Below the pieces are notes generated by a model. That model made no database searches. It saw nothing but the letters and a program-made list of their open reading frames with translations, and had not been told where the DNA came from. The position numbers and the translations under genes are program-made. From contig NZ_FOXM01000011.1 of assembly GCF_900115715.1 (NCBI RefSeq), positions 62,001 through 126,000 of the forward strand: a stretch of 64,000 bases of DNA. Direction: 5' to 3'. Numbering within the stretch: position 1 is the first letter of the stretch; every line of letters starts with the position of its first letter. This DNA comes from Geopseudomonas sagittaria. GTDB taxonomy: Bacteria > Pseudomonadota > Gammaproteobacteria > Pseudomonadales > Pseudomonadaceae. Below are positions 1 to 64,000 of the stretch, one piece after another.

Positions 1-230
1 AGCAGCGCTTCGGCCTGCAGGCGATCCAGCCGCTGGCGGATGCCGGGGTGCTGGAGATGCGCTATCCGGTCGCGGCCTATCCGGCCAAGATCACCAGCTT
101 CGATCTGGACAAGAACCCGCTGGTCGAGGGCACACTGCAGGGCATCAAGGGCCAGTACCTGATCTTCGATACCGGCGTGATCAACATTCGCAAGTACACG
201 GCCTACCAGCTGGCCGTGCAGCAACTCTAA
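1..230 (+). CDS. DUF2797 family protein, C-terminal fragment
   Basis: The reading frame is open from the window edge (first full codon at base 3) to a TAA at 228-230, giving the last 75 or so residues of a protein that starts outside the window. The tail contains GIKGQYLIFDTGVINIRKY, which matches the conserved C-terminal end of DUF2797 proteins as I know the family. A DUF2797 gene directly upstream of pepN is a common Pseudomonas arrangement. Only 11 bases separate its stop from pepN, so the two are probably co-transcribed. The molecular function of the family is not established and nothing here adds to it. Confidence 0.75.
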   Translation, partial: QRFGLQAIQPLADAGVLEMRYPVAAYPAKITSFDLDKNPLVEGTLQGIKGQYLIFDTGVINIRKYTAYQLAVQQL

Positions 231-241
231 GGAAGCCAGAC

Positions 242-2899
242 ATGCGCAGCGAACAACCGAAGACTGTCTATCTCAAGGATTATCGGGCCCCCGACTACCT
301 GATCGACGAGACCCACCTGACCTTCGAGCTGTTCGAGGACCACACCCTGGTCCATGCGCAACTGGTCATGCGCCGCAACCCGCAAGCCGGCAGCGGCCTG
401 CCGCCGCTGGTGCTCGACGGCCAGCAGCTCGAACTGCTGTCGCTGGCGGTGGACGACGTGCCGCTGGGCGAGGGCGACTACCAGCAGGACGACAGCCACC
501 TGACCCTGCAGCCGACCCGCAGCGAGTTCGTCATCGACAGCAGCGTGCGCATCCACCCGGAAAGCAACACCGCGCTGGAAGGCCTGTACAAGTCCGGCGG
601 CATGTTCTGCACCCAGTGCGAGGCCGAGGGTTTCCGCAAGATCACCTTCTACCTCGACCGCCCGGACGTGATGAGCAAGTTCACCACCACGGTGAGCGCG
701 GCGCAGAGGGATTATCCGGTGCTGCTGTCCAACGGCAACCCGATCGCCAGCGGCCACGAAGAGGACGGCCGCCACTGGGCCACCTGGCAGGACCCGTTCA
801 GGAAGCCGGCCTACCTGTTCGCCCTGGTCGCCGGCGACCTGTGGTGCATCGAGGACAGCTTCCGGACCATGAGCGGCCGCGACGTCGCCCTGCGCATCTA
901 CGTCGAGCCGGAGAACATCGGCAAGCTGCAGCACGGCATGGACAGCCTGAAGAAGTCGATGAAGTGGGACGAGGAGGTCTACGGCCGCGAATACGACCTG
1001 GACATCTTCATGATCGTCGCGGTCAACGACTTCAACATGGGCGCCATGGAGAACAAGGGCCTCAACATCTTCAACTCCAGCTGCGTGCTGGCCCACCCGG
1101 AAACCGCCACCGACGCCGCCCACCAGCGTGTCGAGGCGGTGGTCGCCCACGAATACTTCCACAACTGGTCGGGCAACCGCGTCACCTGCCGCGACTGGTT
1201 CCAGCTGTCGCTGAAGGAAGGCTTCACCGTGTTCCGCGACGCCGAGTTCTCGGCCGACATGAACTCGCGCACGGTCAAGCGCATCGAGGACGTCGCCTTC
1301 CTGCGCACCCAGCAGTTCGCCGAGGACGCCGGTCCGATGGCCCATCCGGTACGCCCGGACGCCTACATGGAGATCTCCAACTTCTACACCCTGACCATCT
1401 ACGAGAAGGGCGCGGAAGTGCTGCGCATGATCCACACCCTGCTCGGCGCCGAGGCGTTCCGCCAGGGCTCGGATCTGTACTTCGACCGCCACGACGGCCA
1501 GGCGGTGACCTGCGATGACTTCATCCAGGCCATGGAGGACGCCAGCGGCGTCGACCTCGGCCAGTTCAAGCGCTGGTACACCCAGTCGGGCACCCCGCGC
1601 CTGGTGGTGGAGGAGGCCTACGACCCGGTCGCCCATACCTACAGCCTGACCTTCCGGCAGAGCTGCCCGCCGACCCCGGGCCAGGAGCACAAGCAGCCCT
1701 TCGTTATCCCGGTGGCCATGGGCCTGCTCGACGCCCACGGCCACGAACTGCCGCTGCGCCTGGCCGGCGAGGCGGTGGCGGACGGCACTTCGCGCGTGCT
1801 GGCGGTGACCGAGGCCGAGCAGCACTTCACCTTCGTCGATGTCGCCCACAAGCCGCTGCCCTCGCTGCTGCGCGGCTTCTCCGCGCCGGTCAAGCTGAGC
1901 TTCCCCTACAGCCGCGACCAGCTGATGTTCCTCATGCAGCACGACTCCGACGGCTTCAACCGCTGGGAGGCGGGCCAGCAGCTCAGCGTGCAGGTGCTGC
2001 AGGAGCTGGTCGACCAGCAGCAGCGCGACGAGGCGCTGAGCCTCGATCCGCGCCTGATCGCGGCGCTGCGCAGCGTGCTGGCCGATGAAAGCCTGGATGC
2101 GGCGATGGTCGCCGAGATGCTCTCGCTGCCGGCCGAGGCCTACCTCGCCGAGCTGAGCGAGGTGGCCGACGTCGACGCCATCCACGCCGCCCGCGAATTC
2201 GCCCGTGCACAGATCTGCGCCGAGCTGTTCGACCTGCTGTGGGCGCGCTACCAGGCCTGCCGCGAGCAGTCGCGCAGCACGCCGTACGCCGCCGACGCCG
2301 CGCAGATCGCCCGGCGCAGCCTGCAGAACATCGCCCTGTCCTACCTGGCGCTGGCCGGCAGCGACGAGGTGGTCGACGTCTGCGAGGAGCAGTTCGAGCA
2401 TGCCGACAACATGACCGAGCGCCTGGCCGCCATGGCCGTGCTGGTCAACTCGCCGTTCGAGTCGGAGAAGGCTACGGCGCTGGCCAAGTTCGCCGACTAC
2501 TTCAAGGACGACGCGCTGGTCATGGACCAGTGGTTCAGCGTGCAGGCCGGCAGCCCGCTGCCCGGCGGTCTGGAGCGGGTCGAGGCGCTGATGCACCACC
2601 CGGCCTTCACCCTGAAGAACCCCAACAAGGTGCGCGCGCTGATCGGCGCCTTCGCCAACCAGAACCACGTCAACTTCCATCGCCTCGACGGCGCCGGCTA
2701 CCGCTTCCTCGCCGACCAGGTGATCGCCCTCAACGCCCTCAACCCGCAGATCGCTTCCCGCCTGCTGACCCCGCTGACCCGCTGGCGCAAGTTCGACAGC
2801 GCCCGCCAGGCGCTGATGCGCGGCGAACTGGAGCGCATCCTGGCCAGCGGCGAGCTGTCCAGCGACGTGTTCGAGGTGGTGAGCAAGAGCCTGGTCTGA
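242..2899 (+). CDS. pepN: Aminopeptidase N (M1 family zinc metallopeptidase)
   Basis: This 885-residue protein is a cytosolic M1 metallopeptidase that removes N-terminal amino acids from peptides. The substrate-binding GAMEN motif is at residues 267-271. The zinc site is HEYFH at 303-307 with the third ligand at Glu326, in the usual HExxH-x18-E spacing. The length agrees with bacterial PepN (about 870-890 residues) and includes the long C-terminal helical domain. The ATG follows AAGGAAGCCAGAC, an acceptable ribosome-binding site. The gene lies just after the DUF2797 gene and is followed by a strong hairpin terminator. No truncation or missing catalytic residue is seen. Confidence 0.97.
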   Translation: MRSEQPKTVYLKDYRAPDYLIDETHLTFELFEDHTLVHAQLVMRRNPQAGSGLPPLVLDGQQLELLSLAVDDVPLGEGDYQQDDSHLTLQPTRSEFVIDSSVRIHPESNTALEGLYKSGGMFCTQCEAEGFRKITFYLDRPDVMSKFTTTVSAAQRDYPVLLSNGNPIASGHEEDGRHWATWQDPFRKPAYLFALVAGDLWCIEDSFRTMSGRDVALRIYVEPENIGKLQHGMDSLKKSMKWDEEVYGREYDLDIFMIVAVNDFNMGAMENKGLNIFNSSCVLAHPETATDAAHQRVEAVVAHEYFHNWSGNRVTCRDWFQLSLKEGFTVFRDAEFSADMNSRTVKRIEDVAFLRTQQFAEDAGPMAHPVRPDAYMEISNFYTLTIYEKGAEVLRMIHTLLGAEAFRQGSDLYFDRHDGQAVTCDDFIQAMEDASGVDLGQFKRWYTQSGTPRLVVEEAYDPVAHTYSLTFRQSCPPTPGQEHKQPFVIPVAMGLLDAHGHELPLRLAGEAVADGTSRVLAVTEAEQHFTFVDVAHKPLPSLLRGFSAPVKLSFPYSRDQLMFLMQHDSDGFNRWEAGQQLSVQVLQELVDQQQRDEALSLDPRLIAALRSVLADESLDAAMVAEMLSLPAEAYLAELSEVADVDAIHAAREFARAQICAELFDLLWARYQACREQSRSTPYAADAAQIARRSLQNIALSYLALAGSDEVVDVCEEQFEHADNMTERLAAMAVLVNSPFESEKATALAKFADYFKDDALVMDQWFSVQAGSPLPGGLERVEALMHHPAFTLKNPNKVRALIGAFANQNHVNFHRLDGAGYRFLADQVIALNALNPQIASRLLTPLTRWRKFDSARQALMRGELERILASGELSSDVFEVVSKSLV

Positions 2900-2913
2900 T
2901 CGGTCCAGGGCAG

Positions 2914-2955
2914 GCCAAGGCCGCGTCGGCACTGCTGTGTCGGCGCGGCCTTGGC
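2914..2955 (+). terminator. Intrinsic terminator of pepN
   Basis: A perfect 12-bp stem, GCCAAGGCCGCG at 2914-2925 and its complement at 2944-2955, closes an 18-base loop starting 14 bases after the pepN stop. GTTTCT follows. The T tract is short, but position and stem strength fit a rho-independent terminator between pepN and the convergent LysR gene. Confidence 0.7.
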
Positions 2956-2986
2956 GTTTCTGCCTTGGCGTTTCTAGAGAGTGGGC

Positions 2987-3877
2987 TCAGCCGCCGAACA
3001 GCTCCACCAGCCAGTCGATGAACACCCGCAGGCGCGGGGTCAGGTGGCGGTGGTGGGGGTAGAGCACGGTCATCGGCAGCGGCGGCGGGCGGTGCTGGGG
3101 CAGCAGCTCGACCAGGCTGCCGGCGGCGAGCTGGCGCTGCACGTGGTAGTGCGGCACCTGGACGATGCCCAGCCCGGCCTCGCAGGCTGCCACGTAGGAC
3201 TCGCCGTTGTTGACCGCCAGGCAGGCCGGCAGGGTGTAGGGCACCAGCCGGCCAGCGACGCTGAACTCCAGCGGTTGCAGGCGGCCGCTGGTGGCCGACA
3301 GGTAGTCGACGCACTGGTGCCCGTCGAGCTGCTCGAGGCTGGTCGGCAGGCCGTGGCGGGACAGGTAGCCGGCGCTGGCGCAGGTCAGCTGGCGCAGCGG
3401 CGGCAGGGCGCGGGCGACCAGGGTGGAATCGTTCAGCTCGCCGATACGCACCACGCAGTCGACGCCTTCGCGCACCAGGTCGATCATCCGGTCGCCGATG
3501 CCGATTTCCAGGACGATCTCCGGGTAGCGTGCGTAGAAGTCCGGCAGGGCCGGGATCACCACCAGTCGGCCGAGCGAGGCGGGCAGGTCGATCTTCAGAC
3601 GGCCGCGCGGGTGCTGCGCACTGCGTGAGAACACGCTTTCCGCTTCCTCGATCTCGCCGAGGATATTCAGGCAGTGCTGGTAGTAGGAGCGCCCGTCGAG
3701 GGTGGCGCTGACCTGGCGGGTGGTGCGCTGCAGCAGGCGGGCGCCCAGATGGCTTTCCAGCTGCTTGATCAGCGCGGTCGCCGAGGCGCGCGACATCGCC
3801 AGCTGCTCGGCCGCCTTGCTGAAGCTGCCGAGTTCGACGATGCGCACAAACAGCTGCATGGCCTGCAAACGGTCCAT
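2987..3877 (-). CDS. LysR-type transcriptional regulator
   Basis: This 296-residue protein has a LysR winged helix-turn-helix at about residues 4-62 (MQLFVRIVELGSFSKAAEQ, then SRASATALIKQLE), followed by a periplasmic-binding-like effector domain to the C terminus. The phrase RGRLKIDLPASLGRLVVIPAL at the domain junction resembles the CrgA/PA-type LysR subgroup common in Pseudomonas. The ATG at 3877 is the first residue of the conserved HTH. It is divergent from the BenE-like transporter with a 134-base gap, so it may regulate that gene and itself. The effector cannot be predicted from sequence. Confidence 0.92.
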   Translation of the reverse strand: MDRLQAMQLFVRIVELGSFSKAAEQLAMSRASATALIKQLESHLGARLLQRTTRQVSATLDGRSYYQHCLNILGEIEEAESVFSRSAQHPRGRLKIDLPASLGRLVVIPALPDFYARYPEIVLEIGIGDRMIDLVREGVDCVVRIGELNDSTLVARALPPLRQLTCASAGYLSRHGLPTSLEQLDGHQCVDYLSATSGRLQPLEFSVAGRLVPYTLPACLAVNNGESYVAACEAGLGIVQVPHYHVQRQLAAGSLVELLPQHRPPPLPMTVLYPHHRHLTPRLRVFIDWLVELFGG

Positions 3878-4011
3878 GGTTGATCCGATTGTTCTTTAGG
3901 TCCGAATAGTGTTGCCAGTTTGGCCGGCTTTATCAATTCGCGGGCTGACAATAAGGTTGCAGCATCGCCGGCCCCATGAGCTGGCTGGCATGCTTGGTTG
4001 GAGCACCCAGA

Positions 4012-5235
4012 ATGAAGCGCAGCACTATCCAGCAGGATTTTTCGATTTCGGCCGTCACGGCCGGCTTTCTCGCCGTACTGATCTCCTATTCAGGTCCGTT
4101 GATCATCTTCTTCCAGGCCGCGCAGAGCGCCGAGGTCTCCACGGCGCTGATGACCTCCTGGGTCTGGGCTATCTCCATCGGCGCGGCGCTGTCCGGCATC
4201 CTGCTCAGCTGGTGGCTCAAGGTGCCGGTGGTCACCGCCTGGTCCGCTCCCGGTACGGCGCTGCTGGTCACCCTGTTCCCCGAGCTCAGCCTCAATCAGG
4301 CGGTGGGCGCCTACATCACCGCGGCGGTGGCGATTTTCCTGATCGGCGTTAGCGGCTACTTCGACCGGATCGTCCAGGCCATCCCCAAGGGCATCGCCTG
4401 CGCGATGATGGCCGGCATCCTGTTCCAATTCGGTGTGGGCGCGTTCCAGGCGGTGGAAGGCATGCCGGCCCTGGCGCTCGGCATGATCGGCGCCTACCTG
4501 CTGCTCAAGCGCCTGTTTCCCCGCTATTGCCTGGTGCTGCTGCTGATCGTCGGCGTGGCCCTGTCCGTCGGCCTGGAGGGCGCCAACCTGCAGGGCATCG
4601 AGCTGAGCCTGGCCATCCCGGTGTTCATCGCGCCGGAGTGGACCTGGAGCGCCACCCTGAGCCTGGCCATCCCGCTGGTGCTGGTCAGCCTGACCGGGCA
4701 GTTCCTGCCCGGCATGGCCATCCTGCGTAGCTCGGGCTACCACACCCCGGCCAAGCCGCTGATCGCCGTCACCGGCCTGGCCTCGCTGGCGGTCGCCTGC
4801 TTCGGCGGCATCACCATCGTCATCGCCGCGATCACCGCGGCCCTGTGCACCGGCAAGGATGCCCACGAGAATCCCGACAAGCGCTACGTCGCCGGGATCG
4901 CCAACGGCGTGTTCTACCTGCTCGGCGGCTGCTTCGCCGGCACCATCATCCTGCTGTTCACCTCCATGCCCAAGGCCTTCGTCGCCGTGCTGGCCGGGCT
5001 GGCGCTGATCGGCGCCATCACCAGCAACGTGATGGGCGCGGTACACGAGGCGGAGCACCGTGAGGCGTCGATGATCACCTTCCTGGCCACGGCCTCCGGG
5101 ATGAGTTTCTTCGGCCTGGGCTCGGCCTTCTGGGGCGTGGTGCTCGGCTCGCTGGCCTACCTGATCCTGCACAAGTCGGGCTGGCTGCCGCGCAAAGCCC
5201 CGGCGGCCGGGCTGGTGGTGCCAAGCAAGGACTGA
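4012..5235 (+). CDS. BenE family benzoate/H+ symporter-like membrane transporter
   Basis: This is a 407-residue, highly hydrophobic inner-membrane protein with about 12 predicted transmembrane segments, resembling the BenE family. Family-like features include WSAPGTALL near residue 80 and a QAIPKGIACAMMAGILF segment. The start is placed at 4012 because GGAG at 4000-4003 lies 8 bases upstream and the next residues (MKRSTIQQDFS) match typical BenE N termini; an in-frame ATG at 3976 lacks a convincing site. BenE proteins import benzoate and related aromatic acids, but no benzoate-degradation gene is present here, so the substrate is unproven. The divergent LysR gene is the likely regulator. Confidence 0.85.
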   Translation: MKRSTIQQDFSISAVTAGFLAVLISYSGPLIIFFQAAQSAEVSTALMTSWVWAISIGAALSGILLSWWLKVPVVTAWSAPGTALLVTLFPELSLNQAVGAYITAAVAIFLIGVSGYFDRIVQAIPKGIACAMMAGILFQFGVGAFQAVEGMPALALGMIGAYLLLKRLFPRYCLVLLLIVGVALSVGLEGANLQGIELSLAIPVFIAPEWTWSATLSLAIPLVLVSLTGQFLPGMAILRSSGYHTPAKPLIAVTGLASLAVACFGGITIVIAAITAALCTGKDAHENPDKRYVAGIANGVFYLLGGCFAGTIILLFTSMPKAFVAVLAGLALIGAITSNVMGAVHEAEHREASMITFLATASGMSFFGLGSAFWGVVLGSLAYLILHKSGWLPRKAPAAGLVVPSKD

Positions 5236-5444
5236 GCCGGCGCAGGGTGACGAGGGGCGTGCACGCTTTGCGATGGGCAGGTTTGGCGAAATTGGCTGAT
5301 GGCACCGGCGACATGGCCCGCCATAGGCTAAAAGGATATGAGGTGGAGCGCGTTATGCCGATTGCGCAGAAGGACGGCGTGGCACGCCCCTCGGACGCCT
5401 GGCGCTCGCCGGAAGCGACCATCCTCATCCCCAGGAGCACCTCC

Positions 5445-6569
5445 ATGTCGCAGAAGATTGCAGGAAATGGCTTTCTCGCCCTCGCGGTAGCCGCCGCGCT
5501 GGGCCTGTCTTCGGTGGTTCAGGCCGAGATACTGATCGGCGTGGCTGGCCCCCACACCGGCCCCAGCGCCGCGATCGGCGAGCAGTACTGGCGTGGGGCG
5601 AGCCAGGCGGCGGCCGACATCAATGCCGCCGGCGGCATCAACGGCGAGCCGATCAAGCTGGTCAAGGGCGACGACGCCTGCGAGCCGAAACAGGCGGTGG
5701 CGGTGGCCAACCGCCTGGTCGACCAGGACAAGGTCGCCGGGGTGATCGGCCACTTCTGCTCTTCCTCCACCATCCCGGCCTCCGCGGTGTACGACGAGGC
5801 GGCCGTGCTGATGATCACCCCCGGCTCGACCAACCCGGTGGTCACCGACCGGCGCCTCAACGTGGTGTTCCGCATGTGCGGCCGCGACGACCAGCAGGGC
5901 CAGGTCGCCGCCGACTTCATCGTCGACACCCTGAAGGGCGCGCGGGTGGCGATCATCCATGACAAGGACACCTACGGTCAGGGCATCGCCAATGCCGCCA
6001 AGGCCCAGCTCAACAAGCGCGGTGTCACCGAGGTGCTCTACGAGGGCCTGACCCGTGGCGAGAAGGACTTCAACGCGCTGGTCACCAAGCTGCGTGGCGC
6101 CAACGTCGACGTGGTCTACTTCGGCGGCCTGCATCCGGAGGCCGGCCCGCTGCTGCGGCAGATGCGCGAGCAGGGCCTGAACGCCCACTTCGTCTCCGGC
6201 GATGGTGTGGTCACCGACGAGCTGGTCACCACCGCCGGCGGCCCGCAGTACGTCAAGGGTGCCTACATGACCTTCGGTGCCGACCCGCGCAAGATTCCCG
6301 AGGGCCAGGCGGTGGTCGAGAAGCTGCGCGCCGGCGGCTACGAGCCGGAGGGCTACACTCTGTACGCCTATGCCTCGCTGCAGGCGATGGCGGCGGCCTT
6401 CAACGGCGTCGGCTCGGCAGACGCCGAGGAGGCCAGCGCCTGGCTGAAGAGCCATTCGGTGCCGACCGTGATGGGCAGCAAGGCCTGGGATCGCAAGGGC
6501 GACCTCAAGGTCAGCGACTACGTGCTCTACCAGTGGGACGACCAGGGCAAGTATCACCAGCTGCCGTGA
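5445..6569 (+). CDS. Branched-chain amino acid-type ABC transporter substrate-binding protein
   Basis: This 374-residue periplasmic binding protein of the LivJ/BraC class starts with a Sec signal peptide (hydrophobic FLALAVAAALGLSS, cleavage likely after VVQA). The mature part begins with the family signature IGVAGPHTGPSAAIGEQY and includes DDACEPKQAVAVANRLV and HFCSSSTIPASAVY, the ligand-binding serine loop. The start at 5445 has AGGAG at 5433-5437 with 7-base spacing; the open frame upstream lacks a signal peptide. It leads a five-gene importer. It differs enough from BraC that its ligand may be another amino acid or an aromatic or short carboxylate. Confidence 0.93.
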   Translation: MSQKIAGNGFLALAVAAALGLSSVVQAEILIGVAGPHTGPSAAIGEQYWRGASQAAADINAAGGINGEPIKLVKGDDACEPKQAVAVANRLVDQDKVAGVIGHFCSSSTIPASAVYDEAAVLMITPGSTNPVVTDRRLNVVFRMCGRDDQQGQVAADFIVDTLKGARVAIIHDKDTYGQGIANAAKAQLNKRGVTEVLYEGLTRGEKDFNALVTKLRGANVDVVYFGGLHPEAGPLLRQMREQGLNAHFVSGDGVVTDELVTTAGGPQYVKGAYMTFGADPRKIPEGQAVVEKLRAGGYEPEGYTLYAYASLQAMAAAFNGVGSADAEEASAWLKSHSVPTVMGSKAWDRKGDLKVSDYVLYQWDDQGKYHQLP

Positions 6570-6600
6570 GGCGAGTCCGCTAAAGGCGGGCATCTCCGAT

Positions 6601-6643
6601 CCGCAGGGTGGAAAACCCGTGCAGCGGTTTTTCCACCCTGCGG
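6601..6643. repeat. REP-like inverted repeat between binding protein and permease genes
   Basis: A perfect 15-bp inverted repeat, CCGCAGGGTGGAAAA at 6601-6615 and its complement at 6629-6643, encloses a 13-base loop that could pair further (CCCG with CGGT-type contacts). It lies 31 bases after the binding-protein stop. Stem-loops here often protect the upstream mRNA and reduce readthrough, which would give more binding protein than permease. The GGGTGGAAAA arm looks like a dispersed repeat family, but this is the only copy in the window. Confidence 0.55.
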
Positions 6644-6749
6644 TGCTGCCGGCCCGACCTCGTGGCGACGCTCTTGCGCGGGTGGCGGGCCTTGGGGCCG
6701 CACCACGGCAAGGGCGCGCCTCCCACAGCTCCCCACTGAGGCGACACGC

Positions 6750-7664
6750 ATGGACGGCATCTTCCTGCAGCAGCTGATCAACGGGCTGACCCTCGGCGCG
6801 GTCTACGGGCTGATCGCCATCGGCTATACCATGGTCTACGGCATCATCGGCATGATCAATTTCGCCCACGGCGAGGTGTACATGATCAGCGCCTATCTGT
6901 CGGCCATCGGTCTGGCGCTGCTGAGCTTCTTCGGCCTGGAATCCTTTCCGCTGCTGATCTTCGGCACCCTGCTGTTCACCGTCTGCGTCACCGGCCTGTA
7001 CGGCTGGGTGATCGAGCGCATCGCCTACAAGCCGCTGCGCAACTCCACCCGCCTGGCGCCGCTGATCAGCGCCATCGGCATCTCGCTGATCCTGCAGAAC
7101 TACGTGCAGATCAGCCAGGGCGCGCGCCAGCAGGGCGTGCCGACCCTGCTCGATGGCGCCTTCCGCGTCGCCATCGGCGAGGGTTTCCTGCAGATCAGCT
7201 ACACCAAGGTGTTCATCCTGATCGCCGCCTTCGCCGGCATGGCCGCGCTGACCTGGGTGATTCGCTACACCAAGCTCGGCCGCATGTGCCGGGCCACCCA
7301 GCAGGACCGCAAGATGGCGCAGATCCTCGGCATCGACACCGACCGGGTGATTTCCGCCGTGTTCGTCATCGGCGCCGCCATGGCCGCGCTGGCCGGCGTG
7401 CTGATCACCATGAACTACGGCACCTTCGATTTCTACGCCGGCTTCGTCATCGGCATCAAGGCGTTCACCGCCGCGGTGCTCGGCGGCATCGGCTCGCTGC
7501 CCGGGGCGATGCTCGGCGGGCTGATCCTCGGCGTCGCCGAGGCGCAGTTCTCCGGGCTGGTCAACACCGACTACAAGGACGTGTTCAGCTTCTCGCTGCT
7601 GGTGCTGATCCTGATCTTCCGCCCGCAAGGACTCCTGGGTAGGCCCCAGGTGGCGAAGGTGTGA
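6750..7664 (+). CDS. livH: Branched-chain amino acid-type ABC transporter permease LivH
   Basis: This 304-residue integral membrane permease has about eight hydrophobic segments. Its N terminus (QQLINGLTLGAVYGLIAIG, then NFAHGEVYMI) is the classic LivH signature, and FTAAVLGGIGSLPGAMLGG near residue 245 is the conserved coupling region. It would pair with LivM to form the translocation channel. It is separated from the binding-protein gene by 180 bases containing a stem-loop, and LivM begins 2 bases after its stop. Length is normal for the family. Confidence 0.95.
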   Translation: MDGIFLQQLINGLTLGAVYGLIAIGYTMVYGIIGMINFAHGEVYMISAYLSAIGLALLSFFGLESFPLLIFGTLLFTVCVTGLYGWVIERIAYKPLRNSTRLAPLISAIGISLILQNYVQISQGARQQGVPTLLDGAFRVAIGEGFLQISYTKVFILIAAFAGMAALTWVIRYTKLGRMCRATQQDRKMAQILGIDTDRVISAVFVIGAAMAALAGVLITMNYGTFDFYAGFVIGIKAFTAAVLGGIGSLPGAMLGGLILGVAEAQFSGLVNTDYKDVFSFSLLVLILIFRPQGLLGRPQVAKV

Positions 7665-7666
7665 GC

Positions 7667-8940
<1,274 letters not shown>

Positions 8941-8944
<4 letters not shown>

Positions 8945-9812
8945 CCGGGGAGCACGTGCTCAGCGTCGCCCACCTGTCCATGCAGTTCGGCGGCATCCGC
9001 GCCCTGCACGACGTCAGCCTCGGCGTGCAGCGTGGCTCGATCACCGCGCTGATCGGCCCCAACGGCGCCGGCAAGACCACCCTGTTCAACTGCCTGACCG
9101 GCTTCTACCGCGCCAGCGGCGGCAGCATCCGCCTGTATACCCGCGGTATGGCCACCGACGTGCTGCAGGTGCTCGGCGAACCGTTCCAGCTGGGCGACTT
9201 CGTGCGCCCGCGGCAGTTCGCCAGCCGCCTGTGGTACAAGCTGTTCGGCGGCACCCACCGGGTCAACCGCGCCGGCCTGGCGCGTACCTTCCAGAACATC
9301 CGCCTGTTCCGCGAGATGTCGGTGCTGGAGAACCTGCTGGTGGCCCAGCACCTGTGGCTGAACCGCAGCCTGCTGGCCGGGGTGCTCAACACCCCGGGCT
9401 TTCGCCGCGCCGAGGAACAGGCGTTGGCGCATGCCTTCTACTGGCTGGAGCTGGTCGATCTGGTCGACTGCGCCAACCGCCTGGCCGGCGAACTGTCCTA
9501 CGGCCAGCAGCGCCGCCTGGAGATCGCCCGCGCCATGTGCACGCGGCCGCAGCTGCTGTGTCTGGACGAGCCGGCCGCCGGCCTCAACCCGGCCGAGACC
9601 GCGGCGCTCGGTGCGATCATCCGTACCCTGCGCGACACGCACCAGCTCAGCGTGCTGCTGATCGAGCACGACATGGGCATGGTGATGGGCATTTCCGACC
9701 ACATCGTGGTGCTCGACCACGGCGAGGTGATCGCCGCGGGCGCGCCGGCGGCGATCCGCAGCGACCCCAAGGTGATCGCCGCCTACCTGGGCGCCGACGA
9801 GGAGGAGCCGGC

Positions 9813-9816
<4 letters not shown>
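8941..9816 (+). CDS. livG: ABC transporter ATP-binding protein LivG, with an internal insertion
   Basis: This is a 291-residue nucleotide-binding subunit. Walker A is GPNGAGKTT near residues 38-46, the Q-loop region is RTFQNIRLF, the signature is LSYGQQRRLEIARAM, Walker B is LLCLDEPAAGLNP, and the switch histidine is in IEHDMGMVM. Typical LivG proteins are about 255 residues. The extra length is an insertion of roughly 35 residues between Walker A and the Q-loop, starting near YTRGMATDVLQVLG and ending before GTHRVNRAGLA. It lies next to the helical subdomain and is likely surface-exposed. The start ATG overlaps the livM stop and the stop overlaps livF, showing translational coupling. Confidence 0.93.
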
Positions 9817-10529
<713 letters not shown>

Positions 10530-10585
10530 CTCGCAGGCGGTTGAAAAACTACCTGCGTCGCCGATGCTGGGTCAAAAGCAGCCTG

Positions 10586-11032
10586 CTAGTCGGCAATCTC
10601 CGCTTCGACCAGCTGCGCCAGCAGCAGGAGCGACTCCTGCCAGCCGAGATAGCAGGATTCCGCCGGGATCGCCTCGGGTATCCCCTCCTGCACGATGCTC
10701 AGCTCGGTCCCGCAGGACACCCCCTTCAGGGTGACCGTCGTCTGCATGGTGCCGGGCAGGTTCGGATCGTCGAAGCGGTCGCTGTTGCGGATGAGCTCGT
10801 TGGGTACCAGCTCGAGGTATTCGCCGCCGAAGGATTGGCTCTGGCCGGTGCTGAAGTTGGTGAACGACATCCGGTAGGTTCCGCCGACCCGGGCATCCAG
10901 CTGATGCACCTTGGCGGTGAAGCCGTGGGGAGGCAGCCACTTGACCAGGGCCTCGGCGTCCAGGTAGGCGCGATAGATTCGCTCGGGCGGCGCCCGCAGT
11001 ACGCGGTGCAGGCGGACGGTGTGGGTCGGCAT
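10586..11032 (-). CDS. SRPBCC/AHSA1-like protein
   Basis: This 148-residue protein belongs to the AHSA1-like branch of the SRPBCC (START-like) fold. It shows the standard pattern: HRVLRAPPERIYRAYLDAEALVKWLPPHGFT at the N terminus (first strand and helix), RVGGTYRMSF, a GGEYLELVPNELI strand, and a C-terminal helix starting GWQESLLLLAQLVE. The fold forms a hydrophobic cavity; individual members have varied or unknown ligands. It is 39 bases downstream of the TPR protein gene on the same strand and probably co-transcribed. No specific function can be given. Confidence 0.88.
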   Translation of the reverse strand: MPTHTVRLHRVLRAPPERIYRAYLDAEALVKWLPPHGFTAKVHQLDARVGGTYRMSFTNFSTGQSQSFGGEYLELVPNELIRNSDRFDDPNLPGTMQTTVTLKGVSCGTELSIVQEGIPEAIPAESCYLGWQESLLLLAQLVEAEIAD

Positions 11033-11071
11033 AGGGATTTTTCCTGTCGTTGGCTATGGCCTGCAGGCGGG

Positions 11072-12715
11072 TCACTGGCTCTCGATGAACGCCTTTGCCT
11101 GCACCAGTTCGCTACGCTCGGTGTCGCGCTTGGCGGTGATCTCCAGCAACTTGCGGTAGTAGTCCGCAGCCGCCTGGCGGTTGCCGCTGGCCTCCGCCGC
11201 GCGGGCCGCGCCGTAAATGCCGCGCAGGCGTTGCGGATCGCGCTTGAGCGAGCGCTCGAACTCCGCCAGCGCCTGGGTCGGCTGGTTGGTGATGAGCAGC
11301 ACCTCGCCCAGCAGCTCGCGCGAGGGCACCACGTTTCCCGGAGTGACCGGGTGCTTGTCGCTGGCCTCCTCGGCCTCTGCAGCGGCGCGCATCAAGCGCA
11401 GCGCCTCGTCGTTGCGCCCGTCTGCCAGGGCGATCCAGGCATTCACGGTCTGCACTTGCACATCCGTCTGGCCCGCCCAGTAGCTGTTGTTGGCCGCCGT
11501 CAGCGCGGCCTTGAGCGCTTCCAGACGGCTGACATCCTCGCGCGCCGCGGCGACGTCGCCGCTGCGCGCCGCGCCCAGGCCACGGGCGAACACCAGGATG
11601 GCCTCCGACTGCGGGAACTTGTGCCAGGCGAGATCGCCGGGGGTGAGCTTGAGCTGGGCCGCCTGCTTCCAGTCGCCGCGTTCGAGGGCGAAGCGGGACG
11701 GAATCGCGGCGAATGCGTAGGCGGCGACAAAGTTCTCCACGTTCACCTTGCTGATCGCCGCCGCCTCATCCAGCAGCGCCTTGGCGGCATTGTCCTGCGC
11801 CTGCTGGAGATGGCCGAACACCATGTAGTCCATCGCATGCAGGGCGTCGTAGGCGCCGATGCCGAGCGTCGATTCCTTGAGTTCGGCCTTGGCCGCTAGG
11901 TACGAGGCGCGGTCGCCTTCGACCATCTCCGGCCACAGACCGACGCGCGAGAAAATGTGCGAAGGCATGTGCAGCGCATGCGGCACCGAGGGGGCAATGG
12001 CGGCGTAGGCACGCGCATAGGGCAGGCCTTTCTCGGCCAGTTCGGCATAGTCGTAGGTGTGGATCAGGTAGTGCGCCACGCCGGGGTGGTTGGGGTATTT
12101 CTTGAACAGCGGCTCGAGAATGGCCGCCGCCTTGAGCTGGTTGGTGAAGCTCTTGTCGGTGGGCGATGCCGTGATGTTGAGCGCGAGGGCGTAGAGAATC
12201 CGCGCCTCATCATCCTCCGGATATTGGCGGGTCACCCCCTCCATGGCTTTTTCGTAGGCCAGCGCCCGCGGGCGGAATTCGCTGGTCTGCCAGTCCTTGA
12301 GGAGCAGGGCGAGGGCGCCGATGTAGGCGTTTTCCCGTTCGCTCTTGGCGCCAACGCGCTGGGCCTCCGCTGCGGCTGGCGCGCCTGCCGCGGCAGCGTT
12401 GGGGTTGGCCGCCCAGGTGTAGGGGTTGCCCATCGACATGAAGGCGATGCCCCAGTGCGCCATGCCACACCCGGGGTCGTGCTCCAGCACCTTGGCAAAG
12501 GCGACCTTCGCCGGGTCGAACCAGAACGAATGGAACAGCGCCATCGCCCGGTTGAACTCCTTTTGCGCGTCGGCGCTGCAGGAGACCGGGAAGTTCACCT
12601 CGCCGAGCTTCTCGGCGGTCGCATTCAGCGGGGTGTCCGCGCCGTACAGCCATGCCGGACTCGCCGTGGCAACTGCCAGAGAAAAAGTGAGCGCCATCAG
12701 TCGTGCGGTTTTCAT
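11072..12715 (-). CDS. Secreted tetratricopeptide-repeat protein
   Basis: This 547-residue protein begins with a signal peptide (ARLMALTFSLAVATASPAW, cleavage likely near LYGA-D). The mature region is helical with TPR-like units: FNRAMALFHSFWFDPAKVAF near residue 54, GMAHWGIAFMSMGNPY, EARILYALALNITA, GVAHYLIHTYDYAELA, HALHMPSHIFSRVGLW, and a C-terminal TPR pair including ALAEFERSLKRDP and YYRKLLEIT. Conserved His residues in the central region (AHYLIHTYD, LHMPSHIF) are a feature of this poorly studied family. A GGAGGTGAC ribosome-binding site precedes the ATG. The protein is probably periplasmic or exported; partners are unknown. Confidence 0.85.
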   Translation of the reverse strand: MKTARLMALTFSLAVATASPAWLYGADTPLNATAEKLGEVNFPVSCSADAQKEFNRAMALFHSFWFDPAKVAFAKVLEHDPGCGMAHWGIAFMSMGNPYTWAANPNAAAAGAPAAAEAQRVGAKSERENAYIGALALLLKDWQTSEFRPRALAYEKAMEGVTRQYPEDDEARILYALALNITASPTDKSFTNQLKAAAILEPLFKKYPNHPGVAHYLIHTYDYAELAEKGLPYARAYAAIAPSVPHALHMPSHIFSRVGLWPEMVEGDRASYLAAKAELKESTLGIGAYDALHAMDYMVFGHLQQAQDNAAKALLDEAAAISKVNVENFVAAYAFAAIPSRFALERGDWKQAAQLKLTPGDLAWHKFPQSEAILVFARGLGAARSGDVAAAREDVSRLEALKAALTAANNSYWAGQTDVQVQTVNAWIALADGRNDEALRLMRAAAEAEEASDKHPVTPGNVVPSRELLGEVLLITNQPTQALAEFERSLKRDPQRLRGIYGAARAAEASGNRQAAADYYRKLLEITAKRDTERSELVQAKAFIESQ

Positions 12716-12895
12716 TCGTCACCTCCACTGGCGGCAGGTTGAGCGAAGAGTGGACGAGAGGGTGCTCCGGACGATCTCGGCTTGGGAGGGGATAGCACCC
12801 AATGCAACTGATCAGGCTAGCAGTTGACCGGTGAGGCGATGGATCGTGTAGGGATTTGAACGGCCCGGGTTATTCTGTCCGTGCAGGCCCCGCGC

Positions 12896-13216
12896 TCAGT
12901 CGCACTTCACTTCTTCCTTGAACTCGTCGTGCTTGACGTCCTGCTTCACCCGGCAGCGGCCGTCGCGGAACTCGTCCTTCCACTCGCCGCGCCACCAGGC
13001 GCCGCGACCGTCCTTGCACTTGATCTCGCGCTTGAACTCGTCGTGCTTGGATTCGAGCTTCACCCGGCAGGGACCATCGCGGAATTCTTCCTTGCGCTCG
13101 CCCTCCCAGCAGTCGCGCCACCAGCGGCGGTCGTCGTAGCGGGTGTGGTCGGCGTAGGCCGCAGTGTGGAGGACGAGGGCGCCCAGGCCGAGCAGTGTCA
13201 GTCGCAGTTTGTTCAT
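12896..13216 (-). CDS. Small exported protein with a duplicated cysteine-containing unit
   Basis: This 106-residue protein has a signal peptide (LRLTLLGLGALVLHTAAYA, cleavage after about residue 22). The mature part contains two copies of a 26-residue unit, at residues 42-67 and 80-105, identical at 19 of 26 positions. Each unit reads roughly K-x-EFRDG-x-CRVK-x3-KHDEFK-x-E-x-KC, so each carries two cysteines 17 apart, probably disulfide-bonded in the periplasm. An extra cysteine is at residue 36. I do not recognise a named family. The protein is rich in Trp, Lys, Asp and Glu. It sits 42 bases upstream of the end of the GGDEF gene on the same strand. Confidence 0.8.
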   Translation of the reverse strand: MNKLRLTLLGLGALVLHTAAYADHTRYDDRRWWRDCWEGERKEEFRDGPCRVKLESKHDEFKREIKCKDGRGAWWRGEWKDEFRDGRCRVKQDVKHDEFKEEVKCD

Positions 13217-13258
13217 CAGTCATTCCGGCGAGTCGAGAGGGCAGGCCCAGTCGTTGTC

Positions 13259-14863
13259 TCAAACCGTGGCCTGTCCACATGAGACATCGGTTGCGCCGAA
13301 AATTCGGTAGCAGCTCTTGCCGGCGCTCTTGGCCATATACATGGCGACATCGGCCTCGCGGATCAGCGCGTCCACATCGCCGTGCCTGCTGGCAAAGGCA
13401 ATGCCGATACTGAGCGATACCGCCACTTGCGGCTCGCCGTCGTCCAGAGCAATGGGCCGCCCCACCTGCTCGATCAGGCGCTGCATGAGTTGATGCAGTG
13501 CCGCGCTCGCCTTCATCCCGGGCAGCACCACGACGAACTCGTCGCCACCCAGACGAGCGGCGGTGTCGCTGGCGCGTACCGCCGCCAGGATCCGCCGCGC
13601 CACCTCGCGCAGGACCCTGTCGCCCGCCGGGTGACCGAAGCGGTCGTTGATCGTCTTGAAGCCGTCCAGGTCCAGCACGCACACCGCCAGGCAGCCGCCC
13701 TGGCGGCGCTGGGCGGCGAGCGCCATGGCGATGCGGTCGTAGAGCAGCAGGCGGTTGGGCAGGCCGGTCAGTGGATCGTAATGGGCCAGGTCGTTCAGCT
13801 CCTGCTGGCGGCGCAGGAGTTCGGCATTGGTCGTCTGCAGGGCCTGCGAGCTGCGGTGGGAGCGGTCGAGGAACACCAGGCTGGCCCCGGTCAGCAACAG
13901 CAGGGACAGCATCAGCAGCACGGGCTGGATGTGCAGACCCTCGCCGAAGCCTTCGCTGGCCACGAACTCCATGACCCAGGTGCGGCCGGGCACCTGTAGC
14001 TCGCGGTGCACCACGTTCTCCGCCGGCGCCTGCAGGCTGGCGCCGCGCGGATGGATGGCCACCAGCTGCGCGTCCTGCCGGTCGTACAGTCGAACGGCGA
14101 CCTTGCGCTCGCCGAAGGGCAGTCCTTCGACCAGCAGGCTGGGCCGCAGCAGGAGGATCAGGAAGCCCTGCAGCGCCTGCTGGCGCTGCTCGGCGCTGGC
14201 GGTCGGCTGGCCGCTTGCGAACACCGGCTGATAGAGTGCGGTCGCCAGCGGGCCGTCGGGATCCTGGATCAGCGGGAACACCGGGGTCAGCTGTTGTTCG
14301 CCGCTGGCCGTCGCGGCGCGGATGGCGGTCTGGTTGGTCGAGCGCCCCAGGGTGTCGAGGCCGACCACCTTGCGGTTGGCGGCGTACGGTTCGGCGTACT
14401 GGACCGGGAAGTACAGCTCGCGCGCGGGGGCCTGGGCGAGGCGCTTGCCCCGGGCGTCGGTGTCGAAGATGCCCAGCGGCACGGACTGCAGGGCGCGGAT
14501 CTCGGCCTCCAGGGCTGCCCGTTGCGCCGGGACGACCTTCGGCGCCCAGTGGATGGCGTAGATTTCCGGGTAGTGGGCGAGGATTCCGCCGGCGAAGCGC
14601 GCGTACTCGTCACGCTCGACCTGCAGCGAGGCGGCGAAGAAGCCGCGGAAGGCGAGCAGCACCTGGGTCGAGCGGCGCAGCAGTTCCTGGGTGTTCTGGT
14701 ACTGCACCTGGGCGAGGCGCTGGAACTCGCGGGTCTCGAGGTCACGCTCGAGAGCCGCGCCGTACAGGTAGGAAACCAGGGCGATGACGATCCCGAGGCT
14801 GCCGGTCAGCGCCATGCGCCACCAGTAGCCTCCCTCAGATTGCCTGCCTCTGAGCCCCATCAT
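13259..14863 (-). CDS. CHASE-GGDEF membrane diguanylate cyclase
   Basis: This 534-residue protein would synthesise cyclic di-GMP. An N-terminal transmembrane helix (about 14-38), a periplasmic CHASE sensor domain (about 60-300, with YPEIYAIHWAPKV and FPVQYAEPY) and a second transmembrane helix (312-331) precede a coiled linker and a GGDEF domain. The active site GGDEF is at 439-443, and an inhibitory RxxD site (RASD, 430-433) is exactly five residues before it, so product inhibition is expected. No EAL domain is present. The ATG at 14863 has a weak GGGA site; an in-frame GTG at 14923 would add 20 basic residues and cannot be ruled out. Confidence 0.93.
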   Translation of the reverse strand: MMGLRGRQSEGGYWWRMALTGSLGIVIALVSYLYGAALERDLETREFQRLAQVQYQNTQELLRRSTQVLLAFRGFFAASLQVERDEYARFAGGILAHYPEIYAIHWAPKVVPAQRAALEAEIRALQSVPLGIFDTDARGKRLAQAPARELYFPVQYAEPYAANRKVVGLDTLGRSTNQTAIRAATASGEQQLTPVFPLIQDPDGPLATALYQPVFASGQPTASAEQRQQALQGFLILLLRPSLLVEGLPFGERKVAVRLYDRQDAQLVAIHPRGASLQAPAENVVHRELQVPGRTWVMEFVASEGFGEGLHIQPVLLMLSLLLLTGASLVFLDRSHRSSQALQTTNAELLRRQQELNDLAHYDPLTGLPNRLLLYDRIAMALAAQRRQGGCLAVCVLDLDGFKTINDRFGHPAGDRVLREVARRILAAVRASDTAARLGGDEFVVVLPGMKASAALHQLMQRLIEQVGRPIALDDGEPQVAVSLSIGIAFASRHGDVDALIREADVAMYMAKSAGKSCYRIFGATDVSCGQATV

Positions 14864-14966
14864 CACTAATCCCGACCTGCCCGGCAGGTTGTTGTTCCGG
14901 CGCGATTTTGTGACGCCGATCACCTTTGGTGGTTCGTGGCACTATGCCACGGCGGCTGGCCGCCGC

Positions 14967-15674
14967 CTAGGCGGGGGGGCGGTGCGCTTCGCTGCCCTCG
15001 GTCTTCATCAGCTCGGTGATGATCGGCACCGGACCCATCAGGTGCTCGCGCATCAGCCGGCAGGCGCGGTCGCTGTCGCGGGCGAGGATCGCCTCGACCA
15101 GCGCGGCGTGCTCGTGGCGCTTGGCCTCCAGCGCCTGCTCGGAGAACACCGTGTGCTGCAGCCACAGGTGACGGTAGCGCTCGGCCTGGTCGAACAGGTA
15201 GGTACGCACCTGCAACAGCTGTGGCGAGCCGCAGCCGGCGACGATGGCGGTGTGGAACGCCTTGTGCCGGGCGTCCCACACGCTCAGCTGTTCCTCGGCG
15301 TTGCGCACCTCCACCACCTTGGTCAGGGTGTGGGCGCGAGCGAGGATCTCCGCCTCCCAGGCATCGTCACCGCGCTCGATGGCCAGGCCGAGCAGCATCG
15401 CCTCCAGGTTGGCGCGGGCGTCGTAAATATCGAACAGCTCGCCCAGCGACATCGGCGCCACCCGGTAGCCGCGCTGGCTGATCGCGACCACCAGGCGCTC
15501 CGCCACCAGCTGCGACAGCGCCTCGCGCAGCGGGCCGATGCCCAGCCCGTAACGCTGCTTGAGGCCGCTCATCAGCAGCTTCTCGTCGGGCTTGAACACG
15601 CCGCGAATGATGTCGCGCTTGAGCAGCTGGTGCCCGCGGATCGCCAGATTCTCTTGGGAAACAAGGGTTTCCAT
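14967..15674 (-). CDS. csiR: GntR/FadR-family regulator CsiR (glutarate repressor)
   Basis: This 235-residue protein has a GntR winged helix-turn-helix (about 8-75, with LKRDIIRGVFKPDEKLL and GIGPLREALSQL) followed by an all-helical FCD effector domain (about 85-225) with metal-type His and Asp positions (ARHKAFHTAI, HEHAALVEAI). In Escherichia coli CsiR (GlaR) represses csiD and is released by glutarate. Here it is divergent from csiD, which supports the assignment. The ATG at 15674 follows AGGAAGGA with suitable spacing, and the upstream codons to 15725 do not look like family N termini. The intergenic region carries a promoter and an inverted repeat. Confidence 0.88.
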   Translation of the reverse strand: METLVSQENLAIRGHQLLKRDIIRGVFKPDEKLLMSGLKQRYGLGIGPLREALSQLVAERLVVAISQRGYRVAPMSLGELFDIYDARANLEAMLLGLAIERGDDAWEAEILARAHTLTKVVEVRNAEEQLSVWDARHKAFHTAIVAGCGSPQLLQVRTYLFDQAERYRHLWLQHTVFSEQALEAKRHEHAALVEAILARDSDRACRLMREHLMGPVPIITELMKTEGSEAHRPPA

Positions 15675-15758
15675 GGTCGCCGTCCTTCCTCGTGGTGCCC
15701 GGACATCATACCCAATCGCGGGCATGGCGCTCGCTTCGTCAGGCTGTGTTGAAAATTT

Positions 15759-15787
15759 TTGACAGCAGTAAAAAATGTCGATATTTT
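15759..15787 (+). promoter_or_regulatory. Sigma-70-type promoter of the csiD operon
   Basis: A perfect -35 hexamer TTGACA (15759-15764) is followed by a 17-base spacer and TATTTT (15782-15787, four matches to TATAAT). Transcription would begin near 15794, about 59 bases before the csiD ATG. The region is strikingly AT-rich compared with its surroundings. In E. coli csiD needs sigma-S and CRP; here the consensus -35 suggests an otherwise strong promoter held down by repression. Confidence 0.7.
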
Positions 15788-15804
15788 TAATTTACGCCGA
15801 CATT
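15774..15804. promoter_or_regulatory. Candidate CsiR operator
   Basis: The inverted repeat AATGTCG (15774-15780) and CGACATT (15798-15804) has arms centred 24 bases apart. It covers the -10 element and the expected transcription start of csiD, ideal for repression by a dimeric GntR-family protein. Assignment to CsiR is inferred from position. Confidence 0.55.
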
Positions 15805-15852
15805 AACAAAAAACGTCTCACTCATTTGTCGCCTAGTCCAGGAGCGCCCGCC

Positions 15853-16827
15853 ATGACCACCGTCGTCCAACTCAAGCCGTCCGCCGTCCAGCCGATCGAG
15901 CCGCAGGGCTACAGCCTGGCGCCGTCGGCGATCTCGCCGCGCCTGCTGCAGCTGACCTTCCCGCAGAGCACCGTCGAGGCCTTCCTCGCCGCGGTCGCCG
16001 ACTATCCGGTGCAGGCGCTGGAGTACAAGTCGTTCCTGCGCTTCCGCTGCGCGCGCCTGCTCGACGAGCTGTGCGGCCACACCCTGCAGCCGTTGCTGAT
16101 CGACACCCTGGCCGATCGCGACACCGGCGCCCTGTTGATCACCCCGGAAGGGCTGGATTCGGTGACCCAGGCCGAGGACATGGTCAAGGTCACCACCGCC
16201 GTGGCGCACCTGTTCGGCCGCTCCAACTACGACGCGATGAGCGGCCAGTACTACGCGCGCTTCGTGGTGCAGAACGAGGACAACTCCGACAGCTACCTGC
16301 GCCAGGCGCATCGGGTGATGGAGCTGCACACCGACGGCACCTTCGTCGAGCAGGACACCGACTACGTGCTGATGCTGAAGATCGACGAGCAGAACATGGA
16401 AGGCGGCAACTCGCTGCTGCTGCACCTGGACGACTGGGAAGACCTCGAGCGCTTCTACACCCACCCGCTGGCGCGCCGCGAAATGCGCTGGAGCGCACCG
16501 CCGAGCAAGAACGTCGCCAAGGACATCCATCACGCGGTGTTCGATACCGACGTCGCCGGCCGGCCGATCATCAGCTACATCGACCAGTTCGTGCAGCCGA
16601 AGAACTTCGAGGAAGGCAACTGGCTGGCCGACCTGTGCGACTCCATCGAAGGCAGCGCGCACAAGCTGTCGGTACGCGTGCCGGTGGGCAGCTTCCTGCT
16701 GATCAATAACCACAGCTGGCTGCACGGCCGCGACCGCTTCATCGCCCATCCGGGGCTGCGCCGCGAGCTGATGCGCCAGCGCGGCTATTTCACCCATAAG
16801 AAGGTGTTGCGCCAGCCGCGTCAGTAA
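15853..16827 (+). CDS. csiD: Glutarate 2-hydroxylase CsiD (Fe(II)/2-oxoglutarate dioxygenase)
   Basis: This 324-residue protein matches CsiD (also called GlaH), which hydroxylates glutarate to L-2-hydroxyglutarate using O2, Fe(II) and 2-oxoglutarate. The facial triad is visible as His159 and Asp161 (ELHTDGTF) and the distal His291 (SWLHGRDRF). Family segments [15 protein letters not shown] and [12 protein letters not shown] are present. The ATG at 15853 has AGGAG at 15840-15844 with 8-base spacing. It is first in an operon with lhgO and an aminotransferase, and divergent from csiR. The leader contains AACAAAAA at 15805-15812, which fits the A-rich pattern bound by Hfq/Crc. Confidence 0.95.
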
Positions 16828-16913
16828 GGTTCTGCTCGCCATTCGCGAGGACGGAGATCCGCGTGCGCCGTCCTCGCGTGCCCCATAACCATCAGTCAAG
16901 AAGGGCAGACAAG

Positions 16914-18143
16914 GTGTACGACTTCATCATCATCGGCGGCGGCATCCTCGGCATGTCCACTGCCATGCAACTGCTCCGCGCCTATCCCGACAGCCGGATG
17001 CTGCTGCTGGAAAAGGAATCCGCGCCCGCGCGCCACCAGACCGGCCACAACAGCGGCGTGATCCACGCCGGCGTCTACTACACCCCCGGCAGCCTCAAGG
17101 CCAAGTTCTGCCTGGCCGGCAACCGGGCCACCAAGGCGTTCTGTACCGAACACGGCATTCGCTTCGATGAGTGCGGCAAGCTGCTGGTCGCCACCAACGA
17201 GCTGGAAATGCAGCGCATGCAGGCGCTGTGGGAGCGCACCGCCGCCAACGGCCTGCAGCGCGAGTGGCTGTCCGCCGGCGAGCTGCGCGAACGCGAGCCG
17301 AACATCACCGGCATCGGCGGCATCTTCGTGCCCTCCAGCGGCATCGTCAGCTACGCCGAGGTCACCGCGGCCATGGCCCGCGAGTTCCAGATGCGCGGCG
17401 GCGAGATTCGCTACGGGGCCGAGGTGATCGGCCTCGACGAGCGCCCCACCGAAATGCTGGTGAAGACCTCGGTCGGCGAGTTCACCAGCCGCTTCATGGT
17501 CTCCTGCTCGGGGCTGATGGCCGACCGCGTGGTGCGCATGCTCGGCCTCGATCCCGGCTTCACCATCTGCCCGTTCCGCGGCGAGTACTACCTGCTGCCG
17601 GCCGAGCACAACAGCATCGTCAACCACCTGATCTACCCGATCCCCGACCCGTCGATGCCGTTCCTCGGCGTGCACCTGACGCGGATGATCGACGGCACCG
17701 TCACCGTCGGCCCCAACGCGGTGCTGGCGCTCAAGCGCGAGGGCTACCGCAAGCGCGACATCTCGCTGTCCGACACCTTCGCCATGCTCACCGACCCCGG
17801 CATCCTCAAGGTGCTGAAGAACAACCTGCGCCCCGGCCTGGTGGAGATGCGCAACTCGCTGTTCAAGCGCGGCTACCTGCAGGAAGTGCGCAAGTACTGC
17901 CCGAGCATCGAGCTCAAGGACCTCAAGCCCTACCCGGCGGGCGTGCGCGCCCAGGCGGTATCGCGCGAGGGCAAGCTGATCGAGGACTTCCTGTTCCGCA
18001 ACACCCGGCGCAGCGTCAACGTGTGCAACGCGCCGTCGCCGGCGGCCACCTCGGCCATCCCGATCGGTGCCTACATCATCGAGCAGATCGACGCCCAGCT
18101 CGCCGACCTGCCCGGGTTCAACAGGCAGCGCCAGACCGCCTGA
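16914..18143 (+). CDS. lhgO: L-2-hydroxyglutarate oxidase LhgO
   Basis: This 409-residue flavoprotein of the DAO family oxidises L-2-hydroxyglutarate to 2-oxoglutarate and passes electrons to the membrane quinone pool. The FAD-binding Rossmann motif is at the N terminus (IIGGGILGMSTA, GxGxxG at residues 8-13), and RHQTGHNSGVIHAGVYY, VSCSGLMADRV and GPNAVLALKREGY are typical of LhgO. The start is a GTG at 16914 preceded by AGAAGGG; codons upstream to 16863 lack family similarity. With CsiD it converts glutarate plus 2-oxoglutarate back to 2-oxoglutarate and succinate. The gap after csiD is 86 bases. Confidence 0.94.
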   Translation: MYDFIIIGGGILGMSTAMQLLRAYPDSRMLLLEKESAPARHQTGHNSGVIHAGVYYTPGSLKAKFCLAGNRATKAFCTEHGIRFDECGKLLVATNELEMQRMQALWERTAANGLQREWLSAGELREREPNITGIGGIFVPSSGIVSYAEVTAAMAREFQMRGGEIRYGAEVIGLDERPTEMLVKTSVGEFTSRFMVSCSGLMADRVVRMLGLDPGFTICPFRGEYYLLPAEHNSIVNHLIYPIPDPSMPFLGVHLTRMIDGTVTVGPNAVLALKREGYRKRDISLSDTFAMLTDPGILKVLKNNLRPGLVEMRNSLFKRGYLQEVRKYCPSIELKDLKPYPAGVRAQAVSREGKLIEDFLFRNTRRSVNVCNAPSPAATSAIPIGAYIIEQIDAQLADLPGFNRQRQTA

Positions 18144-18183
18144 AGCCTTAAATGCCTTGCCCAATCCCCATGGAGCGCGCGTC

Positions 18184-19542
18184 ATGAGCCAATCGCTGCA
18201 AGAAAAGGACATCCACTACCAGCTGCACCCTTACACCAACGCCCGCCTGCACCAGGAGCAGGGCCCGCTGATCATCGAGCGCGGCGAAGGCGTGTACGTC
18301 TACGACGACCAGGGCAAGGACTACATCGAAGGCATGTCGGGGCTGTGGAGCGCCGCGCTGGGCTTCAGCAACCAGCGCCTGATCCGCGCCGCGCAGCAGC
18401 AGCTCGAGACCCTGCCGTTCTACCACCTGTTCAGCCACAAGGCGCACCGGCCGAGCATCGAGCTGGCCGAGAAGCTGATCCAGATGGCGCCGGTGCCGAT
18501 GAGCAAGGTGTTCTTCACCAACTCCGGCTCCGAGGCCAACGACACCGTGGTCAAGCTGGTGTGGTTCCGCAACCACGCCCTCGGCAAGCCGGAAAAGAAC
18601 AAGTTCATCGCCCGCACCAACGCCTACCACGGCATCACCGTGGCCAGCGCCAGCCTCACCGGCCTGCCGGCCAACCACCGCGGCTTCGGCCTGCCGCTGC
18701 CGGGCTTCCTGCACGTCGGCTGCCCGCACCACTACCGCTACGCCCTGCCGGGGGAGAGCGAGGAACAGTTCGCCGACCGCCTGGCCGCCGAACTGGAGCA
18801 GACCATCCTCGCCGAGGGTCCGGAAACCATCGCCGCCTTCATCGGCGAGCCGCTGATGGGCGCCGGCGGCGTGATCGTGCCGCCGCGCACCTACTGGGCG
18901 AAGGTCCAGCAAGTCTGCCGCAAGTACGACATCCTGGTGATCGCCGACGAGGTGATCTGCGGATTCGGCCGCACCGGCCAGATGTTCGGCAGCCAGACCT
19001 TCGGCATCCAGCCGGACATCATGGTGGTGTCCAAGCAGCTGTCCTCGTCCTACCAGCCGATCGCCGCGGTACTGATCAACGATGCGGTGTACCAGCCGAT
19101 CGAGGCGCAGAGCGGCAGCCTCGGCACCCTCGGCCACGGCTTCACCGCCAGCGGCCATCCGGTGGCGGCTGCGGTGTCGCTGGAGAACCTGAAGATCATC
19201 GAGGAGGACAACCTGGTCGCTCACGCCGCCGCCATGGGCGAGCGCATGCACGCCGCGCTGCGTCGCTTCACCGACCACCCGCTGGTTGGCGAGGTGCGCG
19301 GCTGCGGCCTGATCGCCGCGGTCGAGTTGGTCGGCGACAAGGACAGCAAGGCGCCGTACCAGACCACCGGCACCCTCGGCCGCTACCTGGCCGGTCGCGC
19401 CCAGCAGCACGGCCTGATCACCCGCGCCATGGGCGACGCCATCGCCTTCTGTCCGCCGCTGATCATCGACGAGCAGGAGATGGACCTGCTGCTCGAACGC
19501 TTCGAACGCGCGCTGGACGACACGGCGCAGTGGGCGAAGTGA
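18184..19542 (+). CDS. Class III PLP-dependent aminotransferase
   Basis: This 452-residue aminotransferase is of the omega-amino acid/diamine group. The pyridoxal-phosphate lysine is Lys284 (VVSKQLSSSYQPI), preceded by the cofactor Asp in LVIADEVICGFGRTG. GSEANDTVVKLVW and GEPLMGAGGVIVPP are also conserved. A GGAG site lies 8 bases before the ATG. Its place behind csiD-lhgO suggests it feeds the glutarate route, for example by deaminating 5-aminovalerate from lysine to glutarate semialdehyde. Sequence alone does not exclude putrescine, beta-alanine or 4-aminobutyrate as substrate. The GabT-type partner dehydrogenase is absent from this operon. Confidence 0.88.
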   Translation: MSQSLQEKDIHYQLHPYTNARLHQEQGPLIIERGEGVYVYDDQGKDYIEGMSGLWSAALGFSNQRLIRAAQQQLETLPFYHLFSHKAHRPSIELAEKLIQMAPVPMSKVFFTNSGSEANDTVVKLVWFRNHALGKPEKNKFIARTNAYHGITVASASLTGLPANHRGFGLPLPGFLHVGCPHHYRYALPGESEEQFADRLAAELEQTILAEGPETIAAFIGEPLMGAGGVIVPPRTYWAKVQQVCRKYDILVIADEVICGFGRTGQMFGSQTFGIQPDIMVVSKQLSSSYQPIAAVLINDAVYQPIEAQSGSLGTLGHGFTASGHPVAAAVSLENLKIIEEDNLVAHAAAMGERMHAALRRFTDHPLVGEVRGCGLIAAVELVGDKDSKAPYQTTGTLGRYLAGRAQQHGLITRAMGDAIAFCPPLIIDEQEMDLLLERFERALDDTAQWAK

Positions 19543-19599
19543 GCTGAGAAGAGGCCGGCGCCATGGAGCAAGCGCATGCGTGGCGTCGGTCCATCCCCT

Positions 19600-19655
19600 G
19601 TAGGGGCGAATTCATTCGCCCTGGCGGGGACTTTGGCGAATGAATTCGCCCCTAC
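19600..19655. repeat. REP pair (REPIN) with GTAG heads
   Basis: Two REP units face each other: a perfect 21-bp inverted repeat at 19600-19620 and 19635-19655 with a 14-base spacer. Each unit starts with the GTAG head and holds an inner palindrome GGCGAA-TTCA-TTCGCC. This is the architecture of REPINs mobilised by RAYT transposases in Pseudomonas. It lies between the aminotransferase and GNAT genes and may also end or stabilise the csiD operon transcript. No RAYT gene is in the window. Confidence 0.8.
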
Positions 19656-19772
19656 GGATCTGTTGGCACGCGATAGCCCGGGCCGGCGCAAGCCGGCCTT
19701 TTCGCGTCAGCCGACGCAGCTGAGCGGCAGGCCTGTCCGAACCACGGAACGCAACCCGAAAAGGAGGTCCCC

Positions 19773-20216
19773 TTGAACATCCCGGTCGTGCCGATCACGG
19801 CAGACAACACCGCCAGCGCAATCGACGCCTTGCGCGAACTCTGGCCGCACTACGCGGCGGAAGAGATGGTGCGGGTGATCGACCAGCAGCTGCGGCCCAA
19901 CGGCTACCAGCTGGTCGGCATCTTTGCCGACGGCTCGCCCGCAGCCGCCGCCGTGCTCGGTTACCGCATCCAGCACTCGCTGTGGCTGGGCCAGTCGCTG
20001 TACATCGTCGACATCGCCACCCTGCCCGAATGGCGCGGGCGCGGATTTGGCGACCGCCTGATGGCGTGGGCCGAAGCCGAGGCTGCCCGCCTGGGCTGCA
20101 GCGCCGTGCACCTTGACTCCGGCGTCGGCCGGGAGCGGGCGGCGGCGCATCGCCTGTACATGCGCCATCACTACCAGATTGGCTGCCACCACTTCGTCAA
20201 GAGGCTTGGGGGGTAG
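19773..20216 (+). CDS. GNAT-family N-acetyltransferase
   Basis: This 147-residue protein has the GNAT acetyl-CoA-binding motif A: the strand LYIVDIATLPEWRGRGFGDRLM includes the R/Q-x-x-G-x-G/A loop (RGRGFG) that holds the pyrophosphate. HLDSGVGRERAAAHRLYMRH then matches the motif B helix seen in many GNATs (ALKLYEK-like). It starts with TTG at 19773, supported by a strong AAGGAGG at 19761-19767, an unusual but credible choice because no ATG or GTG fits. The substrate is unknown. It stands alone between a REP pair and the mqsRA module. Confidence 0.87.
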   Translation: MNIPVVPITADNTASAIDALRELWPHYAAEEMVRVIDQQLRPNGYQLVGIFADGSPAAAAVLGYRIQHSLWLGQSLYIVDIATLPEWRGRGFGDRLMAWAEAEAARLGCSAVHLDSGVGRERAAAHRLYMRHHYQIGCHHFVKRLGG

Positions 20217-20317
20217 CCTGAAGGAGGCGCCAGCCGTGCAGGAAGGTTGGTGCTTCGCCTTTCGAGGTTTCGACCTGCAGGAGGAAAACGCTGTACGCCC
20301 ACCGCTCGGTGAAGCGA

Positions 20318-20719
20318 TCAGCCCGCGCGGACTTCGCTCAACAGTTCGGGGTGGCGATCCAGCACCTTGAGCAACTTGACCAGTGCCAGGGGCGGCCTGG
20401 TCTTGCCGTTCTCGTAGCGCGAGAAGGCATTCACGCCACCGCCGAAGATCTCGGCCGCCTCGCGCTGATCCAGCGCTAGCTTCTTGCGCACGTAGGCGAT
20501 ATAGCCCGGGTCGACGATCGAGGCGTTCACCTGCTTGTTGAACGCCAGCATCGCCGCGCTGACGCGGCTCGATTCACCGGCATCCAGCACGGCTTCACCG
20601 CAGTCGGAACAGAAGTCGCCGACCACGGCCGGAATCGCCGTTGCTTCGCCCTTGTAGGTGTAAGGCAGATCGCGGGTGTCATGCACCAGTTCCGCCGCTC
20701 CGCAGGATGGGCATTTCAT
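20318..20719 (-). CDS. mqsA: MqsA-type antitoxin (zinc and HTH domains)
   Basis: This 133-residue protein has the two-domain layout of MqsA: an N-terminal zinc-binding domain with Cys3, Cys6, Cys37 and Cys40 (KCPSC and FCSDC) and a C-terminal helix-turn-helix of the XRE type (QREAAEIFGGGVNAFSRYE, then GKTRPP). MqsA binds the MqsR toxin through the zinc domain and its own promoter through the HTH. The ATG at 20719 has GGAG 8 bases upstream; a GTG at 20725 overlapping the toxin stop is less likely. The length matches E. coli MqsA (131 residues). Confidence 0.93.
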   Translation of the reverse strand: MKCPSCGAAELVHDTRDLPYTYKGEATAIPAVVGDFCSDCGEAVLDAGESSRVSAAMLAFNKQVNASIVDPGYIAYVRKKLALDQREAAEIFGGGVNAFSRYENGKTRPPLALVKLLKVLDRHPELLSEVRAG

Positions 20720-20721
20720 GT

Positions 20722-21018
20722 TCACAGCTCCTTGAAGGACACGATGAGCACGTCATCGATGACCGTCAGTTTCAGGTAGACCTCTCCGGCAGCCGTGCGA
20801 TGCCGGTACACGTCCTGCCAGACCGTATGGTCCGCATGTGTGGTCATGCTCTTGTAGAAGTCTGCCGTGACCAGCGCCATGACCACGCCGAGCATCCCTT
20901 CGAAGTCGAGCCCCAACGCCGCCGCTCCCGCCAGCGCGGACATGGTCGAGCGCACCTTGCCGGCTTCGACCAGGGCTTTGACGGCGGGCAGCTTGCAGTG
21001 CGGCGTTCGCTTTTCCAT
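20722..21018 (-). CDS. mqsR: MqsR-type mRNA interferase toxin
   Basis: This 98-residue protein matches the MqsR toxin, a RelE-fold ribonuclease that cuts mRNA at GCU sites in E. coli. The N-terminal EKRTPHCKLPAVKALVEAG, the central ALGLDFEGMLGVVMAL and the C-terminal strand region (AGEVYLKLTVIDDVLIVSFKEL) are characteristic. It precedes mqsA, the reversed toxin-first order typical of mqsRA, and its stop lies 2 bases from the antitoxin ATG. Regulation would be by MqsA binding upstream of this gene. Confidence 0.92.
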   Translation of the reverse strand: MEKRTPHCKLPAVKALVEAGKVRSTMSALAGAAALGLDFEGMLGVVMALVTADFYKSMTTHADHTVWQDVYRHRTAAGEVYLKLTVIDDVLIVSFKEL

Positions 21019-21026
21019 GGGCCGAA

Positions 21027-21063
21027 ATTAGCCTGACAGTCCTCGTTTGGCAAGTAGGTTAAT
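21027..21063. promoter_or_regulatory. Possible MqsA operator upstream of mqsR
   Basis: ATTAGCCT (21027-21034) and AGGTTAAT (21056-21063) form an imperfect inverted repeat (7 of 8) just upstream of the mqsR start at 21018. The AGGTTA half resembles the E. coli mqsRA palindrome core (AACCT...AGGTT). The 21-base spacer is longer than in E. coli, so this may be two separate half-sites. The rest of the 21019-21176 gap shows nothing else recognisable. Confidence 0.35.
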
Positions 21064-21176
21064 TCTGGGGCGATTCTGCTGCGCCGCCTTCCTCGGCAGG
21101 CTGGTCAAGCCTGGATGCGGAGGCGGCAAGCAGGAAAAACCACGACCCGTCATGGCCGTGGTTCTGGGGCAGGCCC

Positions 21177-22142
21177 TCACTCCCCCCGCCTCTGCAACCC
21201 TCCACGCACCTCCCGCGCGGTACAGCCGTACTGCTGGCGGAAGGCGCGGGTGAACTGGGCCTGGTCGTTGAATCCCCAGCGGAACGCCAGTTCGCCGATC
21301 GACAGGTGGCAGTGCGGGTCGCGCAGCTGGCGGTGCACGGCCTCCAGGCGCTGCAGGCGGACCCACTCGCCTAGGGTGTATGGGGTGGCGGCGAACAGCT
21401 TGTGCAGGTAGCGCAGCGACAGGCCGCAGGCCTCGGCGATCTGCGCCGGGGCCAGCTCCGGGTTGGCCAGGTGGCGCTCGACGTACTGCTCGACGCGCTG
21501 CAGGTGCACGGCGGCGAGGGTCGAGGTTTCGCTGTTGAGCACCCGCTCGTCCTGGCGCAGGGCCATCAGCAGGGTCGCCATCGCCTGTTCGAGCAGCAGG
21601 TGGCGGGCGGCGGCGTCGCACTCGTCGAAGCGCGCCGCGCACAGGCCGAGCTGCTCGACGAAGATCCGCCCGAGGCCGCGACGGGCGTCGAAGCAGAAGC
21701 GGGTGTAGCGTTCCGCGCCGCGCAGCTGGCCGACCAGAGCGCGCTCGGGCAGCTTGAACACCCAGAGATCGTTGTCGGCGGCGTAGTGGAAGCGGTAGGG
21801 CGCATCGCCGCGTTCGACGATGAAGCCGCCCGGCTGACAGCGCAGGGCGCGGCCGTCCTGCTCGAAGAGGACTTCGGTCTGCCGCGGCACGGTGACCAGG
21901 TAGCAGGCCTCCGGGTCCTGGCTGACCTGGGCCTTGCTGCGCGAATAGGCGAGCTGGCTGGAGCGCAGGCGGGAGAGGGTGAGCGGGGTGCTCGGAGTGT
22001 CCCAGACGTGCAGGCTGCCCTGGAAGCTGGCGCCCGCATCGAATTCGAGGCTGAGGGGGAAGTAGGTGTTGCCGATCGCTTCTGCCCAGCGGAGCTGGCG
22101 TTCCTGTTGCGGCCAGTATCGGGTGGAGAGCTGATGAGCCAT
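21177..22142 (-). CDS. AraC-family regulator of the hydantoinase cluster
   Basis: This 321-residue protein has a cupin-like AraC-binding domain in the N-terminal half (about 40-190) and a C-terminal double helix-turn-helix (about 215-315) with AQIAEACGLSLRYLHKLF and IGELAFRWGFNDQAQFTRAF. The second is a textbook AraC signature. It lies downstream of and on the same strand as hyuBA, 98 bases from the end of hyuA, and is the obvious candidate activator of the porin, permease and hyuBA genes. The leader contains a partial A-rich motif. The inducer is unknown. Confidence 0.9.
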   Translation of the reverse strand: MAHQLSTRYWPQQERQLRWAEAIGNTYFPLSLEFDAGASFQGSLHVWDTPSTPLTLSRLRSSQLAYSRSKAQVSQDPEACYLVTVPRQTEVLFEQDGRALRCQPGGFIVERGDAPYRFHYAADNDLWVFKLPERALVGQLRGAERYTRFCFDARRGLGRIFVEQLGLCAARFDECDAAARHLLLEQAMATLLMALRQDERVLNSETSTLAAVHLQRVEQYVERHLANPELAPAQIAEACGLSLRYLHKLFAATPYTLGEWVRLQRLEAVHRQLRDPHCHLSIGELAFRWGFNDQAQFTRAFRQQYGCTAREVRGGLQRRGE

Positions 22143-22157
22143 GGCCTGTCCTCACGA

Positions 22158-22170
22158 TTATCGTTGTTTT
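22158..22170 (-). promoter_or_regulatory. A-rich Crc/Hfq-like motif in the AraC gene leader
   Basis: On the minus strand the leader reads AAAACAACGATAA, 15 bases before the AUG. It matches most of the AANAANAA pattern bound by Hfq with Crc and shares AAAACAACGA with the porin leader. It is the weakest of the four related motifs in this cluster. Confidence 0.35.
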
Positions 22171-22240
22171 GAGGACAGCGCGGCAGGGAAATCCCTGCCG
22201 CGCCGTTAATTCGCCATCATTGGCCTGGGTGACCGGGTGG

Positions 22241-24325
22241 TCAAGTCCGTGGCGTCACCCGGTAGGTAGCGGACGGGGTCAGGCTCGCCTGCCAGCCCGG
22301 TGGGATGACGATGTTGGTGGTGCTTTCCTCGATCACGCACGGGCCCTGCACGGTCTGCCCGGGCTGCAGGTGGTTGCCGTCGTACACCGCGGTCGGCTGC
22401 CACTCGCCGTCGGCGCTGAACAGCATCTTGCGCAGGCTGGCCGGAACCGGGGCAGCGGCTTCGGCGGGCACCGGAAGCTCGGGCAGCGGCGGACGTGGCA
22501 GGCGGCCGATCACCGAGCACTCCAGGTTGACCAGCTCCACCGGGCTGCCCGGCTCGCTGTAGGAGTACAGCGCCTGGTGGCGCTGGTGGAAGGCGTCGCA
22601 CAGCGCGGTCAGGCTCTGCTCGTCCAGCTGGCTGCTGGCCAGTTCCACGCTGCACTCGTGGATCTGCCCGAGGTAGCGCATCTCCAGGGTGTAGTGGCAC
22701 TCGATGGCGTCGGCGCCGAAGCCGTCGTCGCGCAGGTTGTCGAGGCCCTTGCCGCGCAGTTCGGCGAGCGCCCGGTTGAGCAGGGCGAGGTCGGCGTGAC
22801 CGGCGTCCAGGCGCATCGGCAGGGTGGTCAGCTGGTCGTAGCGCATGTCGGAGAGGATCTGGCCGAAGGCGCACAGGCCGGAGGCGACCTTGGGGATCAG
22901 CACGGTATGGATGCCGATCTCCTCGGCCAGGCGCACCACGTGCATGCCGGCCGCGCCGCCGGCGCCGATCAGGGCGAAGTCGCGCGGGTCGTGGCCGCGC
23001 TCGATGGACACGCGGCGGATGCCGTTGACCATGTTCAGGTTGACCAGGGTGGTGATGCCGTAGGCCGCGCGCTCGATGCTGATGCCCAGCGGGTCGGCGA
23101 TCTTGCTGCGGATGGCGTCCAGTGCCGCCTGGCGGTTGAGGCGGATGCTGCCGCCGAGCAGGGCGCCGTCGGGCAGGTAGCCGAGCACCAGGTTGGCGTC
23201 GGTCACCGTGGGCTCGGTACCGCCCTTGCCGTAGCACACCGGGCCGGGCTTGGCGCCGGCGCTGCGCGGACCGACCTGGAGCATGCCGAACTCGTCGAGG
23301 TGGGCGATCGAGCCGCCGCCGGCGCCGAGGGTCTCCACCTGGATCATCGGCACGCCTATGCGCTGGCGCAGGAAGTCGACGTCCTTGCTGAAGTTGGTGC
23401 GTCCGGCGTTGGTCAGGGTGATGTCGAACGAGGTGCCGCCCATGTCGACGGTGATCACGTTGTCGATGTCGAACGGCCGTGCCACCGACAGGCCGGCCTG
23501 CGGCGCCGAGGCCGGGCCGGAGTTGATCGCGTTGACCGCGCGTTCGCGCATCATCGCACCGGGCGCCAGGCCGCCGTTGGACTGGAAGTAGCGCACCGGC
23601 TGCTGGGCGCCGAGTTCCTCGAACAGCGCGTCGATGCGCTCGACGTAGCGCGCCATCACCGGGCTCAGGTAGGCGTTGACCACGGTGGTGGAGGTGCGGG
23701 TGTACTCGCGGATCTGCGGGAACACCTCGACGCCGGTGCAGACGAACACCCCGGGCAGGGCGGCGCGCACCAGTTCGGCGGCGCGCTGCTCGTGGGCCGG
23801 GTTGCGCACCGACCAGACGAAGGAGATCGCCACCGCCTGCACGCCCTCGGCGCGGAAGTAGTCGATGGCCTCGCGCACCGCGTCCTCGTCCAGCCGGCTG
23901 TACTCGCGGCCGTCGCTGAGGATGCGCCCGCCGACCGGGCGGCGCAGGTGGCGCGGCACCAGCATGTGCGCCGGCGGGTAGTGGGCGTCGTAGCGATGGC
24001 CCTCTTCCTTGTGGCCGAGGCGGATCTCCAGGCTGTCCTCGTGGCCCTCGGTGCACAGCAGGCCGACCTTGACCCCGGTGCGCTCGATCAGCGCGTTGAG
24101 CGCCACGGTGGTGCCGTTGATGCACAGGTCGCAGTCGGCAATGATCTCGGCCGGGGTGCGGCCGGTGGCGTCGGCGATCTGCGCGAGGCCGGCGCGGATG
24201 GCCAGGGTGCCGTCGGAGGGGGTGGACGGCGCCTTGAACAGCTGCACGCCGCCGTTGCGGTCGGCGAGGATGAAGTCGGTGAAGGTGCCGCCGGCGTCGA
24301 TGCCCAGACGATATTGGTTACGCAT
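22241..24325 (-). CDS. hyuA: Hydantoinase/oxoprolinase family protein, subunit A
   Basis: This 694-residue protein is the ATP-using A subunit of a hydantoinase/5-oxoprolinase-type amidohydrolase. The N terminus has the actin-fold phosphate motif (LGIDAGGTFTDFILAD), NGTTVALNALIERTG follows near residue 70, and the second nucleotide motif is VITVDMGGTSFDITL near residue 280. ETLGAGGGSIAHLD and VGPRSAGAKPGPVCYGKGG are family hallmarks. It begins 21 bases after hyuB ends. Relatives cleave 5-oxoproline, N-methylhydantoin or other cyclic amides, or carboxylate ketones with extra subunits. The neighbouring NCS1 permease favours a hydantoin-like substrate. Confidence 0.93.
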   Translation of the reverse strand: MRNQYRLGIDAGGTFTDFILADRNGGVQLFKAPSTPSDGTLAIRAGLAQIADATGRTPAEIIADCDLCINGTTVALNALIERTGVKVGLLCTEGHEDSLEIRLGHKEEGHRYDAHYPPAHMLVPRHLRRPVGGRILSDGREYSRLDEDAVREAIDYFRAEGVQAVAISFVWSVRNPAHEQRAAELVRAALPGVFVCTGVEVFPQIREYTRTSTTVVNAYLSPVMARYVERIDALFEELGAQQPVRYFQSNGGLAPGAMMRERAVNAINSGPASAPQAGLSVARPFDIDNVITVDMGGTSFDITLTNAGRTNFSKDVDFLRQRIGVPMIQVETLGAGGGSIAHLDEFGMLQVGPRSAGAKPGPVCYGKGGTEPTVTDANLVLGYLPDGALLGGSIRLNRQAALDAIRSKIADPLGISIERAAYGITTLVNLNMVNGIRRVSIERGHDPRDFALIGAGGAAGMHVVRLAEEIGIHTVLIPKVASGLCAFGQILSDMRYDQLTTLPMRLDAGHADLALLNRALAELRGKGLDNLRDDGFGADAIECHYTLEMRYLGQIHECSVELASSQLDEQSLTALCDAFHQRHQALYSYSEPGSPVELVNLECSVIGRLPRPPLPELPVPAEAAAPVPASLRKMLFSADGEWQPTAVYDGNHLQPGQTVQGPCVIEESTTNIVIPPGWQASLTPSATYRVTPRT

Positions 24326-24346
24326 GTCGATGTTCCTCAGCAGTGC

Positions 24347-26092
24347 TCAGTGGGGGGCGCGGGCGGCGCGGGTGGCGGTTTCGTCGAGATGGCCGTCGGC
24401 GTCGACGATCACCCCGTACTCGAGGCGGGCGCCCTCGGCGGAGACCAGGCCGTTGCGCAGGTCGGCGAGGACCGCGGCGATCGGCCGGCGCAGCGGGTCG
24501 CCGTAGCCACCGCCACCGGGGTTGACGTTGATCACCCGCTCGCCGGGGCGCACGGTCAGCACTGGGTTCTGGATGTAGTGGGTTTCCTCGCCGTCGGCGC
24601 GGCGGTGGATCAGGCGGCCGAGCTTGGGCTCGAGCAGCGCGTTGCGCGCGCCGGCGGCGCCGGCGGTGGCCAGCTGGCGGCCCTCGCCGAAGCCGACCAC
24701 GGTCATCTCGTGCTGCAGCGGTTCGATCTCCAGGCGGGTGCCGGAGCCGCCGCGGAATTCGCCGGCGCCGCCGCTGTCGCTCATCAGGCTGTAGCGGTGG
24801 ATGACGATCGGGTAGGAGTACTCGAGCAGCTCGATGTCGCCGCTCATCAGCGCGCCGAAGCAGCACAGCGGGCCGCAGGCGTGCCAGCCGTCCATCACCT
24901 TGTTGGCGCCGGCGCCGGAGATGATCGAGGCGAGCACCATGGTCACGTACTCGTCGCCGCCGCGGCGCGGGTCGTGGCCGGCGATGTTGATGCCGCTGGC
25001 GTGGCCCCAGGAGGCGGTGACGCGCTCGGGCGCGGCCTGCTCCAGCGCCAGGCGCACGGCGTCGGCGAGGGTCTCCATCGGCGTGGTGGTGCAGTTGACG
25101 TGCGGAGCCGGCTCCTCGGCGTTGCACAGGGTGCCCTTGGGGCCGAGGTCGACGCTGACGCATCGGTACAGGCCTTCGTTGTAGGGCGGCGGCACCTGGG
25201 CGAACATCATCAGGCCGAGGAAGACGCCGGACACCGAGTTGCCCTCGTAGGAGTTGATGAAGTAGGGCACCTGCGGCGGACTGTCGATGCGCACGTGGGC
25301 CTCGTCGCCGCGGATCTCCACGTGGGCGGTGATCGCCAGCTCGCCGAGGCCGTGGCCGGAGTCCTCAAGGATCGCGGTGCCACTGTAGTGGCCGTCCGGC
25401 ACGTCGCGCAGCAGGGCGCGCATGTGGCGGTCGGCCATGTTCTTCAGCTCGGCGATGCAGGCGCGCACCTGCTCGACGCCGTACTTGGCCACCAGCTCCA
25501 GCAGGTGGCGTTCGCCCACGCAGCAGGCGCCGTACTGGGCGTTGATGTCGCCCTCCTGGTAGGGGCGGGCGCGCATGTTGGTGAGCAGCAGGTTGAACAC
25601 GTCCTCGCGGCGCTTGCCGCCCGCCCACAGCTTGACCGGCGGGATGCGCAGGCCCTCGGCGTAGATCTCCTTGGCATCCGGGTTGTAGCCGGCCGGCACC
25701 GGGCCGCCGATGTCGGTGAGGTGGCCCTTGCACACCGTCCAGAACACCAGCTCGCCCTGGTAGAACACCGGCTTGTACATGCAGCAGTCGAGGATGTGGC
25801 TGCCTTTGTAGGCTGGGTCGTTGTGGTAGATCACGTCGCCTTCGGCAATGTCGCCGGTGAAGAACTCGGCCACGCACTTCATCGCCGGGATCAGCGAACC
25901 CAGGTGGATCGGGATGTCCTGGCCTTGCAGGATCATTTCCGGAAAGTGGTCGAACAGGGCGTTGGAATAGTCGTGGGCCAGGTTGAACACGCTCGACCGG
26001 CCGGTCTTTTCCAGGGTCAGGGTCATCTCGCGCTGGGCCGTTTCCAGCGCGCCGCGCACGACCGCTAGGGTGATCGGATCTACTGTACTCAT
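24347..26092 (-). CDS. hyuB: Hydantoinase/oxoprolinase family protein, subunit B
   Basis: This 581-residue protein is the B subunit partner of HyuA. It opens with DPITLAVVRGALETAQREM and contains VIYHNDPAYKGSHILD (metal-binding region), GHLTDIGGPVPAGY, EIYAEGLRIPPVKLW and the C-terminal RPGERVINVNPGGGGYGDP, all typical of HyuB. The length is normal. It is transcribed before hyuA. An intrinsic terminator lies 149 bases upstream, after the porin, so hyuBA probably has its own promoter. A perfect A-rich motif sits 14 bases before its AUG. Confidence 0.93.
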   Translation of the reverse strand: MSTVDPITLAVVRGALETAQREMTLTLEKTGRSSVFNLAHDYSNALFDHFPEMILQGQDIPIHLGSLIPAMKCVAEFFTGDIAEGDVIYHNDPAYKGSHILDCCMYKPVFYQGELVFWTVCKGHLTDIGGPVPAGYNPDAKEIYAEGLRIPPVKLWAGGKRREDVFNLLLTNMRARPYQEGDINAQYGACCVGERHLLELVAKYGVEQVRACIAELKNMADRHMRALLRDVPDGHYSGTAILEDSGHGLGELAITAHVEIRGDEAHVRIDSPPQVPYFINSYEGNSVSGVFLGLMMFAQVPPPYNEGLYRCVSVDLGPKGTLCNAEEPAPHVNCTTTPMETLADAVRLALEQAAPERVTASWGHASGINIAGHDPRRGGDEYVTMVLASIISGAGANKVMDGWHACGPLCCFGALMSGDIELLEYSYPIVIHRYSLMSDSGGAGEFRGGSGTRLEIEPLQHEMTVVGFGEGRQLATAGAAGARNALLEPKLGRLIHRRADGEETHYIQNPVLTVRPGERVINVNPGGGGYGDPLRRPIAAVLADLRNGLVSAEGARLEYGVIVDADGHLDETATRAARAPH

Positions 26093-26105
26093 GGGTCACC
26101 ACATA

Positions 26106-26115
26106 TTGTTGTTGT
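26106..26115 (-). promoter_or_regulatory. A-rich Crc/Hfq-like motif in the hyuB leader
   Basis: The minus strand reads ACAACAACAA, matching AANAANAA exactly, about 14 bases before the hyuB AUG and next to the ribosome-binding region. Hfq with Crc binds such sites in Pseudomonas to block translation of catabolic genes on preferred carbon sources. Binding here is inferred. Confidence 0.55.
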
Positions 26116-26240
26116 CGGACAGGGGCGCCGTGGAAGGTGCCGCCTTGGCTTACAAGCTACGCGGCGCGCGGCGGGCGGGCTTGTCGCGGGGTGCACCGGT
26201 TTTTGCGCGCAAGTGCACTGGGCTGGTGGGGCAGCGGAAC

Positions 26241-26266
26241 AAAAAAAGGCCAGCGCGAGGCTGGCC
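26241..26266 (-). terminator. Intrinsic terminator downstream of the porin gene
   Basis: Read on the minus strand, GGCCAGC and GCTGGCC form a 7-bp GC-rich stem around a CTCGC loop and are followed by seven T residues. It begins 34 bases after the porin stop. This is a canonical rho-independent terminator separating porin from hyuBA. The remaining bases to 26093 would hold the hyuBA promoter; no clear hexamers were identified. Confidence 0.85.
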
Positions 26267-26299
26267 TGAAAGGGGCAGAACAGGTGGAGGCGTGGCGGG

Positions 26300-27490
26300 C
26301 TAGAAGTAGTAGCCGATGTTGCTGTACAGCTGGTTTTCCCAGCGCTCGCTGCCGCCGGCGCCGAGGCTCTGGGTGTAGCTGCCGCCGCCGATGTACGGGT
26401 CGTGCTTGCCGTGCAGCCATTCCAGGGCGATCCACAGCGGGCCGAGGGTGAACGAGCTGCCGGCGATGAAGCGCTCGGAGTCCGCGAAGCCGCTGGCGTC
26501 CTTGGCGAAGCGGCTGTAGTTGGCGTACAGCTTGACCCCGGACAGCCAGCCGTACTGGCCGGGCAGCGCGTAGCTGAGGTCGGCGACGTACAGGTTGCCC
26601 CTGGCGGCGACGTTGAAGGTGCCGTCGAAGCTGCCGAAGGTCACCAGGCGGTCGCTGCCGGGGTTGTCCGGGCTCATTTGCTGGCGCGCCGCCAGCACCT
26701 GCACGCTCCAGGGGCCGTTCTGGCCGAGGTAGTGCACGGCGAAGGCGCGGCGGTCGCCGTCGCCGCCGGTGTCCTGGTTCTCCAGCGTCGAGGTCAGCGC
26801 CGAGACGCCGGCCTCCGAGGCCCAGTCGCCCAGCTGGAAGTGGCGCGCCAGGCGGGCGACGAAGATGTTCTCCTCGTGGTTGTCGCTGCCGTCCACCACG
26901 TAGGCGTCGGCCGTGGCTACTCCGGTGCCGTAGGTGGTGCCGCCGCGGCTGGTGCCGTGGCCCTGCTCGGCGGGCATGGCGAACCAGGCCGCCTGCAGGT
27001 CCCAGTCGGCGTTCTTCTGCTGGTACTTGATGCCGATGTCCTGGGCGTCCTCCAGGCCGATCACGCTGCCCAGGGTCTCGAAGAAGGTGCTGCCGTAGTA
27101 AGGCTGCAGGCCGAACGGCACCGGGATCAGGCCGGCCTGCAGCTGGCGTTCGGCATCGAACTTGTAGCCCAGCCAGGCGTATTCGGCGAAGGAGACGTCG
27201 CCGACCTCGTCGGTGTAGTCGAACGGATAGTGCTTGCCGTAGAAGCGGTACTTGGCGGCGCCGATCCAGCTGTCCGAGTCGTAGGTGGCGGTGAGGAAGA
27301 AGGTGTCGAAGCCGAGTTTGGACAGGTCGCGGTCCGGGTCGTAGTCCAGGCGGCCGCGGATCGCGCCGCCGAGGTCGAGGTTGTCGGTGACCTGCACGGC
27401 GGCGGCCGGCAGGGCGAAGGCGGCCAGCAGCGGCGCGGCCAGCAGCGGCCACAGCAGCAGGGCGGTGCGGCGGGGAAGTGGGTGACGCAT
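26300..27490 (-). CDS. Outer-membrane porin-like protein
   Basis: This 396-residue protein has a signal peptide (basic start, LLLWPLLAAPLLAAFALP, cleavage near PAAA-V) and a mature region of alternating beta strands. It ends in SNIGYYF, and a terminal phenylalanine is the usual signal for insertion by the Bam complex. Short segments such as QAGLIPVPFGLQPYYGSTFF and WLHGKHDPY suggest a substrate-selective porin related to those near Pseudomonas catabolic permeases. GGAG is 8 bases before the ATG at 27490. Together with the permease it likely brings in the hydantoinase substrate. The specific porin subfamily is uncertain. Confidence 0.8.
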   Translation of the reverse strand: MRHPLPRRTALLLWPLLAAPLLAAFALPAAAVQVTDNLDLGGAIRGRLDYDPDRDLSKLGFDTFFLTATYDSDSWIGAAKYRFYGKHYPFDYTDEVGDVSFAEYAWLGYKFDAERQLQAGLIPVPFGLQPYYGSTFFETLGSVIGLEDAQDIGIKYQQKNADWDLQAAWFAMPAEQGHGTSRGGTTYGTGVATADAYVVDGSDNHEENIFVARLARHFQLGDWASEAGVSALTSTLENQDTGGDGDRRAFAVHYLGQNGPWSVQVLAARQQMSPDNPGSDRLVTFGSFDGTFNVAARGNLYVADLSYALPGQYGWLSGVKLYANYSRFAKDASGFADSERFIAGSSFTLGPLWIALEWLHGKHDPYIGGGSYTQSLGAGGSERWENQLYSNIGYYF

Positions 27491-27505
27491 CGGGTGTCTC
27501 CGGGA

Positions 27506-27520
27506 TGTTGTCGTTGTTTT
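27506..27520 (-). promoter_or_regulatory. A-rich Crc/Hfq-like motif in the porin leader
   Basis: The minus strand reads AAAACAACGACAACA, 15 bases before the porin AUG. It fits the A-rich triplet pattern with one deviation and shares its first ten bases with the AraC-gene leader. Confidence 0.4.
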
Positions 27521-27621
27521 GCGGGCACACCGGAAGCGCGCCGCAGGCAGCGGCGCGCTTCCGTCGGGCGGCGTTCCGTAACGCGGGGAGGGAGCCGGGC
27601 AGGCGGGCGCCTGCGCCGGGC

Positions 27622-28959
27622 TCAGAGGCTGTCGGTGCTGGCCGACCAGGCGCGCCGGCGGCCGGCGCAGAGCAGCCGGTAGCCGGCGAAGGCGACGACG
27701 AAGGTCGCCGGCGCCGAGAAGGTCGCCAGGCTGGCGTCGCCGGCCTTGAGCAGGACGATGCCGGTGGCGGCGGCGCCGAACCAGGCGAGCAGGCCGCGGG
27801 TGTCGAACGCCGGCAGGCTGGCGTCGTCGGCCACGGGCACGCCGCGGGCGGCGAGGATGTGCGCCAGGGCGATGGCCACCCAGGCGACGATGAAGATGCT
27901 CTGCCAGGCCAGCGCCTGGAGGATGTAGCTGAACACGTCGAAGCGCATCAGCAGGTAGACGGTGAGGCCGGTGAGCGCCGCCCACACCACGTAGGGCACG
28001 CGACCGAGGCCAAGGCTGGCGCCCAGCGCCTGCAGGTTGGTGGCGCCGAGGAAGAAGTTGCCGGTGTTGATGCGAGTCTGGGTGACCCACACGAACAGCA
28101 GGCCCCAGAGGCCCATCAGCTGGACGATCGACAACACCACCGACACCTCGCTGACACCGCCCTCGGTGGGGATGGTGGCGGCGAGGAAGATCCCGGCCAG
28201 GCCGTTGAGCAGGAAGGCCACGGCGTAGAACGGCATGCCGAAGTTGACGCGCGCGTGGTAGTCGCTGTCCTCGGGGCGGCCGAAGCGGGCGTAGTCCCAG
28301 GTGTACATCATCAGCACCCAGACGCCCATGAAGTAGGTGAAGCAGTTCCACCAGCCGTACGCGGGCGCGCCGCCTTCCGGCGCCAGCTCCAGCCAGGCGG
28401 AGGAGTAGCCGTACTGGTCCACCGCCATCAGCAGCGCCGCGACCAGGCCGAGCAGGTACAGCGGCAGCAACACGCCGTTGAGCTTGTCCAGCCAGCGCAT
28501 GGCGTGGCCGAAGATCAGCAGCACGCTGTACACCACCACCACCAGCAGGAAGGCTTGCTCCAGGCTGATCGCGCTCGCGTAGTGGTTGAACGCCACCGCC
28601 ATCACCGAGCCCTCGAAGGCGGCGTAGTAGATGGCGGTAGCGCTGAACAGCAGGGTCGCTAGGGCGGCGCCGGCGCGGCCGAACAGGCGCCGCGAGAACT
28701 GCGCCACCGACAGCCCGCTGGCGATGGCGTAGCGGCTGATCAGCGCGTTGATCGCCCCGTAGCAGACCACCGACAGCAGCAGGCCGATGATCGCGTTGCG
28801 CGTGCCGAAGCCCATCGCCAGGGCGGCGCCGACCACCAGGTAGAACATCGCGCTGCAGATGCCCCACCAGGCCATGGTCAGCGAGCCGCGGCTGAGGCGT
28901 TGATCGAGGGGGACCGCGCTATCGGTACCCGAATGCTGGTTTGCAGGTTTTCCGGCCAT
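27622..28959 (-). CDS. NCS1-family permease (cytosine/purine/hydantoin type)
   Basis: This 445-residue membrane protein has about 12 transmembrane segments and belongs to the nucleobase:cation symporter-1 family. The N-terminal LSRGSLTMAWWGICSAMFYL, WDYARFGRPEDSDYHARVNFG in the middle (sodium/substrate-site region) and QTRINTGNFFLGATNLQAL are NCS1-like. NCS1 members carry cytosine, allantoin, hydantoins, uracil or thiamine. The porin and hyuBA genes follow on the same strand, suggesting uptake of a hydantoin or related lactam. An A-rich motif lies 11 bases before the AUG. A remnant of its 5' end is found at 29796-29862. Confidence 0.9.
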   Translation of the reverse strand: MAGKPANQHSGTDSAVPLDQRLSRGSLTMAWWGICSAMFYLVVGAALAMGFGTRNAIIGLLLSVVCYGAINALISRYAIASGLSVAQFSRRLFGRAGAALATLLFSATAIYYAAFEGSVMAVAFNHYASAISLEQAFLLVVVVYSVLLIFGHAMRWLDKLNGVLLPLYLLGLVAALLMAVDQYGYSSAWLELAPEGGAPAYGWWNCFTYFMGVWVLMMYTWDYARFGRPEDSDYHARVNFGMPFYAVAFLLNGLAGIFLAATIPTEGGVSEVSVVLSIVQLMGLWGLLFVWVTQTRINTGNFFLGATNLQALGASLGLGRVPYVVWAALTGLTVYLLMRFDVFSYILQALAWQSIFIVAWVAIALAHILAARGVPVADDASLPAFDTRGLLAWFGAAATGIVLLKAGDASLATFSAPATFVVAFAGYRLLCAGRRRAWSASTDSL

Positions 28960-28960
28960 G

Positions 28961-29153
28961 ACAGATCTCTTGTTGTTGTTGGAAGAAGCGAGAGGTCATG
29001 ACAGTAGGAAAATCGCCGCGCCCGGGCTTGCTGTTGCAGGCCCGGGCTTTTGTCGATGGGTGTACTGGGGCTGCGCGGCGCCTGCCGCGCGGGGTTCAGC
29101 GCGGATACAGCGGCGGCAGAGAACCGGACGGCGGTTCGCCGTTGGCGAGGTGT
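28961..29153. repeat. Direct repeat copy 1 (permease leader plus batD 3' remnant)
   Basis: About 193 bases match 29866-30055 in the same orientation at an offset of 901-905 bases, with roughly one base in ten different plus small indels. The left part is the real leader of the permease. The right part (29096-29153, minus strand) still reads ANGEPPSGSLPPLYPR and a stop, identical to the C terminus of the batD protein, but it is not joined to a gene. The rest of the gene-free stretch, 29154-29262, shows nothing recognisable. Confidence 0.85.
28970..28981 (-). promoter_or_regulatory. A-rich Crc/Hfq-like motif in the permease leader
   Basis: The minus strand reads CAACAACAACAA, containing AANAANAA in more than one register, starting 11 bases before the permease AUG. 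It overlaps where the ribosome would load. A slightly altered copy exists in the duplicated region near 29874-29885. Confidence 0.55.
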
Positions 29154-29262
29154 GTGACGGCAGCCGTTGTCGCAAGGCCTGAGCAATTCAGGACATATGA
29201 AGGCCGGCGGCCGACGACCCGATGGGCCGTTCGCGGCAGGCGCAAGCAGCCCCCGCCGCGCG

Positions 29263-29742
29263 TCAGCCGCGCCGAGCCGCTTCGATTGTGGCGATGTCGA
29301 TCTTTCCCATCTGCATCATCGCCTCGAATGCGCGCTTGGCCGCCGCACGATCGGGATCGGCCAGCGCCTCCATGAGGACGCGTGGGGTGATCTGCCACCA
29401 AACCCCCCACTTGTCCTTGCACCAGCCGCATTCGCTTTCCTGGCCGCCGTTGCCAACGATGGCATGCCACAGGCGGTCGGTTTCGGCTTGGTCGTCGGTG
29501 GCAACCTGGAATGAGAACGCCTCGTTGTGCTTGATCCCCGGGCCGCCGTTGAGGCCCATGCAAGGAATGCCCAGCACGGTGAACTCGACCACCAGGACAT
29601 CGTCCTGCTTGCCGGCAGGATAGTCGCCGGGCGCGCGAATGATGGCTCCCACGGCGCTGTCCGGAAAGGTCTCGGCGTAGAACTTCGCTGCGTCCGCTGC
29701 GGTGCCGTCGTACCAGAGGCAGATCGTGTTCTTGCTGGCCAT
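29263..29742 (-). CDS. VOC-superfamily PhnB/3-dmu-9_3-mt-like protein
   Basis: This 159-residue protein belongs to the VOC (glyoxalase/dioxygenase fold) superfamily, in the PhnB-like group labelled 3-dmu-9_3-mt. It opens with NTICLWYDGTAADAAKFYAE, the strand and helix found in this group, and contains MGLNGGPGIKHNEAFSF and CGWCKDKWGVWWQITPRVL, also typical. GGAG lies 6 bases before the ATG at 29742. The frame stays open upstream to about 30549 by chance, but family similarity begins at 29742. The gene sits exactly at the junction of a local duplication. Its function is unknown. Confidence 0.88.
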   Translation of the reverse strand: MASKNTICLWYDGTAADAAKFYAETFPDSAVGAIIRAPGDYPAGKQDDVLVVEFTVLGIPCMGLNGGPGIKHNEAFSFQVATDDQAETDRLWHAIVGNGGQESECGWCKDKWGVWWQITPRVLMEALADPDRAAAKRAFEAMMQMGKIDIATIEAARRG

Positions 29743-29795
29743 GCTCGTCTCCAACGGGTGAGCGGTGGTTGACTCACGAAGGCTAGCCGAGTTTG

Positions 29796-29862
29796 GGCTG
29801 ATCAGCGCGTTGGCCGCCCCGTAGGTGACCAGCGACAGCCGCAGGTCGACGATCGCGTTGCG
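29796..29862 (-). pseudogene. Remnant of the NCS1 permease 5' region
   Basis: These 67 bases match 28734-28800 inside the permease gene with about 8 mismatches, same orientation. Translated, they read RNAIVDLRLSLVTYGAANAL, against RNAIIGLLLSVVCYGAINAL at permease residues 54-73. The permease bases corresponding to 28801-28960 are missing, and the remnant joins directly to the leader copy at 29866. It has no start codon and cannot be functional. Confidence 0.85.
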
Positions 29863-29865
29863 CGG

Positions 29866-30055
29866 ACAGATCTCTGGTTGTTGGAAGCAGCGAGAGGTCA
29901 TGACCGTTGGAAAGTCGCCGCCCCCGGACTTGCTGATGCAGGCCCGGGCTTTGTCGCGGGGTGCACTGGGGCCGCGCGGCGCCTGCCGCGCAGGGCTCAG
30001 CGCGGATACAGCGGCGGCAGCGAGCCGGACGGCGGCTCGCCGTTGGCGAGGTGGT
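29866..30055. repeat. Direct repeat copy 2 (permease leader copy plus batD 3' end)
   Basis: This is the partner of the repeat at 28961-29153. It starts ACAGATCTC, includes a degraded copy of the permease leader, and its right part (29997-30055) is the intact 3' end of the batD gene. With the permease remnant to its left it preserves the original permease-batD junction. Confidence 0.85.
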
Positions 30056-31685
30056 GGGCGGGTGGCAGGCTGCCGACGGCCTGCCACAGCGCCTCGCCCT
30101 GCCAGGAGTGGCCGGTTTCGCTGTACAGCGCGCCGTTGAGGCCGTCGAGGGCGTCGGACAGCGGCACGTAGCGCGCGGCCATGTCGGCGAGGGTTTCCGG
30201 CTGCTGGCGCGCCCAGGCGTCCAGCGCCTGGCGGGTGGCGTGGGGATCGTTGCTCTGGCAGGCGCGGCGCAGGTCGTCCTGCAGGGTGCGCGGGCTGGGG
30301 CCGCTGACCGCGGCGCGGATCACCGCCGGCAGGCGCCGCGCGCGCCACCACAGGCCGAAGCCGAGCAGGGTGGTCAGGGCGAAGATGGCAGTGGCCAGCT
30401 GCCACGGCCACAGGCGCACGCCGACTGCCACCGGGGTGCTGGGCATTACGGGCGTGGCATCCACCACCAGTGCCGGGTTGTCCGCCACCTCGAGGCTGCG
30501 GGCCGGCAGCCGGCTGTGCATCAGGCGATCCTCGACGGTGTTCCACCACACCACCTCCAGCGCCGGCAGCTCGATGCGTCCGGCCACGGTCGGCACCAGC
30601 GCGCTGCTTTCCTCGCGGCTGCCGATCAGGCCGAAGGCGCCGTTGCGGTTGCTCAGCCGTGGTTGTTCCGGATAGCGGCGCAGCCAGCGCTCCTGCACCG
30701 GGGTTTCCAGCAGCGGCAGCTGCGAGCTGGCCAGCCCCTCGGCGCGGATCAGCAGGCTGCGGGTCAGCGATTCGCCGACCTGGACCTGGTCCGGCTCCGG
30801 GCTCCAGTGCTCGCTCAGGTTCAGCACCCGCGCCGGCAGCCAGGGCGCGCCGGCCGGGTAGTCGGCCGGCTTGGGCTTGACCCGCAGGGTCAGCGGCGGC
30901 GAGCGCACTTCCACCGGCCGCCCGCTGCGCGGACCGAATGGCTGCTGGCTGGCCGCGTCCGGATCGAGGGCGGTGGCACTGAACAGCAGGGCGGGGATCG
31001 TCAGCTCGCCGCTCCGCTGGGGAAACAGCGCATAGCGCGTTTCGATCACGCCGTGGCGCACGCCGCCGATCAGGGTCTCGTAGGTACGCTGCGGACCCAG
31101 CGGCTCCACGCGTGCCTCGGCGATCTCCAGCGGGCTCAGGCGGCTGTCGTCGTACAGCGCCAGCGAGTGGTAGACGCTCAGGGTGAGGATGGCCTGGGCC
31201 TGCACGTAGACGCTGTCCTGATCGAGCTGGGCGTCGACGAAGACCGGCGCCAGGGCGTGCTCGGCGGCGACCGGCCTGGCCTCGCTGACCTGCAGGACGA
31301 TGGCCGGCGAGCGCGCCTCGCCGATCTGCAGCGAGGGGATCTGCAGCTGCCCGGCCACGCGCGGCTGCAGGCCGATGACCAGTCGGCTGTTGAGGTTGCC
31401 CGGCTCGTCGTCATCACCCTGGCGGGTCAGCAGGCGGGTGTCGAGGATCTCGAACTGTTCCTCGAGAGGCGTCAGGTCGGGGCGGCCGAACAGGATCGGG
31501 TCGTCGCTCTCCAGGGTCAGCTCGACGATTTCGCCCACCGCCAGCGCGTTGCGGTCGACCCGCGCCTGCAGTTCGGCGGCCTGGCTGGCGATCGGCAGGG
31601 TGCATGCCGCCACCAGGCAGAGCAGGGCGCGCAGCCAGCGGCGGGGGCGCGGGGTCGGGGCCGGGGTGTGCATGGAGGCGCTCAT
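29997..31685 (-). CDS. BatD-like protein (oxygen-tolerance family)
   Basis: This 562-residue protein has an N-terminal signal sequence (RWLRALLCLVAACTLPIASQA), a large periplasmic region of Ig-like beta domains beginning LQARVDRNALAVGEIVELTLE, and a C-terminal transmembrane helix (LWPWQLATAIFALTTLLGFGLW, about residues 430-452) with a cytoplasmic tail. This is the BatD layout. It is the last gene of a MoxR/Bat operon, and its ATG at 31685 overlaps the stop of the preceding gene as ATGA. BatD proteins are thought to act with membrane VWA proteins in envelope stress or protein maturation. Its 3' end has been duplicated at 29096-29153. Confidence 0.88.
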   Translation of the reverse strand: MSASMHTPAPTPRPRRWLRALLCLVAACTLPIASQAAELQARVDRNALAVGEIVELTLESDDPILFGRPDLTPLEEQFEILDTRLLTRQGDDDEPGNLNSRLVIGLQPRVAGQLQIPSLQIGEARSPAIVLQVSEARPVAAEHALAPVFVDAQLDQDSVYVQAQAILTLSVYHSLALYDDSRLSPLEIAEARVEPLGPQRTYETLIGGVRHGVIETRYALFPQRSGELTIPALLFSATALDPDAASQQPFGPRSGRPVEVRSPPLTLRVKPKPADYPAGAPWLPARVLNLSEHWSPEPDQVQVGESLTRSLLIRAEGLASSQLPLLETPVQERWLRRYPEQPRLSNRNGAFGLIGSREESSALVPTVAGRIELPALEVVWWNTVEDRLMHSRLPARSLEVADNPALVVDATPVMPSTPVAVGVRLWPWQLATAIFALTTLLGFGLWWRARRLPAVIRAAVSGPSPRTLQDDLRRACQSNDPHATRQALDAWARQQPETLADMAARYVPLSDALDGLNGALYSETGHSWQGEALWQAVGSLPPAHHLANGEPPSGSLPPLYPR

Positions 31686-33460
31686 CGGGGGTTTTCCTGC
31701 CGCTGTTGCTGCTCGTACCAGAACTTGCGGCGCAGCAGTTCGGCGGGGTCGTCGGGGATCTGGCGCAGCCATTGCTCCAGGGCCTGGCGCTGCTCGCCGC
31801 GCTGGGCGCGCTGAGCCGCGTCGCGCTCGCTGGGCGGCGGGCTGGCGGGGTCGGCCGGCGGGGCCTGCTGCTCGCCGCCGGCTGGCGTGGCGTCACTGGC
31901 CGGCACGCTGGCCGCGGAGGTGTCCTGGGCCGCCGCGAGCTCTTCGCGCGCGCGCTCGCTGGGCGTCTGCTCCGGACTGTGCTGGTCGGGGCTCGGGCTG
32001 CGGCTCTGACTGGGAGAGCCGCGCTCGCCGGCGGACTCCGTGGCGTCGCCGGGCTGCTGACGCGCGCTATCGGCCGCGGCCTGCGCGGCGGCCTGCTCGC
32101 GGCTGTGCAGCAGTTGCGCGACCAGCTCGCGGTTGTGGCGTGCCGCCTCCAGCTGCGGATCCTCGCGCAACGCCTGCTCGTAGGCATCCAGTGCGCCGGC
32201 CAGCTCGCCGCCGAGGGCCAGGGCGTTGCCGCGGTTGTAGTGGGCGGCGGCGTCTGCGCCCTGGGCGAAGGCTTCGGCCGCGGCGGCATAGTCGCCGGCC
32301 CGGTAGAGGGCCAGGCCGCGCCATTGCGGGTCGCTGAAGCGCTGCGCGGCCTCGGCCGGGCGCCCGGCCTCGAGCAGGCGCTGGCCTTGCTGGTCGCTGC
32401 GCCACCACAGGTCGGCGAAGTCCAGGGCCATGGCCGGTGGCGGGCTGATCAGCAGGGCTGTGAGGGCGAACAGCCAGCCGCGGCGGCCGGCACAGGCGGC
32501 CAGCAGGAGCAGCGGCAGCAGCAGCCAGTGGCCCTGGTCGGCCCAGGCGGCCAGCGGCTGCAGGGTGTCGGCCGCTTCGCGGCGGGCGCCACGACTGCCC
32601 AGCAGGCCGAGGTCGGCCAGGTCGCCATCGTCGAGGCGCAGGGGACTGTAGCCACCGCCCAGACTGGCGGCGAAGGCCGCCAGCTGCTCGCCGTGCAGCC
32701 GCGGCAGGACGATGCTGCCGGCGGCATCGCGGAGGAAGCCGCCATCCTCCAGGGGCACCGGGGCGCCGGCAGGCGTGCCGACGCCGAGCAGCAGCAGCGG
32801 GTTGTCGCGCTCCTCCAGGGCGGCGCGGATGCCGCTCTGCTCGGCGGCGTCGAGGGCGCCGCTGAGCAGCAGCAGGCGGCCGTGGCCATTGGCGCCCTGG
32901 TCGAGCAGGGCGAGGGCACGCTGCACGGCCAGATCGGCACGCTGGCCGGGCTCGGGCATCAGCGTCGGGGTCAGGGCGCTCAGCAGGTTCTGCGCGGTGG
33001 CCAGGTCGTCGGACAGCGGCACCAGCACATGGGCACTGCCGGCGTAGACGACGATGGCGGTCTGCGCCGCGCCGCGTGCGGCGAGCAGGTCGAGCAGCTT
33101 GCGCCGGGCGTGCTCCAGACGATTGGGCGCCAGGTCGGCGGCGAGCATCTGCGGGGTCAGTTCGACGATCGCCACCAGCGGGTCGCTGCGCAGCTGCGCC
33201 GGCTGTTCGAGGCGTTGCCAGCCGGGGCCGATCAGCGCCAGCAGGGCCAGCAACCAGGCCAGGCCGAGCAGCAGCCAGGCCAGGCGGCTCTGCCGGTGGC
33301 GGCCGCCCTGCAGCAGCCAGGGCTGGAACGCCGCCGGCAGCAGCGCCTGCCAGCGGCCGAGGCGGCGCTCGCGGTGCCACAGGCGCCAGAGCAGCCAGCC
33401 GCACAGCGGCAGCAGCAACAGCCAGGCGGGGCGGGCCAGATGAGGCAGCAGCTCGCTCAT
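31682..33460 (-). CDS. BatB/BatC-type membrane VWA-TPR protein with degenerate MIDAS
   Basis: This 592-residue fusion has two N-terminal transmembrane helices (about 11-27 and 60-78), a VWA domain (about 93-270), two more hydrophobic segments (about 310-345), a TPR region (HYNRGNALALGGELAGALDAYEQAL) and a Ser/Gln/Pro-rich linker before a conserved tail (QALEQWLRQIPDDPAELLRRKFWYEQ). BatA-type VWA domains carry a DxSxS metal site; here the aligned residues 100-104 are ELTPQ, so metal binding is probably lost. It overlaps batA upstream and batD downstream by ATGA. Confidence 0.88.
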   Translation of the reverse strand: MSELLPHLARPAWLLLLPLCGWLLWRLWHRERRLGRWQALLPAAFQPWLLQGGRHRQSRLAWLLLGLAWLLALLALIGPGWQRLEQPAQLRSDPLVAIVELTPQMLAADLAPNRLEHARRKLLDLLAARGAAQTAIVVYAGSAHVLVPLSDDLATAQNLLSALTPTLMPEPGQRADLAVQRALALLDQGANGHGRLLLLSGALDAAEQSGIRAALEERDNPLLLLGVGTPAGAPVPLEDGGFLRDAAGSIVLPRLHGEQLAAFAASLGGGYSPLRLDDGDLADLGLLGSRGARREAADTLQPLAAWADQGHWLLLPLLLLAACAGRRGWLFALTALLISPPPAMALDFADLWWRSDQQGQRLLEAGRPAEAAQRFSDPQWRGLALYRAGDYAAAAEAFAQGADAAAHYNRGNALALGGELAGALDAYEQALREDPQLEAARHNRELVAQLLHSREQAAAQAAADSARQQPGDATESAGERGSPSQSRSPSPDQHSPEQTPSERAREELAAAQDTSAASVPASDATPAGGEQQAPPADPASPPPSERDAAQRAQRGEQRQALEQWLRQIPDDPAELLRRKFWYEQQQRQENPR

Positions 33461-34467
33461 GGCTGCCTCCGGCGCAGGCGCAGCGGCGACTGTGGCCACA
33501 GTTCGTGGGCGACCAGCAGCAGGCTGAGCAGCACGGCCGCGGCCAGCGGCCAGGCGTACAGCGGGCTGACCTGGTAGACCGTGGTGGGCGCCTGGGCCGC
33601 CGGCTCCAGGCGATCGAGGGTGGCGGCGATGCTGCGCAGCTCGTCCTGCGAGCGGGCGCGGAAGTATTCGCCGCCGGTGAGCGCGGCCAGCTCGCGCAGC
33701 AGCGGCTCGTCGAGGTCGAGGCCGGGGTTGAGGCCGTAGAGGCCCATCGCGCCGGCCTGGTCGGCATCGGCGCCGATGCCGATGGTGTGGATGCGCACCC
33801 GCTCGCCGGCGGCCAGGCGCGCGGCGGTCAGCGGTGCCACCTCGCCGCCAGTGTTGGCGCCGTCGGTGATCAGGATCAGCACCCGGCTGTCGGCCGGGCG
33901 CAGGCGCAGGCGCTTGATCGCCAGACCGATGGCGTCGCCGATCGCGGTGTTCTTGCCGGCGATGCCGACCACTGCCTCGTCCAGCCAGCTGCGCACGCTG
34001 TGGCGGTCGAAGGTCAGCGGCGTCTGCAGGTAGGCCTGGCTGCCGAACAGGATCAGGCCGATGCGGTCCCCGGTGCGGCCCTCGATGAACTCGCCGAGCA
34101 GCCGCTGCACCAGGGTCAGGCGGCTGACCAGTTCGCCCTGCCACTGCATGTCGCGATAGTCCATGGAGCCGGAGACATCCACCGCCAGCAGCAGGTCGCG
34201 CCCGCTCGAGGGCAGCGGCAGCGGTTCGCCCAGCCACTGCGGACGCGCCGCGGCGAGCAGCAGCAGCAGCCAGAGCAGGGTGAACGGCGCCTGGCGCCGC
34301 CAGCCCGGCAGGCGCGGGCGGGCACGGCGTCCGGCGAGGCTTTCCAGCTCGTCGAGAAAGCTCACCTTGAGCGCCGCCTCGCCGCTGTCGGCCGGCGGCA
34401 GCAGCAGGCGCAGCAGCCAGGGCAGCGGCAGGAGCAGGAAGACCCAGGGCCAGGCGAGTTCAAGCAT
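33457..34467 (-). CDS. BatA-type membrane VWA protein
   Basis: This 336-residue protein has an N-terminal membrane hairpin (LAWPWVFLLLPLPWLLRLLL and FTLLWLLLLLAAARP), a VWA domain with an intact MIDAS (DVSGSM near residue 96, with the later TDGANTGG loop) and a C-terminal transmembrane helix (YAWPLAAAVLLSLLLVAH). This is the Aerotolerance/BatA architecture. It is presumed to bind a partner through a divalent metal and to form a membrane complex with the other VWA and BatD proteins of the operon. It overlaps the DUF4381 gene by 8 bases. Confidence 0.92.
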   Translation of the reverse strand: MLELAWPWVFLLLPLPWLLRLLLPPADSGEAALKVSFLDELESLAGRRARPRLPGWRRQAPFTLLWLLLLLAAARPQWLGEPLPLPSSGRDLLLAVDVSGSMDYRDMQWQGELVSRLTLVQRLLGEFIEGRTGDRIGLILFGSQAYLQTPLTFDRHSVRSWLDEAVVGIAGKNTAIGDAIGLAIKRLRLRPADSRVLILITDGANTGGEVAPLTAARLAAGERVRIHTIGIGADADQAGAMGLYGLNPGLDLDEPLLRELAALTGGEYFRARSQDELRSIAATLDRLEPAAQAPTTVYQVSPLYAWPLAAAVLLSLLLVAHELWPQSPLRLRRRQP

Positions 34468-34966
34468 GCTTGCGGATCCAGGTTTCCACGGCCTGCTGCA
34501 GGCCGTTGATCGCCTTGTCGTCGAGCCGGCAGTCGGCGCGGTAGGTGCCTTCCACCAGGATCATCCAGCGGGTCAGGCCGGCGGCCGGGCAGCGGTTGTC
34601 GAGAAACGCCAGCCAGGCCCGCCCGCTGAGGGTATGGCTGTGGCTGTCGGGATAGTGGACGCGGCACAGGCGCTTGAGCAGGGCATTGATCGCCTGCAGC
34701 CAGGGGCCGGCCGGGGCACGGTCGTAGGGACGCGGCAGGCGCTGCAGTTCGTCGAGTGCGGCCTGGCGCTGCGGGTCGAGCACGTCGCTGGCCGGCGGCG
34801 CGGCCTCGCGCTGCTGCCACCAGGCGCGCAGACGGCGGCGCTGTAGCCAGAGCAGCACCAGCGCGGCCAGCAGCACGGCGGCCAGCAGCCACCAGCCGGG
34901 CGCCGGCGGCCAGAAGCCGGGCGGCGGCGGCGCAATCGGCGCGGCCAGCTGTTCCAGCGGGTTCAT
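34460..34966 (-). CDS. DUF4381 membrane protein
   Basis: This 168-residue protein has a Pro-rich start (APIAPPPPGFWPPAPGWW), one transmembrane helix (about 26-43) and a basic cytoplasmic domain containing RALW-like RLCRVHYPDSHSHTLSGRAWLAFLD, the recognisable core of DUF4381. Proteins of this family are encoded between DUF58 and VWA genes in proteobacterial MoxR/Bat operons, as here. The ATG overlaps the DUF58 stop. No activity is known. Confidence 0.88.
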   Translation of the reverse strand: MNPLEQLAAPIAPPPPGFWPPAPGWWLLAAVLLAALVLLWLQRRRLRAWWQQREAAPPASDVLDPQRQAALDELQRLPRPYDRAPAGPWLQAINALLKRLCRVHYPDSHSHTLSGRAWLAFLDNRCPAAGLTRWMILVEGTYRADCRLDDKAINGLQQAVETWIRKHA

Positions 34967-35910
34967 GCCTGTTGCCCCTCATGCTGCGGCAGCATGTGCT
35001 CGCGCAGTTGCTCGATCAGGTCGCGCTGGGTGCTCAGCGGCAGCAGCAGCACGCCGAGCTTCTTCGCCATGCGCTGCCAGCGTTGCTGGCGCTGTTCGCC
35101 GCGCACGCGCCAGGTCTGGCGCAGCGCGGCATCGCCGGTGTCCAGTTCGAGGCGCGCATGGGCATCGGCAAAGCGCAGTAGGCCGGCGGCCGGCAGGGCG
35201 AGGTCGAGCGGGTCGGACAGCGGCAGCAGGATCAGGTCGCAGTGGCGGGCGAGCAGGGCGCACTGCTGCTCGCTGCTCTCGACCAGGGTCCGTTCGTCGC
35301 AGATCACCAGCACCAGGCTGCCCGGGCGCAGCACCTCGCGGGCGCGACGCAGGGCCAGGCCGAGGCCGTCGCCGCTCGCTTCGGCCGCGCCGGGCGTGGC
35401 CAGCGCCTGGTTGGCCTTGACCAGGCGGCCGAGCAGCTGCAGCAGGCTCTGCTTGCTGCGTCGCGGGCGCACTTCGGTGCAATGGCTGTCGTCGAACACC
35501 ACGCCGCCGATGCGGTCGTTGTGCGCCAGCGCGGCCCAGCCGAACAGCGCGGCGATCCGCGCGGCGAGCACCGACTTGAAGCACAGGCCGCTGCCGAAGA
35601 ACAGCCGCGGGCTCTGCTCTATGAGCAGGAACACCGGACGCTCGCGTTCCTCGTGGAACAGCTTGGTGTGCGGCTCCTGGGTGCGCGCGGTGACCCGCCA
35701 GTCGATGTTGCGCACGTCGTCGCCGGCCTGGTAGACGCGCACCTGGTCGAAGTCGACGCCGCGGCCGCGCAGCTTCGAGTGGTGCAGGCCGATCAGCGGG
35801 CTGCGCCGCAGACCGGTGGAGAACAGTTGCACCTCGTTGAGACGGTGGCGCATCTCCAGCAGTTCGGCGAGGCTGACCATCACCCCCGGCAGCAGCGTGT
35901 CGGTATGCAT
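34963..35910 (-). CDS. DUF58 protein
   Basis: This 315-residue cytoplasmic protein carries the DUF58 core signature at residues 50-78: RGRGVDFDQVRVYQAGDDVR followed by NIDWRVTAR. The C-terminal half has a degenerate VWA-like fold (LVLVICDERTLVE). DUF58 proteins nearly always occur beside MoxR ATPases, as here with only 7 bases between them. They are thought to be clients or adaptors of MoxR. The ATG at 35910 is used; an internal ATG ten codons on is possible. Confidence 0.92.
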   Translation of the reverse strand: MHTDTLLPGVMVSLAELLEMRHRLNEVQLFSTGLRRSPLIGLHHSKLRGRGVDFDQVRVYQAGDDVRNIDWRVTARTQEPHTKLFHEERERPVFLLIEQSPRLFFGSGLCFKSVLAARIAALFGWAALAHNDRIGGVVFDDSHCTEVRPRRSKQSLLQLLGRLVKANQALATPGAAEASGDGLGLALRRAREVLRPGSLVLVICDERTLVESSEQQCALLARHCDLILLPLSDPLDLALPAAGLLRFADAHARLELDTGDAALRQTWRVRGEQRQQRWQRMAKKLGVLLLPLSTQRDLIEQLREHMLPQHEGQQA

Positions 35911-35917
35911 GGCGGGC

Positions 35918-36883
<966 letters not shown>

Positions 36884-37032
36884 GTCGGGGCTCGGCAGGC
36901 AATGGCCGGCTTTTCGGGCCGGACGGGGGATCAACTTTAATGCATCTGCCCCCGGCTCGACTAACTTGTGTTGAGGGGTTGTGTCGGCAGCGTGAATTGT
37001 TGCGTGCCGCGCGCAGCCGTATCGGCACAGTC

Positions 37033-37056
37033 ATCGGAGCATCGGAGCATCGGAGC
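37033..37056 (+). repeat. Three tandem 8-bp repeats in the gdhB leader
   Basis: ATCGGAGC occurs three times without a gap (37033-37040, 37041-37048, 37049-37056). Each unit contains GGAG, and the third provides the gdhB ribosome-binding site, 7 bases before the ATG at 37063. Copy-number change would shift spare ribosome-loading sites without changing the reading frame. Confidence 0.85.
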
Positions 37057-37062
37057 GTGGTC

Positions 37063-40000
37063 ATGGGCTTTTTCAGCGCAGCGGACCGGGACGACTTCCA
37101 TCGCCAGCTGCAGGTCTTGCTCGAGCGCCAGGTCGGCGAAGCCGGTTTGGCGCAGGTGGCGCTGTTCGCCCGGCAGTTCTTCGCCAGCGTGGCGCTCGAC
37201 GAGCTGGGCGAGCGGCGCCTGGCCGATCTGGCCGGTTGCTGCCTGTCGGCCTGGCGGCTGCTCGGTCGCTTCGATCCGGCGGCCGCCCAGGTGCACCTGT
37301 TCAGTCCCGACTACGAGCGCGACGGCTGGCAGTCGCCGCACAGCGTGCTGCAGGTGCTGCATGCCGACATGCCGTTCCTGGTCGACTCGCTGCAGCTGGA
37401 GCTGCGCCGCCGCGGACACACCATCCACAGCCTGCAGAGCTGCGTGCTCGGCCTGCGCCGCGACGCCCAGGGCGGGCTGCTCGAGCTGCTCGCGCCGGGC
37501 GCGCCGGACACCGGCGCCGGCCGCGAGGCGTTGATCAGCCTGGAAATCGACCGCTGCGCCAGTGCCGGCGAACAGCACATGCTGGTCAAGGCGCTGCACG
37601 AGGTGCTCGCCGAGGTGCGCCTGGCGGTGAGCGACTTTGCGCCGATGCGCGCGCGGGTGGAGGCGCTGCGGGCAAGCCTGGAGCCGGCCTGCGCGGCGGT
37701 AGCGGCGCAGGACTGCGCCGAAGTGCGCGCCTTCCTCGACTGGCTGCTGGACGAGCACTTCACCTTCCTCGGCTACGAGGAGTTCCACGTCGAGGCGCAG
37801 GCCGATTGCAGCGGGCTGATCGTCTACGACGAGGACTCGCTGCTCGGCCTGTCGCGGCGCCTGCGCCACGAACTGCCGGCGGCGCAGCGCTGGGTGTCGC
37901 CACAGGCCCTGGCCTGGCTACGCGCGCCCTGCCTGCTGTCGTTCGCCAAGGCCGACCAGCCGGGGCGGGTGCATCGCGCCGCCTACCCGGACTACGTGTC
38001 GCTGCGCCAGTTCGCCGCCGACGGCCAGCTGCTGCGCGAGTGTCGCTTCATGGGCCTGTATACCTCCACGGTGTACAGCGAGAGTGCGCGGCGCATTCCC
38101 AGCGTGCGCGACAAGGTGGCCGAGGTGATCCGCCGTTCCGGCTTCGATCCGCTCACCCACCTGGGGCGCAGCCTGCACCGGGTGCTCGAGGTGCTGCCGC
38201 GCGACGATCTGTTCCAGACCCCGGTCGAGGAGCTGTGCACCACCGCGGTGGCCATCGTGCAGATCCAGGAGCGCAACCGCCTGCGCTTGTTCCTGCGCCG
38301 CGACCCCTACGGGCATTTCTGCTACTGCCTGGTCTACGTGCCGCGCGAGATCTATTCCACCGAAACCCGCCTGAAGATCGAACGGGTGCTGCGCCAGCGC
38401 CTGGCCGCCAGCGACTGCGAGTTCTGGACCTGGTTCTCCGAGTCGGTGCTGGCGCGCGTGCAGTTCATCCTGCGCGTCGATCCGCATCAGCCGGCGAGCG
38501 TCGACCTGCACCGCCTCGAGCAGGAGGTGATCCAGGCCTGTCGCAGCTGGCAGGACGAGTGCGCCAGCCTGGTGGTGGAAAGCTTCGGCGAGGCCCAGGG
38601 CACCGACCTGCTGGCCAGCTTCGCCGGCGGTTTTCCGGCCGGCTACCGCGAGCGCTTCGAACCGCATCTGGCGGTGGTCGACCTGCGCCATCTGCTCAGT
38701 CTGTCGGCCGAGCGGCCGCTGGTGATGAGTTTCTACCAGCCGTCGCTGCAGCACGATGCGCTGCTGCACTGCAAGATCTACCATGCCGGCGCGCCGCTGC
38801 CGCTGTCGGACCTGCTGCCGATCCTCGAGAACCTCGGCCTGCGGGTGTACGGCGAGTATCCCTTCCGCCTGTGCCGTCAGGACGGCCGCGAGTTCTGGAT
38901 CCACGACTACAGCTTCACCTACGCCGAGGGGCTCAGCGTCGATCTGCAGCAGCTCAACGACACCCTGCAGGACGCCTTCATCCATATCGTCCGCGGCGCG
39001 GCGGAGAATGACGGCTTCAATCGCCTGGTGCTCAACGCCGGCCTGCCCTGGCGCGAGGCGGCGCTGCTGCGCGCCTACGGGCGCTATCTCAAGCAGATCC
39101 GCCTGGGCTTCGATCTCGGCTACATCGCGGCGACCCTGAACAATCACGCCGACATCGCCCGCGAACTGGTGCGCCTGTTCAAGACCCGCTTCTACCTGGC
39201 GCGCAAGCTGTCCGCCGAGGCGCTGGTCGACAAGCAGCAGCGTCTGGAGCAGGCCATCCTCGGTGCCCTGGAGCAGGTCCAGGTGCTCAACGAGGACCGC
39301 ATCCTGCGCCGCTACCTGGAACTGATCCGCGCCACCCTGCGCAGCAACTTCTACCAGAGCGCGGCCGACGGCGGCGCCAAGGACTACTTCAGCTTCAAGC
39401 TCGACCCGCAGCAGATCGCCGAGATGCCGCGGCCGGTGCCGCGCTACGAGATCTTCGTCTACTCGCCCCGGGTCGAGGGCGTGCATCTGCGCGGCGGCAA
39501 GGTGGCGCGCGGCGGCCTGCGCTGGTCGGACCGCGAGGAGGACTACCGCACCGAGGTGCTCGGCCTGGTCAAGGCCCAGCAGGTGAAGAATGCGGTGATC
39601 GTGCCGGTCGGCGCCAAGGGCGGCTTCGTGCCGCGGCGCCTGCCGGCGGGCGGCACGCGCGACGAGATCCAGGCCGAGGCGATCGCCTGCTACCGGCTGT
39701 TCATCAGCGGCCTGCTCGACCTCACCGACAACCTCAAGGACGGCCTGGTGGTGCCGCCGCCGCAGGTGGTGCGCCACGACGACGACGACCCCTACCTGGT
39801 GGTGGCGGCGGACAAGGGTACCGCCAGCTTCTCCGACATCGCCAACGCGCTGGCCGCCGACTACGGCTTCTGGCTCGGCGATGCCTTCGCCTCCGGTGGC
39901 TCGGCCGGCTACGACCACAAGGGCATGGGCATCACCGCGCGCGGCGCCTGGGTCGGCGTGCAGCGGCATTTCCGCGAGCGCGGCATCGACGTGCAGCGCG

Positions 40001-41928
40001 AGCGCATCAGCGTGGTCGGCATCGGCGACATGGCCGGCGACGTGTTCGGCAACGGCCTGCTGCGCTCGGAGCAGCTGCAACTGATCGGCGCCTTCAACCA
40101 CCAGCACATCTTCCTCGATCCCGATCCCGACCCGGCGACCAGCTTCGCCGAGCGCCAGCGCCTGTTCGCGCTGCCGCGTTCGAGCTGGACGGACTACGAC
40201 GCCGCGCTGATCTCGCCCGGCGGCGGGGTGTTTGCGCGCAGCGCCAAGAGCATCGAGATCAGTCCCGAAGTGCGCGCGCGGCTGGCCATCGACGCCGAGC
40301 GGCTGGCGCCCAACGAGCTGATCAGCGCCCTGCTGCGCGCGCCGGTGGACCTGCTGTGGAACGGCGGCATCGGCACCTACGTCAAGTCCAGCCGCGAGAG
40401 CCACATGGAGGTCGGCGACAAGGCCAACGACGCCCTGCGCGTGGACGGTCGCGAGCTGCGCTGCAAGGTGGTGGGCGAGGGCGGCAACCTCGGCCTGACC
40501 CCGCTCGGGCGGGTCGAATACTGCCTGCACGGCGGCGCCTGCAACACCGACTTCATCGACAATGCCGGCGGGGTGACCTGCTCCGACCACGAGGTCAACA
40601 TCAAGATCCTCCTCGGCGAGGTGGTGCGCGCCGGCGAGCTGACCCTGCAGCAGCGCAACACGCTGCTGCGCGAGATGACCGAGGCGGTGGCGACGCTGGT
40701 GCTGACCACCAGCTACCGGCAGGCCCAGGCCCTGTCGCTGGCGCAGCGGCATGCCCGCGGCCGGATCGGCGAGTTCCGCCGGCTGATGCTTGATCTGGAA
40801 AGCCGCGGTCGTCTCGATCGCGCCCTGGAGTTCCTCCCCGCCGACGACGAGCTGAACGCGCGGGCCGCGCAGGGCCAGGCGCTGACCCGCCCGGAGCTGG
40901 CGCTGCTGCTGTCCTACAGCAAGTTCGACCTCAAGGAGTCGTTGCTGCATTCGCTGCTGGTGGACGACGCCTACCTGTGCGAGGAGCTGCACGAGGCCTT
41001 CCCGCCGCCGCTGGTGCAGCGTTTCGTCACGGCCCTGGAGCACCACCGCCTGCGCCGCGAGATCGTCAGCACACGGATCGCCAACGACCTGGTCGATCAC
41101 ATGGGGGTGACCTTCGTGCAGCGCCTCAACGAGTCCACCGGGCTGTCGGCGGCGCACATCGCCGGCGGCTGGGTGGTGGTGCGCGACCTTTTCGACCTGC
41201 CGTACTACTGGCAGCAGATCGAGGCGCTCGACTACCGGGTCGACGCCGAGCTGCAGCTGGGGCTGATGGAGGAGCTGATGCGCCTGGGGCGGCGCGCCAC
41301 CCGCTGGTTGCTGCGCAACCGTCGCAGCGAGCTGGACCTGGCGCGCGACGTCGCGCACTTTGCGCCCTGCGTCAGGGAGCTGACCGCGAACCTCGAGGAG
41401 CTGCTCGAGGGCCCGGCCCGCGAGGCCTGTCAGCTGCGCCGCGAGGAGCTGGCGCAAGCCGGCGTGCCGGCCGAGCTGGCCCGGCGGCTGGCCGGCTGCA
41501 GTCACCTGTACACCCTGCTGCCGATCATCGAGGCGGCCGATGTCACCGGGCAGCCGCCGATGCGCGTGGCCGCCTGCTACTTCGGCGTCGGCGCCGAGCT
41601 GGAACTGGGCTGGTACCTGCAGCAGCTCAACGCCCTGCCGGTGGAGAACAACTGGCAGGCGCTGGCCCGCGAGTCGCTGCGTGACGACCTCGACTGGCAG
41701 CAGCGGGCGATCACCATCGCGGTCCTGCAGATGGCCGACGGGCCGCTGGAAATCGACAACCGCCTGACCCTGTGGCTGGCCCAGAACCAGCCGCTGGTGG
41801 CGCGCTGGCGCAACCTGCTCGCCGAGCTGCGCGCCGCCAGTGCCAGCGACTACGCGGTGTACGCGGTGGCCAACCGCGAACTGCAGGATCTGGCGCAGAG
41901 TACGCAGGCGGGGGCGGGAATCCCGTAG
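37063..41928 (+). CDS. gdhB: NAD-specific glutamate dehydrogenase, large (about 180 kDa) class
   Basis: This 1,621-residue enzyme converts L-glutamate to 2-oxoglutarate and ammonia with NAD. Its length agrees with Pseudomonas GdhB (about 1,620 residues). Long N-terminal regulatory ACT-like regions precede the catalytic core, visible from about residue 800 on: KVARGGLRWSDREEDYRTEV, then KNAVIVPVGAKGGFV (catalytic lysine region), YDHKGMGITARGAW and VVGIGDMAGDVFGNGLL (nucleotide-binding). The ATG at 37063 is chosen because the family begins MxFF and a GGAG lies 7 bases upstream; the frame upstream is open but unlike the family. It is divergent from moxR. A REP pair follows. Confidence 0.96.
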   Translation: MGFFSAADRDDFHRQLQVLLERQVGEAGLAQVALFARQFFASVALDELGERRLADLAGCCLSAWRLLGRFDPAAAQVHLFSPDYERDGWQSPHSVLQVLHADMPFLVDSLQLELRRRGHTIHSLQSCVLGLRRDAQGGLLELLAPGAPDTGAGREALISLEIDRCASAGEQHMLVKALHEVLAEVRLAVSDFAPMRARVEALRASLEPACAAVAAQDCAEVRAFLDWLLDEHFTFLGYEEFHVEAQADCSGLIVYDEDSLLGLSRRLRHELPAAQRWVSPQALAWLRAPCLLSFAKADQPGRVHRAAYPDYVSLRQFAADGQLLRECRFMGLYTSTVYSESARRIPSVRDKVAEVIRRSGFDPLTHLGRSLHRVLEVLPRDDLFQTPVEELCTTAVAIVQIQERNRLRLFLRRDPYGHFCYCLVYVPREIYSTETRLKIERVLRQRLAASDCEFWTWFSESVLARVQFILRVDPHQPASVDLHRLEQEVIQACRSWQDECASLVVESFGEAQGTDLLASFAGGFPAGYRERFEPHLAVVDLRHLLSLSAERPLVMSFYQPSLQHDALLHCKIYHAGAPLPLSDLLPILENLGLRVYGEYPFRLCRQDGREFWIHDYSFTYAEGLSVDLQQLNDTLQDAFIHIVRGAAENDGFNRLVLNAGLPWREAALLRAYGRYLKQIRLGFDLGYIAATLNNHADIARELVRLFKTRFYLARKLSAEALVDKQQRLEQAILGALEQVQVLNEDRILRRYLELIRATLRSNFYQSAADGGAKDYFSFKLDPQQIAEMPRPVPRYEIFVYSPRVEGVHLRGGKVARGGLRWSDREEDYRTEVLGLVKAQQVKNAVIVPVGAKGGFVPRRLPAGGTRDEIQAEAIACYRLFISGLLDLTDNLKDGLVVPPPQVVRHDDDDPYLVVAADKGTASFSDIANALAADYGFWLGDAFASGGSAGYDHKGMGITARGAWVGVQRHFRERGIDVQRERISVVGIGDMAGDVFGNGLLRSEQLQLIGAFNHQHIFLDPDPDPATSFAERQRLFALPRSSWTDYDAALISPGGGVFARSAKSIEISPEVRARLAIDAERLAPNELISALLRAPVDLLWNGGIGTYVKSSRESHMEVGDKANDALRVDGRELRCKVVGEGGNLGLTPLGRVEYCLHGGACNTDFIDNAGGVTCSDHEVNIKILLGEVVRAGELTLQQRNTLLREMTEAVATLVLTTSYRQAQALSLAQRHARGRIGEFRRLMLDLESRGRLDRALEFLPADDELNARAAQGQALTRPELALLLSYSKFDLKESLLHSLLVDDAYLCEELHEAFPPPLVQRFVTALEHHRLRREIVSTRIANDLVDHMGVTFVQRLNESTGLSAAHIAGGWVVVRDLFDLPYYWQQIEALDYRVDAELQLGLMEELMRLGRRATRWLLRNRRSELDLARDVAHFAPCVRELTANLEELLEGPAREACQLRREELAQAGVPAELARRLAGCSHLYTLLPIIEAADVTGQPPMRVAACYFGVGAELELGWYLQQLNALPVENNWQALARESLRDDLDWQQRAITIAVLQMADGPLEIDNRLTLWLAQNQPLVARWRNLLAELRAASASDYAVYAVANRELQDLAQSTQAGAGIP

Positions 41929-41984
41929 GGCGAGAGTGGTTGAAATTGTGCACGGCTGGTGAGAGATTCTGCACGATCGAGGGG

Positions 41985-42096
41985 CGTAGGGTGGGTTAGG
42001 CTGCCGGCCGTAACCCACCGACCGGCCGCCAGGCCGGCAAGGGGATGCCTGGTGGCATCCGTGGCGGGTTACGCCGCGCGGCTAACCCACCCTACG
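41985..42096. repeat. REP pair of a second family (CGTAGGGTGGGTTAG heads)
   Basis: The outer inverted repeat CGTAGGGTGGGTTAG (41985-41999) and its complement (42082-42096) is perfect over 15 bp. Inside the left unit GTGGGTTA pairs with TAACCCAC (42011-42018), and the right unit has the matching GGGTTA...TAACCC hairpin. This is a REPIN-like structure with a GTAG-containing head but a different body from the 19600-19655 element. It fills most of the gdhB to ligase gap. Confidence 0.75.
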
Positions 42097-42138
42097 GGTT
42101 CGTCATGTATCGGTGTCGAGGCGTCAGGGAGGGAAACG

Positions 42139-43482
42139 ATGAAAAGCCCGGAAGAGTTGTTGCAGTTCGCCGAGCGCTTGACGGCGGTCGAGGAGATCGA
42201 GTGCGTGACGCCGGATCTCAACGGTATCCCACGCGGCAAGACGATGACCGTCGAGGCTTTCCTCTCAGGCCGCCGTCTGCAGCTGGCGCGCGGCGTGCTG
42301 CTGCAGTGCCTGATGGGCGGCTATCCGCCGACGCGCTTCTACGGCAGCGATGACGGCGACCTGGCCCTGCGCGCCGATCCGCGGCAGGTGCACATCCTGC
42401 CGTGGAGCGAGCCGCCGCGCGCGCTGGCCATCTGCGATGCGCTGGAAATCGACGGCAGTCCCTGTGCGCTGTCCACCCGCGGCCTGCTGCGCCGGGTGCT
42501 GGAGGACTACGCGGAGCTGGGCCTGACGCCGGTGGTGGCCACCGAGCTGGAGTTCTTCGTCTTCGCCCCCAACCCCGATCCGCGCGAGCCGTTCCAGCCG
42601 CCGCTGGGCCTGGACGGGCGGCGCGAGGTGGGCGCCTCGGCCTTCACCGTCGCCTCCAATCACGGCCTGCGCCCGTTCTTCGCCGAGGTCTACCAGTGCA
42701 TGGCCGCCCTCGGCCTGCCACGCGACACCTTCATGCACGAGATGGGACCCAGCCAGTACGAGATCAACCTGCTGCATGGCGACGCCCTGCAGTTGGCCGA
42801 CCAGACCTTCTTGTTCAAGCACCTGCTGCGCGAGGTGGCGCTCAAGCACGGGCTGATCGTGGTGTGCATGGCCAAGCCGCTGGGCAACGTGCCGGGCAGT
42901 TCGATGCACATCCACCAGAGCCTGGTCGATGCGGACGGCCGCAACGTGTTCAGTGACGCCGAGGGCGAGCCGACGCCGGCCTTTGCCCACTTCATCGCCG
43001 GCCAACAGGCGGCGCTGGCCGACTTCACCCTGCTGCTGGCGCCCAACGTCAACTCGTTCCACCGCCTGGCACACCCCTACGCGTCACCGAACAATGCCTG
43101 CTGGTCCTACGACAACCGCGCCGCCGGCCTGCGCATCCCGGCCAGCGGCCCGGAGGCGCGGCGGGTAGAGAACCGCCTGCCCGGCGCCGACGCCAACCCC
43201 TACCTGGCCCTGGCCGCCAGCCTCGGCGCCGGGCTCTACGGCCTGGTGCAGGGCCTGCAGCCGGCGCCGCCGGCACGCGGCGAGTTCCAGGTGCCCGACG
43301 CCCTGCGCCTGCCCGCCAGCATGAGCGAGGCCGTGCAGCGCCTGCAGCGCAGCACGCTGGCACGCGAGCTGTTCGGCGAGGAGTTCATCGACGGCTATCT
43401 GGCGACCAAGTCCCTGGAGCTGGACAACTTCCTCGAGGAAGTCAGCCCCTGGGAGCGGCGCGTGCTGGCGCCGCAATTGTGA
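42139..43482 (+). CDS. Glutamine synthetase-family ligase (gamma-glutamylpolyamine synthetase-like)
   Basis: This 447-residue enzyme has the type I glutamine synthetase fold. Metal and glutamate residues are visible in VVATELEFFVFAP, EMGPSQYEINLLHGD and MHIHQSL; the ATP-binding region is PNVNSFHRLAHPYASPNN and the C-terminal metal loop is VENRLPGADANPYLALAA. It lacks the adenylylation loop tyrosine context of GlnA and resembles PuuA/PauA enzymes, which join glutamate to putrescine or other amines as the first step of degradation. GGGAGGG precedes the ATG. The following MFS gene is probably linked. The amine substrate is not predictable. Confidence 0.88.
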   Translation: MKSPEELLQFAERLTAVEEIECVTPDLNGIPRGKTMTVEAFLSGRRLQLARGVLLQCLMGGYPPTRFYGSDDGDLALRADPRQVHILPWSEPPRALAICDALEIDGSPCALSTRGLLRRVLEDYAELGLTPVVATELEFFVFAPNPDPREPFQPPLGLDGRREVGASAFTVASNHGLRPFFAEVYQCMAALGLPRDTFMHEMGPSQYEINLLHGDALQLADQTFLFKHLLREVALKHGLIVVCMAKPLGNVPGSSMHIHQSLVDADGRNVFSDAEGEPTPAFAHFIAGQQAALADFTLLLAPNVNSFHRLAHPYASPNNACWSYDNRAAGLRIPASGPEARRVENRLPGADANPYLALAASLGAGLYGLVQGLQPAPPARGEFQVPDALRLPASMSEAVQRLQRSTLARELFGEEFIDGYLATKSLELDNFLEEVSPWERRVLAPQL

Positions 43483-43606
43483 ACCGCCGCGTCTGACGCC
43501 GGTCGGAACCCAACCCGGACTGTCGCGCGAGGCCTGCGGGGGAGTCACGGATCACCGGCCCGCGGGCCGAAGCGCCGGCGCTGGCCGGCTGCCCCATGGA
43601 GGATGC

Positions 43607-45007
43607 ATGCCCCGTTCGATGTTCGCCTTTCCCTCGCTGTACACCGCGACCCTGCTGATGCTGCTCGGCTCCGGCCTGCTCACCACCTACCTGGCCCTGC
43701 GCCTGGCCGCCGAGGGTGCGGCCAGCCAGGCCGGCTGGCTGATGGCGGCCCACTACGCCGGGCTGGTGCTGGGCGGCAAGTTCGGTCATCGGCTGATCGC
43801 CCAGGTCGGTCACGTGCGCGCCTACGTCGCCGCCGGCGGCGTGGTGACCGCCGCGGTGATCGCCCATGGCCTGCTCGAATGGATCGGCGCCTGGCTGCCG
43901 CTGCGCTTTCTGATCGGCCTGAGCATGATGTGCCAGTTCATGGTGGTGGAGAGCTGGCTCAACGAGCGGGCCGAGCCGCGCAAGCGCGGTCGGGTGTTCT
44001 CGATGTACATGACGGCCAGCTACCTGGGCCTTGCGCTCGGTCAGCTGGTGCTGGTGCTGCGCCCCGGCCTCGACGTGCAGCCCCTGCTGATGGTGGCGCT
44101 GTGCTTCGCGCTGTGTCTGGTGCCGGTGGCCACCACCCGTAGTATCCACCCCGCGCCGCTCCATCCGGCGCCGCTGGAGCCGCGCTTCTTCCTGCGCCGG
44201 GTGCCGCAGTCGCTGACCACGGTGGCCATGGCCGGCCTGGCGATCGGCGCCTTCTACGGTCTGGGGCCGATCTACGCCCAGGCCCAGGGGCTGGATACCC
44301 GCGAGGTCGGTCTGTTCATGACCGTCTGCGTGTTCGCCGGACTGGTGGTGCAGGCGCCGCTCGGCCGTCTGTCAGACCGCTTCGATCGCAGCCTGCTGAT
44401 CCGCCTGATCGCAGTGGCCCTGGTGCTCAGCGTGCTGCCGCTGGGGCTGCTGCCCCGGCCGCCGCTGCCGGTGATGCTGGTCGTGGGCTTCGTCGTCAGC
44501 CTGCTGCTGTTCGCCCTCTATCCGCTGGCGGTGGCGCTGTCCAACGACCACGTCGAGCAGGAGCGCCGCGTCGCCCTGTCGGCGATGCTGCTGGTGGTGT
44601 TCGGCGTCGGCGCCTGCCTCGGCCCGCTACTGGCCGGCGAGCTGATGAGCCGCGGCGTGCCCCGCTTGCTGTACCTGTTCATCGGTGGCTGCGCGCTGGT
44701 GCTGGTCTGGCGGGTGCGCCCGCAGGACGTGCGCGGCCTGCACCGGGTCGACGAGGCGCCGCTCGGGCACGTCGCCGTGCCGGTGGCGATGGCCGGCTCG
44801 CCGCTGTCGGTGGCCCTCGACCCGCGCGTCGACGAGGCGGTGGTGCAGGAGCAGATGCAGGGCGAGGCGTTTACGGACGGCGCAGGAGGGCAGCCTGACG
44901 CCGATGCCGATGCCGAGCCCACCGCGGCGGATGCGGTGGACGCTGCCGACGGCGATGCCGAGCAGCCCGGACCATTGCCTGCGGACGGCTTGCGAGGTAC
45001 AGAATAG
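43607..45007 (+). CDS. MFS transporter with acidic C-terminal tail
   Basis: This 466-residue protein has 12 predicted transmembrane helices (about residues 8-372) of the major facilitator superfamily, in the YcaD-like group: MCQFMVVESWLNERAEPRKRGRVFSMYM is characteristic of it. After the last helix come about 95 residues. The final 40 are very rich in Asp, Ala and Glu (for example DADADAEPTAADAVDAADGD) and probably disordered in the cytoplasm. It follows the ligase gene by 124 bases. GGAGG is only 4 bases before the ATG. The substrate is unknown. Confidence 0.87.
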   Translation: MPRSMFAFPSLYTATLLMLLGSGLLTTYLALRLAAEGAASQAGWLMAAHYAGLVLGGKFGHRLIAQVGHVRAYVAAGGVVTAAVIAHGLLEWIGAWLPLRFLIGLSMMCQFMVVESWLNERAEPRKRGRVFSMYMTASYLGLALGQLVLVLRPGLDVQPLLMVALCFALCLVPVATTRSIHPAPLHPAPLEPRFFLRRVPQSLTTVAMAGLAIGAFYGLGPIYAQAQGLDTREVGLFMTVCVFAGLVVQAPLGRLSDRFDRSLLIRLIAVALVLSVLPLGLLPRPPLPVMLVVGFVVSLLLFALYPLAVALSNDHVEQERRVALSAMLLVVFGVGACLGPLLAGELMSRGVPRLLYLFIGGCALVLVWRVRPQDVRGLHRVDEAPLGHVAVPVAMAGSPLSVALDPRVDEAVVQEQMQGEAFTDGAGGQPDADADAEPTAADAVDAADGDAEQPGPLPADGLRGTE

Positions 45008-45044
45008 AGCGGCTGGCGCGGGGTGCTTAATCTACGTCATTAAA

Positions 45045-45073
45045 TTGACACGCCTCCGGAATTTGGCTTTACT
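45045..45073 (+). promoter_or_regulatory. Likely sigma-70 promoter of the fleQ-like/fleN-like operon
   Basis: TTGACA (45045-45050), a 17-base spacer and TTTACT (45068-45073, four matches to TATAAT) form a good vegetative promoter in an AT-rich pocket. The start would be near 45080, about 80 bases before the coding region, so the operon appears to be expressed by the housekeeping factor. Confidence 0.55.
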
Positions 45074-45117
45074 GCGTGCACCTTTCAAGTGCGCGTGCCA
45101 CTGGGCATGCCGCCAAC

Positions 45118-45136
45118 GGGGTGCTTCGTGCACCCC
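45118..45136 (+). promoter_or_regulatory. Leader hairpin upstream of the fleQ-like gene
   Basis: GGGGTGC (45118-45124) and GCACCCC (45130-45136) enclose a TTCGT loop, 23 bases before the start codon and downstream of the promoter. Only short pyrimidine runs follow, so it is more likely a leader structure or weak attenuator than a terminator. Confidence 0.4.
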
Positions 45137-45159
45137 CTTCTGCCTCGAATCGAGCAATC

Positions 45160-46632
45160 ATGTGGCGTGAATCCCGAATTCTGCTGATCGACGACAACCT
45201 GCAACGTCGCCACGACCTGGCGGTCATCTTCGACTTTCTCGGCGAGCCCTGCAGCAGTTGCGGCAGCGGCGACTGCGCCGCCGTGCTGGAAGCGCTGGAG
45301 TCCCGCCAGCTGTCCTGCGTGCTGCTCGGCCAGGTCGACAGCAAGGGCGGCGCCCCGCGCCTGCTCAAGCAGCTGGGCACGCAGACGGAGAATCTGCCGC
45401 TGCTGCTGCTTGGCGAGCAGGCCACGGCCGACTGGCCGGAGGCGTTGCGCCGCCGCGTGCTGGCGCGCCTCGACATGCCGCCGAGCTACAACCAGCTGCT
45501 CGACTCGCTGCATCGCGCCCAGGTCTACCAGCAGGTGTTCGACGTCGCCCGCGAGCGGGGGCTGCAGCGCGAGTCCAACCTGTTCCGCAGTCTGGTCGGT
45601 ACCAGCCGGGTGATCCTCCAGGTGCGTCAGCAGATGCAGCAGGTGGCCGGCACCGAGGCGGGCGTGTTGCTGCTCGGCGAGCCCGGCACCGGCAAGGAGG
45701 TGGTGGCGCGCAACCTGCATTACCACTCCAGTCGCCGCGAGTTCCCGTTCGTGCCGTTCAGTTGCACGGCGATCGCCCCCGAGCTGGTGGAGAGCGAGCT
45801 GTTCGGCTACGAGCCCGGCGCCTTCGTCGGCGCCATCTCCACCCACAAGGGGCGCCTCGAGCTGGCGGCGGGGGGCACGCTGTACATCGACGAGGTGGCC
45901 GACCTGCCGGCGGAGCTGCAGGTGCGCCTGCTGCGTGTGCTGCAGGAGGGACGCTTCAAGCGCCTGGGCAGCGAGGAAGAGCATCCGATCGACGTGCGGG
46001 TGATCGCGGCCAGCCGGCACGACCTGGACCAGCGCGTGGCCGAGGGCAGTCTGCGCGACGATCTCTACTACAGCCTCAACCAGTTCTCCATCGAGCTGCC
46101 GCCACTGCGCGAGCGGATCGAGGATATCCCGCTGCTGATCAACGAGCTGATCGCCCGCCTGGAGCATGAGAAGCGCGGCTCGATCCGCTTCAGCTCGGCG
46201 GCCCTGATGTCGTTGTGCCGCCACGACTGGCGCGGCAACGTGCGCGAGCTGGCCAATCTGATCGAGCGCCTGGCGATCATGCACCCCTACGGCGTGATCG
46301 GCGTCGCCGAGCTGCCGAAGAAGTTTCGCCATATCGACGACGAGACCGCGCAGCAGAGCGACGGCGCCTATGGCGCGGTCGCCGAGTCACGGGGGCTGGC
46401 GGAAGGCACCCTGCCGGGGCTGGATGTGCCGGCGCTGCTGCCGGTCGGTGGCCTGGATCTCAAGGACTACCTGAACAGCCTCGAGCGCTCGCTGATCCAG
46501 CAGGCGCTGGACGATGCCGGTGGCGTGGTGGCGCGCGCCGCCGAACACCTGCGGGTGCGACGTACCACGCTGGTGGAGAAGATGCGCAAGTACGGCATGG
46601 GCCGGCGCGACGACGAGGAAGGGGAACTCTAG
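45160..46632 (+). CDS. FleQ paralogue with altered sigma-54 and arginine-finger motifs
   Basis: This 490-residue protein is collinear with FleQ, the c-di-GMP-responsive master regulator of flagella and exopolysaccharide in Pseudomonas: N-terminal FleQ domain (1-135), AAA+ domain (about 140-375) and Fis-type HTH (about 440-480). Residues tied to c-di-GMP binding are kept: LFRS at 141-144, and Arg184-Asn185 just after Walker A (GEPGTGKE, 173-180). Walker B Asp244-Glu245 is intact. However, the sigma-54 contact loop GAFTGA is GAFVGA (220-225), and of the two usual arginine-finger positions Arg299 remains but the second is Ser305. It probably binds DNA and c-di-GMP without activating sigma-54. 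It is co-transcribed with a FleN paralogue. Confidence 0.9.
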
Positions 46633-47507
46633 TGGGCTGCCAGTCTGTGGGAGCGCGTGTGGGTCTGGCCAAGGCGCTGCCCAAGCCCGTGCAGGTGATC
46701 GCCATCGCCAGCGGCAAGGGCGGCGTCGGCAAGACCCAGGCGGCGATCAACCTCGCCGGGGCGCTGGCGGCGCGCGGGCGGCGGGTGATGCTGCTGGATG
46801 CCAGCTTTGCCCTGCCCAACGTCGATACCGCGCTCGGCCTGACCCCGCGCTACACGCTGCAGGACGTCCTGGCCGGGCGCTGCCGCCTGGCCGATACGCT
46901 GCTGAACGGGCCGGGCGGCGTGCAGGTGATCGCCGGTTCGACCGCGCCCGGCGCGGTGGCCGAGCCGAGCGCGCGGCAACTGGCTGGCCTGATCCGCGCC
47001 TTCAGCGAGCTGGCGGAGCTGCCGGATGTGCTGCTGATCGACACCGCGCCGGGCATCGGTCTCGGCGTGTCGAGCATGCTGCAGGCGGCCAGCGAGGCGC
47101 TGCTGGTGGTCAACGACGAGCCGGCTGCCCAGGCCGATGCACTGGTCCTGCTGCGGCGCCTGAACGAGCAATACGGCATGACCCGTTTCCGCCTGCTGGT
47201 CAGCATGACCTTCGCCCAGCAGGAAGGCCGGGCGCTGCACGAGCGCCTGCTGCGTCTCACCGAGCCGCTGGCCGGGGTGGTGCTGGACTATGTCGGCGCG
47301 ATCCCCTTCGACGACGCCCTGCGCCGCGCGGTGCAGCGCCAGCGTCCGCTGCTCGAGGTGTTGCCGCGCAGCCGCGCCGCCCTGGCCTTCGCGGCCCTGG
47401 CCGAGAAGGTCGACGGCTGGCCGCTGCCGGCCAACCCGCGCGGCCACCTGGAGTTCTTCGTCGAGCAGATGATCGCCGCACAGGCGATGCCGCGGCTCGG
47501 CGGCTGA
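46632..47507 (+). CDS. FleN paralogue (MinD/ParA-type ATPase) lacking the switch I aspartate
   Basis: This 291-residue protein is close to FleN, the ATPase that restrains FleQ and sets flagellar number. The deviant Walker A is SGKGGVGKT (27-35; Lys29 and Lys34 present) and the C-terminal [18 protein letters not shown] matches FleN. In MinD and FleN the segment after strand 2 reads D-x-D; here it is DAS, so Asp56 is present but the second, hydrolysis-related Asp is Ser58. ATP binding is expected, hydrolysis is doubtful. Translation starts at a GTG sharing its first base with the TAG of the fleQ-like gene, preceded by GGAAGGGGA, so the two are tightly coupled. Confidence 0.88.
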
Positions 47508-47517
47508 TTTCAGCCTC

Positions 47518-47554
47518 GAGGAGGAGCTGCGACAGTCGGTCGCAGCTCCTCCTC
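47518..47554 (+). terminator. Strong hairpin after the fleN-like gene
   Basis: A perfect 16-bp stem (47518-47533 and 47539-47554) around AGTCG lies 11 bases after the fleN-like stop. No T run follows, so it may act as a rho-assisted terminator or mRNA stabiliser separating this operon from ccm. Confidence 0.55.
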
Positions 47555-47607
47555 AGGACCGTCACAAGCTGTCGAAAATACGATCTCCGGCCCTCTGGGA
47601 CGCCATG

Positions 47608-47613
47608 TATAAT
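47608..47613 (+). promoter_or_regulatory. -10 element of the ccm operon promoter
   Basis: A perfect TATAAT lies 70 bases before the ccmA start. No convincing -35 hexamer is seen 17-18 bases upstream, which would suit an activator-dependent promoter. Confidence 0.5.
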
Positions 47614-47682
47614 GCGCCCCGACCTGGCTGGGGCATGCCCCGGTCGCCGCTTTCGATTGCTCCGCCGACGGGTAGCCATGCA

Positions 47683-48330
47683 GTGACCAGTCCCTTTCTC
47701 GAAGCTGTTGCGCTCGCCTGCGAGCGGGACCTGCGCATGCTGTTCGAGCGGCTCGACTTCGCCCTGCACGCCGGCGAGATGCTGCAGATCGCCGGCCCCA
47801 ACGGCAGCGGCAAGACCAGTCTGCTGCGCCTGCTGGCCGGGCTGATGCAGCCCACCGAAGGCGAGATCCGCCTGGCCGGCAAGCCGCTGGCCGAGCAGCG
47901 AGACGAGCTGACCCGCAACCTGCTGTGGGTCGGCCATGCCGCCGGCATCAAGGGCCTGCTCAGTCCCGAGGAGAACCTCGCCTGGCTGTGCGCCCTGCAT
48001 ACCGCCGAAAGCCGCGAGGCGATCTGGCAGGCGCTGGCCGCGGTCGGCCTGCGCGGCTTCGAGGACGTGCCCTGCCATACCCTGTCCGCCGGCCAGCAGC
48101 GCCGCGTGGCGCTGGCGCGCCTGTACCTGGATGCGCCGCCGCTGTGGGTCCTCGACGAACCCTTCACCGCCCTCGACAAGCACGGCGTGGCCCAGCTCGA
48201 GGAGCACCTGGCCCGCCACTGCGAGCAGGGCGGCATGGTGGTGCTGACTACCCACCACACGCTGACCCGCAAGCCGGCCGGCTACCGCGAGCTGGACCTG
48301 GCCCAGGCCGGGAGCACCGCCGATGAGTAA
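47683..48330 (+). CDS. ccmA: Cytochrome c biogenesis ATP-binding protein CcmA
   Basis: This 215-residue ABC ATPase has Walker [10 protein letters not shown], signature [14 protein letters not shown], Walker [13 protein letters not shown] and the H-loop in TTHHTL. With CcmB it powers release of the holo-CcmE heme chaperone from CcmC and CcmD. The protein begins [15 protein letters not shown], so the GTG at 47683 is the start. It lies inside ATGCAGTGA, so a two-codon ATG-CAG-TGA frame overlaps the initiation codon. It is first in a nine-gene operon and overlaps ccmB by 8 bases. Confidence 0.93.
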
Positions 48331-48994
48331 CGTGTTCACCCAGCTGCTGACCCGCGAGGCGCGCCTGCTGTGCCGTCGCCCGGCCGAGCTGCTCAATCCG
48401 CTGGTGTTCTTCGCCATCGTGGTGGCGCTGTTCCCGCTGGCCGTGGGGCCGGAGAGCAAGCTGCTGGAAACCCTGTCGCCGGGGCTGGTGTGGGTCGCCG
48501 CGCTGCTCGCCGTGCTGTTGTCGCTGGACGGCCTGTTCCGCAGCGATTTCGAGGACGGCTCGCTGGAACAGTGGGTCCTTTCGCCGCACCCGCTGCCCCT
48601 TCTGGTGCTGGCCAAGGTGCTGGCACACTGGCTGTTTTCCGGTCTGGCGCTGGTCCTGCTGGCGCCCCTGCTGGCGCTGATGCTCGGCCTGCCGGCGCGC
48701 TGCCTGCCGGTGCTGCTGCTCTCCTTGCTGCTCGGCACGCCGATCCTCAGCCTGCTCGGCGCGGTCGGCGCGGCGCTGACCGTCGGTCTCAAGCGCGGCG
48801 GCCTGCTGCTGGCGCTGCTGATCCTGCCGCTGTACATCCCGGTGCTGATTCTCGGCAGCGGGGCGTTGCAGGCGGCCCTGCAAGGATTGCCGGCGGCCGG
48901 CCAGCTGTTGTGGCTGGCCAGCCTCACCGCCCTGGCGGTAACCCTGACTCCCTTTGCCATCGCCGCCGGCCTGAAAATCAGTGTCGGCGAATGA
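48323..48994 (+). CDS. ccmB: Heme exporter protein CcmB
   Basis: This 223-residue inner-membrane protein has six hydrophobic helices and the CcmB N terminus ([20 protein letters not shown]) and [20 protein letters not shown], which is highly conserved. It is the membrane partner of CcmA. Length is normal. The ATG lies within the end of ccmA. Confidence 0.96.
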
Positions 48995-49025
48995 AAGAAC
49001 GCGCAGCAGTTTCGAGGCGGTTGCT

Positions 49026-49769
49026 ATGAATTGGACGTGGTTTCACAAGCTGGGCTCGCCCAAATGGTTCTACGAGATCAGCGGCCGCTGGCTGCCCTGG
49101 CTGAGCGTGGCGGCGGCGCTGCTGCTCGGCGTCGGCACGGTGTGGGGGCTGGCCTTCGCGCCGCCGGACTACCAGCAGGGCAACAGCTTCCGGATCATCT
49201 ACATCCACGTGCCGGCGGCGATCCTCGCCCAGTCCTGCTACATCATGCTGGCGGTGGCCGGGGTGGTCGGCCTGGTGTGGAAGATGAAGCTGGCCGACGT
49301 CGCCCTGCAGTGCGCCGCGCCGATCGGCGCCTGGATGACCTTCGTCGCCCTGCTCACCGGCGCGGTGTGGGGCAAGCCGACCTGGGGCGCCTGGTGGGTG
49401 TGGGATGCGCGGCTGACCGCGATGCTGATCCTGCTGTTCCTGTACTTCGGGGTGATCGCCCTCGGCCAGTCGATCAGCAACCGCGACAGCGCCGCCAAGG
49501 CCTGCGCCGTGCTGGCCATCGTCGGGGTGATCAACATCCCGATCATCAAGTACTCGGTGGACTGGTGGAACACCCTGCACCAGCCGGCGACCTTCAAGAT
49601 CACCGAGAAGCCGGCGATGCCGCCGGAGATGTGGATTCCGCTGCTGATCATGGTGCTCGGTTTCTACTGCTTCTTCGCCGTCAGCCTGCTGCTGCGCATG
49701 CGCCTCGAGGTGCTCAAGCGCGAATCGCGGGCCAGCTGGGTCAAAGCCGAAGTGGAGCGCAGCCTGTGA
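49026..49769 (+). CDS. ccmC: Heme exporter protein CcmC
   Basis: This 247-residue membrane protein has six transmembrane helices and the heme-handling tryptophan-rich WWD-type motif [11 protein letters not shown] in a periplasmic loop, flanked by conserved histidines. It loads heme onto CcmE. The ATG at 49026 matches the family start ([17 protein letters not shown]); codons upstream do not. The stop overlaps the ccmD start. Confidence 0.96.
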
Positions 49770-49942
49770 GTTTCGAGTCCTTCGCCGATTTCCTCGCCAT
49801 GGGCAAGCATGGCCTGTACGTCTGGACCTCCTACGGCATCAGCCTGGCGGTCCTGGCCCTGAACGTGGCGCTGCCGATCCTGGCGCGCCGGCGTTACCTG
49901 CAAGACGAGGCGCGCCGTCTGCGCCGGGAGAGCAAGCCATGA
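49766..49942 (+). CDS. ccmD: Heme exporter protein CcmD
   Basis: This 58-residue protein has one transmembrane helix (about 17-37) followed by a basic tail, as in CcmD, which stabilises the CcmC-CcmE complex and helps release holo-CcmE. It starts with GTG at 49766, overlapping the ccmC stop (GTGA), and its own stop overlaps ccmE (ATGA). The [15 protein letters not shown] start is typical. Confidence 0.93.
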
Positions 49943-50415
49943 ATCCGCAACGCAAGAAACGCCTGTTCATCATCCTCGGCCTGCTGGTCGGCGTCGGTGT
50001 GGCGGTGGGCCTGGCGCTCAGCGCCCTGCAGCAGAACATCAACCTGTTCTACAACCCGACGCAGATCGCCGCCGGCGAGGCCCCACTGGATGCCCGCATC
50101 CGTGCCGGCGGCATGGTCAAGGAAGGCTCGGTGGTGCGCTCCAACGACTCGCTGGACGTCGACTTCGTGGTCACCGACTACGCCGCCGACGTCACCATCC
50201 GCTACCGCGGCATCCTCCCCGACCTGTTCCGCGAAGGGCAGGGCATCGTCGCGCTCGGCCGCCTCAACGCGGACGGCGTGCTGGTGGCCGACGAGGTGCT
50301 GGCCAAGCACGACGAGAACTACATGCCGCCGGAAGTCACCCAGGCCCTGGAGAAGAGCGGCAAGTTGCCGGGCGGCATGCCTGCCGCGGCCGGCCAGACG
50401 GAGGCAGCGCAATGA
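49939..50415 (+). CDS. ccmE: Heme chaperone CcmE
   Basis: This 158-residue protein has an N-terminal signal anchor ([19 protein letters not shown]) and a periplasmic OB-fold domain. The heme-attachment histidine is His124 in the motif [12 protein letters not shown], with Tyr128 four residues on. It carries heme from CcmC to the CcmF/H ligation complex. The C-terminal tail is short and flexible, as usual. Confidence 0.96.
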
Positions 50416-52385
50416 TCCCCGAACTCGGCCATCTGGCCATGATCCTCGCCCTGTGCCTGGCCGTGGTGCAGGCGACCCTGCCGATGGTCGGCGCCTGGCG
50501 CGGCGACCGCCTGTGGATGGGCCTGGCCCAGCCGGCGGCCTGGGGGCAGTTCCTGTTCCTGCTGTTCTCCTTCGCCTGCCTGACCAACGCCTTCCTGGTC
50601 GACGACTTCTCGGTGGCCTACGTGGCCAGCAACTCCAACAGCGCGCTGCCCTGGTACTACAAGTTCAGCGCGGTGTGGGGCGCCCACGAGGGCTCGCTGC
50701 TGCTGTGGGCGCTGATCCTCGCCGGCTGGACCTTCGCGGTGGCGGTGTTCTCCCGCCAGTTGCCGGAAGTCATGCTGGCCCGCGTGCTCGGCGTGATGGG
50801 CATGATCAGCGTCGGCTTCCTGCTGTTTTTGATCGTCACCTCCAACCCCTTCGCGCGCCTGCTGCCCAACGCACCGGCGGATGGTCGCGACCTCAACCCG
50901 CTGCTGCAGGACTTCGGCCTGATCGTCCACCCGCCGATGCTCTACATGGGCTACGTCGGCTTCTCGGTGGCCTTCGCCTTCGCCATCGCGGCGCTGCTCG
51001 GCGGTCGCCTCGACGCCGCCTGGGCGCGCTGGTCGCGGCCGTGGACCATCGTCGCCTGGGCCTTCCTCGGCATCGGCATCGTGCTCGGCTCCTGGTGGGC
51101 CTACTACGAACTGGGCTGGGGCGGCTGGTGGTTCTGGGACCCGGTGGAGAACGCCTCGTTCATGCCCTGGCTGGTCGGCACCGCGCTGATCCACTCGCTG
51201 GCGGTGACCGAGAAGCGTGGCGTGTTCAAGAGCTGGACGGTGCTGCTGGCCATCGCCGCCTTCTCGCTGAGCCTGCTCGGTACCTTCCTGGTGCGCTCCG
51301 GGGTGCTGACCTCGGTGCACGCCTTCGCCGCCGACCCCGAGCGCGGCACCTTCATCCTGATCTTCCTGCTGTTCGTGGTCGGCAGCTCCTTGACCCTGTT
51401 CGCCCTGCGCGCACCGGTGGTCAAGAGCACCGTGGGCTTCGGTCTGTGGTCGCGGGAGACCCTGCTGCTGGCCAACAACCTGATCCTCCTGGTGGCCTGC
51501 TCGACGATCCTGCTCGGCACCCTGTATCCGCTGGTGCTCGATGCGCTGACCGGCGCCAAGCTGTCGGTCGGCCCGCCGTACTTCAACGCGCTGTTCCTGC
51601 CGCTGATGGGCATCCTGATGCTGGCCCTCGGCGTCGGCGTGCTGGTGCGCTGGAAGGAGACCCCGCTGCAGTGGCTGGGCGGCATGCTGATGCCGGTGCT
51701 GGTCGCCAGTGGCGCGCTCGGCCTGCTGGGTGCCTGGCTGTTCGGCGATTTCCACTGGGCGGTGCTGGCCACCTGCCTGCTGGCCGCCTGGGTGGTGCTC
51801 GCCGGCCTGCGCGACCTGTTCGCCAAGACCCGCCACAAGGGCCTGGTCAAGGGCATCGCCGGCCTGTCGCGCAGCTACTGGGGCATGCAGGTTGCCCACC
51901 TGGGCATCGCCGTGTGCGCCCTGGGCGTGGTGCTGTCCAGCCAGTACGCCCTGGAACGTGACCTGCGCATGGCGCCGGGCGAATCGGTGGAGGTCGGTGG
52001 CTACCAGTTCGTCTTCGACGGCGCCAAGCACCATGACGGCCCCAACTACAGCTCCGACCGCGCCACCGTGCGGGTGATCGAGGACGGCCGCGAGATCGCC
52101 GTGCTGCATCCGGAGAAGCGCCTGTACCTGGTGCAGCAGATGCCGATGACCGAGGCCGGCATCGACGCCGGTTTCACCCGCGACCTCTACGTGGCCCTCG
52201 GCGAGCCGCTGGAAGACGGCGCCTGGGCCGTGCGCCTGCACGTCAAGCCGTTCGTCCGCTGGATCTGGCTGGGCGGCCTGCTGATGGCCTTCGGCGGCTT
52301 CCTCGCCGCCCTCGACCGTCGCTACCGGGTCAAGGTGACCGCCAAGGCCCGCGAGGCCCTGGGCATGACTGGAGCTCAAGCATGA
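50412..52385 (+). CDS. ccmF: Heme lyase CcmF
   Basis: This 657-residue membrane protein has about 14-15 transmembrane helices. The periplasmic tryptophan-rich motif [17 protein letters not shown] near residue 237 is the hallmark of CcmF, and [18 protein letters not shown] upstream is also conserved. It joins heme from CcmE to the CXXCH motif of apocytochromes. Length is typical. It overlaps ccmE and ccmG by 4 bases each. Confidence 0.97.
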
Positions 52386-52924
52386 ATCGACGTCTGTTGC
52401 TGTTGCTGCCGCTGGTCGGCTTCCTGGTGCTGGCTGGGTTCCTCTACAAGGGGCTCTCGCTGGATCCGAAGGATATCGGCTCGACCATGATCGGCAAGCC
52501 GCTGCCCGAGTTCGCCCTGCCTTCGCTGGAGGACCCGGCGCGTACCCTGGGCACCGTCGACTTCAAGGGCCAGCCGGCGCTGGTCAACGTCTGGGCGACC
52601 TGGTGCCCGACCTGCCGGGCCGAGCACGAGATGCTCAACCGGCTGGCCGGGCAGGGCGTGGCGGTCTACGGGATCAACTACAAGGACGACAGTGCTGCCG
52701 CACGCCGCTGGCTGACCGATCTGGGCAATCCCTACCGCTTCAACGTCGAGGACCCGCAGGGCAGCCTGGGCATCAACCTGGGTGTATACGGCGCGCCGGA
52801 GACCTTCCTGATCGACAAGGACGGCATCATCCGCCACAAGTACGTCGGCGCCATCGACGAACGGGTGTGGCGCGAGCAGCTGGCGCCGCTGTACCGCGAA
52901 CTGCTCGGCGAGGCCGGCCAATGA
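52382..52924 (+). CDS. ccmG: Thiol:disulfide interchange protein CcmG/DsbE
   Basis: This 180-residue membrane-anchored thioredoxin has an N-terminal helix ([17 protein letters not shown]) and the active site WCPTC with Cys75 and Cys78. The [12 protein letters not shown] segment contains the conserved cis-proline context. It reduces apocytochrome or CcmH cysteines before heme attachment. It overlaps ccmF and ccmH by 4 bases. Confidence 0.96.
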
Positions 52925-53526
52925 AGCGCCTGCCGAGCAGCCGTTGGCTGGCCGCGGGCCTGCTCGGCCTGAGCCTGTCGCTGGGCGCCCAGGCCGCCAT
53001 CGACACCTACGAGTTCAAGGACGACGGCGACCGCGCCCGCTACCGCACCCTCACCGAGGAGCTGCGCTGCCCGAAGTGCCAGAACCAGAACATCGCCGAC
53101 TCCGATGCGCCGATCGCCATGGACCTGCGCCGCGAGATCCACCGCATGCTCGGCGAGGGCAAGAGCGACGACGAGATCGTCGACTACCTGGTCGACCGCT
53201 ACGGCGACTTCGTGCGCTACAACCCGCCGGTCAACGCCCGCACCTGGCTGCTCTGGTACGGTCCCTGGCTGATGCTCGGCGGCGGCCTCGGCGTGCTGGC
53301 GCTGATCGTCCTGCGCCGTCGCCGTCCCGCTGCGCCCAGCGCGGCCGCGGCGTCCGGCAACCCGGGCAGCGACCTTTCCGCCGAGGAGCGCGCGCGGCTC
53401 GACCAACTGCTGAAGAACTCCGATCACAAGAGTTCTGACCACAAGAACTCTGCTGACCACAAGAACTCTGTCCCCAAGAACTCTGCCGAGCAGGGTTCTG
53501 CCGACAACACCAAGGCTGACCGATGA
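52921..53526 (+). CDS. ccmH: Cytochrome c maturation protein CcmH with a repeat-bearing tail
   Basis: This 201-residue protein has a signal peptide, the CcmH redox site LRCPKCQNQ (Cys50 and Cys53), the conserved three-helix domain (to about residue 100) and a transmembrane helix (about 116-133). It reduces apocytochrome c for CcmF. Typical single-domain CcmH proteins are about 155 residues. The extra C-terminal part (165-196) consists of degenerate DHKNS pentapeptide repeats, encoded by 15-base DNA units that are less GC-rich than the surroundings. The tail is predicted to be cytoplasmic, hydrophilic and disordered. Confidence 0.94.
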
Positions 53527-54725
53527 CCGTTTTCTGGCTTGCCGCCGGAGTGCTGCTGCTGGCAGCGCTCGCCGTTGTGCTGATTCCGCTGCTGCGTGGC
53601 CGTCGTGCCCAGGCCGAGGAAGACCGCACCGCCCTCAACGTCGCCCTCTATCAGGAGCGCATCGCCGAGCTGGAGGCCCAGCACGCCGCCGGCGCGCTGG
53701 ATGCCGCCCAGCTGGATGCCGGCCGCAGTGAGGCCGCCCGCGAACTGCTGGCCGACGCCGAGCAGGCCGAAGGCGCGCGTCGCGTGCTGGGCCGCTGGCT
53801 GCCGCTGGTCATGGCCCTGCTGGTGCCGCTGGCCGGTCTCGGTCTGTACCTGCACTGGGGCGCCAGCGATGCGCTCAAACTGCGCGGCGAGCTGGCCACC
53901 GCGCCGCAGAACATCGAGGAAATGACCGCGCGCCTGGAGGAGACGGTCCGCCTGCAGCCGGATCAGGCCGAAGCCTGGTACTTCCTCGGTCGCACCTACA
54001 TGGCCCAGCAGCGTCCCCAGGACGCCGCTAAGGCCTTTGCCCGTGCCGCCGAGGTGGCTGGTCGCCAGCCGGAGCTGCTCGGCCAGTGGGCGCAGGCGCT
54101 GTACTTCGCCGAAGGGCAGAAGTTCACCGCCCAGGTGCGCAGCCTCAGCGAGGAAGCCCTCAAACTCGATCCGGAGGAGGTCACCACCCTCGGCCTGCTT
54201 GGCATCGCCGCTTTCGAGGAGCAGCGCTACGCCGACGCCATGGGCTACTGGCAGCGCCTGGTGGCGGTGCTGGAGCCGACCGATCCGTCGCGCGAGGCCA
54301 TCCAGGGCGGCATCGAGCGCGCCCGCGAGCAACTGGCCGCCCGTGGCGAGCAGGCGCCCGAGACGCCGGCCGCGGCGGCGGCAGTCGAACTCAAGGTCAA
54401 GGTCAGTCTGGCCCCGCAGCTGGCCGACAAGGTGCAGCCGGACGACAGTCTGTTCATCTTCGCCCGCGCCGCCGCCGGCCCGCCGATGCCGCTGGCGGCC
54501 AAGCGCCTGAAGGTCTCCGACCTGCCGGTGGAGGTCAGCCTGTCCGACAGCGATGCGATGATGCCGCAGCTCAAGCTGTCCAACTTCGCCGAGATCCAGC
54601 TGGTGGCGCGCATCTCCCGCGCCGGCAGCCCGATGGCCGGCGAGTGGATCGGCCAGAGCGCGGTGCTGAAGACCGCCGAGGCGGGTGAGCAGGTGCTGGT
54701 GATCGATCGGGCCGAGCAGCCGTAA
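53523..54725 (+). CDS. ccmI: Cytochrome c biogenesis TPR protein CcmI
   Basis: This 400-residue protein has two N-terminal transmembrane helices (about 3-20 and 93-112) with a cytoplasmic coiled loop between them, then a periplasmic TPR region ([42 protein letters not shown]) and a beta-rich C-terminal domain from about residue 290. CcmI presents apocytochromes to the CcmF/H complex. It is the last gene of the operon and overlaps ccmH by 4 bases. Confidence 0.94.
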
Positions 54726-54739
54726 CGCGGCCATCCGCT

Positions 54740-54794
54740 CCGCCCGTTGCGCCGGGTGGGGCGGGCGTTTCCCGGGCGCGGCTGCTCAGCCGCG
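54740..54794. terminator. Two hairpins between convergent ccmI and guaD
   Basis: CCGCCC (54740-54745) can pair with GGGCGG (54759-54764), followed by GCGTTT, acting for ccmI. CGCGGCTG and CAGCCGCG (54777-54784 and 54787-54794) form a perfect 8-bp palindrome directly after the guaD stop on the other strand. Together they probably insulate the convergent genes. Confidence 0.45.
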
Positions 54795-54799
54795 ATCCC

Positions 54800-56110
54800 T
54801 CAGCCTTCGCGCCGATGCCGCGACACCCCGGCGACGAAGGTTTCCTGCACCACGCGGTCGTCGCCTAGGGTCAGCAGCACGGCCAGCCGTTCGGCCAGGC
54901 TCTGCGCCTGCTGCAGGCGGAACTGCAGCAGCGGCGTGGCATTCCAGTCCAGCACCACGAAGTCGGCCTCGTGACCGGGGGCCAGGCTGCCGATTCGTCC
55001 GTCCAGGCCCAGGGCGCGGGCGCCGCCCAGGGTGGCCAGGTACAGCGCCTTGAACGGATCGAGGCTGCGGCCCTGCAGCTGTTCGACCTTGTAGGCCTCG
55101 TTGAGGGTCTGCAGCAGCGAGAAGCTGGTGCCGGCGCCGATGTCGCTGCCGATGCCGACCTTGAGTCCCAGCCGCTCGGCGCGGCCGAGATCGAACAGGC
55201 CGCTGCCGAGAAACAGGTTGGAGGTGGGGCAGAAGGCCACCGCCGCGCCGCTGGCGGCCAGCTGCCGGCAGTCCTGCTCGCCGAGGTGGATGGCGTGGGC
55301 GAACAGTGAGCGCGGGCCGACCAGGCCGTGGTGGGCGTAGACATCCAGGTAGCTGGAGCGCTCGGGGAACAGCGAACGCACCCAGCTGACTTCCCGGCGG
55401 TTCTCGGCCAGATGGGTGTGCAGGTGCACGCCGGGGTGCTCGCGCAGCAGGCGTCCGGCCAGGTGCAGCTGTTCGTCGCTGCAGCTGCCGGCAAAGCGCG
55501 GCGTCACCGCGTAGCCCAGGCGGCCCTTGCCATGCCAGCGCTCGATCAGCGCCTGGCTCTGTTCGTAGCCGCTGGCCGGCGTGTCGCACAGCGCCGGCGG
55601 GGCGTTGCGGTCCATCAGCACCTTGCCGCAGAGCATGCGCAGGTCCAGTTCGGCAGCCACGGCGAAGAAGGCGTCCACCGATTCGGGATGCACCGTGGGA
55701 AACACCAGCGCGCTGGTGGTGCCGTTGCGCAGCAACTCGCCGATGAAGAAGCGCGCCACCTGCTCGGCGTAGTCGCGGTCGGCGAAGCGCAGCTCGGTCG
55801 GATAGGTGTGGCGGCTGAGCCAGTCGAGCAGCTGCTCGCCGCCGGCGCCGACGATGCCGGTCTGCGGGTAGTGGATGTGGGTGTCGATGAAGCCGGGGGT
55901 GATCAGCGCATCGGGCCAGTGGCGCACCGCGACCGTCGGCGCCAGCCCCGGCAGCAGTTCGGCCGCCGGCCCCAGGGCGCGAATGCGACCGTCCGCGACC
56001 AGCAGCAGGCCATCCTCGAGATGGCGGTAGCTGGCGGCGACCCCGACGCTGGCGGGATCGTCCAGGCTGTAGAGCAGGGCGGCGCGGTAGGCGTGGAGCT
56101 GATCGGACAT
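54800..56110 (-). CDS. guaD: Guanine deaminase
   Basis: This 436-residue amidohydrolase turns guanine into xanthine and ammonia. The metal-binding motif near the N terminus is PGFIDTHIHYPQ with His78 and His80. Further ligands lie in VHLHTHLAEN, HAIHL and GSDIGAGTSFSLL (the catalytic aspartate). The assignment to GuaD rather than other deaminases rests on GFIDTHIHYPQTGIVG and CFCPTSNLFLGSG-type segments (here AFCPTSNLFLGSG). The ATG at 56110 has AAGGAAG upstream. The frame is open further upstream but unlike the family. It is a stand-alone gene. Confidence 0.93.
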   Translation of the reverse strand: MSDQLHAYRAALLYSLDDPASVGVAASYRHLEDGLLLVADGRIRALGPAAELLPGLAPTVAVRHWPDALITPGFIDTHIHYPQTGIVGAGGEQLLDWLSRHTYPTELRFADRDYAEQVARFFIGELLRNGTTSALVFPTVHPESVDAFFAVAAELDLRMLCGKVLMDRNAPPALCDTPASGYEQSQALIERWHGKGRLGYAVTPRFAGSCSDEQLHLAGRLLREHPGVHLHTHLAENRREVSWVRSLFPERSSYLDVYAHHGLVGPRSLFAHAIHLGEQDCRQLAASGAAVAFCPTSNLFLGSGLFDLGRAERLGLKVGIGSDIGAGTSFSLLQTLNEAYKVEQLQGRSLDPFKALYLATLGGARALGLDGRIGSLAPGHEADFVVLDWNATPLLQFRLQQAQSLAERLAVLLTLGDDRVVQETFVAGVSRHRREG

Positions 56111-56360
56111 GTCGACGGGCTTCCTTGTGAACGCGGACACGGTGTTGCGCGGGCGGATCGCTAGGCTTGCAACAAGTGCTGCGCTGCGCTGTCTGATTGA
56201 TATCATCGTCATCTTGAAGTGACCGGGATTGCCTGAGCCTTCATCCCCCGCGGCTCTATCCCCACCGACTCGAGAGCGATGGCGTGCCAACCACCGCAGA
56301 TCACAGGGTTGTCCACCATCAATGTTCAAGCAGGCTACGGCCTGTTGTGGAGGCTAGCAA

Positions 56361-57218
56361 ATGAGGCGCTTCGCTGTTGGGATACTGATCGCCCTGATCC
56401 TGCCGCTGACAGGCTGCACCATTGCGGCGGGGGATGGCGGTTATCACGATTACCCGCGCTACGGCGGGCACTATCCGCCGCCGTCCCATGGTCACTGGCG
56501 CTGGGATGACGACCTGCGCGTGTATATCAACGTGGGTTACCCGTATCTCTACTACCACGACCACACCTATTACCGCTGGCACGACAATCACTGGTCGTCG
56601 GGGCCGCGTTTCAATGGTCCCTGGCGGGTGGTCGAGCACCGTCATGTGCCGTCGCGGCTGGGACAGCACCATCGTCCGAGCCAACGCTACTACGATGACC
56701 GCCGCGCTCCCGACCGGTATCGGCACAATCGGGATGATCGTTCGGATCGCCGCGACTATCGTGATCAGCGCGAGCAACGTGACCATCGCGACCGGCGGGA
56801 TTATCGCGGGCAGAGTGAGCTGGAGCGGCGTCGCGAGGCGCTGCATGGCCGCTCCGACGATCGCCGCGATCTTCGCCAGGGGCAGCAATGGCAGCAGCCG
56901 CGCTTCGAGCGTCAGGATCGGCAGGTTCAACAGCGGCGTTTCGAGCAGCGGCGCCAGCAGGACGAGCAGCGCTTCGACGGGCGTCAGCAGCCGCAGTGGC
57001 AGCGGCCCCGGGAGGAACGTCGCGCACAGGAGTGGCGTGATGAGCGGCGCCAGGAGTCGCGTCAGCTTCAACAGCGCAGCGAGCCCCGCCAGCGTAGCGA
57101 GCGGCGCGCGGTGACGCAGTCGAACCGGCAGGACGGCGGCCGTGAGCGGCACAGCCAGTCGCGCCCGCAACAGGAGCGGCAGGGCGGGCGGCAAGGGGAG
57201 GGGCGCGGCGAACGCTGA
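56361..57218 (+). CDS. Basic low-complexity lipoprotein
   Basis: This 285-residue protein starts with a lipoprotein signal peptide ending LPLTGC, so Cys19 would be lipidated. Residues 27-100 are rich in Tyr, His and Trp (YPRYGGHYPPPSHGHW and YYHDHTYYRWHDNHW), a pattern like small YXXW/heavy-metal-resistance-type envelope proteins. Residues 105-285 are almost entirely Arg, Gln, Asp, Glu and Ser and have no evident fold. Strong net positive charge suggests contact with lipopolysaccharide, peptidoglycan or nucleic acid. I do not recognise a specific family. The 56111-56360 gap upstream shows no clear promoter. Confidence 0.75.
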   Translation: MRRFAVGILIALILPLTGCTIAAGDGGYHDYPRYGGHYPPPSHGHWRWDDDLRVYINVGYPYLYYHDHTYYRWHDNHWSSGPRFNGPWRVVEHRHVPSRLGQHHRPSQRYYDDRRAPDRYRHNRDDRSDRRDYRDQREQRDHRDRRDYRGQSELERRREALHGRSDDRRDLRQGQQWQQPRFERQDRQVQQRRFEQRRQQDEQRFDGRQQPQWQRPREERRAQEWRDERRQESRQLQQRSEPRQRSERRAVTQSNRQDGGRERHSQSRPQQERQGGRQGEGRGER

Positions 57219-57258
57219 TCCCTCTGTGGCAGACCCGGCTCGGAACAGCAAGCAGTAA

Positions 57259-57298
57259 GCAACAAGGCGCAGCGACGCCGGTCGCCGCGCCTTGTTGC
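57259..57298. terminator. Bidirectional terminator between lipoprotein and channel genes
   Basis: GCAACAAGGCGC (57259-57270) and its complement (57287-57298) make a perfect 12-bp stem with a 16-base GC-rich loop between two convergent genes. T runs are short on both strands, so termination may need Rho. Confidence 0.55.
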
Positions 57299-57300
57299 GT

Positions 57301-58143
57301 TCAGTCCCCGCCCCGTTTCGGGAACAGCGGGTTGCCGCAGCGACTGCAGAAGCTGGCTCCGGTCTCGTGGCTTGGCTTGGCGCAGGTCGGGCAGCGGTGC
57401 TGCAGGCCGCCACTGCCGGTGCGCATGGCGTTGGCCAGTTCGGCGGTGAAGATGCCGGTAGGCACGGCGATGATCGAGTAGCCGGTGATCATGATCAGGG
57501 TGGCCAGGCCCTGGCCCAGCGGGGTCTTCGGCGTGATGTCGCCGAAGCCCACGGTGGTCAGGGTCACCACCGCCCAGTAGATGCTGGTGGGGATGCTGGT
57601 GAAGCCGTTTCCCGGCCCTTCGATCACGTACATCAGGGTGCCGAACACGGTGACCAGGGTGCTCACGCTGAGCAGGAAGACGATGATCTTCTGCCGGCTG
57701 CCGCGCAGGGCCACCAGCAGGAAGTTGGCCTGGGTCAGGTACTGCGTCAGCTTGAGCACGCGGAACACCCGCAGCATGCGCAGCACGCGGACGATGATCA
57801 GGTACTGGGCGTCGGCGAAGAGCAGCGCGAGGATGCCGGGCAGAACGGCGAGCAGGTCGATCAGCCCGTAGAAGCTGAAGGCGTAGCGCAGCGGCTTCGG
57901 CGCGCAATACAGGCGCAGCAGGTACTCGGTTGCGAACAGGGCGGTGAAGCTCCATTCGAGCAGCGACAGTTGTGTGCGGTACTGTTCGCGGACCGGCGCG
58001 ACGCTGTCGAGCATCACCACCACCAGGCTGGCGAGGATGGTCAGCAGCAGAAGCTCGTCGAAGCGGCGTCCGGCCAGCGTGTCGCTGTGGAAGATGATCA
58101 CGTACAGGCGTTCGCGCCAGCTCTGCGGGGTGGTGTGTGTCAT
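57301..58143 (-). CDS. Voltage-gated-like potassium channel with C-terminal zinc ribbon
   Basis: This 280-residue membrane protein has six helices. The S4-like helix IIVRVLRMLRVFRVLKL (116-132) carries regularly spaced arginines, and the pore contains the K+ selectivity filter TTVGFGD (196-202). After the last helix a short cytoplasmic tail has Cys251, Cys254, Cys266 and Cys269 in a CPTC-x11-CSRC arrangement, a zinc-ribbon typical of small regulatory domains. The ATG at 58143 has AGGA upstream. The gene is divergent from smc. Ion transporter proteins of this kind are common in Pseudomonas; the sensing role of the ribbon is unknown. Confidence 0.93.
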   Translation of the reverse strand: MTHTTPQSWRERLYVIIFHSDTLAGRRFDELLLLTILASLVVVMLDSVAPVREQYRTQLSLLEWSFTALFATEYLLRLYCAPKPLRYAFSFYGLIDLLAVLPGILALLFADAQYLIIVRVLRMLRVFRVLKLTQYLTQANFLLVALRGSRQKIIVFLLSVSTLVTVFGTLMYVIEGPGNGFTSIPTSIYWAVVTLTTVGFGDITPKTPLGQGLATLIMITGYSIIAVPTGIFTAELANAMRTGSGGLQHRCPTCAKPSHETGASFCSRCGNPLFPKRGGD

Positions 58144-58427
58144 GCGGGTTCCTGGGCGCGTGCCGCAGCCGGGCGGCGGTCCATGTTCGTTTTGTCCATG
58201 GTAGCGGCCTTTGCACGGCCTGTTCGAGTCCTTGCGTGATGCCGGCAGCAAACCGCGCCGGGGCTGTCCGTGCCGGCAAAACCCTGTGATAGACTGCCGC
58301 GCCGCGCAACCCGTGACAGACTTCCGCCCATGATTTTCCAGTCCGCCAGCGGAGCCTCGCCGATCCTCCCTTGCCCGCAGCCGGAGCAGCCCGCGCTGCC
58401 GTCGAGTTGCGCCCGGAGGTCCGTCCC

Positions 58428-61400
58428 ATGCGTCTGAAGTGCATCCGCCTGGCCGGCTTCAAGTCGTTCGTCGACCCGACCACGGTGAGCTTCCCGAGCA
58501 ACATGGCGGCGGTGGTCGGTCCCAACGGATGCGGCAAGTCCAACATCATCGACGCCGTGCGCTGGGTGATGGGCGAGAGTTCGGCGAAGAACCTCCGCGG
58601 TGAGTCGATGACCGACGTCATCTTCAACGGCTCCAACACCCGCAAGCCGGTCAGCCAGGCGTCCATCGAGCTGGTGTTCGACAACAGCGACGGCAGCCTG
58701 CTCGGCGAGTATGCGGCCTACAGCGAAATCTCCATCCGCCGCCGGGTGACCCGCGACGGGCAGAACACCTACTTCCTCAACGGCACCAAGTGCCGGCGCC
58801 GCGACATCACCGACATCTTCCTCGGCACCGGCCTCGGTCCGCGCAGCTACTCGATCATCGAGCAGGGGATGATCTCCAAGCTGATCGAGGCCAAGCCCGA
58901 GGATCTGCGGAACTTCATCGAGGAAGCAGCGGGCATCTCCAAGTACAAGGAGCGCCGCCGCGAGACCGAGAGCCGCATCCGCCGCACCCAGGAAAATCTC
59001 GAGCGGCTGGCCGACCTGCGCCAGGAACTGGAGCGCCAGCTCGAGCGCCTGCAGCGCCAGGCCCAGGCGGCGGAAAAGTACCAGCAGTACAAGGCCGAGG
59101 AGCGCCAGCTCAAGTCCCAGTTGGCCGCCCTGCGCTGGCTGGCGCTGGACGAGCTGGCGCGCCAGCGCCAGGCGGTGATCGGCGACCAGGAAGTGGCCAT
59201 GGAGGCGCTGATCGCCGAGCAGCGCAATGCCGATGCCGGCATCGAGCGCCTGCGTGACGGTCATCACGAGCTGTCGGAAGCCTTCAACCAGGTGCAGGCG
59301 CGCTTCTACTCGGTGGGTGGCGACATCGCCCGCATCGAGCAGAGCATCCAGCATGGCCAGCAGCGCCTGCGCCAGCTGCAGGACGACCTGCGCGAAGCCG
59401 AGCGGGCGCGCGAGGAAACCGCAGCCCACCTGGGCAACGACCGCGCCCTGCTCGCCAGTCTGGCCGAGGAGCTGGAGCTGCTCGAGCCCGAGCAGGAGCT
59501 GGCGCAGGCCACCGCCGAGGAAGGCGTCGCCGGACTCGAGAGTGCGGAAAGCGCCATGCACGCCTGGCAGGAGCAGTGGGACAGCTTCAACCAGCGCAGC
59601 GCCGAACCGCGGCGCCAGGCCGAGGTGCAGCAGGCGCGCATCCAGCAGCTGGAGCAGAGCCTGGAGCGCCTGGTCGAGCGCCAGCGCCGCCTCGAGGACG
59701 AGCGCCGCCAGTTGACCGACGATCCTGCCGCGGCGCAGATGGAGGAGCTCGCCGAGCAGCTGGCCGAGGGCGAGCTGGCGCTGGAAAGCCTGCAGGCGGG
59801 CGAGGAGCAGCTGGCCGAGCGCCTGCAGCAGCTGCGCGACGAGTTGCAGCAGGCCGGTCGCGAGCAGCAGCAGGCGCAGGGCGAACTGCAGCGCCTGAAC
59901 GGGCGCATTGCCTCGCTGGAGGCGCTGCAGCAGGCGGCACTGGACCCCGGGGCCGGCGTGGCCGAGTGGCTGCGCGCGCAGCAACTGAGCGAACACCCGC
60001 GCCTGGCCGACGGTCTGCGCGTCGAACCGGGTTGGGAACTGGCGGTGGAAACCGTGCTCGGCACCGATCTGCAGGCGGTGCTGCTCGACGATTTTGCCGA
60101 CCTTGCCTTGGGCGACTTCGCCCAGGGCGAGCTGCGCCTGGCCTGCGCCGGCGCCAGCGTGGCCCGTTCGGCCGCCAGCCTGCTGGACAAGGTGCAGGCG
60201 CCGGTCGATCTCGCCCCCTGGCTGGCGCGCGTGCGCGCGGTCGAATCGCTGGACGAGGCGCTGGCGGCGCGCGCCGCTCTGGCCGAGGGCGACAGCCTGA
60301 TCAGTCGCGACGGCTACTGGGTCGGCCGGCATTTCCTGCGTGTGCGTCGCGCCAGCGAGGCGCAAAGCGGCCTGCTGGCGCGCGGCCAGGAACTGGAGCG
60401 CCTGGCGGCCGAGCGCGAGGAGCTGGAGGCGCTGCTTGCCGCGCTGGAAGAGCGCCTGCAGCAGCTGCGCGAGCAGCAGAACAGCGAGGAGGAGGCGCGC
60501 GAGCAGCAACGCCGGCGCATCCAGGAAGAGAGCCGCCGGCAGGCCGAACTCAAGGCCCGGCTGTCGGCCAATCAGGCGCGCCACGAGCAGCTGGCCCTGC
60601 GCCGGCGCCGTCTCGAGGAGGAACTGGCCGAGCAGGCCGAGCAGCGCGCCCTGGAAGTGGAGCAGCTCGGCGAATCGCGCCTGTACTTGCAGGATGCGCT
60701 GGACGCCATGGCCAGCGACACCGAGCAGCGCGAGCAGCTGCTGGCCAGCCGCGACGCGCTGCGCGAGCGCCTCGACCGCGTGCGTCAGGAAGCCCGCCAG
60801 CACAAGGATCACGCCCATCAGCTGGCCGTGCGCATCGGCTCGCTGCGCGCCCAGCATGACTCCACCCGCCAGGCGCTGGAGCGCCTGGAGCTGCAGTCGG
60901 CGCGTCTGGTCGAGCGCTGCGAGCAGCTCAGTCTCAACCTCGAGGAGGGCGACGAGCCGCTGCTCGAGCAGCGCCTGCGCCTCGAGGAGCTGCTCGAGCG
61001 GCGCCTGCAGGTGGACGAGGAAATGCGTCTGGCGCGCCTGGCCCTGGACGACGCCGACCGCGAGCTGCGTGAGACCGAAAAGCGCCGTGGCGCGGCGGAG
61101 CAGCAGGCGCAGCTGTTGCGTGGCCAGCTCGAGCAGCAGCGGCTCGACTGGCAAACCCTCAGCGTGCGGCGCAAGACCCTCGAGGACCAGTTGCTGGAAG
61201 ACGGCTACGACCTGCCGACGGTGCTGGCCAACCTGCCCGAGGCGGCCGTCGAGCGCGAGTGGGAAAGTCAGCTGGAGCAACTGGCCGCGCGCATCCAGCG
61301 CCTCGGTCCGATCAACCTGGCGGCGATTGACGAATACCAGCAACAGTCCGAGCGCAAGCGTTATCTGGATGCACAGAACGACGATCTGGTCGAGGCGCTG

Positions 61401-61916
61401 GAAACCCTGGAAAACGTCATCCGCAAGATCGACAAGGAAACCCGTAATCGCTTCAAGGACACCTTCGAGCAGATCAATGCCGGTCTGCAGGCGCTGTTCC
61501 CCAAGGTATTCGGCGGCGGTCAGGCCTATCTGGAACTTACCGGCGAAGATCTACTCGATACAGGGGTGGCGATCATGGCGCGCCCGCCCGGCAAGAAGAA
61601 CAGCACTATTCATCTGCTGTCCGGCGGCGAGAAGGCGCTCACTGCGCTAGCCTTGGTGTTCGCGATCTTCCAGCTCAATCCGGCGCCGTTCTGCATGCTC
61701 GATGAAGTTGATGCGCCACTGGACGACGCCAACGTTGGCCGTTATGCCCGGCTGGTCAAGGAAATGTCGGAGAAGGTGCAATTCATTTACATCACCCACA
61801 ACAAGATCGCCATGGAAATGGCCGATCAGTTGATGGGGGTGACCATGCATGAGCCCGGTTGTTCGCGGCTGGTTGCGGTGAATGTGGAAGAAGCGGTGGC
61901 GCTGGCGGAGGCCTGA
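58428..61916 (+). CDS. smc: Chromosome segregation protein SMC
   Basis: This 1,162-residue condensin ATPase compacts and segregates the chromosome. The N-terminal head has Walker A GPNGCGKSN (31-39, Lys37). Two long coiled coils (about 165-500 and 670-1000) flank the hinge near residues 510-650. The C-terminal head has the signature LLSGGEKALTALAL and Walker B FCMLDEVDAPLDD. The length equals that of other Pseudomonas SMC proteins. CGGAGG precedes the ATG at 58428. The smc-zipA-ligA order is conserved in Pseudomonas. Confidence 0.97.
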   Translation: MRLKCIRLAGFKSFVDPTTVSFPSNMAAVVGPNGCGKSNIIDAVRWVMGESSAKNLRGESMTDVIFNGSNTRKPVSQASIELVFDNSDGSLLGEYAAYSEISIRRRVTRDGQNTYFLNGTKCRRRDITDIFLGTGLGPRSYSIIEQGMISKLIEAKPEDLRNFIEEAAGISKYKERRRETESRIRRTQENLERLADLRQELERQLERLQRQAQAAEKYQQYKAEERQLKSQLAALRWLALDELARQRQAVIGDQEVAMEALIAEQRNADAGIERLRDGHHELSEAFNQVQARFYSVGGDIARIEQSIQHGQQRLRQLQDDLREAERAREETAAHLGNDRALLASLAEELELLEPEQELAQATAEEGVAGLESAESAMHAWQEQWDSFNQRSAEPRRQAEVQQARIQQLEQSLERLVERQRRLEDERRQLTDDPAAAQMEELAEQLAEGELALESLQAGEEQLAERLQQLRDELQQAGREQQQAQGELQRLNGRIASLEALQQAALDPGAGVAEWLRAQQLSEHPRLADGLRVEPGWELAVETVLGTDLQAVLLDDFADLALGDFAQGELRLACAGASVARSAASLLDKVQAPVDLAPWLARVRAVESLDEALAARAALAEGDSLISRDGYWVGRHFLRVRRASEAQSGLLARGQELERLAAEREELEALLAALEERLQQLREQQNSEEEAREQQRRRIQEESRRQAELKARLSANQARHEQLALRRRRLEEELAEQAEQRALEVEQLGESRLYLQDALDAMASDTEQREQLLASRDALRERLDRVRQEARQHKDHAHQLAVRIGSLRAQHDSTRQALERLELQSARLVERCEQLSLNLEEGDEPLLEQRLRLEELLERRLQVDEEMRLARLALDDADRELRETEKRRGAAEQQAQLLRGQLEQQRLDWQTLSVRRKTLEDQLLEDGYDLPTVLANLPEAAVEREWESQLEQLAARIQRLGPINLAAIDEYQQQSERKRYLDAQNDDLVEALETLENVIRKIDKETRNRFKDTFEQINAGLQALFPKVFGGGQAYLELTGEDLLDTGVAIMARPPGKKNSTIHLLSGGEKALTALALVFAIFQLNPAPFCMLDEVDAPLDDANVGRYARLVKEMSEKVQFIYITHNKIAMEMADQLMGVTMHEPGCSRLVAVNVEEAVALAEA

Positions 61917-62062
61917 CAAGACTGACGGTGTATAGTTTGTGTCGGCATGTTAATTTATGAGCTATTACAAGCTGCTCCGGTATATAAACGGGTCGAACCG
62001 GCTTGGAGCGGCTGTGCAATCAATTGATATACCCGGATTCTGATTAGGGGAATGTGTCTTTC

Positions 62063-62986
62063 ATGGACATCGGTTTGCGCGAATGGCTGATCGTCATCGG
62101 TATCATGGTGATCGGCGGTATCCTGTTCGATGGCTGGCGCCGCATGCGCGGGAGCAAGGGGCGCCTGAAGCTCAAGCTCGACCGCAACGCCGCCAACCTG
62201 GCGGACGACGGCGACGACACGGAGCTGCTGGGGCCCTCTCGCGTGGTCAGCAAGCACCAGGAGCCTTCGCTGGACGAGCATGACCTGCCCGCGGCGGCCC
62301 TGCGCAGCCCGCGGCGCGCCGAACCGCTGGCCGACGATCTCGACCTCGAGCTGGACGAGCCGCTCGCCGCTTCCGAGCGCATGAGCTCCGGCGACGAGCA
62401 CGGCGCGGAGCCGCGCAGCAAGAGCAAGGACAAGCCGCGCGAGAAGACCGCAGACAAGGTCGTCGAGAAAGCCGGCGAAAAGGTGGCGGAAAAGGGCGGC
62501 GACAGGGCTGCTGCCAGCGTCAAGCCGGCTGCCGCGCCGCGCGACGTGCCGAAGCCGCAGGAAGTGCTGGTGATCAACGTGGTCGCTCGCGATCCCCATG
62601 GCTTCCGTGGCCAGGCGCTGCTGCAGAGCATTCTGGAAAGCGGCCTGCGCTTTGGCGACATGGACATCTTCCATCGCCACGAGAGCATGGCCGGCAACGG
62701 CGAGGTGCTGTTCTCCATGGCCAACGGGGTCATGCCCGGCACCTTCGATCTGGACAATATCGATACCTTCACCACCCGCGCGGTCAGCTTCTTCCTCGGC
62801 CTGCCGGGGCCGCGGCATCCCAAGCAGGCCTTCGACCTGATGGTGGCGGCGGCGCGCAAGCTGTCCCATGAGCTGGATGGCGAGCTGAAGGACGAGCAGC
62901 GCAGCGTGATGACGGCGCAGACCATCGAGCATTACCGTCAGCGCATCGTCGAGTTCGAGCGCCGGGCGCTGATGCACAAGCGCTGA
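62063..62986 (+). CDS. zipA: Cell division protein ZipA
   Basis: This 307-residue protein anchors FtsZ to the inner membrane. It has an N-terminal transmembrane helix ([15 protein letters not shown]), a charged, variable linker (about 30-170, rich in Lys, Asp, Ala and Pro) and the C-terminal FtsZ-binding domain from about residue 172 ([20 protein letters not shown] onward). ATG at 62063 matches the family start MDIGLREW; an in-frame GTG at 62054 is possible but less likely. The 61917-62062 gap is AT-rich with a TATATAA at 61981-61987, a possible promoter. A strong terminator follows. Confidence 0.95.
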
Positions 62987-62994
62987 ACAGTTGA

Positions 62995-64000
<1,006 letters not shown>

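Follow-up and report, generated by a model that had tools for sequence, protein, structure and literature searches.

FleQ is a dual regulator, which combines sigma54-dependent activation of flagellar genes with c-di-GMP gating of biofilm genes. The fleQ gene of the window (the whole stretch of 64,000 nucleotides that was analyzed) encodes a FleQ without the threonine that contacts sigma54, and the FleN encoded directly behind it lacks the catalytic aspartate. Comparisons of residues, locus, and gene content across the genus make it likely that the pair was retained as a sigma54-independent, c-di-GMP-responsive repressor after loss of the FleQ-driven polar flagellum. The first-pass annotation had proposed that the sigma54-contacting residue was lost while the c-di-GMP-, ATP-, and DNA-binding features were kept, and the comparison of residues supports this part of it.

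The fleQ gene and its locus

The following features of the window are referred to below:
41959..43482, plus strand: glutamine synthetase-like gene, also found 5′ of fleQ in G001, G003, G004, G006, and the Azotobacter-like G081
43607..45007, plus strand: MFS transporter-like gene, located 5′ of fleQ (none seen in G003)
45036..45049, plus strand: GTCATTAAATTGAC, the best match to the FleQ-box pattern in the whole genome, 124 bp 5′ of fleQ
45160..46632, plus strand: fleQ, 490 aa, the sole FleQ found in the genome; FleQ receiver domain 6-122, AAA+ domain 145-312, lid 317-399, Fis-type HTH 440-478
45817..45834, plus strand: fleQ codons 220-225, GAFVGA (canonical GAFTGA); with T223V the sigma54-contacting threonine is gone
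46054..46056, plus strand: fleQ codon R299, the classical arginine finger (R300xDL in P. aeruginosa), kept
46072..46074, plus strand: fleQ codon S305, canonically the second Arg of LYYR; 3 of the 8 genus members lack this Arg
46540..46593, plus strand: core of the fleQ HTH; none of the 30 canonical-invariant positions between 436 and 490 is altered in all 8 genus members
46632..47507, plus strand: fleN, a MinD-type ATPase, FleN orthologue
46803..46805, plus strand: FleN codon 58, AGC (Ser), equivalent to the catalytic D48 of P. aeruginosa FleN
47605..48330, plus strand: ccmA, directly 3′ of fleN; in the canonical G010, its place is behind the chemotaxis genes

The product of 45160-46632 has the receiver, AAA+, and Fis HTH domains of a FleQ orthologue, with Pfam matches to PF06490 (94 bits), PF00158 (Sigma54_activat), the AAA lid, and PF02954 (Fis HTH). 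Its best solved relative is full-length P. aeruginosa FleQ (8p53, E 1.4e-215), and its identity to the named sequence rows outside the genus (from a list limited to 80, found through patterns of the fleQ product) is 63-68%. The features listed in the first-pass annotation, namely LFRS (141-144), Walker A K179, R184-N185, GAFVGA (220-225), D244-E245, and S305, were all present.

A search of the genome (4.6 Mb, 99.77% complete) yielded one FleQ. The remaining listed matches to the fleQ product had identities of 40-45%, mostly in the AAA+ part, and one of them, on contig C29 (40% identity), was weakly above the FleQ Pfam cut-off, with 26.7 bits compared to 97.7 bits for fleQ. The C29 protein is taken as an NtrC-type regulator, and the gene at 45160-46632 as the FleQ orthologue, not a paralogue. 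The first-pass annotation had proposed a paralogue that would compete with normal FleQ or poison mixed hexamers. The residue pattern would fit a non-activating FleQ, but a dominant-negative role needs a second, normal FleQ, and none was found in the genome; in addition, the flagellar cluster that was found is of the FlhDC type. The paralogue and competitor readings are rejected on the basis of the genome search, and we give a dominant-negative function next to no probability.

The locus was compared with that of canonical relatives. In G010, the queried genes form one contiguous stretch with the order fliC-fliD-fliS-fleQ-fleS-fleR-fliI-fliL-fliM-fliN-fliP-fliR-flhB-flhA-flhF, followed by fleN-cheY-cheZ-cheA-cheB-motB-like-cheW-ccmA-ccmB. 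In the window's genus, the locus is reduced to fleQ-fleN-ccmA and the fli/flh/che block is absent there, so that the order is that of G010 minus the intervening flagellar genes. fleN directly follows fleQ in all 8 genus members, and ccmA is next in the 7 of 7 members examined (G000-G006). The first possible start of fleN, a GTG, overlaps the stop codon of fleQ; this start is provisional, as the alignment of most relatives begins near residue 17. In 11 canonical genomes (P. aeruginosa itself not among them), fleQ and fleN are at least 20 kb apart, the distance being 20.5-23.2 kb in nine and 62-68 kb in G012 and G098. In G016 and G021, fleN is on the opposite side of fleQ.

Three further genomes (G023, G070, G081) are called Azotobacter-like here. 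Their FleQ proteins (L028, L138, L137) have 501 aa, which is the length of A. vinelandii FleQ (PMC12022260), and their genus is therefore taken to be Azotobacter. In none of them could a fleN be located behind fleQ. In G081, fleN adjoins ccmA, at a distance of about 354 kb from fleQ; the latter is preceded by a glutamine synthetase-like gene with 70.6% identity to that of the window. In the FleQ tree, the two genera are sisters (97/94, with the bootstrap not settled and both stems long). The same sisters were recovered in a glutamate dehydrogenase tree without G003, with an SH-aLRT of 90, which falls short of the 95 set as a mark by the tool. The simplest reading would be that the common ancestor of both genera lost its FleQ-type flagellar genes once. 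The window also contains a giant ORF (36940-41925), which we take to encode an NAD-specific glutamate dehydrogenase-like protein; it matched no NCBIfam model, and no match to it was found in the 3.2 Mb genome of G003 at E <= 1e-100.

Residues changed and kept in FleQ and FleN

The GAFTGA threonine was absent from all 8 genomes of the genus sample (G000-G007), with valine in two and proline in six. The motif reads GAFVGA in G000, the genome of the window, and G005, GAFPGA in G001, G002, and G003, and GALPGA in G004, G006, and G007. Outside the genus and the Azotobacter-like genomes, GAFTGA was found in 102 of 103 rows (102 distinct sequences, L034-L036 being left out as copies of genus members and the named rows coming from the list limited to 80), and GAFSGA in L054. 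With V223 at position 4 of the motif, the window protein lacks the Thr or Ser of a functional sigma54 enhancer-binding protein. V223 recurs in G005, the FleQ of which is 95% identical to that of the window, and because all 8 genomes are also without Thr, a sequencing error is an unlikely cause of T223V. The first-pass annotation had asked for the conservation of V223 and S305 across orthologues; the loss of the threonine turned out to be genus-wide and not scattered, with Val itself in 2 of 8.

Two further residues, H217 and K219, have changed as well in every one of the 8 genomes. A single substitution within GAFTGA lowers activity and in most cases eliminates it, particularly at F and T (PMC3162934, PMC2941729), and where enhancer-binding proteins deviate from GAFTGA, the Thr is preferentially replaced by proline (PMC3162934). 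Both the usual effect of single changes and the replacement of Thr by Val or Pro together with the changes at H217 and K219 speak against a compensated L1 loop through which sigma54 activation persists. We judge such a compensation to be very unlikely, even though the mapped ATPase residues, the classical arginine finger, and sensor II are intact.

The claim that the arginine finger is lost stood only in part. R300, within R300xDL, serves as the classical finger of FleQ, and the sensor II residue R363 likely takes over the polarization of the bond (PMC10723142). With a numbering offset of 1, R300 corresponds to R299 and R363 to R362, and both are present in all 8 genomes, which rules out a complete loss of the arginine finger. 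The second arginine (P. aeruginosa position 306; S305 in the window) is indeed missing from three of the 8 genomes, being Ser in G000 and G005 and Leu in G001, and is kept in the other five. Judged by these residues, the group is defined by the loss of Thr, not by the loss of Arg. The complete set of Walker A/B, finger, and sensor II residues (K179, E180, D244, E245, R299, R362) is kept in 8 of 8.

In P. aeruginosa FleQ, we take N186 to be a c-di-GMP residue and D245 to be an ATP residue. The published c-di-GMP residues are R138, R144, R151, R185, R334, and E330, the ATP residues are K180, E181, E246, R260, R300, D302, and R363, and R344 and I374 are at the interface (PMC10723142). The equivalents R137, R143, R150, R184, N185, E329, and R333 are kept in all 8 genus members, and binding of c-di-GMP is predicted for them. 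Likewise, all 8 keep the mapped ATP residues (with D245) as well as R344 and I374 at the interface (P. aeruginosa numbering). Glu332 of the same paper is unmappable, since that position is not a Glu in the solved FleQ sequence under this numbering.

The changes are not spread evenly over the protein. Of the 254 FleQ positions counted as canonical-invariant, with a conservation of at least 98% across 98 canonical rows, 30 are altered in all 8 genus members, T223 among them. Changes in all 8 affect 19 of 84 invariant positions in 205-312 versus 2 of 85 in the lid and HTH (Fisher p 4e-5), and changes in any member 38 of 84 versus 5 of 85 (p 2e-9); the blocks were picked after inspection of the regional table and the rows share ancestry, and the p values therefore describe concentration, not independent events. 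The NG86 dN/dS of the whole fleQ gene was 0.15-0.35 in seven genus pairs, and that of the HTH 0-0.16. For the 31-codon L1 stretch, values of 0.52-0.91 were obtained in four deeper genus pairs and of 0.10-0.16 in three closer ones, while in four canonical pairs L1 had 0-0.07 and the whole gene 0.04-0.09. The linker 396-435 (0.38-1.05) equals or exceeds L1 in most genus pairs, and the receiver domain reaches 0.27-0.40. In summary, fleQ is under purifying selection that is weaker than in canonical relatives, and L1 is among the relaxed or re-shaped parts.

The partner protein has the deviant Walker A motif KGGVGKT of a FleN orthologue, and its best PDB match is FleN (E 2e-92). It is 50-57% identical to FleN from outside the genus, and a single FleN match per genome (E <= 1e-25) was found in 29 of 30 genomes. 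The catalytic aspartate is missing throughout the genus, the D48 position being Ser in seven members and Asn in one (G004). All 18 canonical rows and all 3 Azotobacter-like genomes have an Asp, as does wild-type FleN in PDB 5j1j, whereas the D48A chains have Ala. The D48A variant of FleN binds ATP, is hydrolysis-incompetent, and was used for trapping the sandwich dimer (PMC10723142). FleN dN/dS was 0.15-0.51 in six genus pairs versus 0.02-0.09 in two canonical pairs, and 36 of 145 canonical-invariant FleN positions, including D48, are altered in all 8 genus members. Because FleN evolves fast and so many invariant positions have changed, the loss of D48 may be relaxation.

These rates raise the possibility of a slow decay, in which FleQ and FleN are jobless leftovers that drift towards pseudogenes after the flagellar switch. 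The high dN/dS values of L1 in the deeper pairs, of the linker, and of FleN, the changed invariant positions of the latter, and the small number of FleQ boxes (see below) would fit such a decay. However, all 8 genomes have both ORFs intact and next to each other, the HTH, the lid, and the mapped c-di-GMP residues are conserved, the dN/dS of the whole fleQ remains low, and the two genes have outlasted the flagellar genes by which they are separated and flanked in the canonical G010. We therefore regard decay as improbable.

Flagellar systems and candidate FleQ boxes

The setting of a Pseudomonas-type master regulator of a polar flagellum, with FleS and with flagellar genes at the locus, was not found: there was no FleS match, FlhDC is present, and no flagellar gene lies between fleQ, fleN, and ccmA. 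With FleS of P. panipatensis (L040) as a query and a cut-off of E <= 1e-40, FleS was found in 16 of 30 genomes, but in none of the 8 genus members and none of the 3 Azotobacter-like genomes. Among 398 genomes of the family, FlhC was present in 13, namely 7 of the 8 genus members, the 3 Azotobacter-like genomes, G374, and, as weak matches, G016 and G098. The sole genus member without an FlhC match is G001, although it shares the loss of Thr. In G000, a flagellar cluster on contig C34, which differs from the contig of fleQ, encodes FlhD, FlhC, FlhF, and FlhA. In this cluster, an FlhF-like ORF of 789 aa (C34:380420-382789; L126:420-2786) is followed by an unnamed 175-aa ORF.

The loss of FleS does not by itself predict the loss of Thr, because G016, G009, and G013 have no FleS match at E <= 1e-40 and retain GAFTGA. 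One of them, the small-genome relative G009 (L139), has a GAFTGA FleQ and neither a FleN match (E <= 1e-25) nor a FleS match. G374 has FlhC, FleS, and GAFTGA together, as expected of a two-system strain like F113. In the genus clade, the loss of Thr accompanies the apparent loss of the FleQ-driven flagellar system.

We also searched for FleQ boxes. The candidate box upstream of fleQ, GTCATTAAATTGAC, hints at autoregulation, but a similar candidate box precedes many canonical fleQ genes. TTGACA-17-TTTACT was read by eye upstream of fleQ, and the TTGAC within the candidate box may simply be part of a promoter; the promoter scan called no sigma70 promoter there. With up to 2 mismatches, 6 FleQ-box-like sites were found in G000 versus 3 for a reversed-pattern control, and the 8 genomes together had 32 sites versus 18. 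The fleQ promoter accounts for 4 of these 32 sites, as it reaches 2 or fewer mismatches in only 4 of the 8 genomes. Inspection of the context of seven sites (6 in G000 and 1 in G005) revealed no convincing target nearby; one candidate site, on contig C44, lies between genes that resemble a polysaccharide cluster. Over the 8 genomes, no FleQ-box regulon was found beyond the possible site at the fleQ promoter.

A weak FleQ-box-like site is located 365-368 bp 5′ of flhD in G000 (3 mismatches; L121:801) and G005 (2 mismatches; L120:798). In four other FlhC-positive genus members, the region 5′ of flhC contains no box with 4 or fewer mismatches, and in G003 a site with 4 mismatches is found at another position. 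A 3-mismatch match was obtained in 10 of 200 shuffles of 1500 bp. The site upstream of flhD, which is near this chance level, might connect FleQ with the new flagellar master operon.

A proposed c-di-GMP-released repressor pair

In the scenario that we consider likely, the lineage would have lost the FleQ-driven polar flagellum and taken up an FlhDC-headed flagellar cluster. FleQ, freed from sigma54 flagellar promoters, could then have lost the GAFTGA threonine and nearby L1-loop residues, and FleN of this genus its catalytic aspartate. FleN-bound FleQ would sit on FleQ boxes and block or bend promoters, and binding of c-di-GMP to FleQ would relieve the repression. The targets would most likely be exopolysaccharide genes and perhaps the promoter of fleQ itself. 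If the behavior of D48A holds for the Ser and Asn variants, FleN would stay ATP-bound and the FleQ ATPase inhibited, leaving c-di-GMP as the switch. The analysis itself establishes gene content, synteny, residue conservation, and the selection pattern; the lack of sigma54 activation, the ATP-locked FleN dimer, the c-di-GMP-released repression, and the target genes are inferred. It is quite conceivable, albeit tentative, that FleQ and FleN were stripped in step, FleQ losing its engagement of sigma54 and FleN its ATP hydrolysis, and that the pair is frozen in the FleN-dimer-bound repressor state, known from the laboratory trapping with FleN D48A, with c-di-GMP as the sole off-switch.

A repressor function is proposed because work on FleQ of A. 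vinelandii, in the sister lineage (if the genus of G023, G070, and G081 is Azotobacter), supports it. In this species, inactivation of fleQ leaves flagella and motility wild-type-like, whereas inactivation of flhC abolishes both (PMC2885672). A. vinelandii FleQ binds and represses algD, and deletion of fleN also leads to overproduction of alginate; the effect of c-di-GMP on algD is only partly mediated by FleQ (PMC12022260). The likeness includes FlhDC flagella, the apparent lack of fleRS, and fleQ and fleN genes that are unlinked to flagellar genes, and an analogous role to that of this c-di-GMP-linked repressor of an exopolysaccharide gene is proposed for the window FleQ. The Azotobacter-like genomes differ in that they have GAFSGA together with the Walker B change D244E, a FleN with the Asp kept, and no fleN that could be found behind fleQ, while the window's genus has Val or Pro in place of Thr, has lost D48 of FleN, and has fleQ and fleN as a tight pair. 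By its residues, the window FleQ is more strongly stripped than A. vinelandii FleQ. PMC12022260 calls the RpoN-interaction motif and the AAA+ active sites conserved, as against GAFSGA and D244E in the Azotobacter-like FleQ.

The direct repression of algD in the sister lineage also counts against a FleQ that has mainly become a sigma70-type activator at high c-di-GMP, similar to VpsR. TyrR, DhaR, HupR, and VpsR, which have no GAFTGA, do not use sigma54 or are believed not to use it (PMC3162934, PMC10274813), and P. aeruginosa FleQ up-regulates pel at high c-di-GMP (PMC12022260). Activation as the main function seems unlikely to us, but it deserves more weight than the other alternatives, and it is compatible with the proposed repressor, as the two are not mutually exclusive. 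VpsR of Vibrio cholerae, TyrR, DhaR, HupR, and NtrC of Rhodobacter and Caulobacter share with the window FleQ an enhancer-binding fold without sigma54 contact, and c-di-GMP is also sensed by VpsR (according to the title of a paper cited in PMC10274813). They differ in that they are not FleQ and have deletions or substitutions in L1, and the cited descriptions mention no FleN partner.

P. aeruginosa FleQ and FleN are orthologous to the window pair and share the mapped c-di-GMP, ATPase, and HTH residues and the partnership with FleN; the P. aeruginosa proteins differ in that FleQ carries GAFTGA and drives the sigma54 flagellar genes and FleN has D48. The second flagellum of Pseudomonas fluorescens F113 is similar in that a pseudomonad has FlhDC-headed flagellar genes, but F113 also kept the canonical FleQ system (PMC5031763), and G374 likewise has FleS and GAFTGA. 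Lysobacter was dropped as a precedent, as the respective work expresses a Xanthomonas FleQ in a species whose own FleQ has been lost (PMC9927559).

Several observations count against the proposed repressor. The ATPase residues are kept, although a pure repressor may not need them; furthermore, no regulon was found, L1 is not uniquely fast, and G001 lost the Thr and has no FlhC match. The possible relaxation of FleN, the genomes that keep GAFTGA without a FleS match, and the partial role of FleQ in the c-di-GMP effect on A. vinelandii algD weigh in the same direction.

Enhancer-binding proteins that lack GAFTGA and use sigma70 are already known (PMC3162934, PMC10274813), and so is the split between FlhDC and FleQ in Azotobacter. 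Among the full-text matches listed (titles and openings of abstracts, with few subscription journals covered), no paper on a natural FleQ without the GAFTGA threonine or on a natural FleN without D48 was found.

Taken together, the window FleQ offers a natural experiment on the separation of the two jobs of one regulator. A lineage in which the flagellar job is apparently gone and the c-di-GMP residues are untouched shows which residues each job of FleQ needs, and the loss of the catalytic Asp bears on whether ATP turnover by FleN serves only the flagellar arm. An annotation as FleQ implies neither flagellar control nor sigma54 dependence. If the proposed reading is true, the pair would be a natural separation-of-function FleQ-FleN switch, brought into one operon by the loss of the flagellar genes between them.
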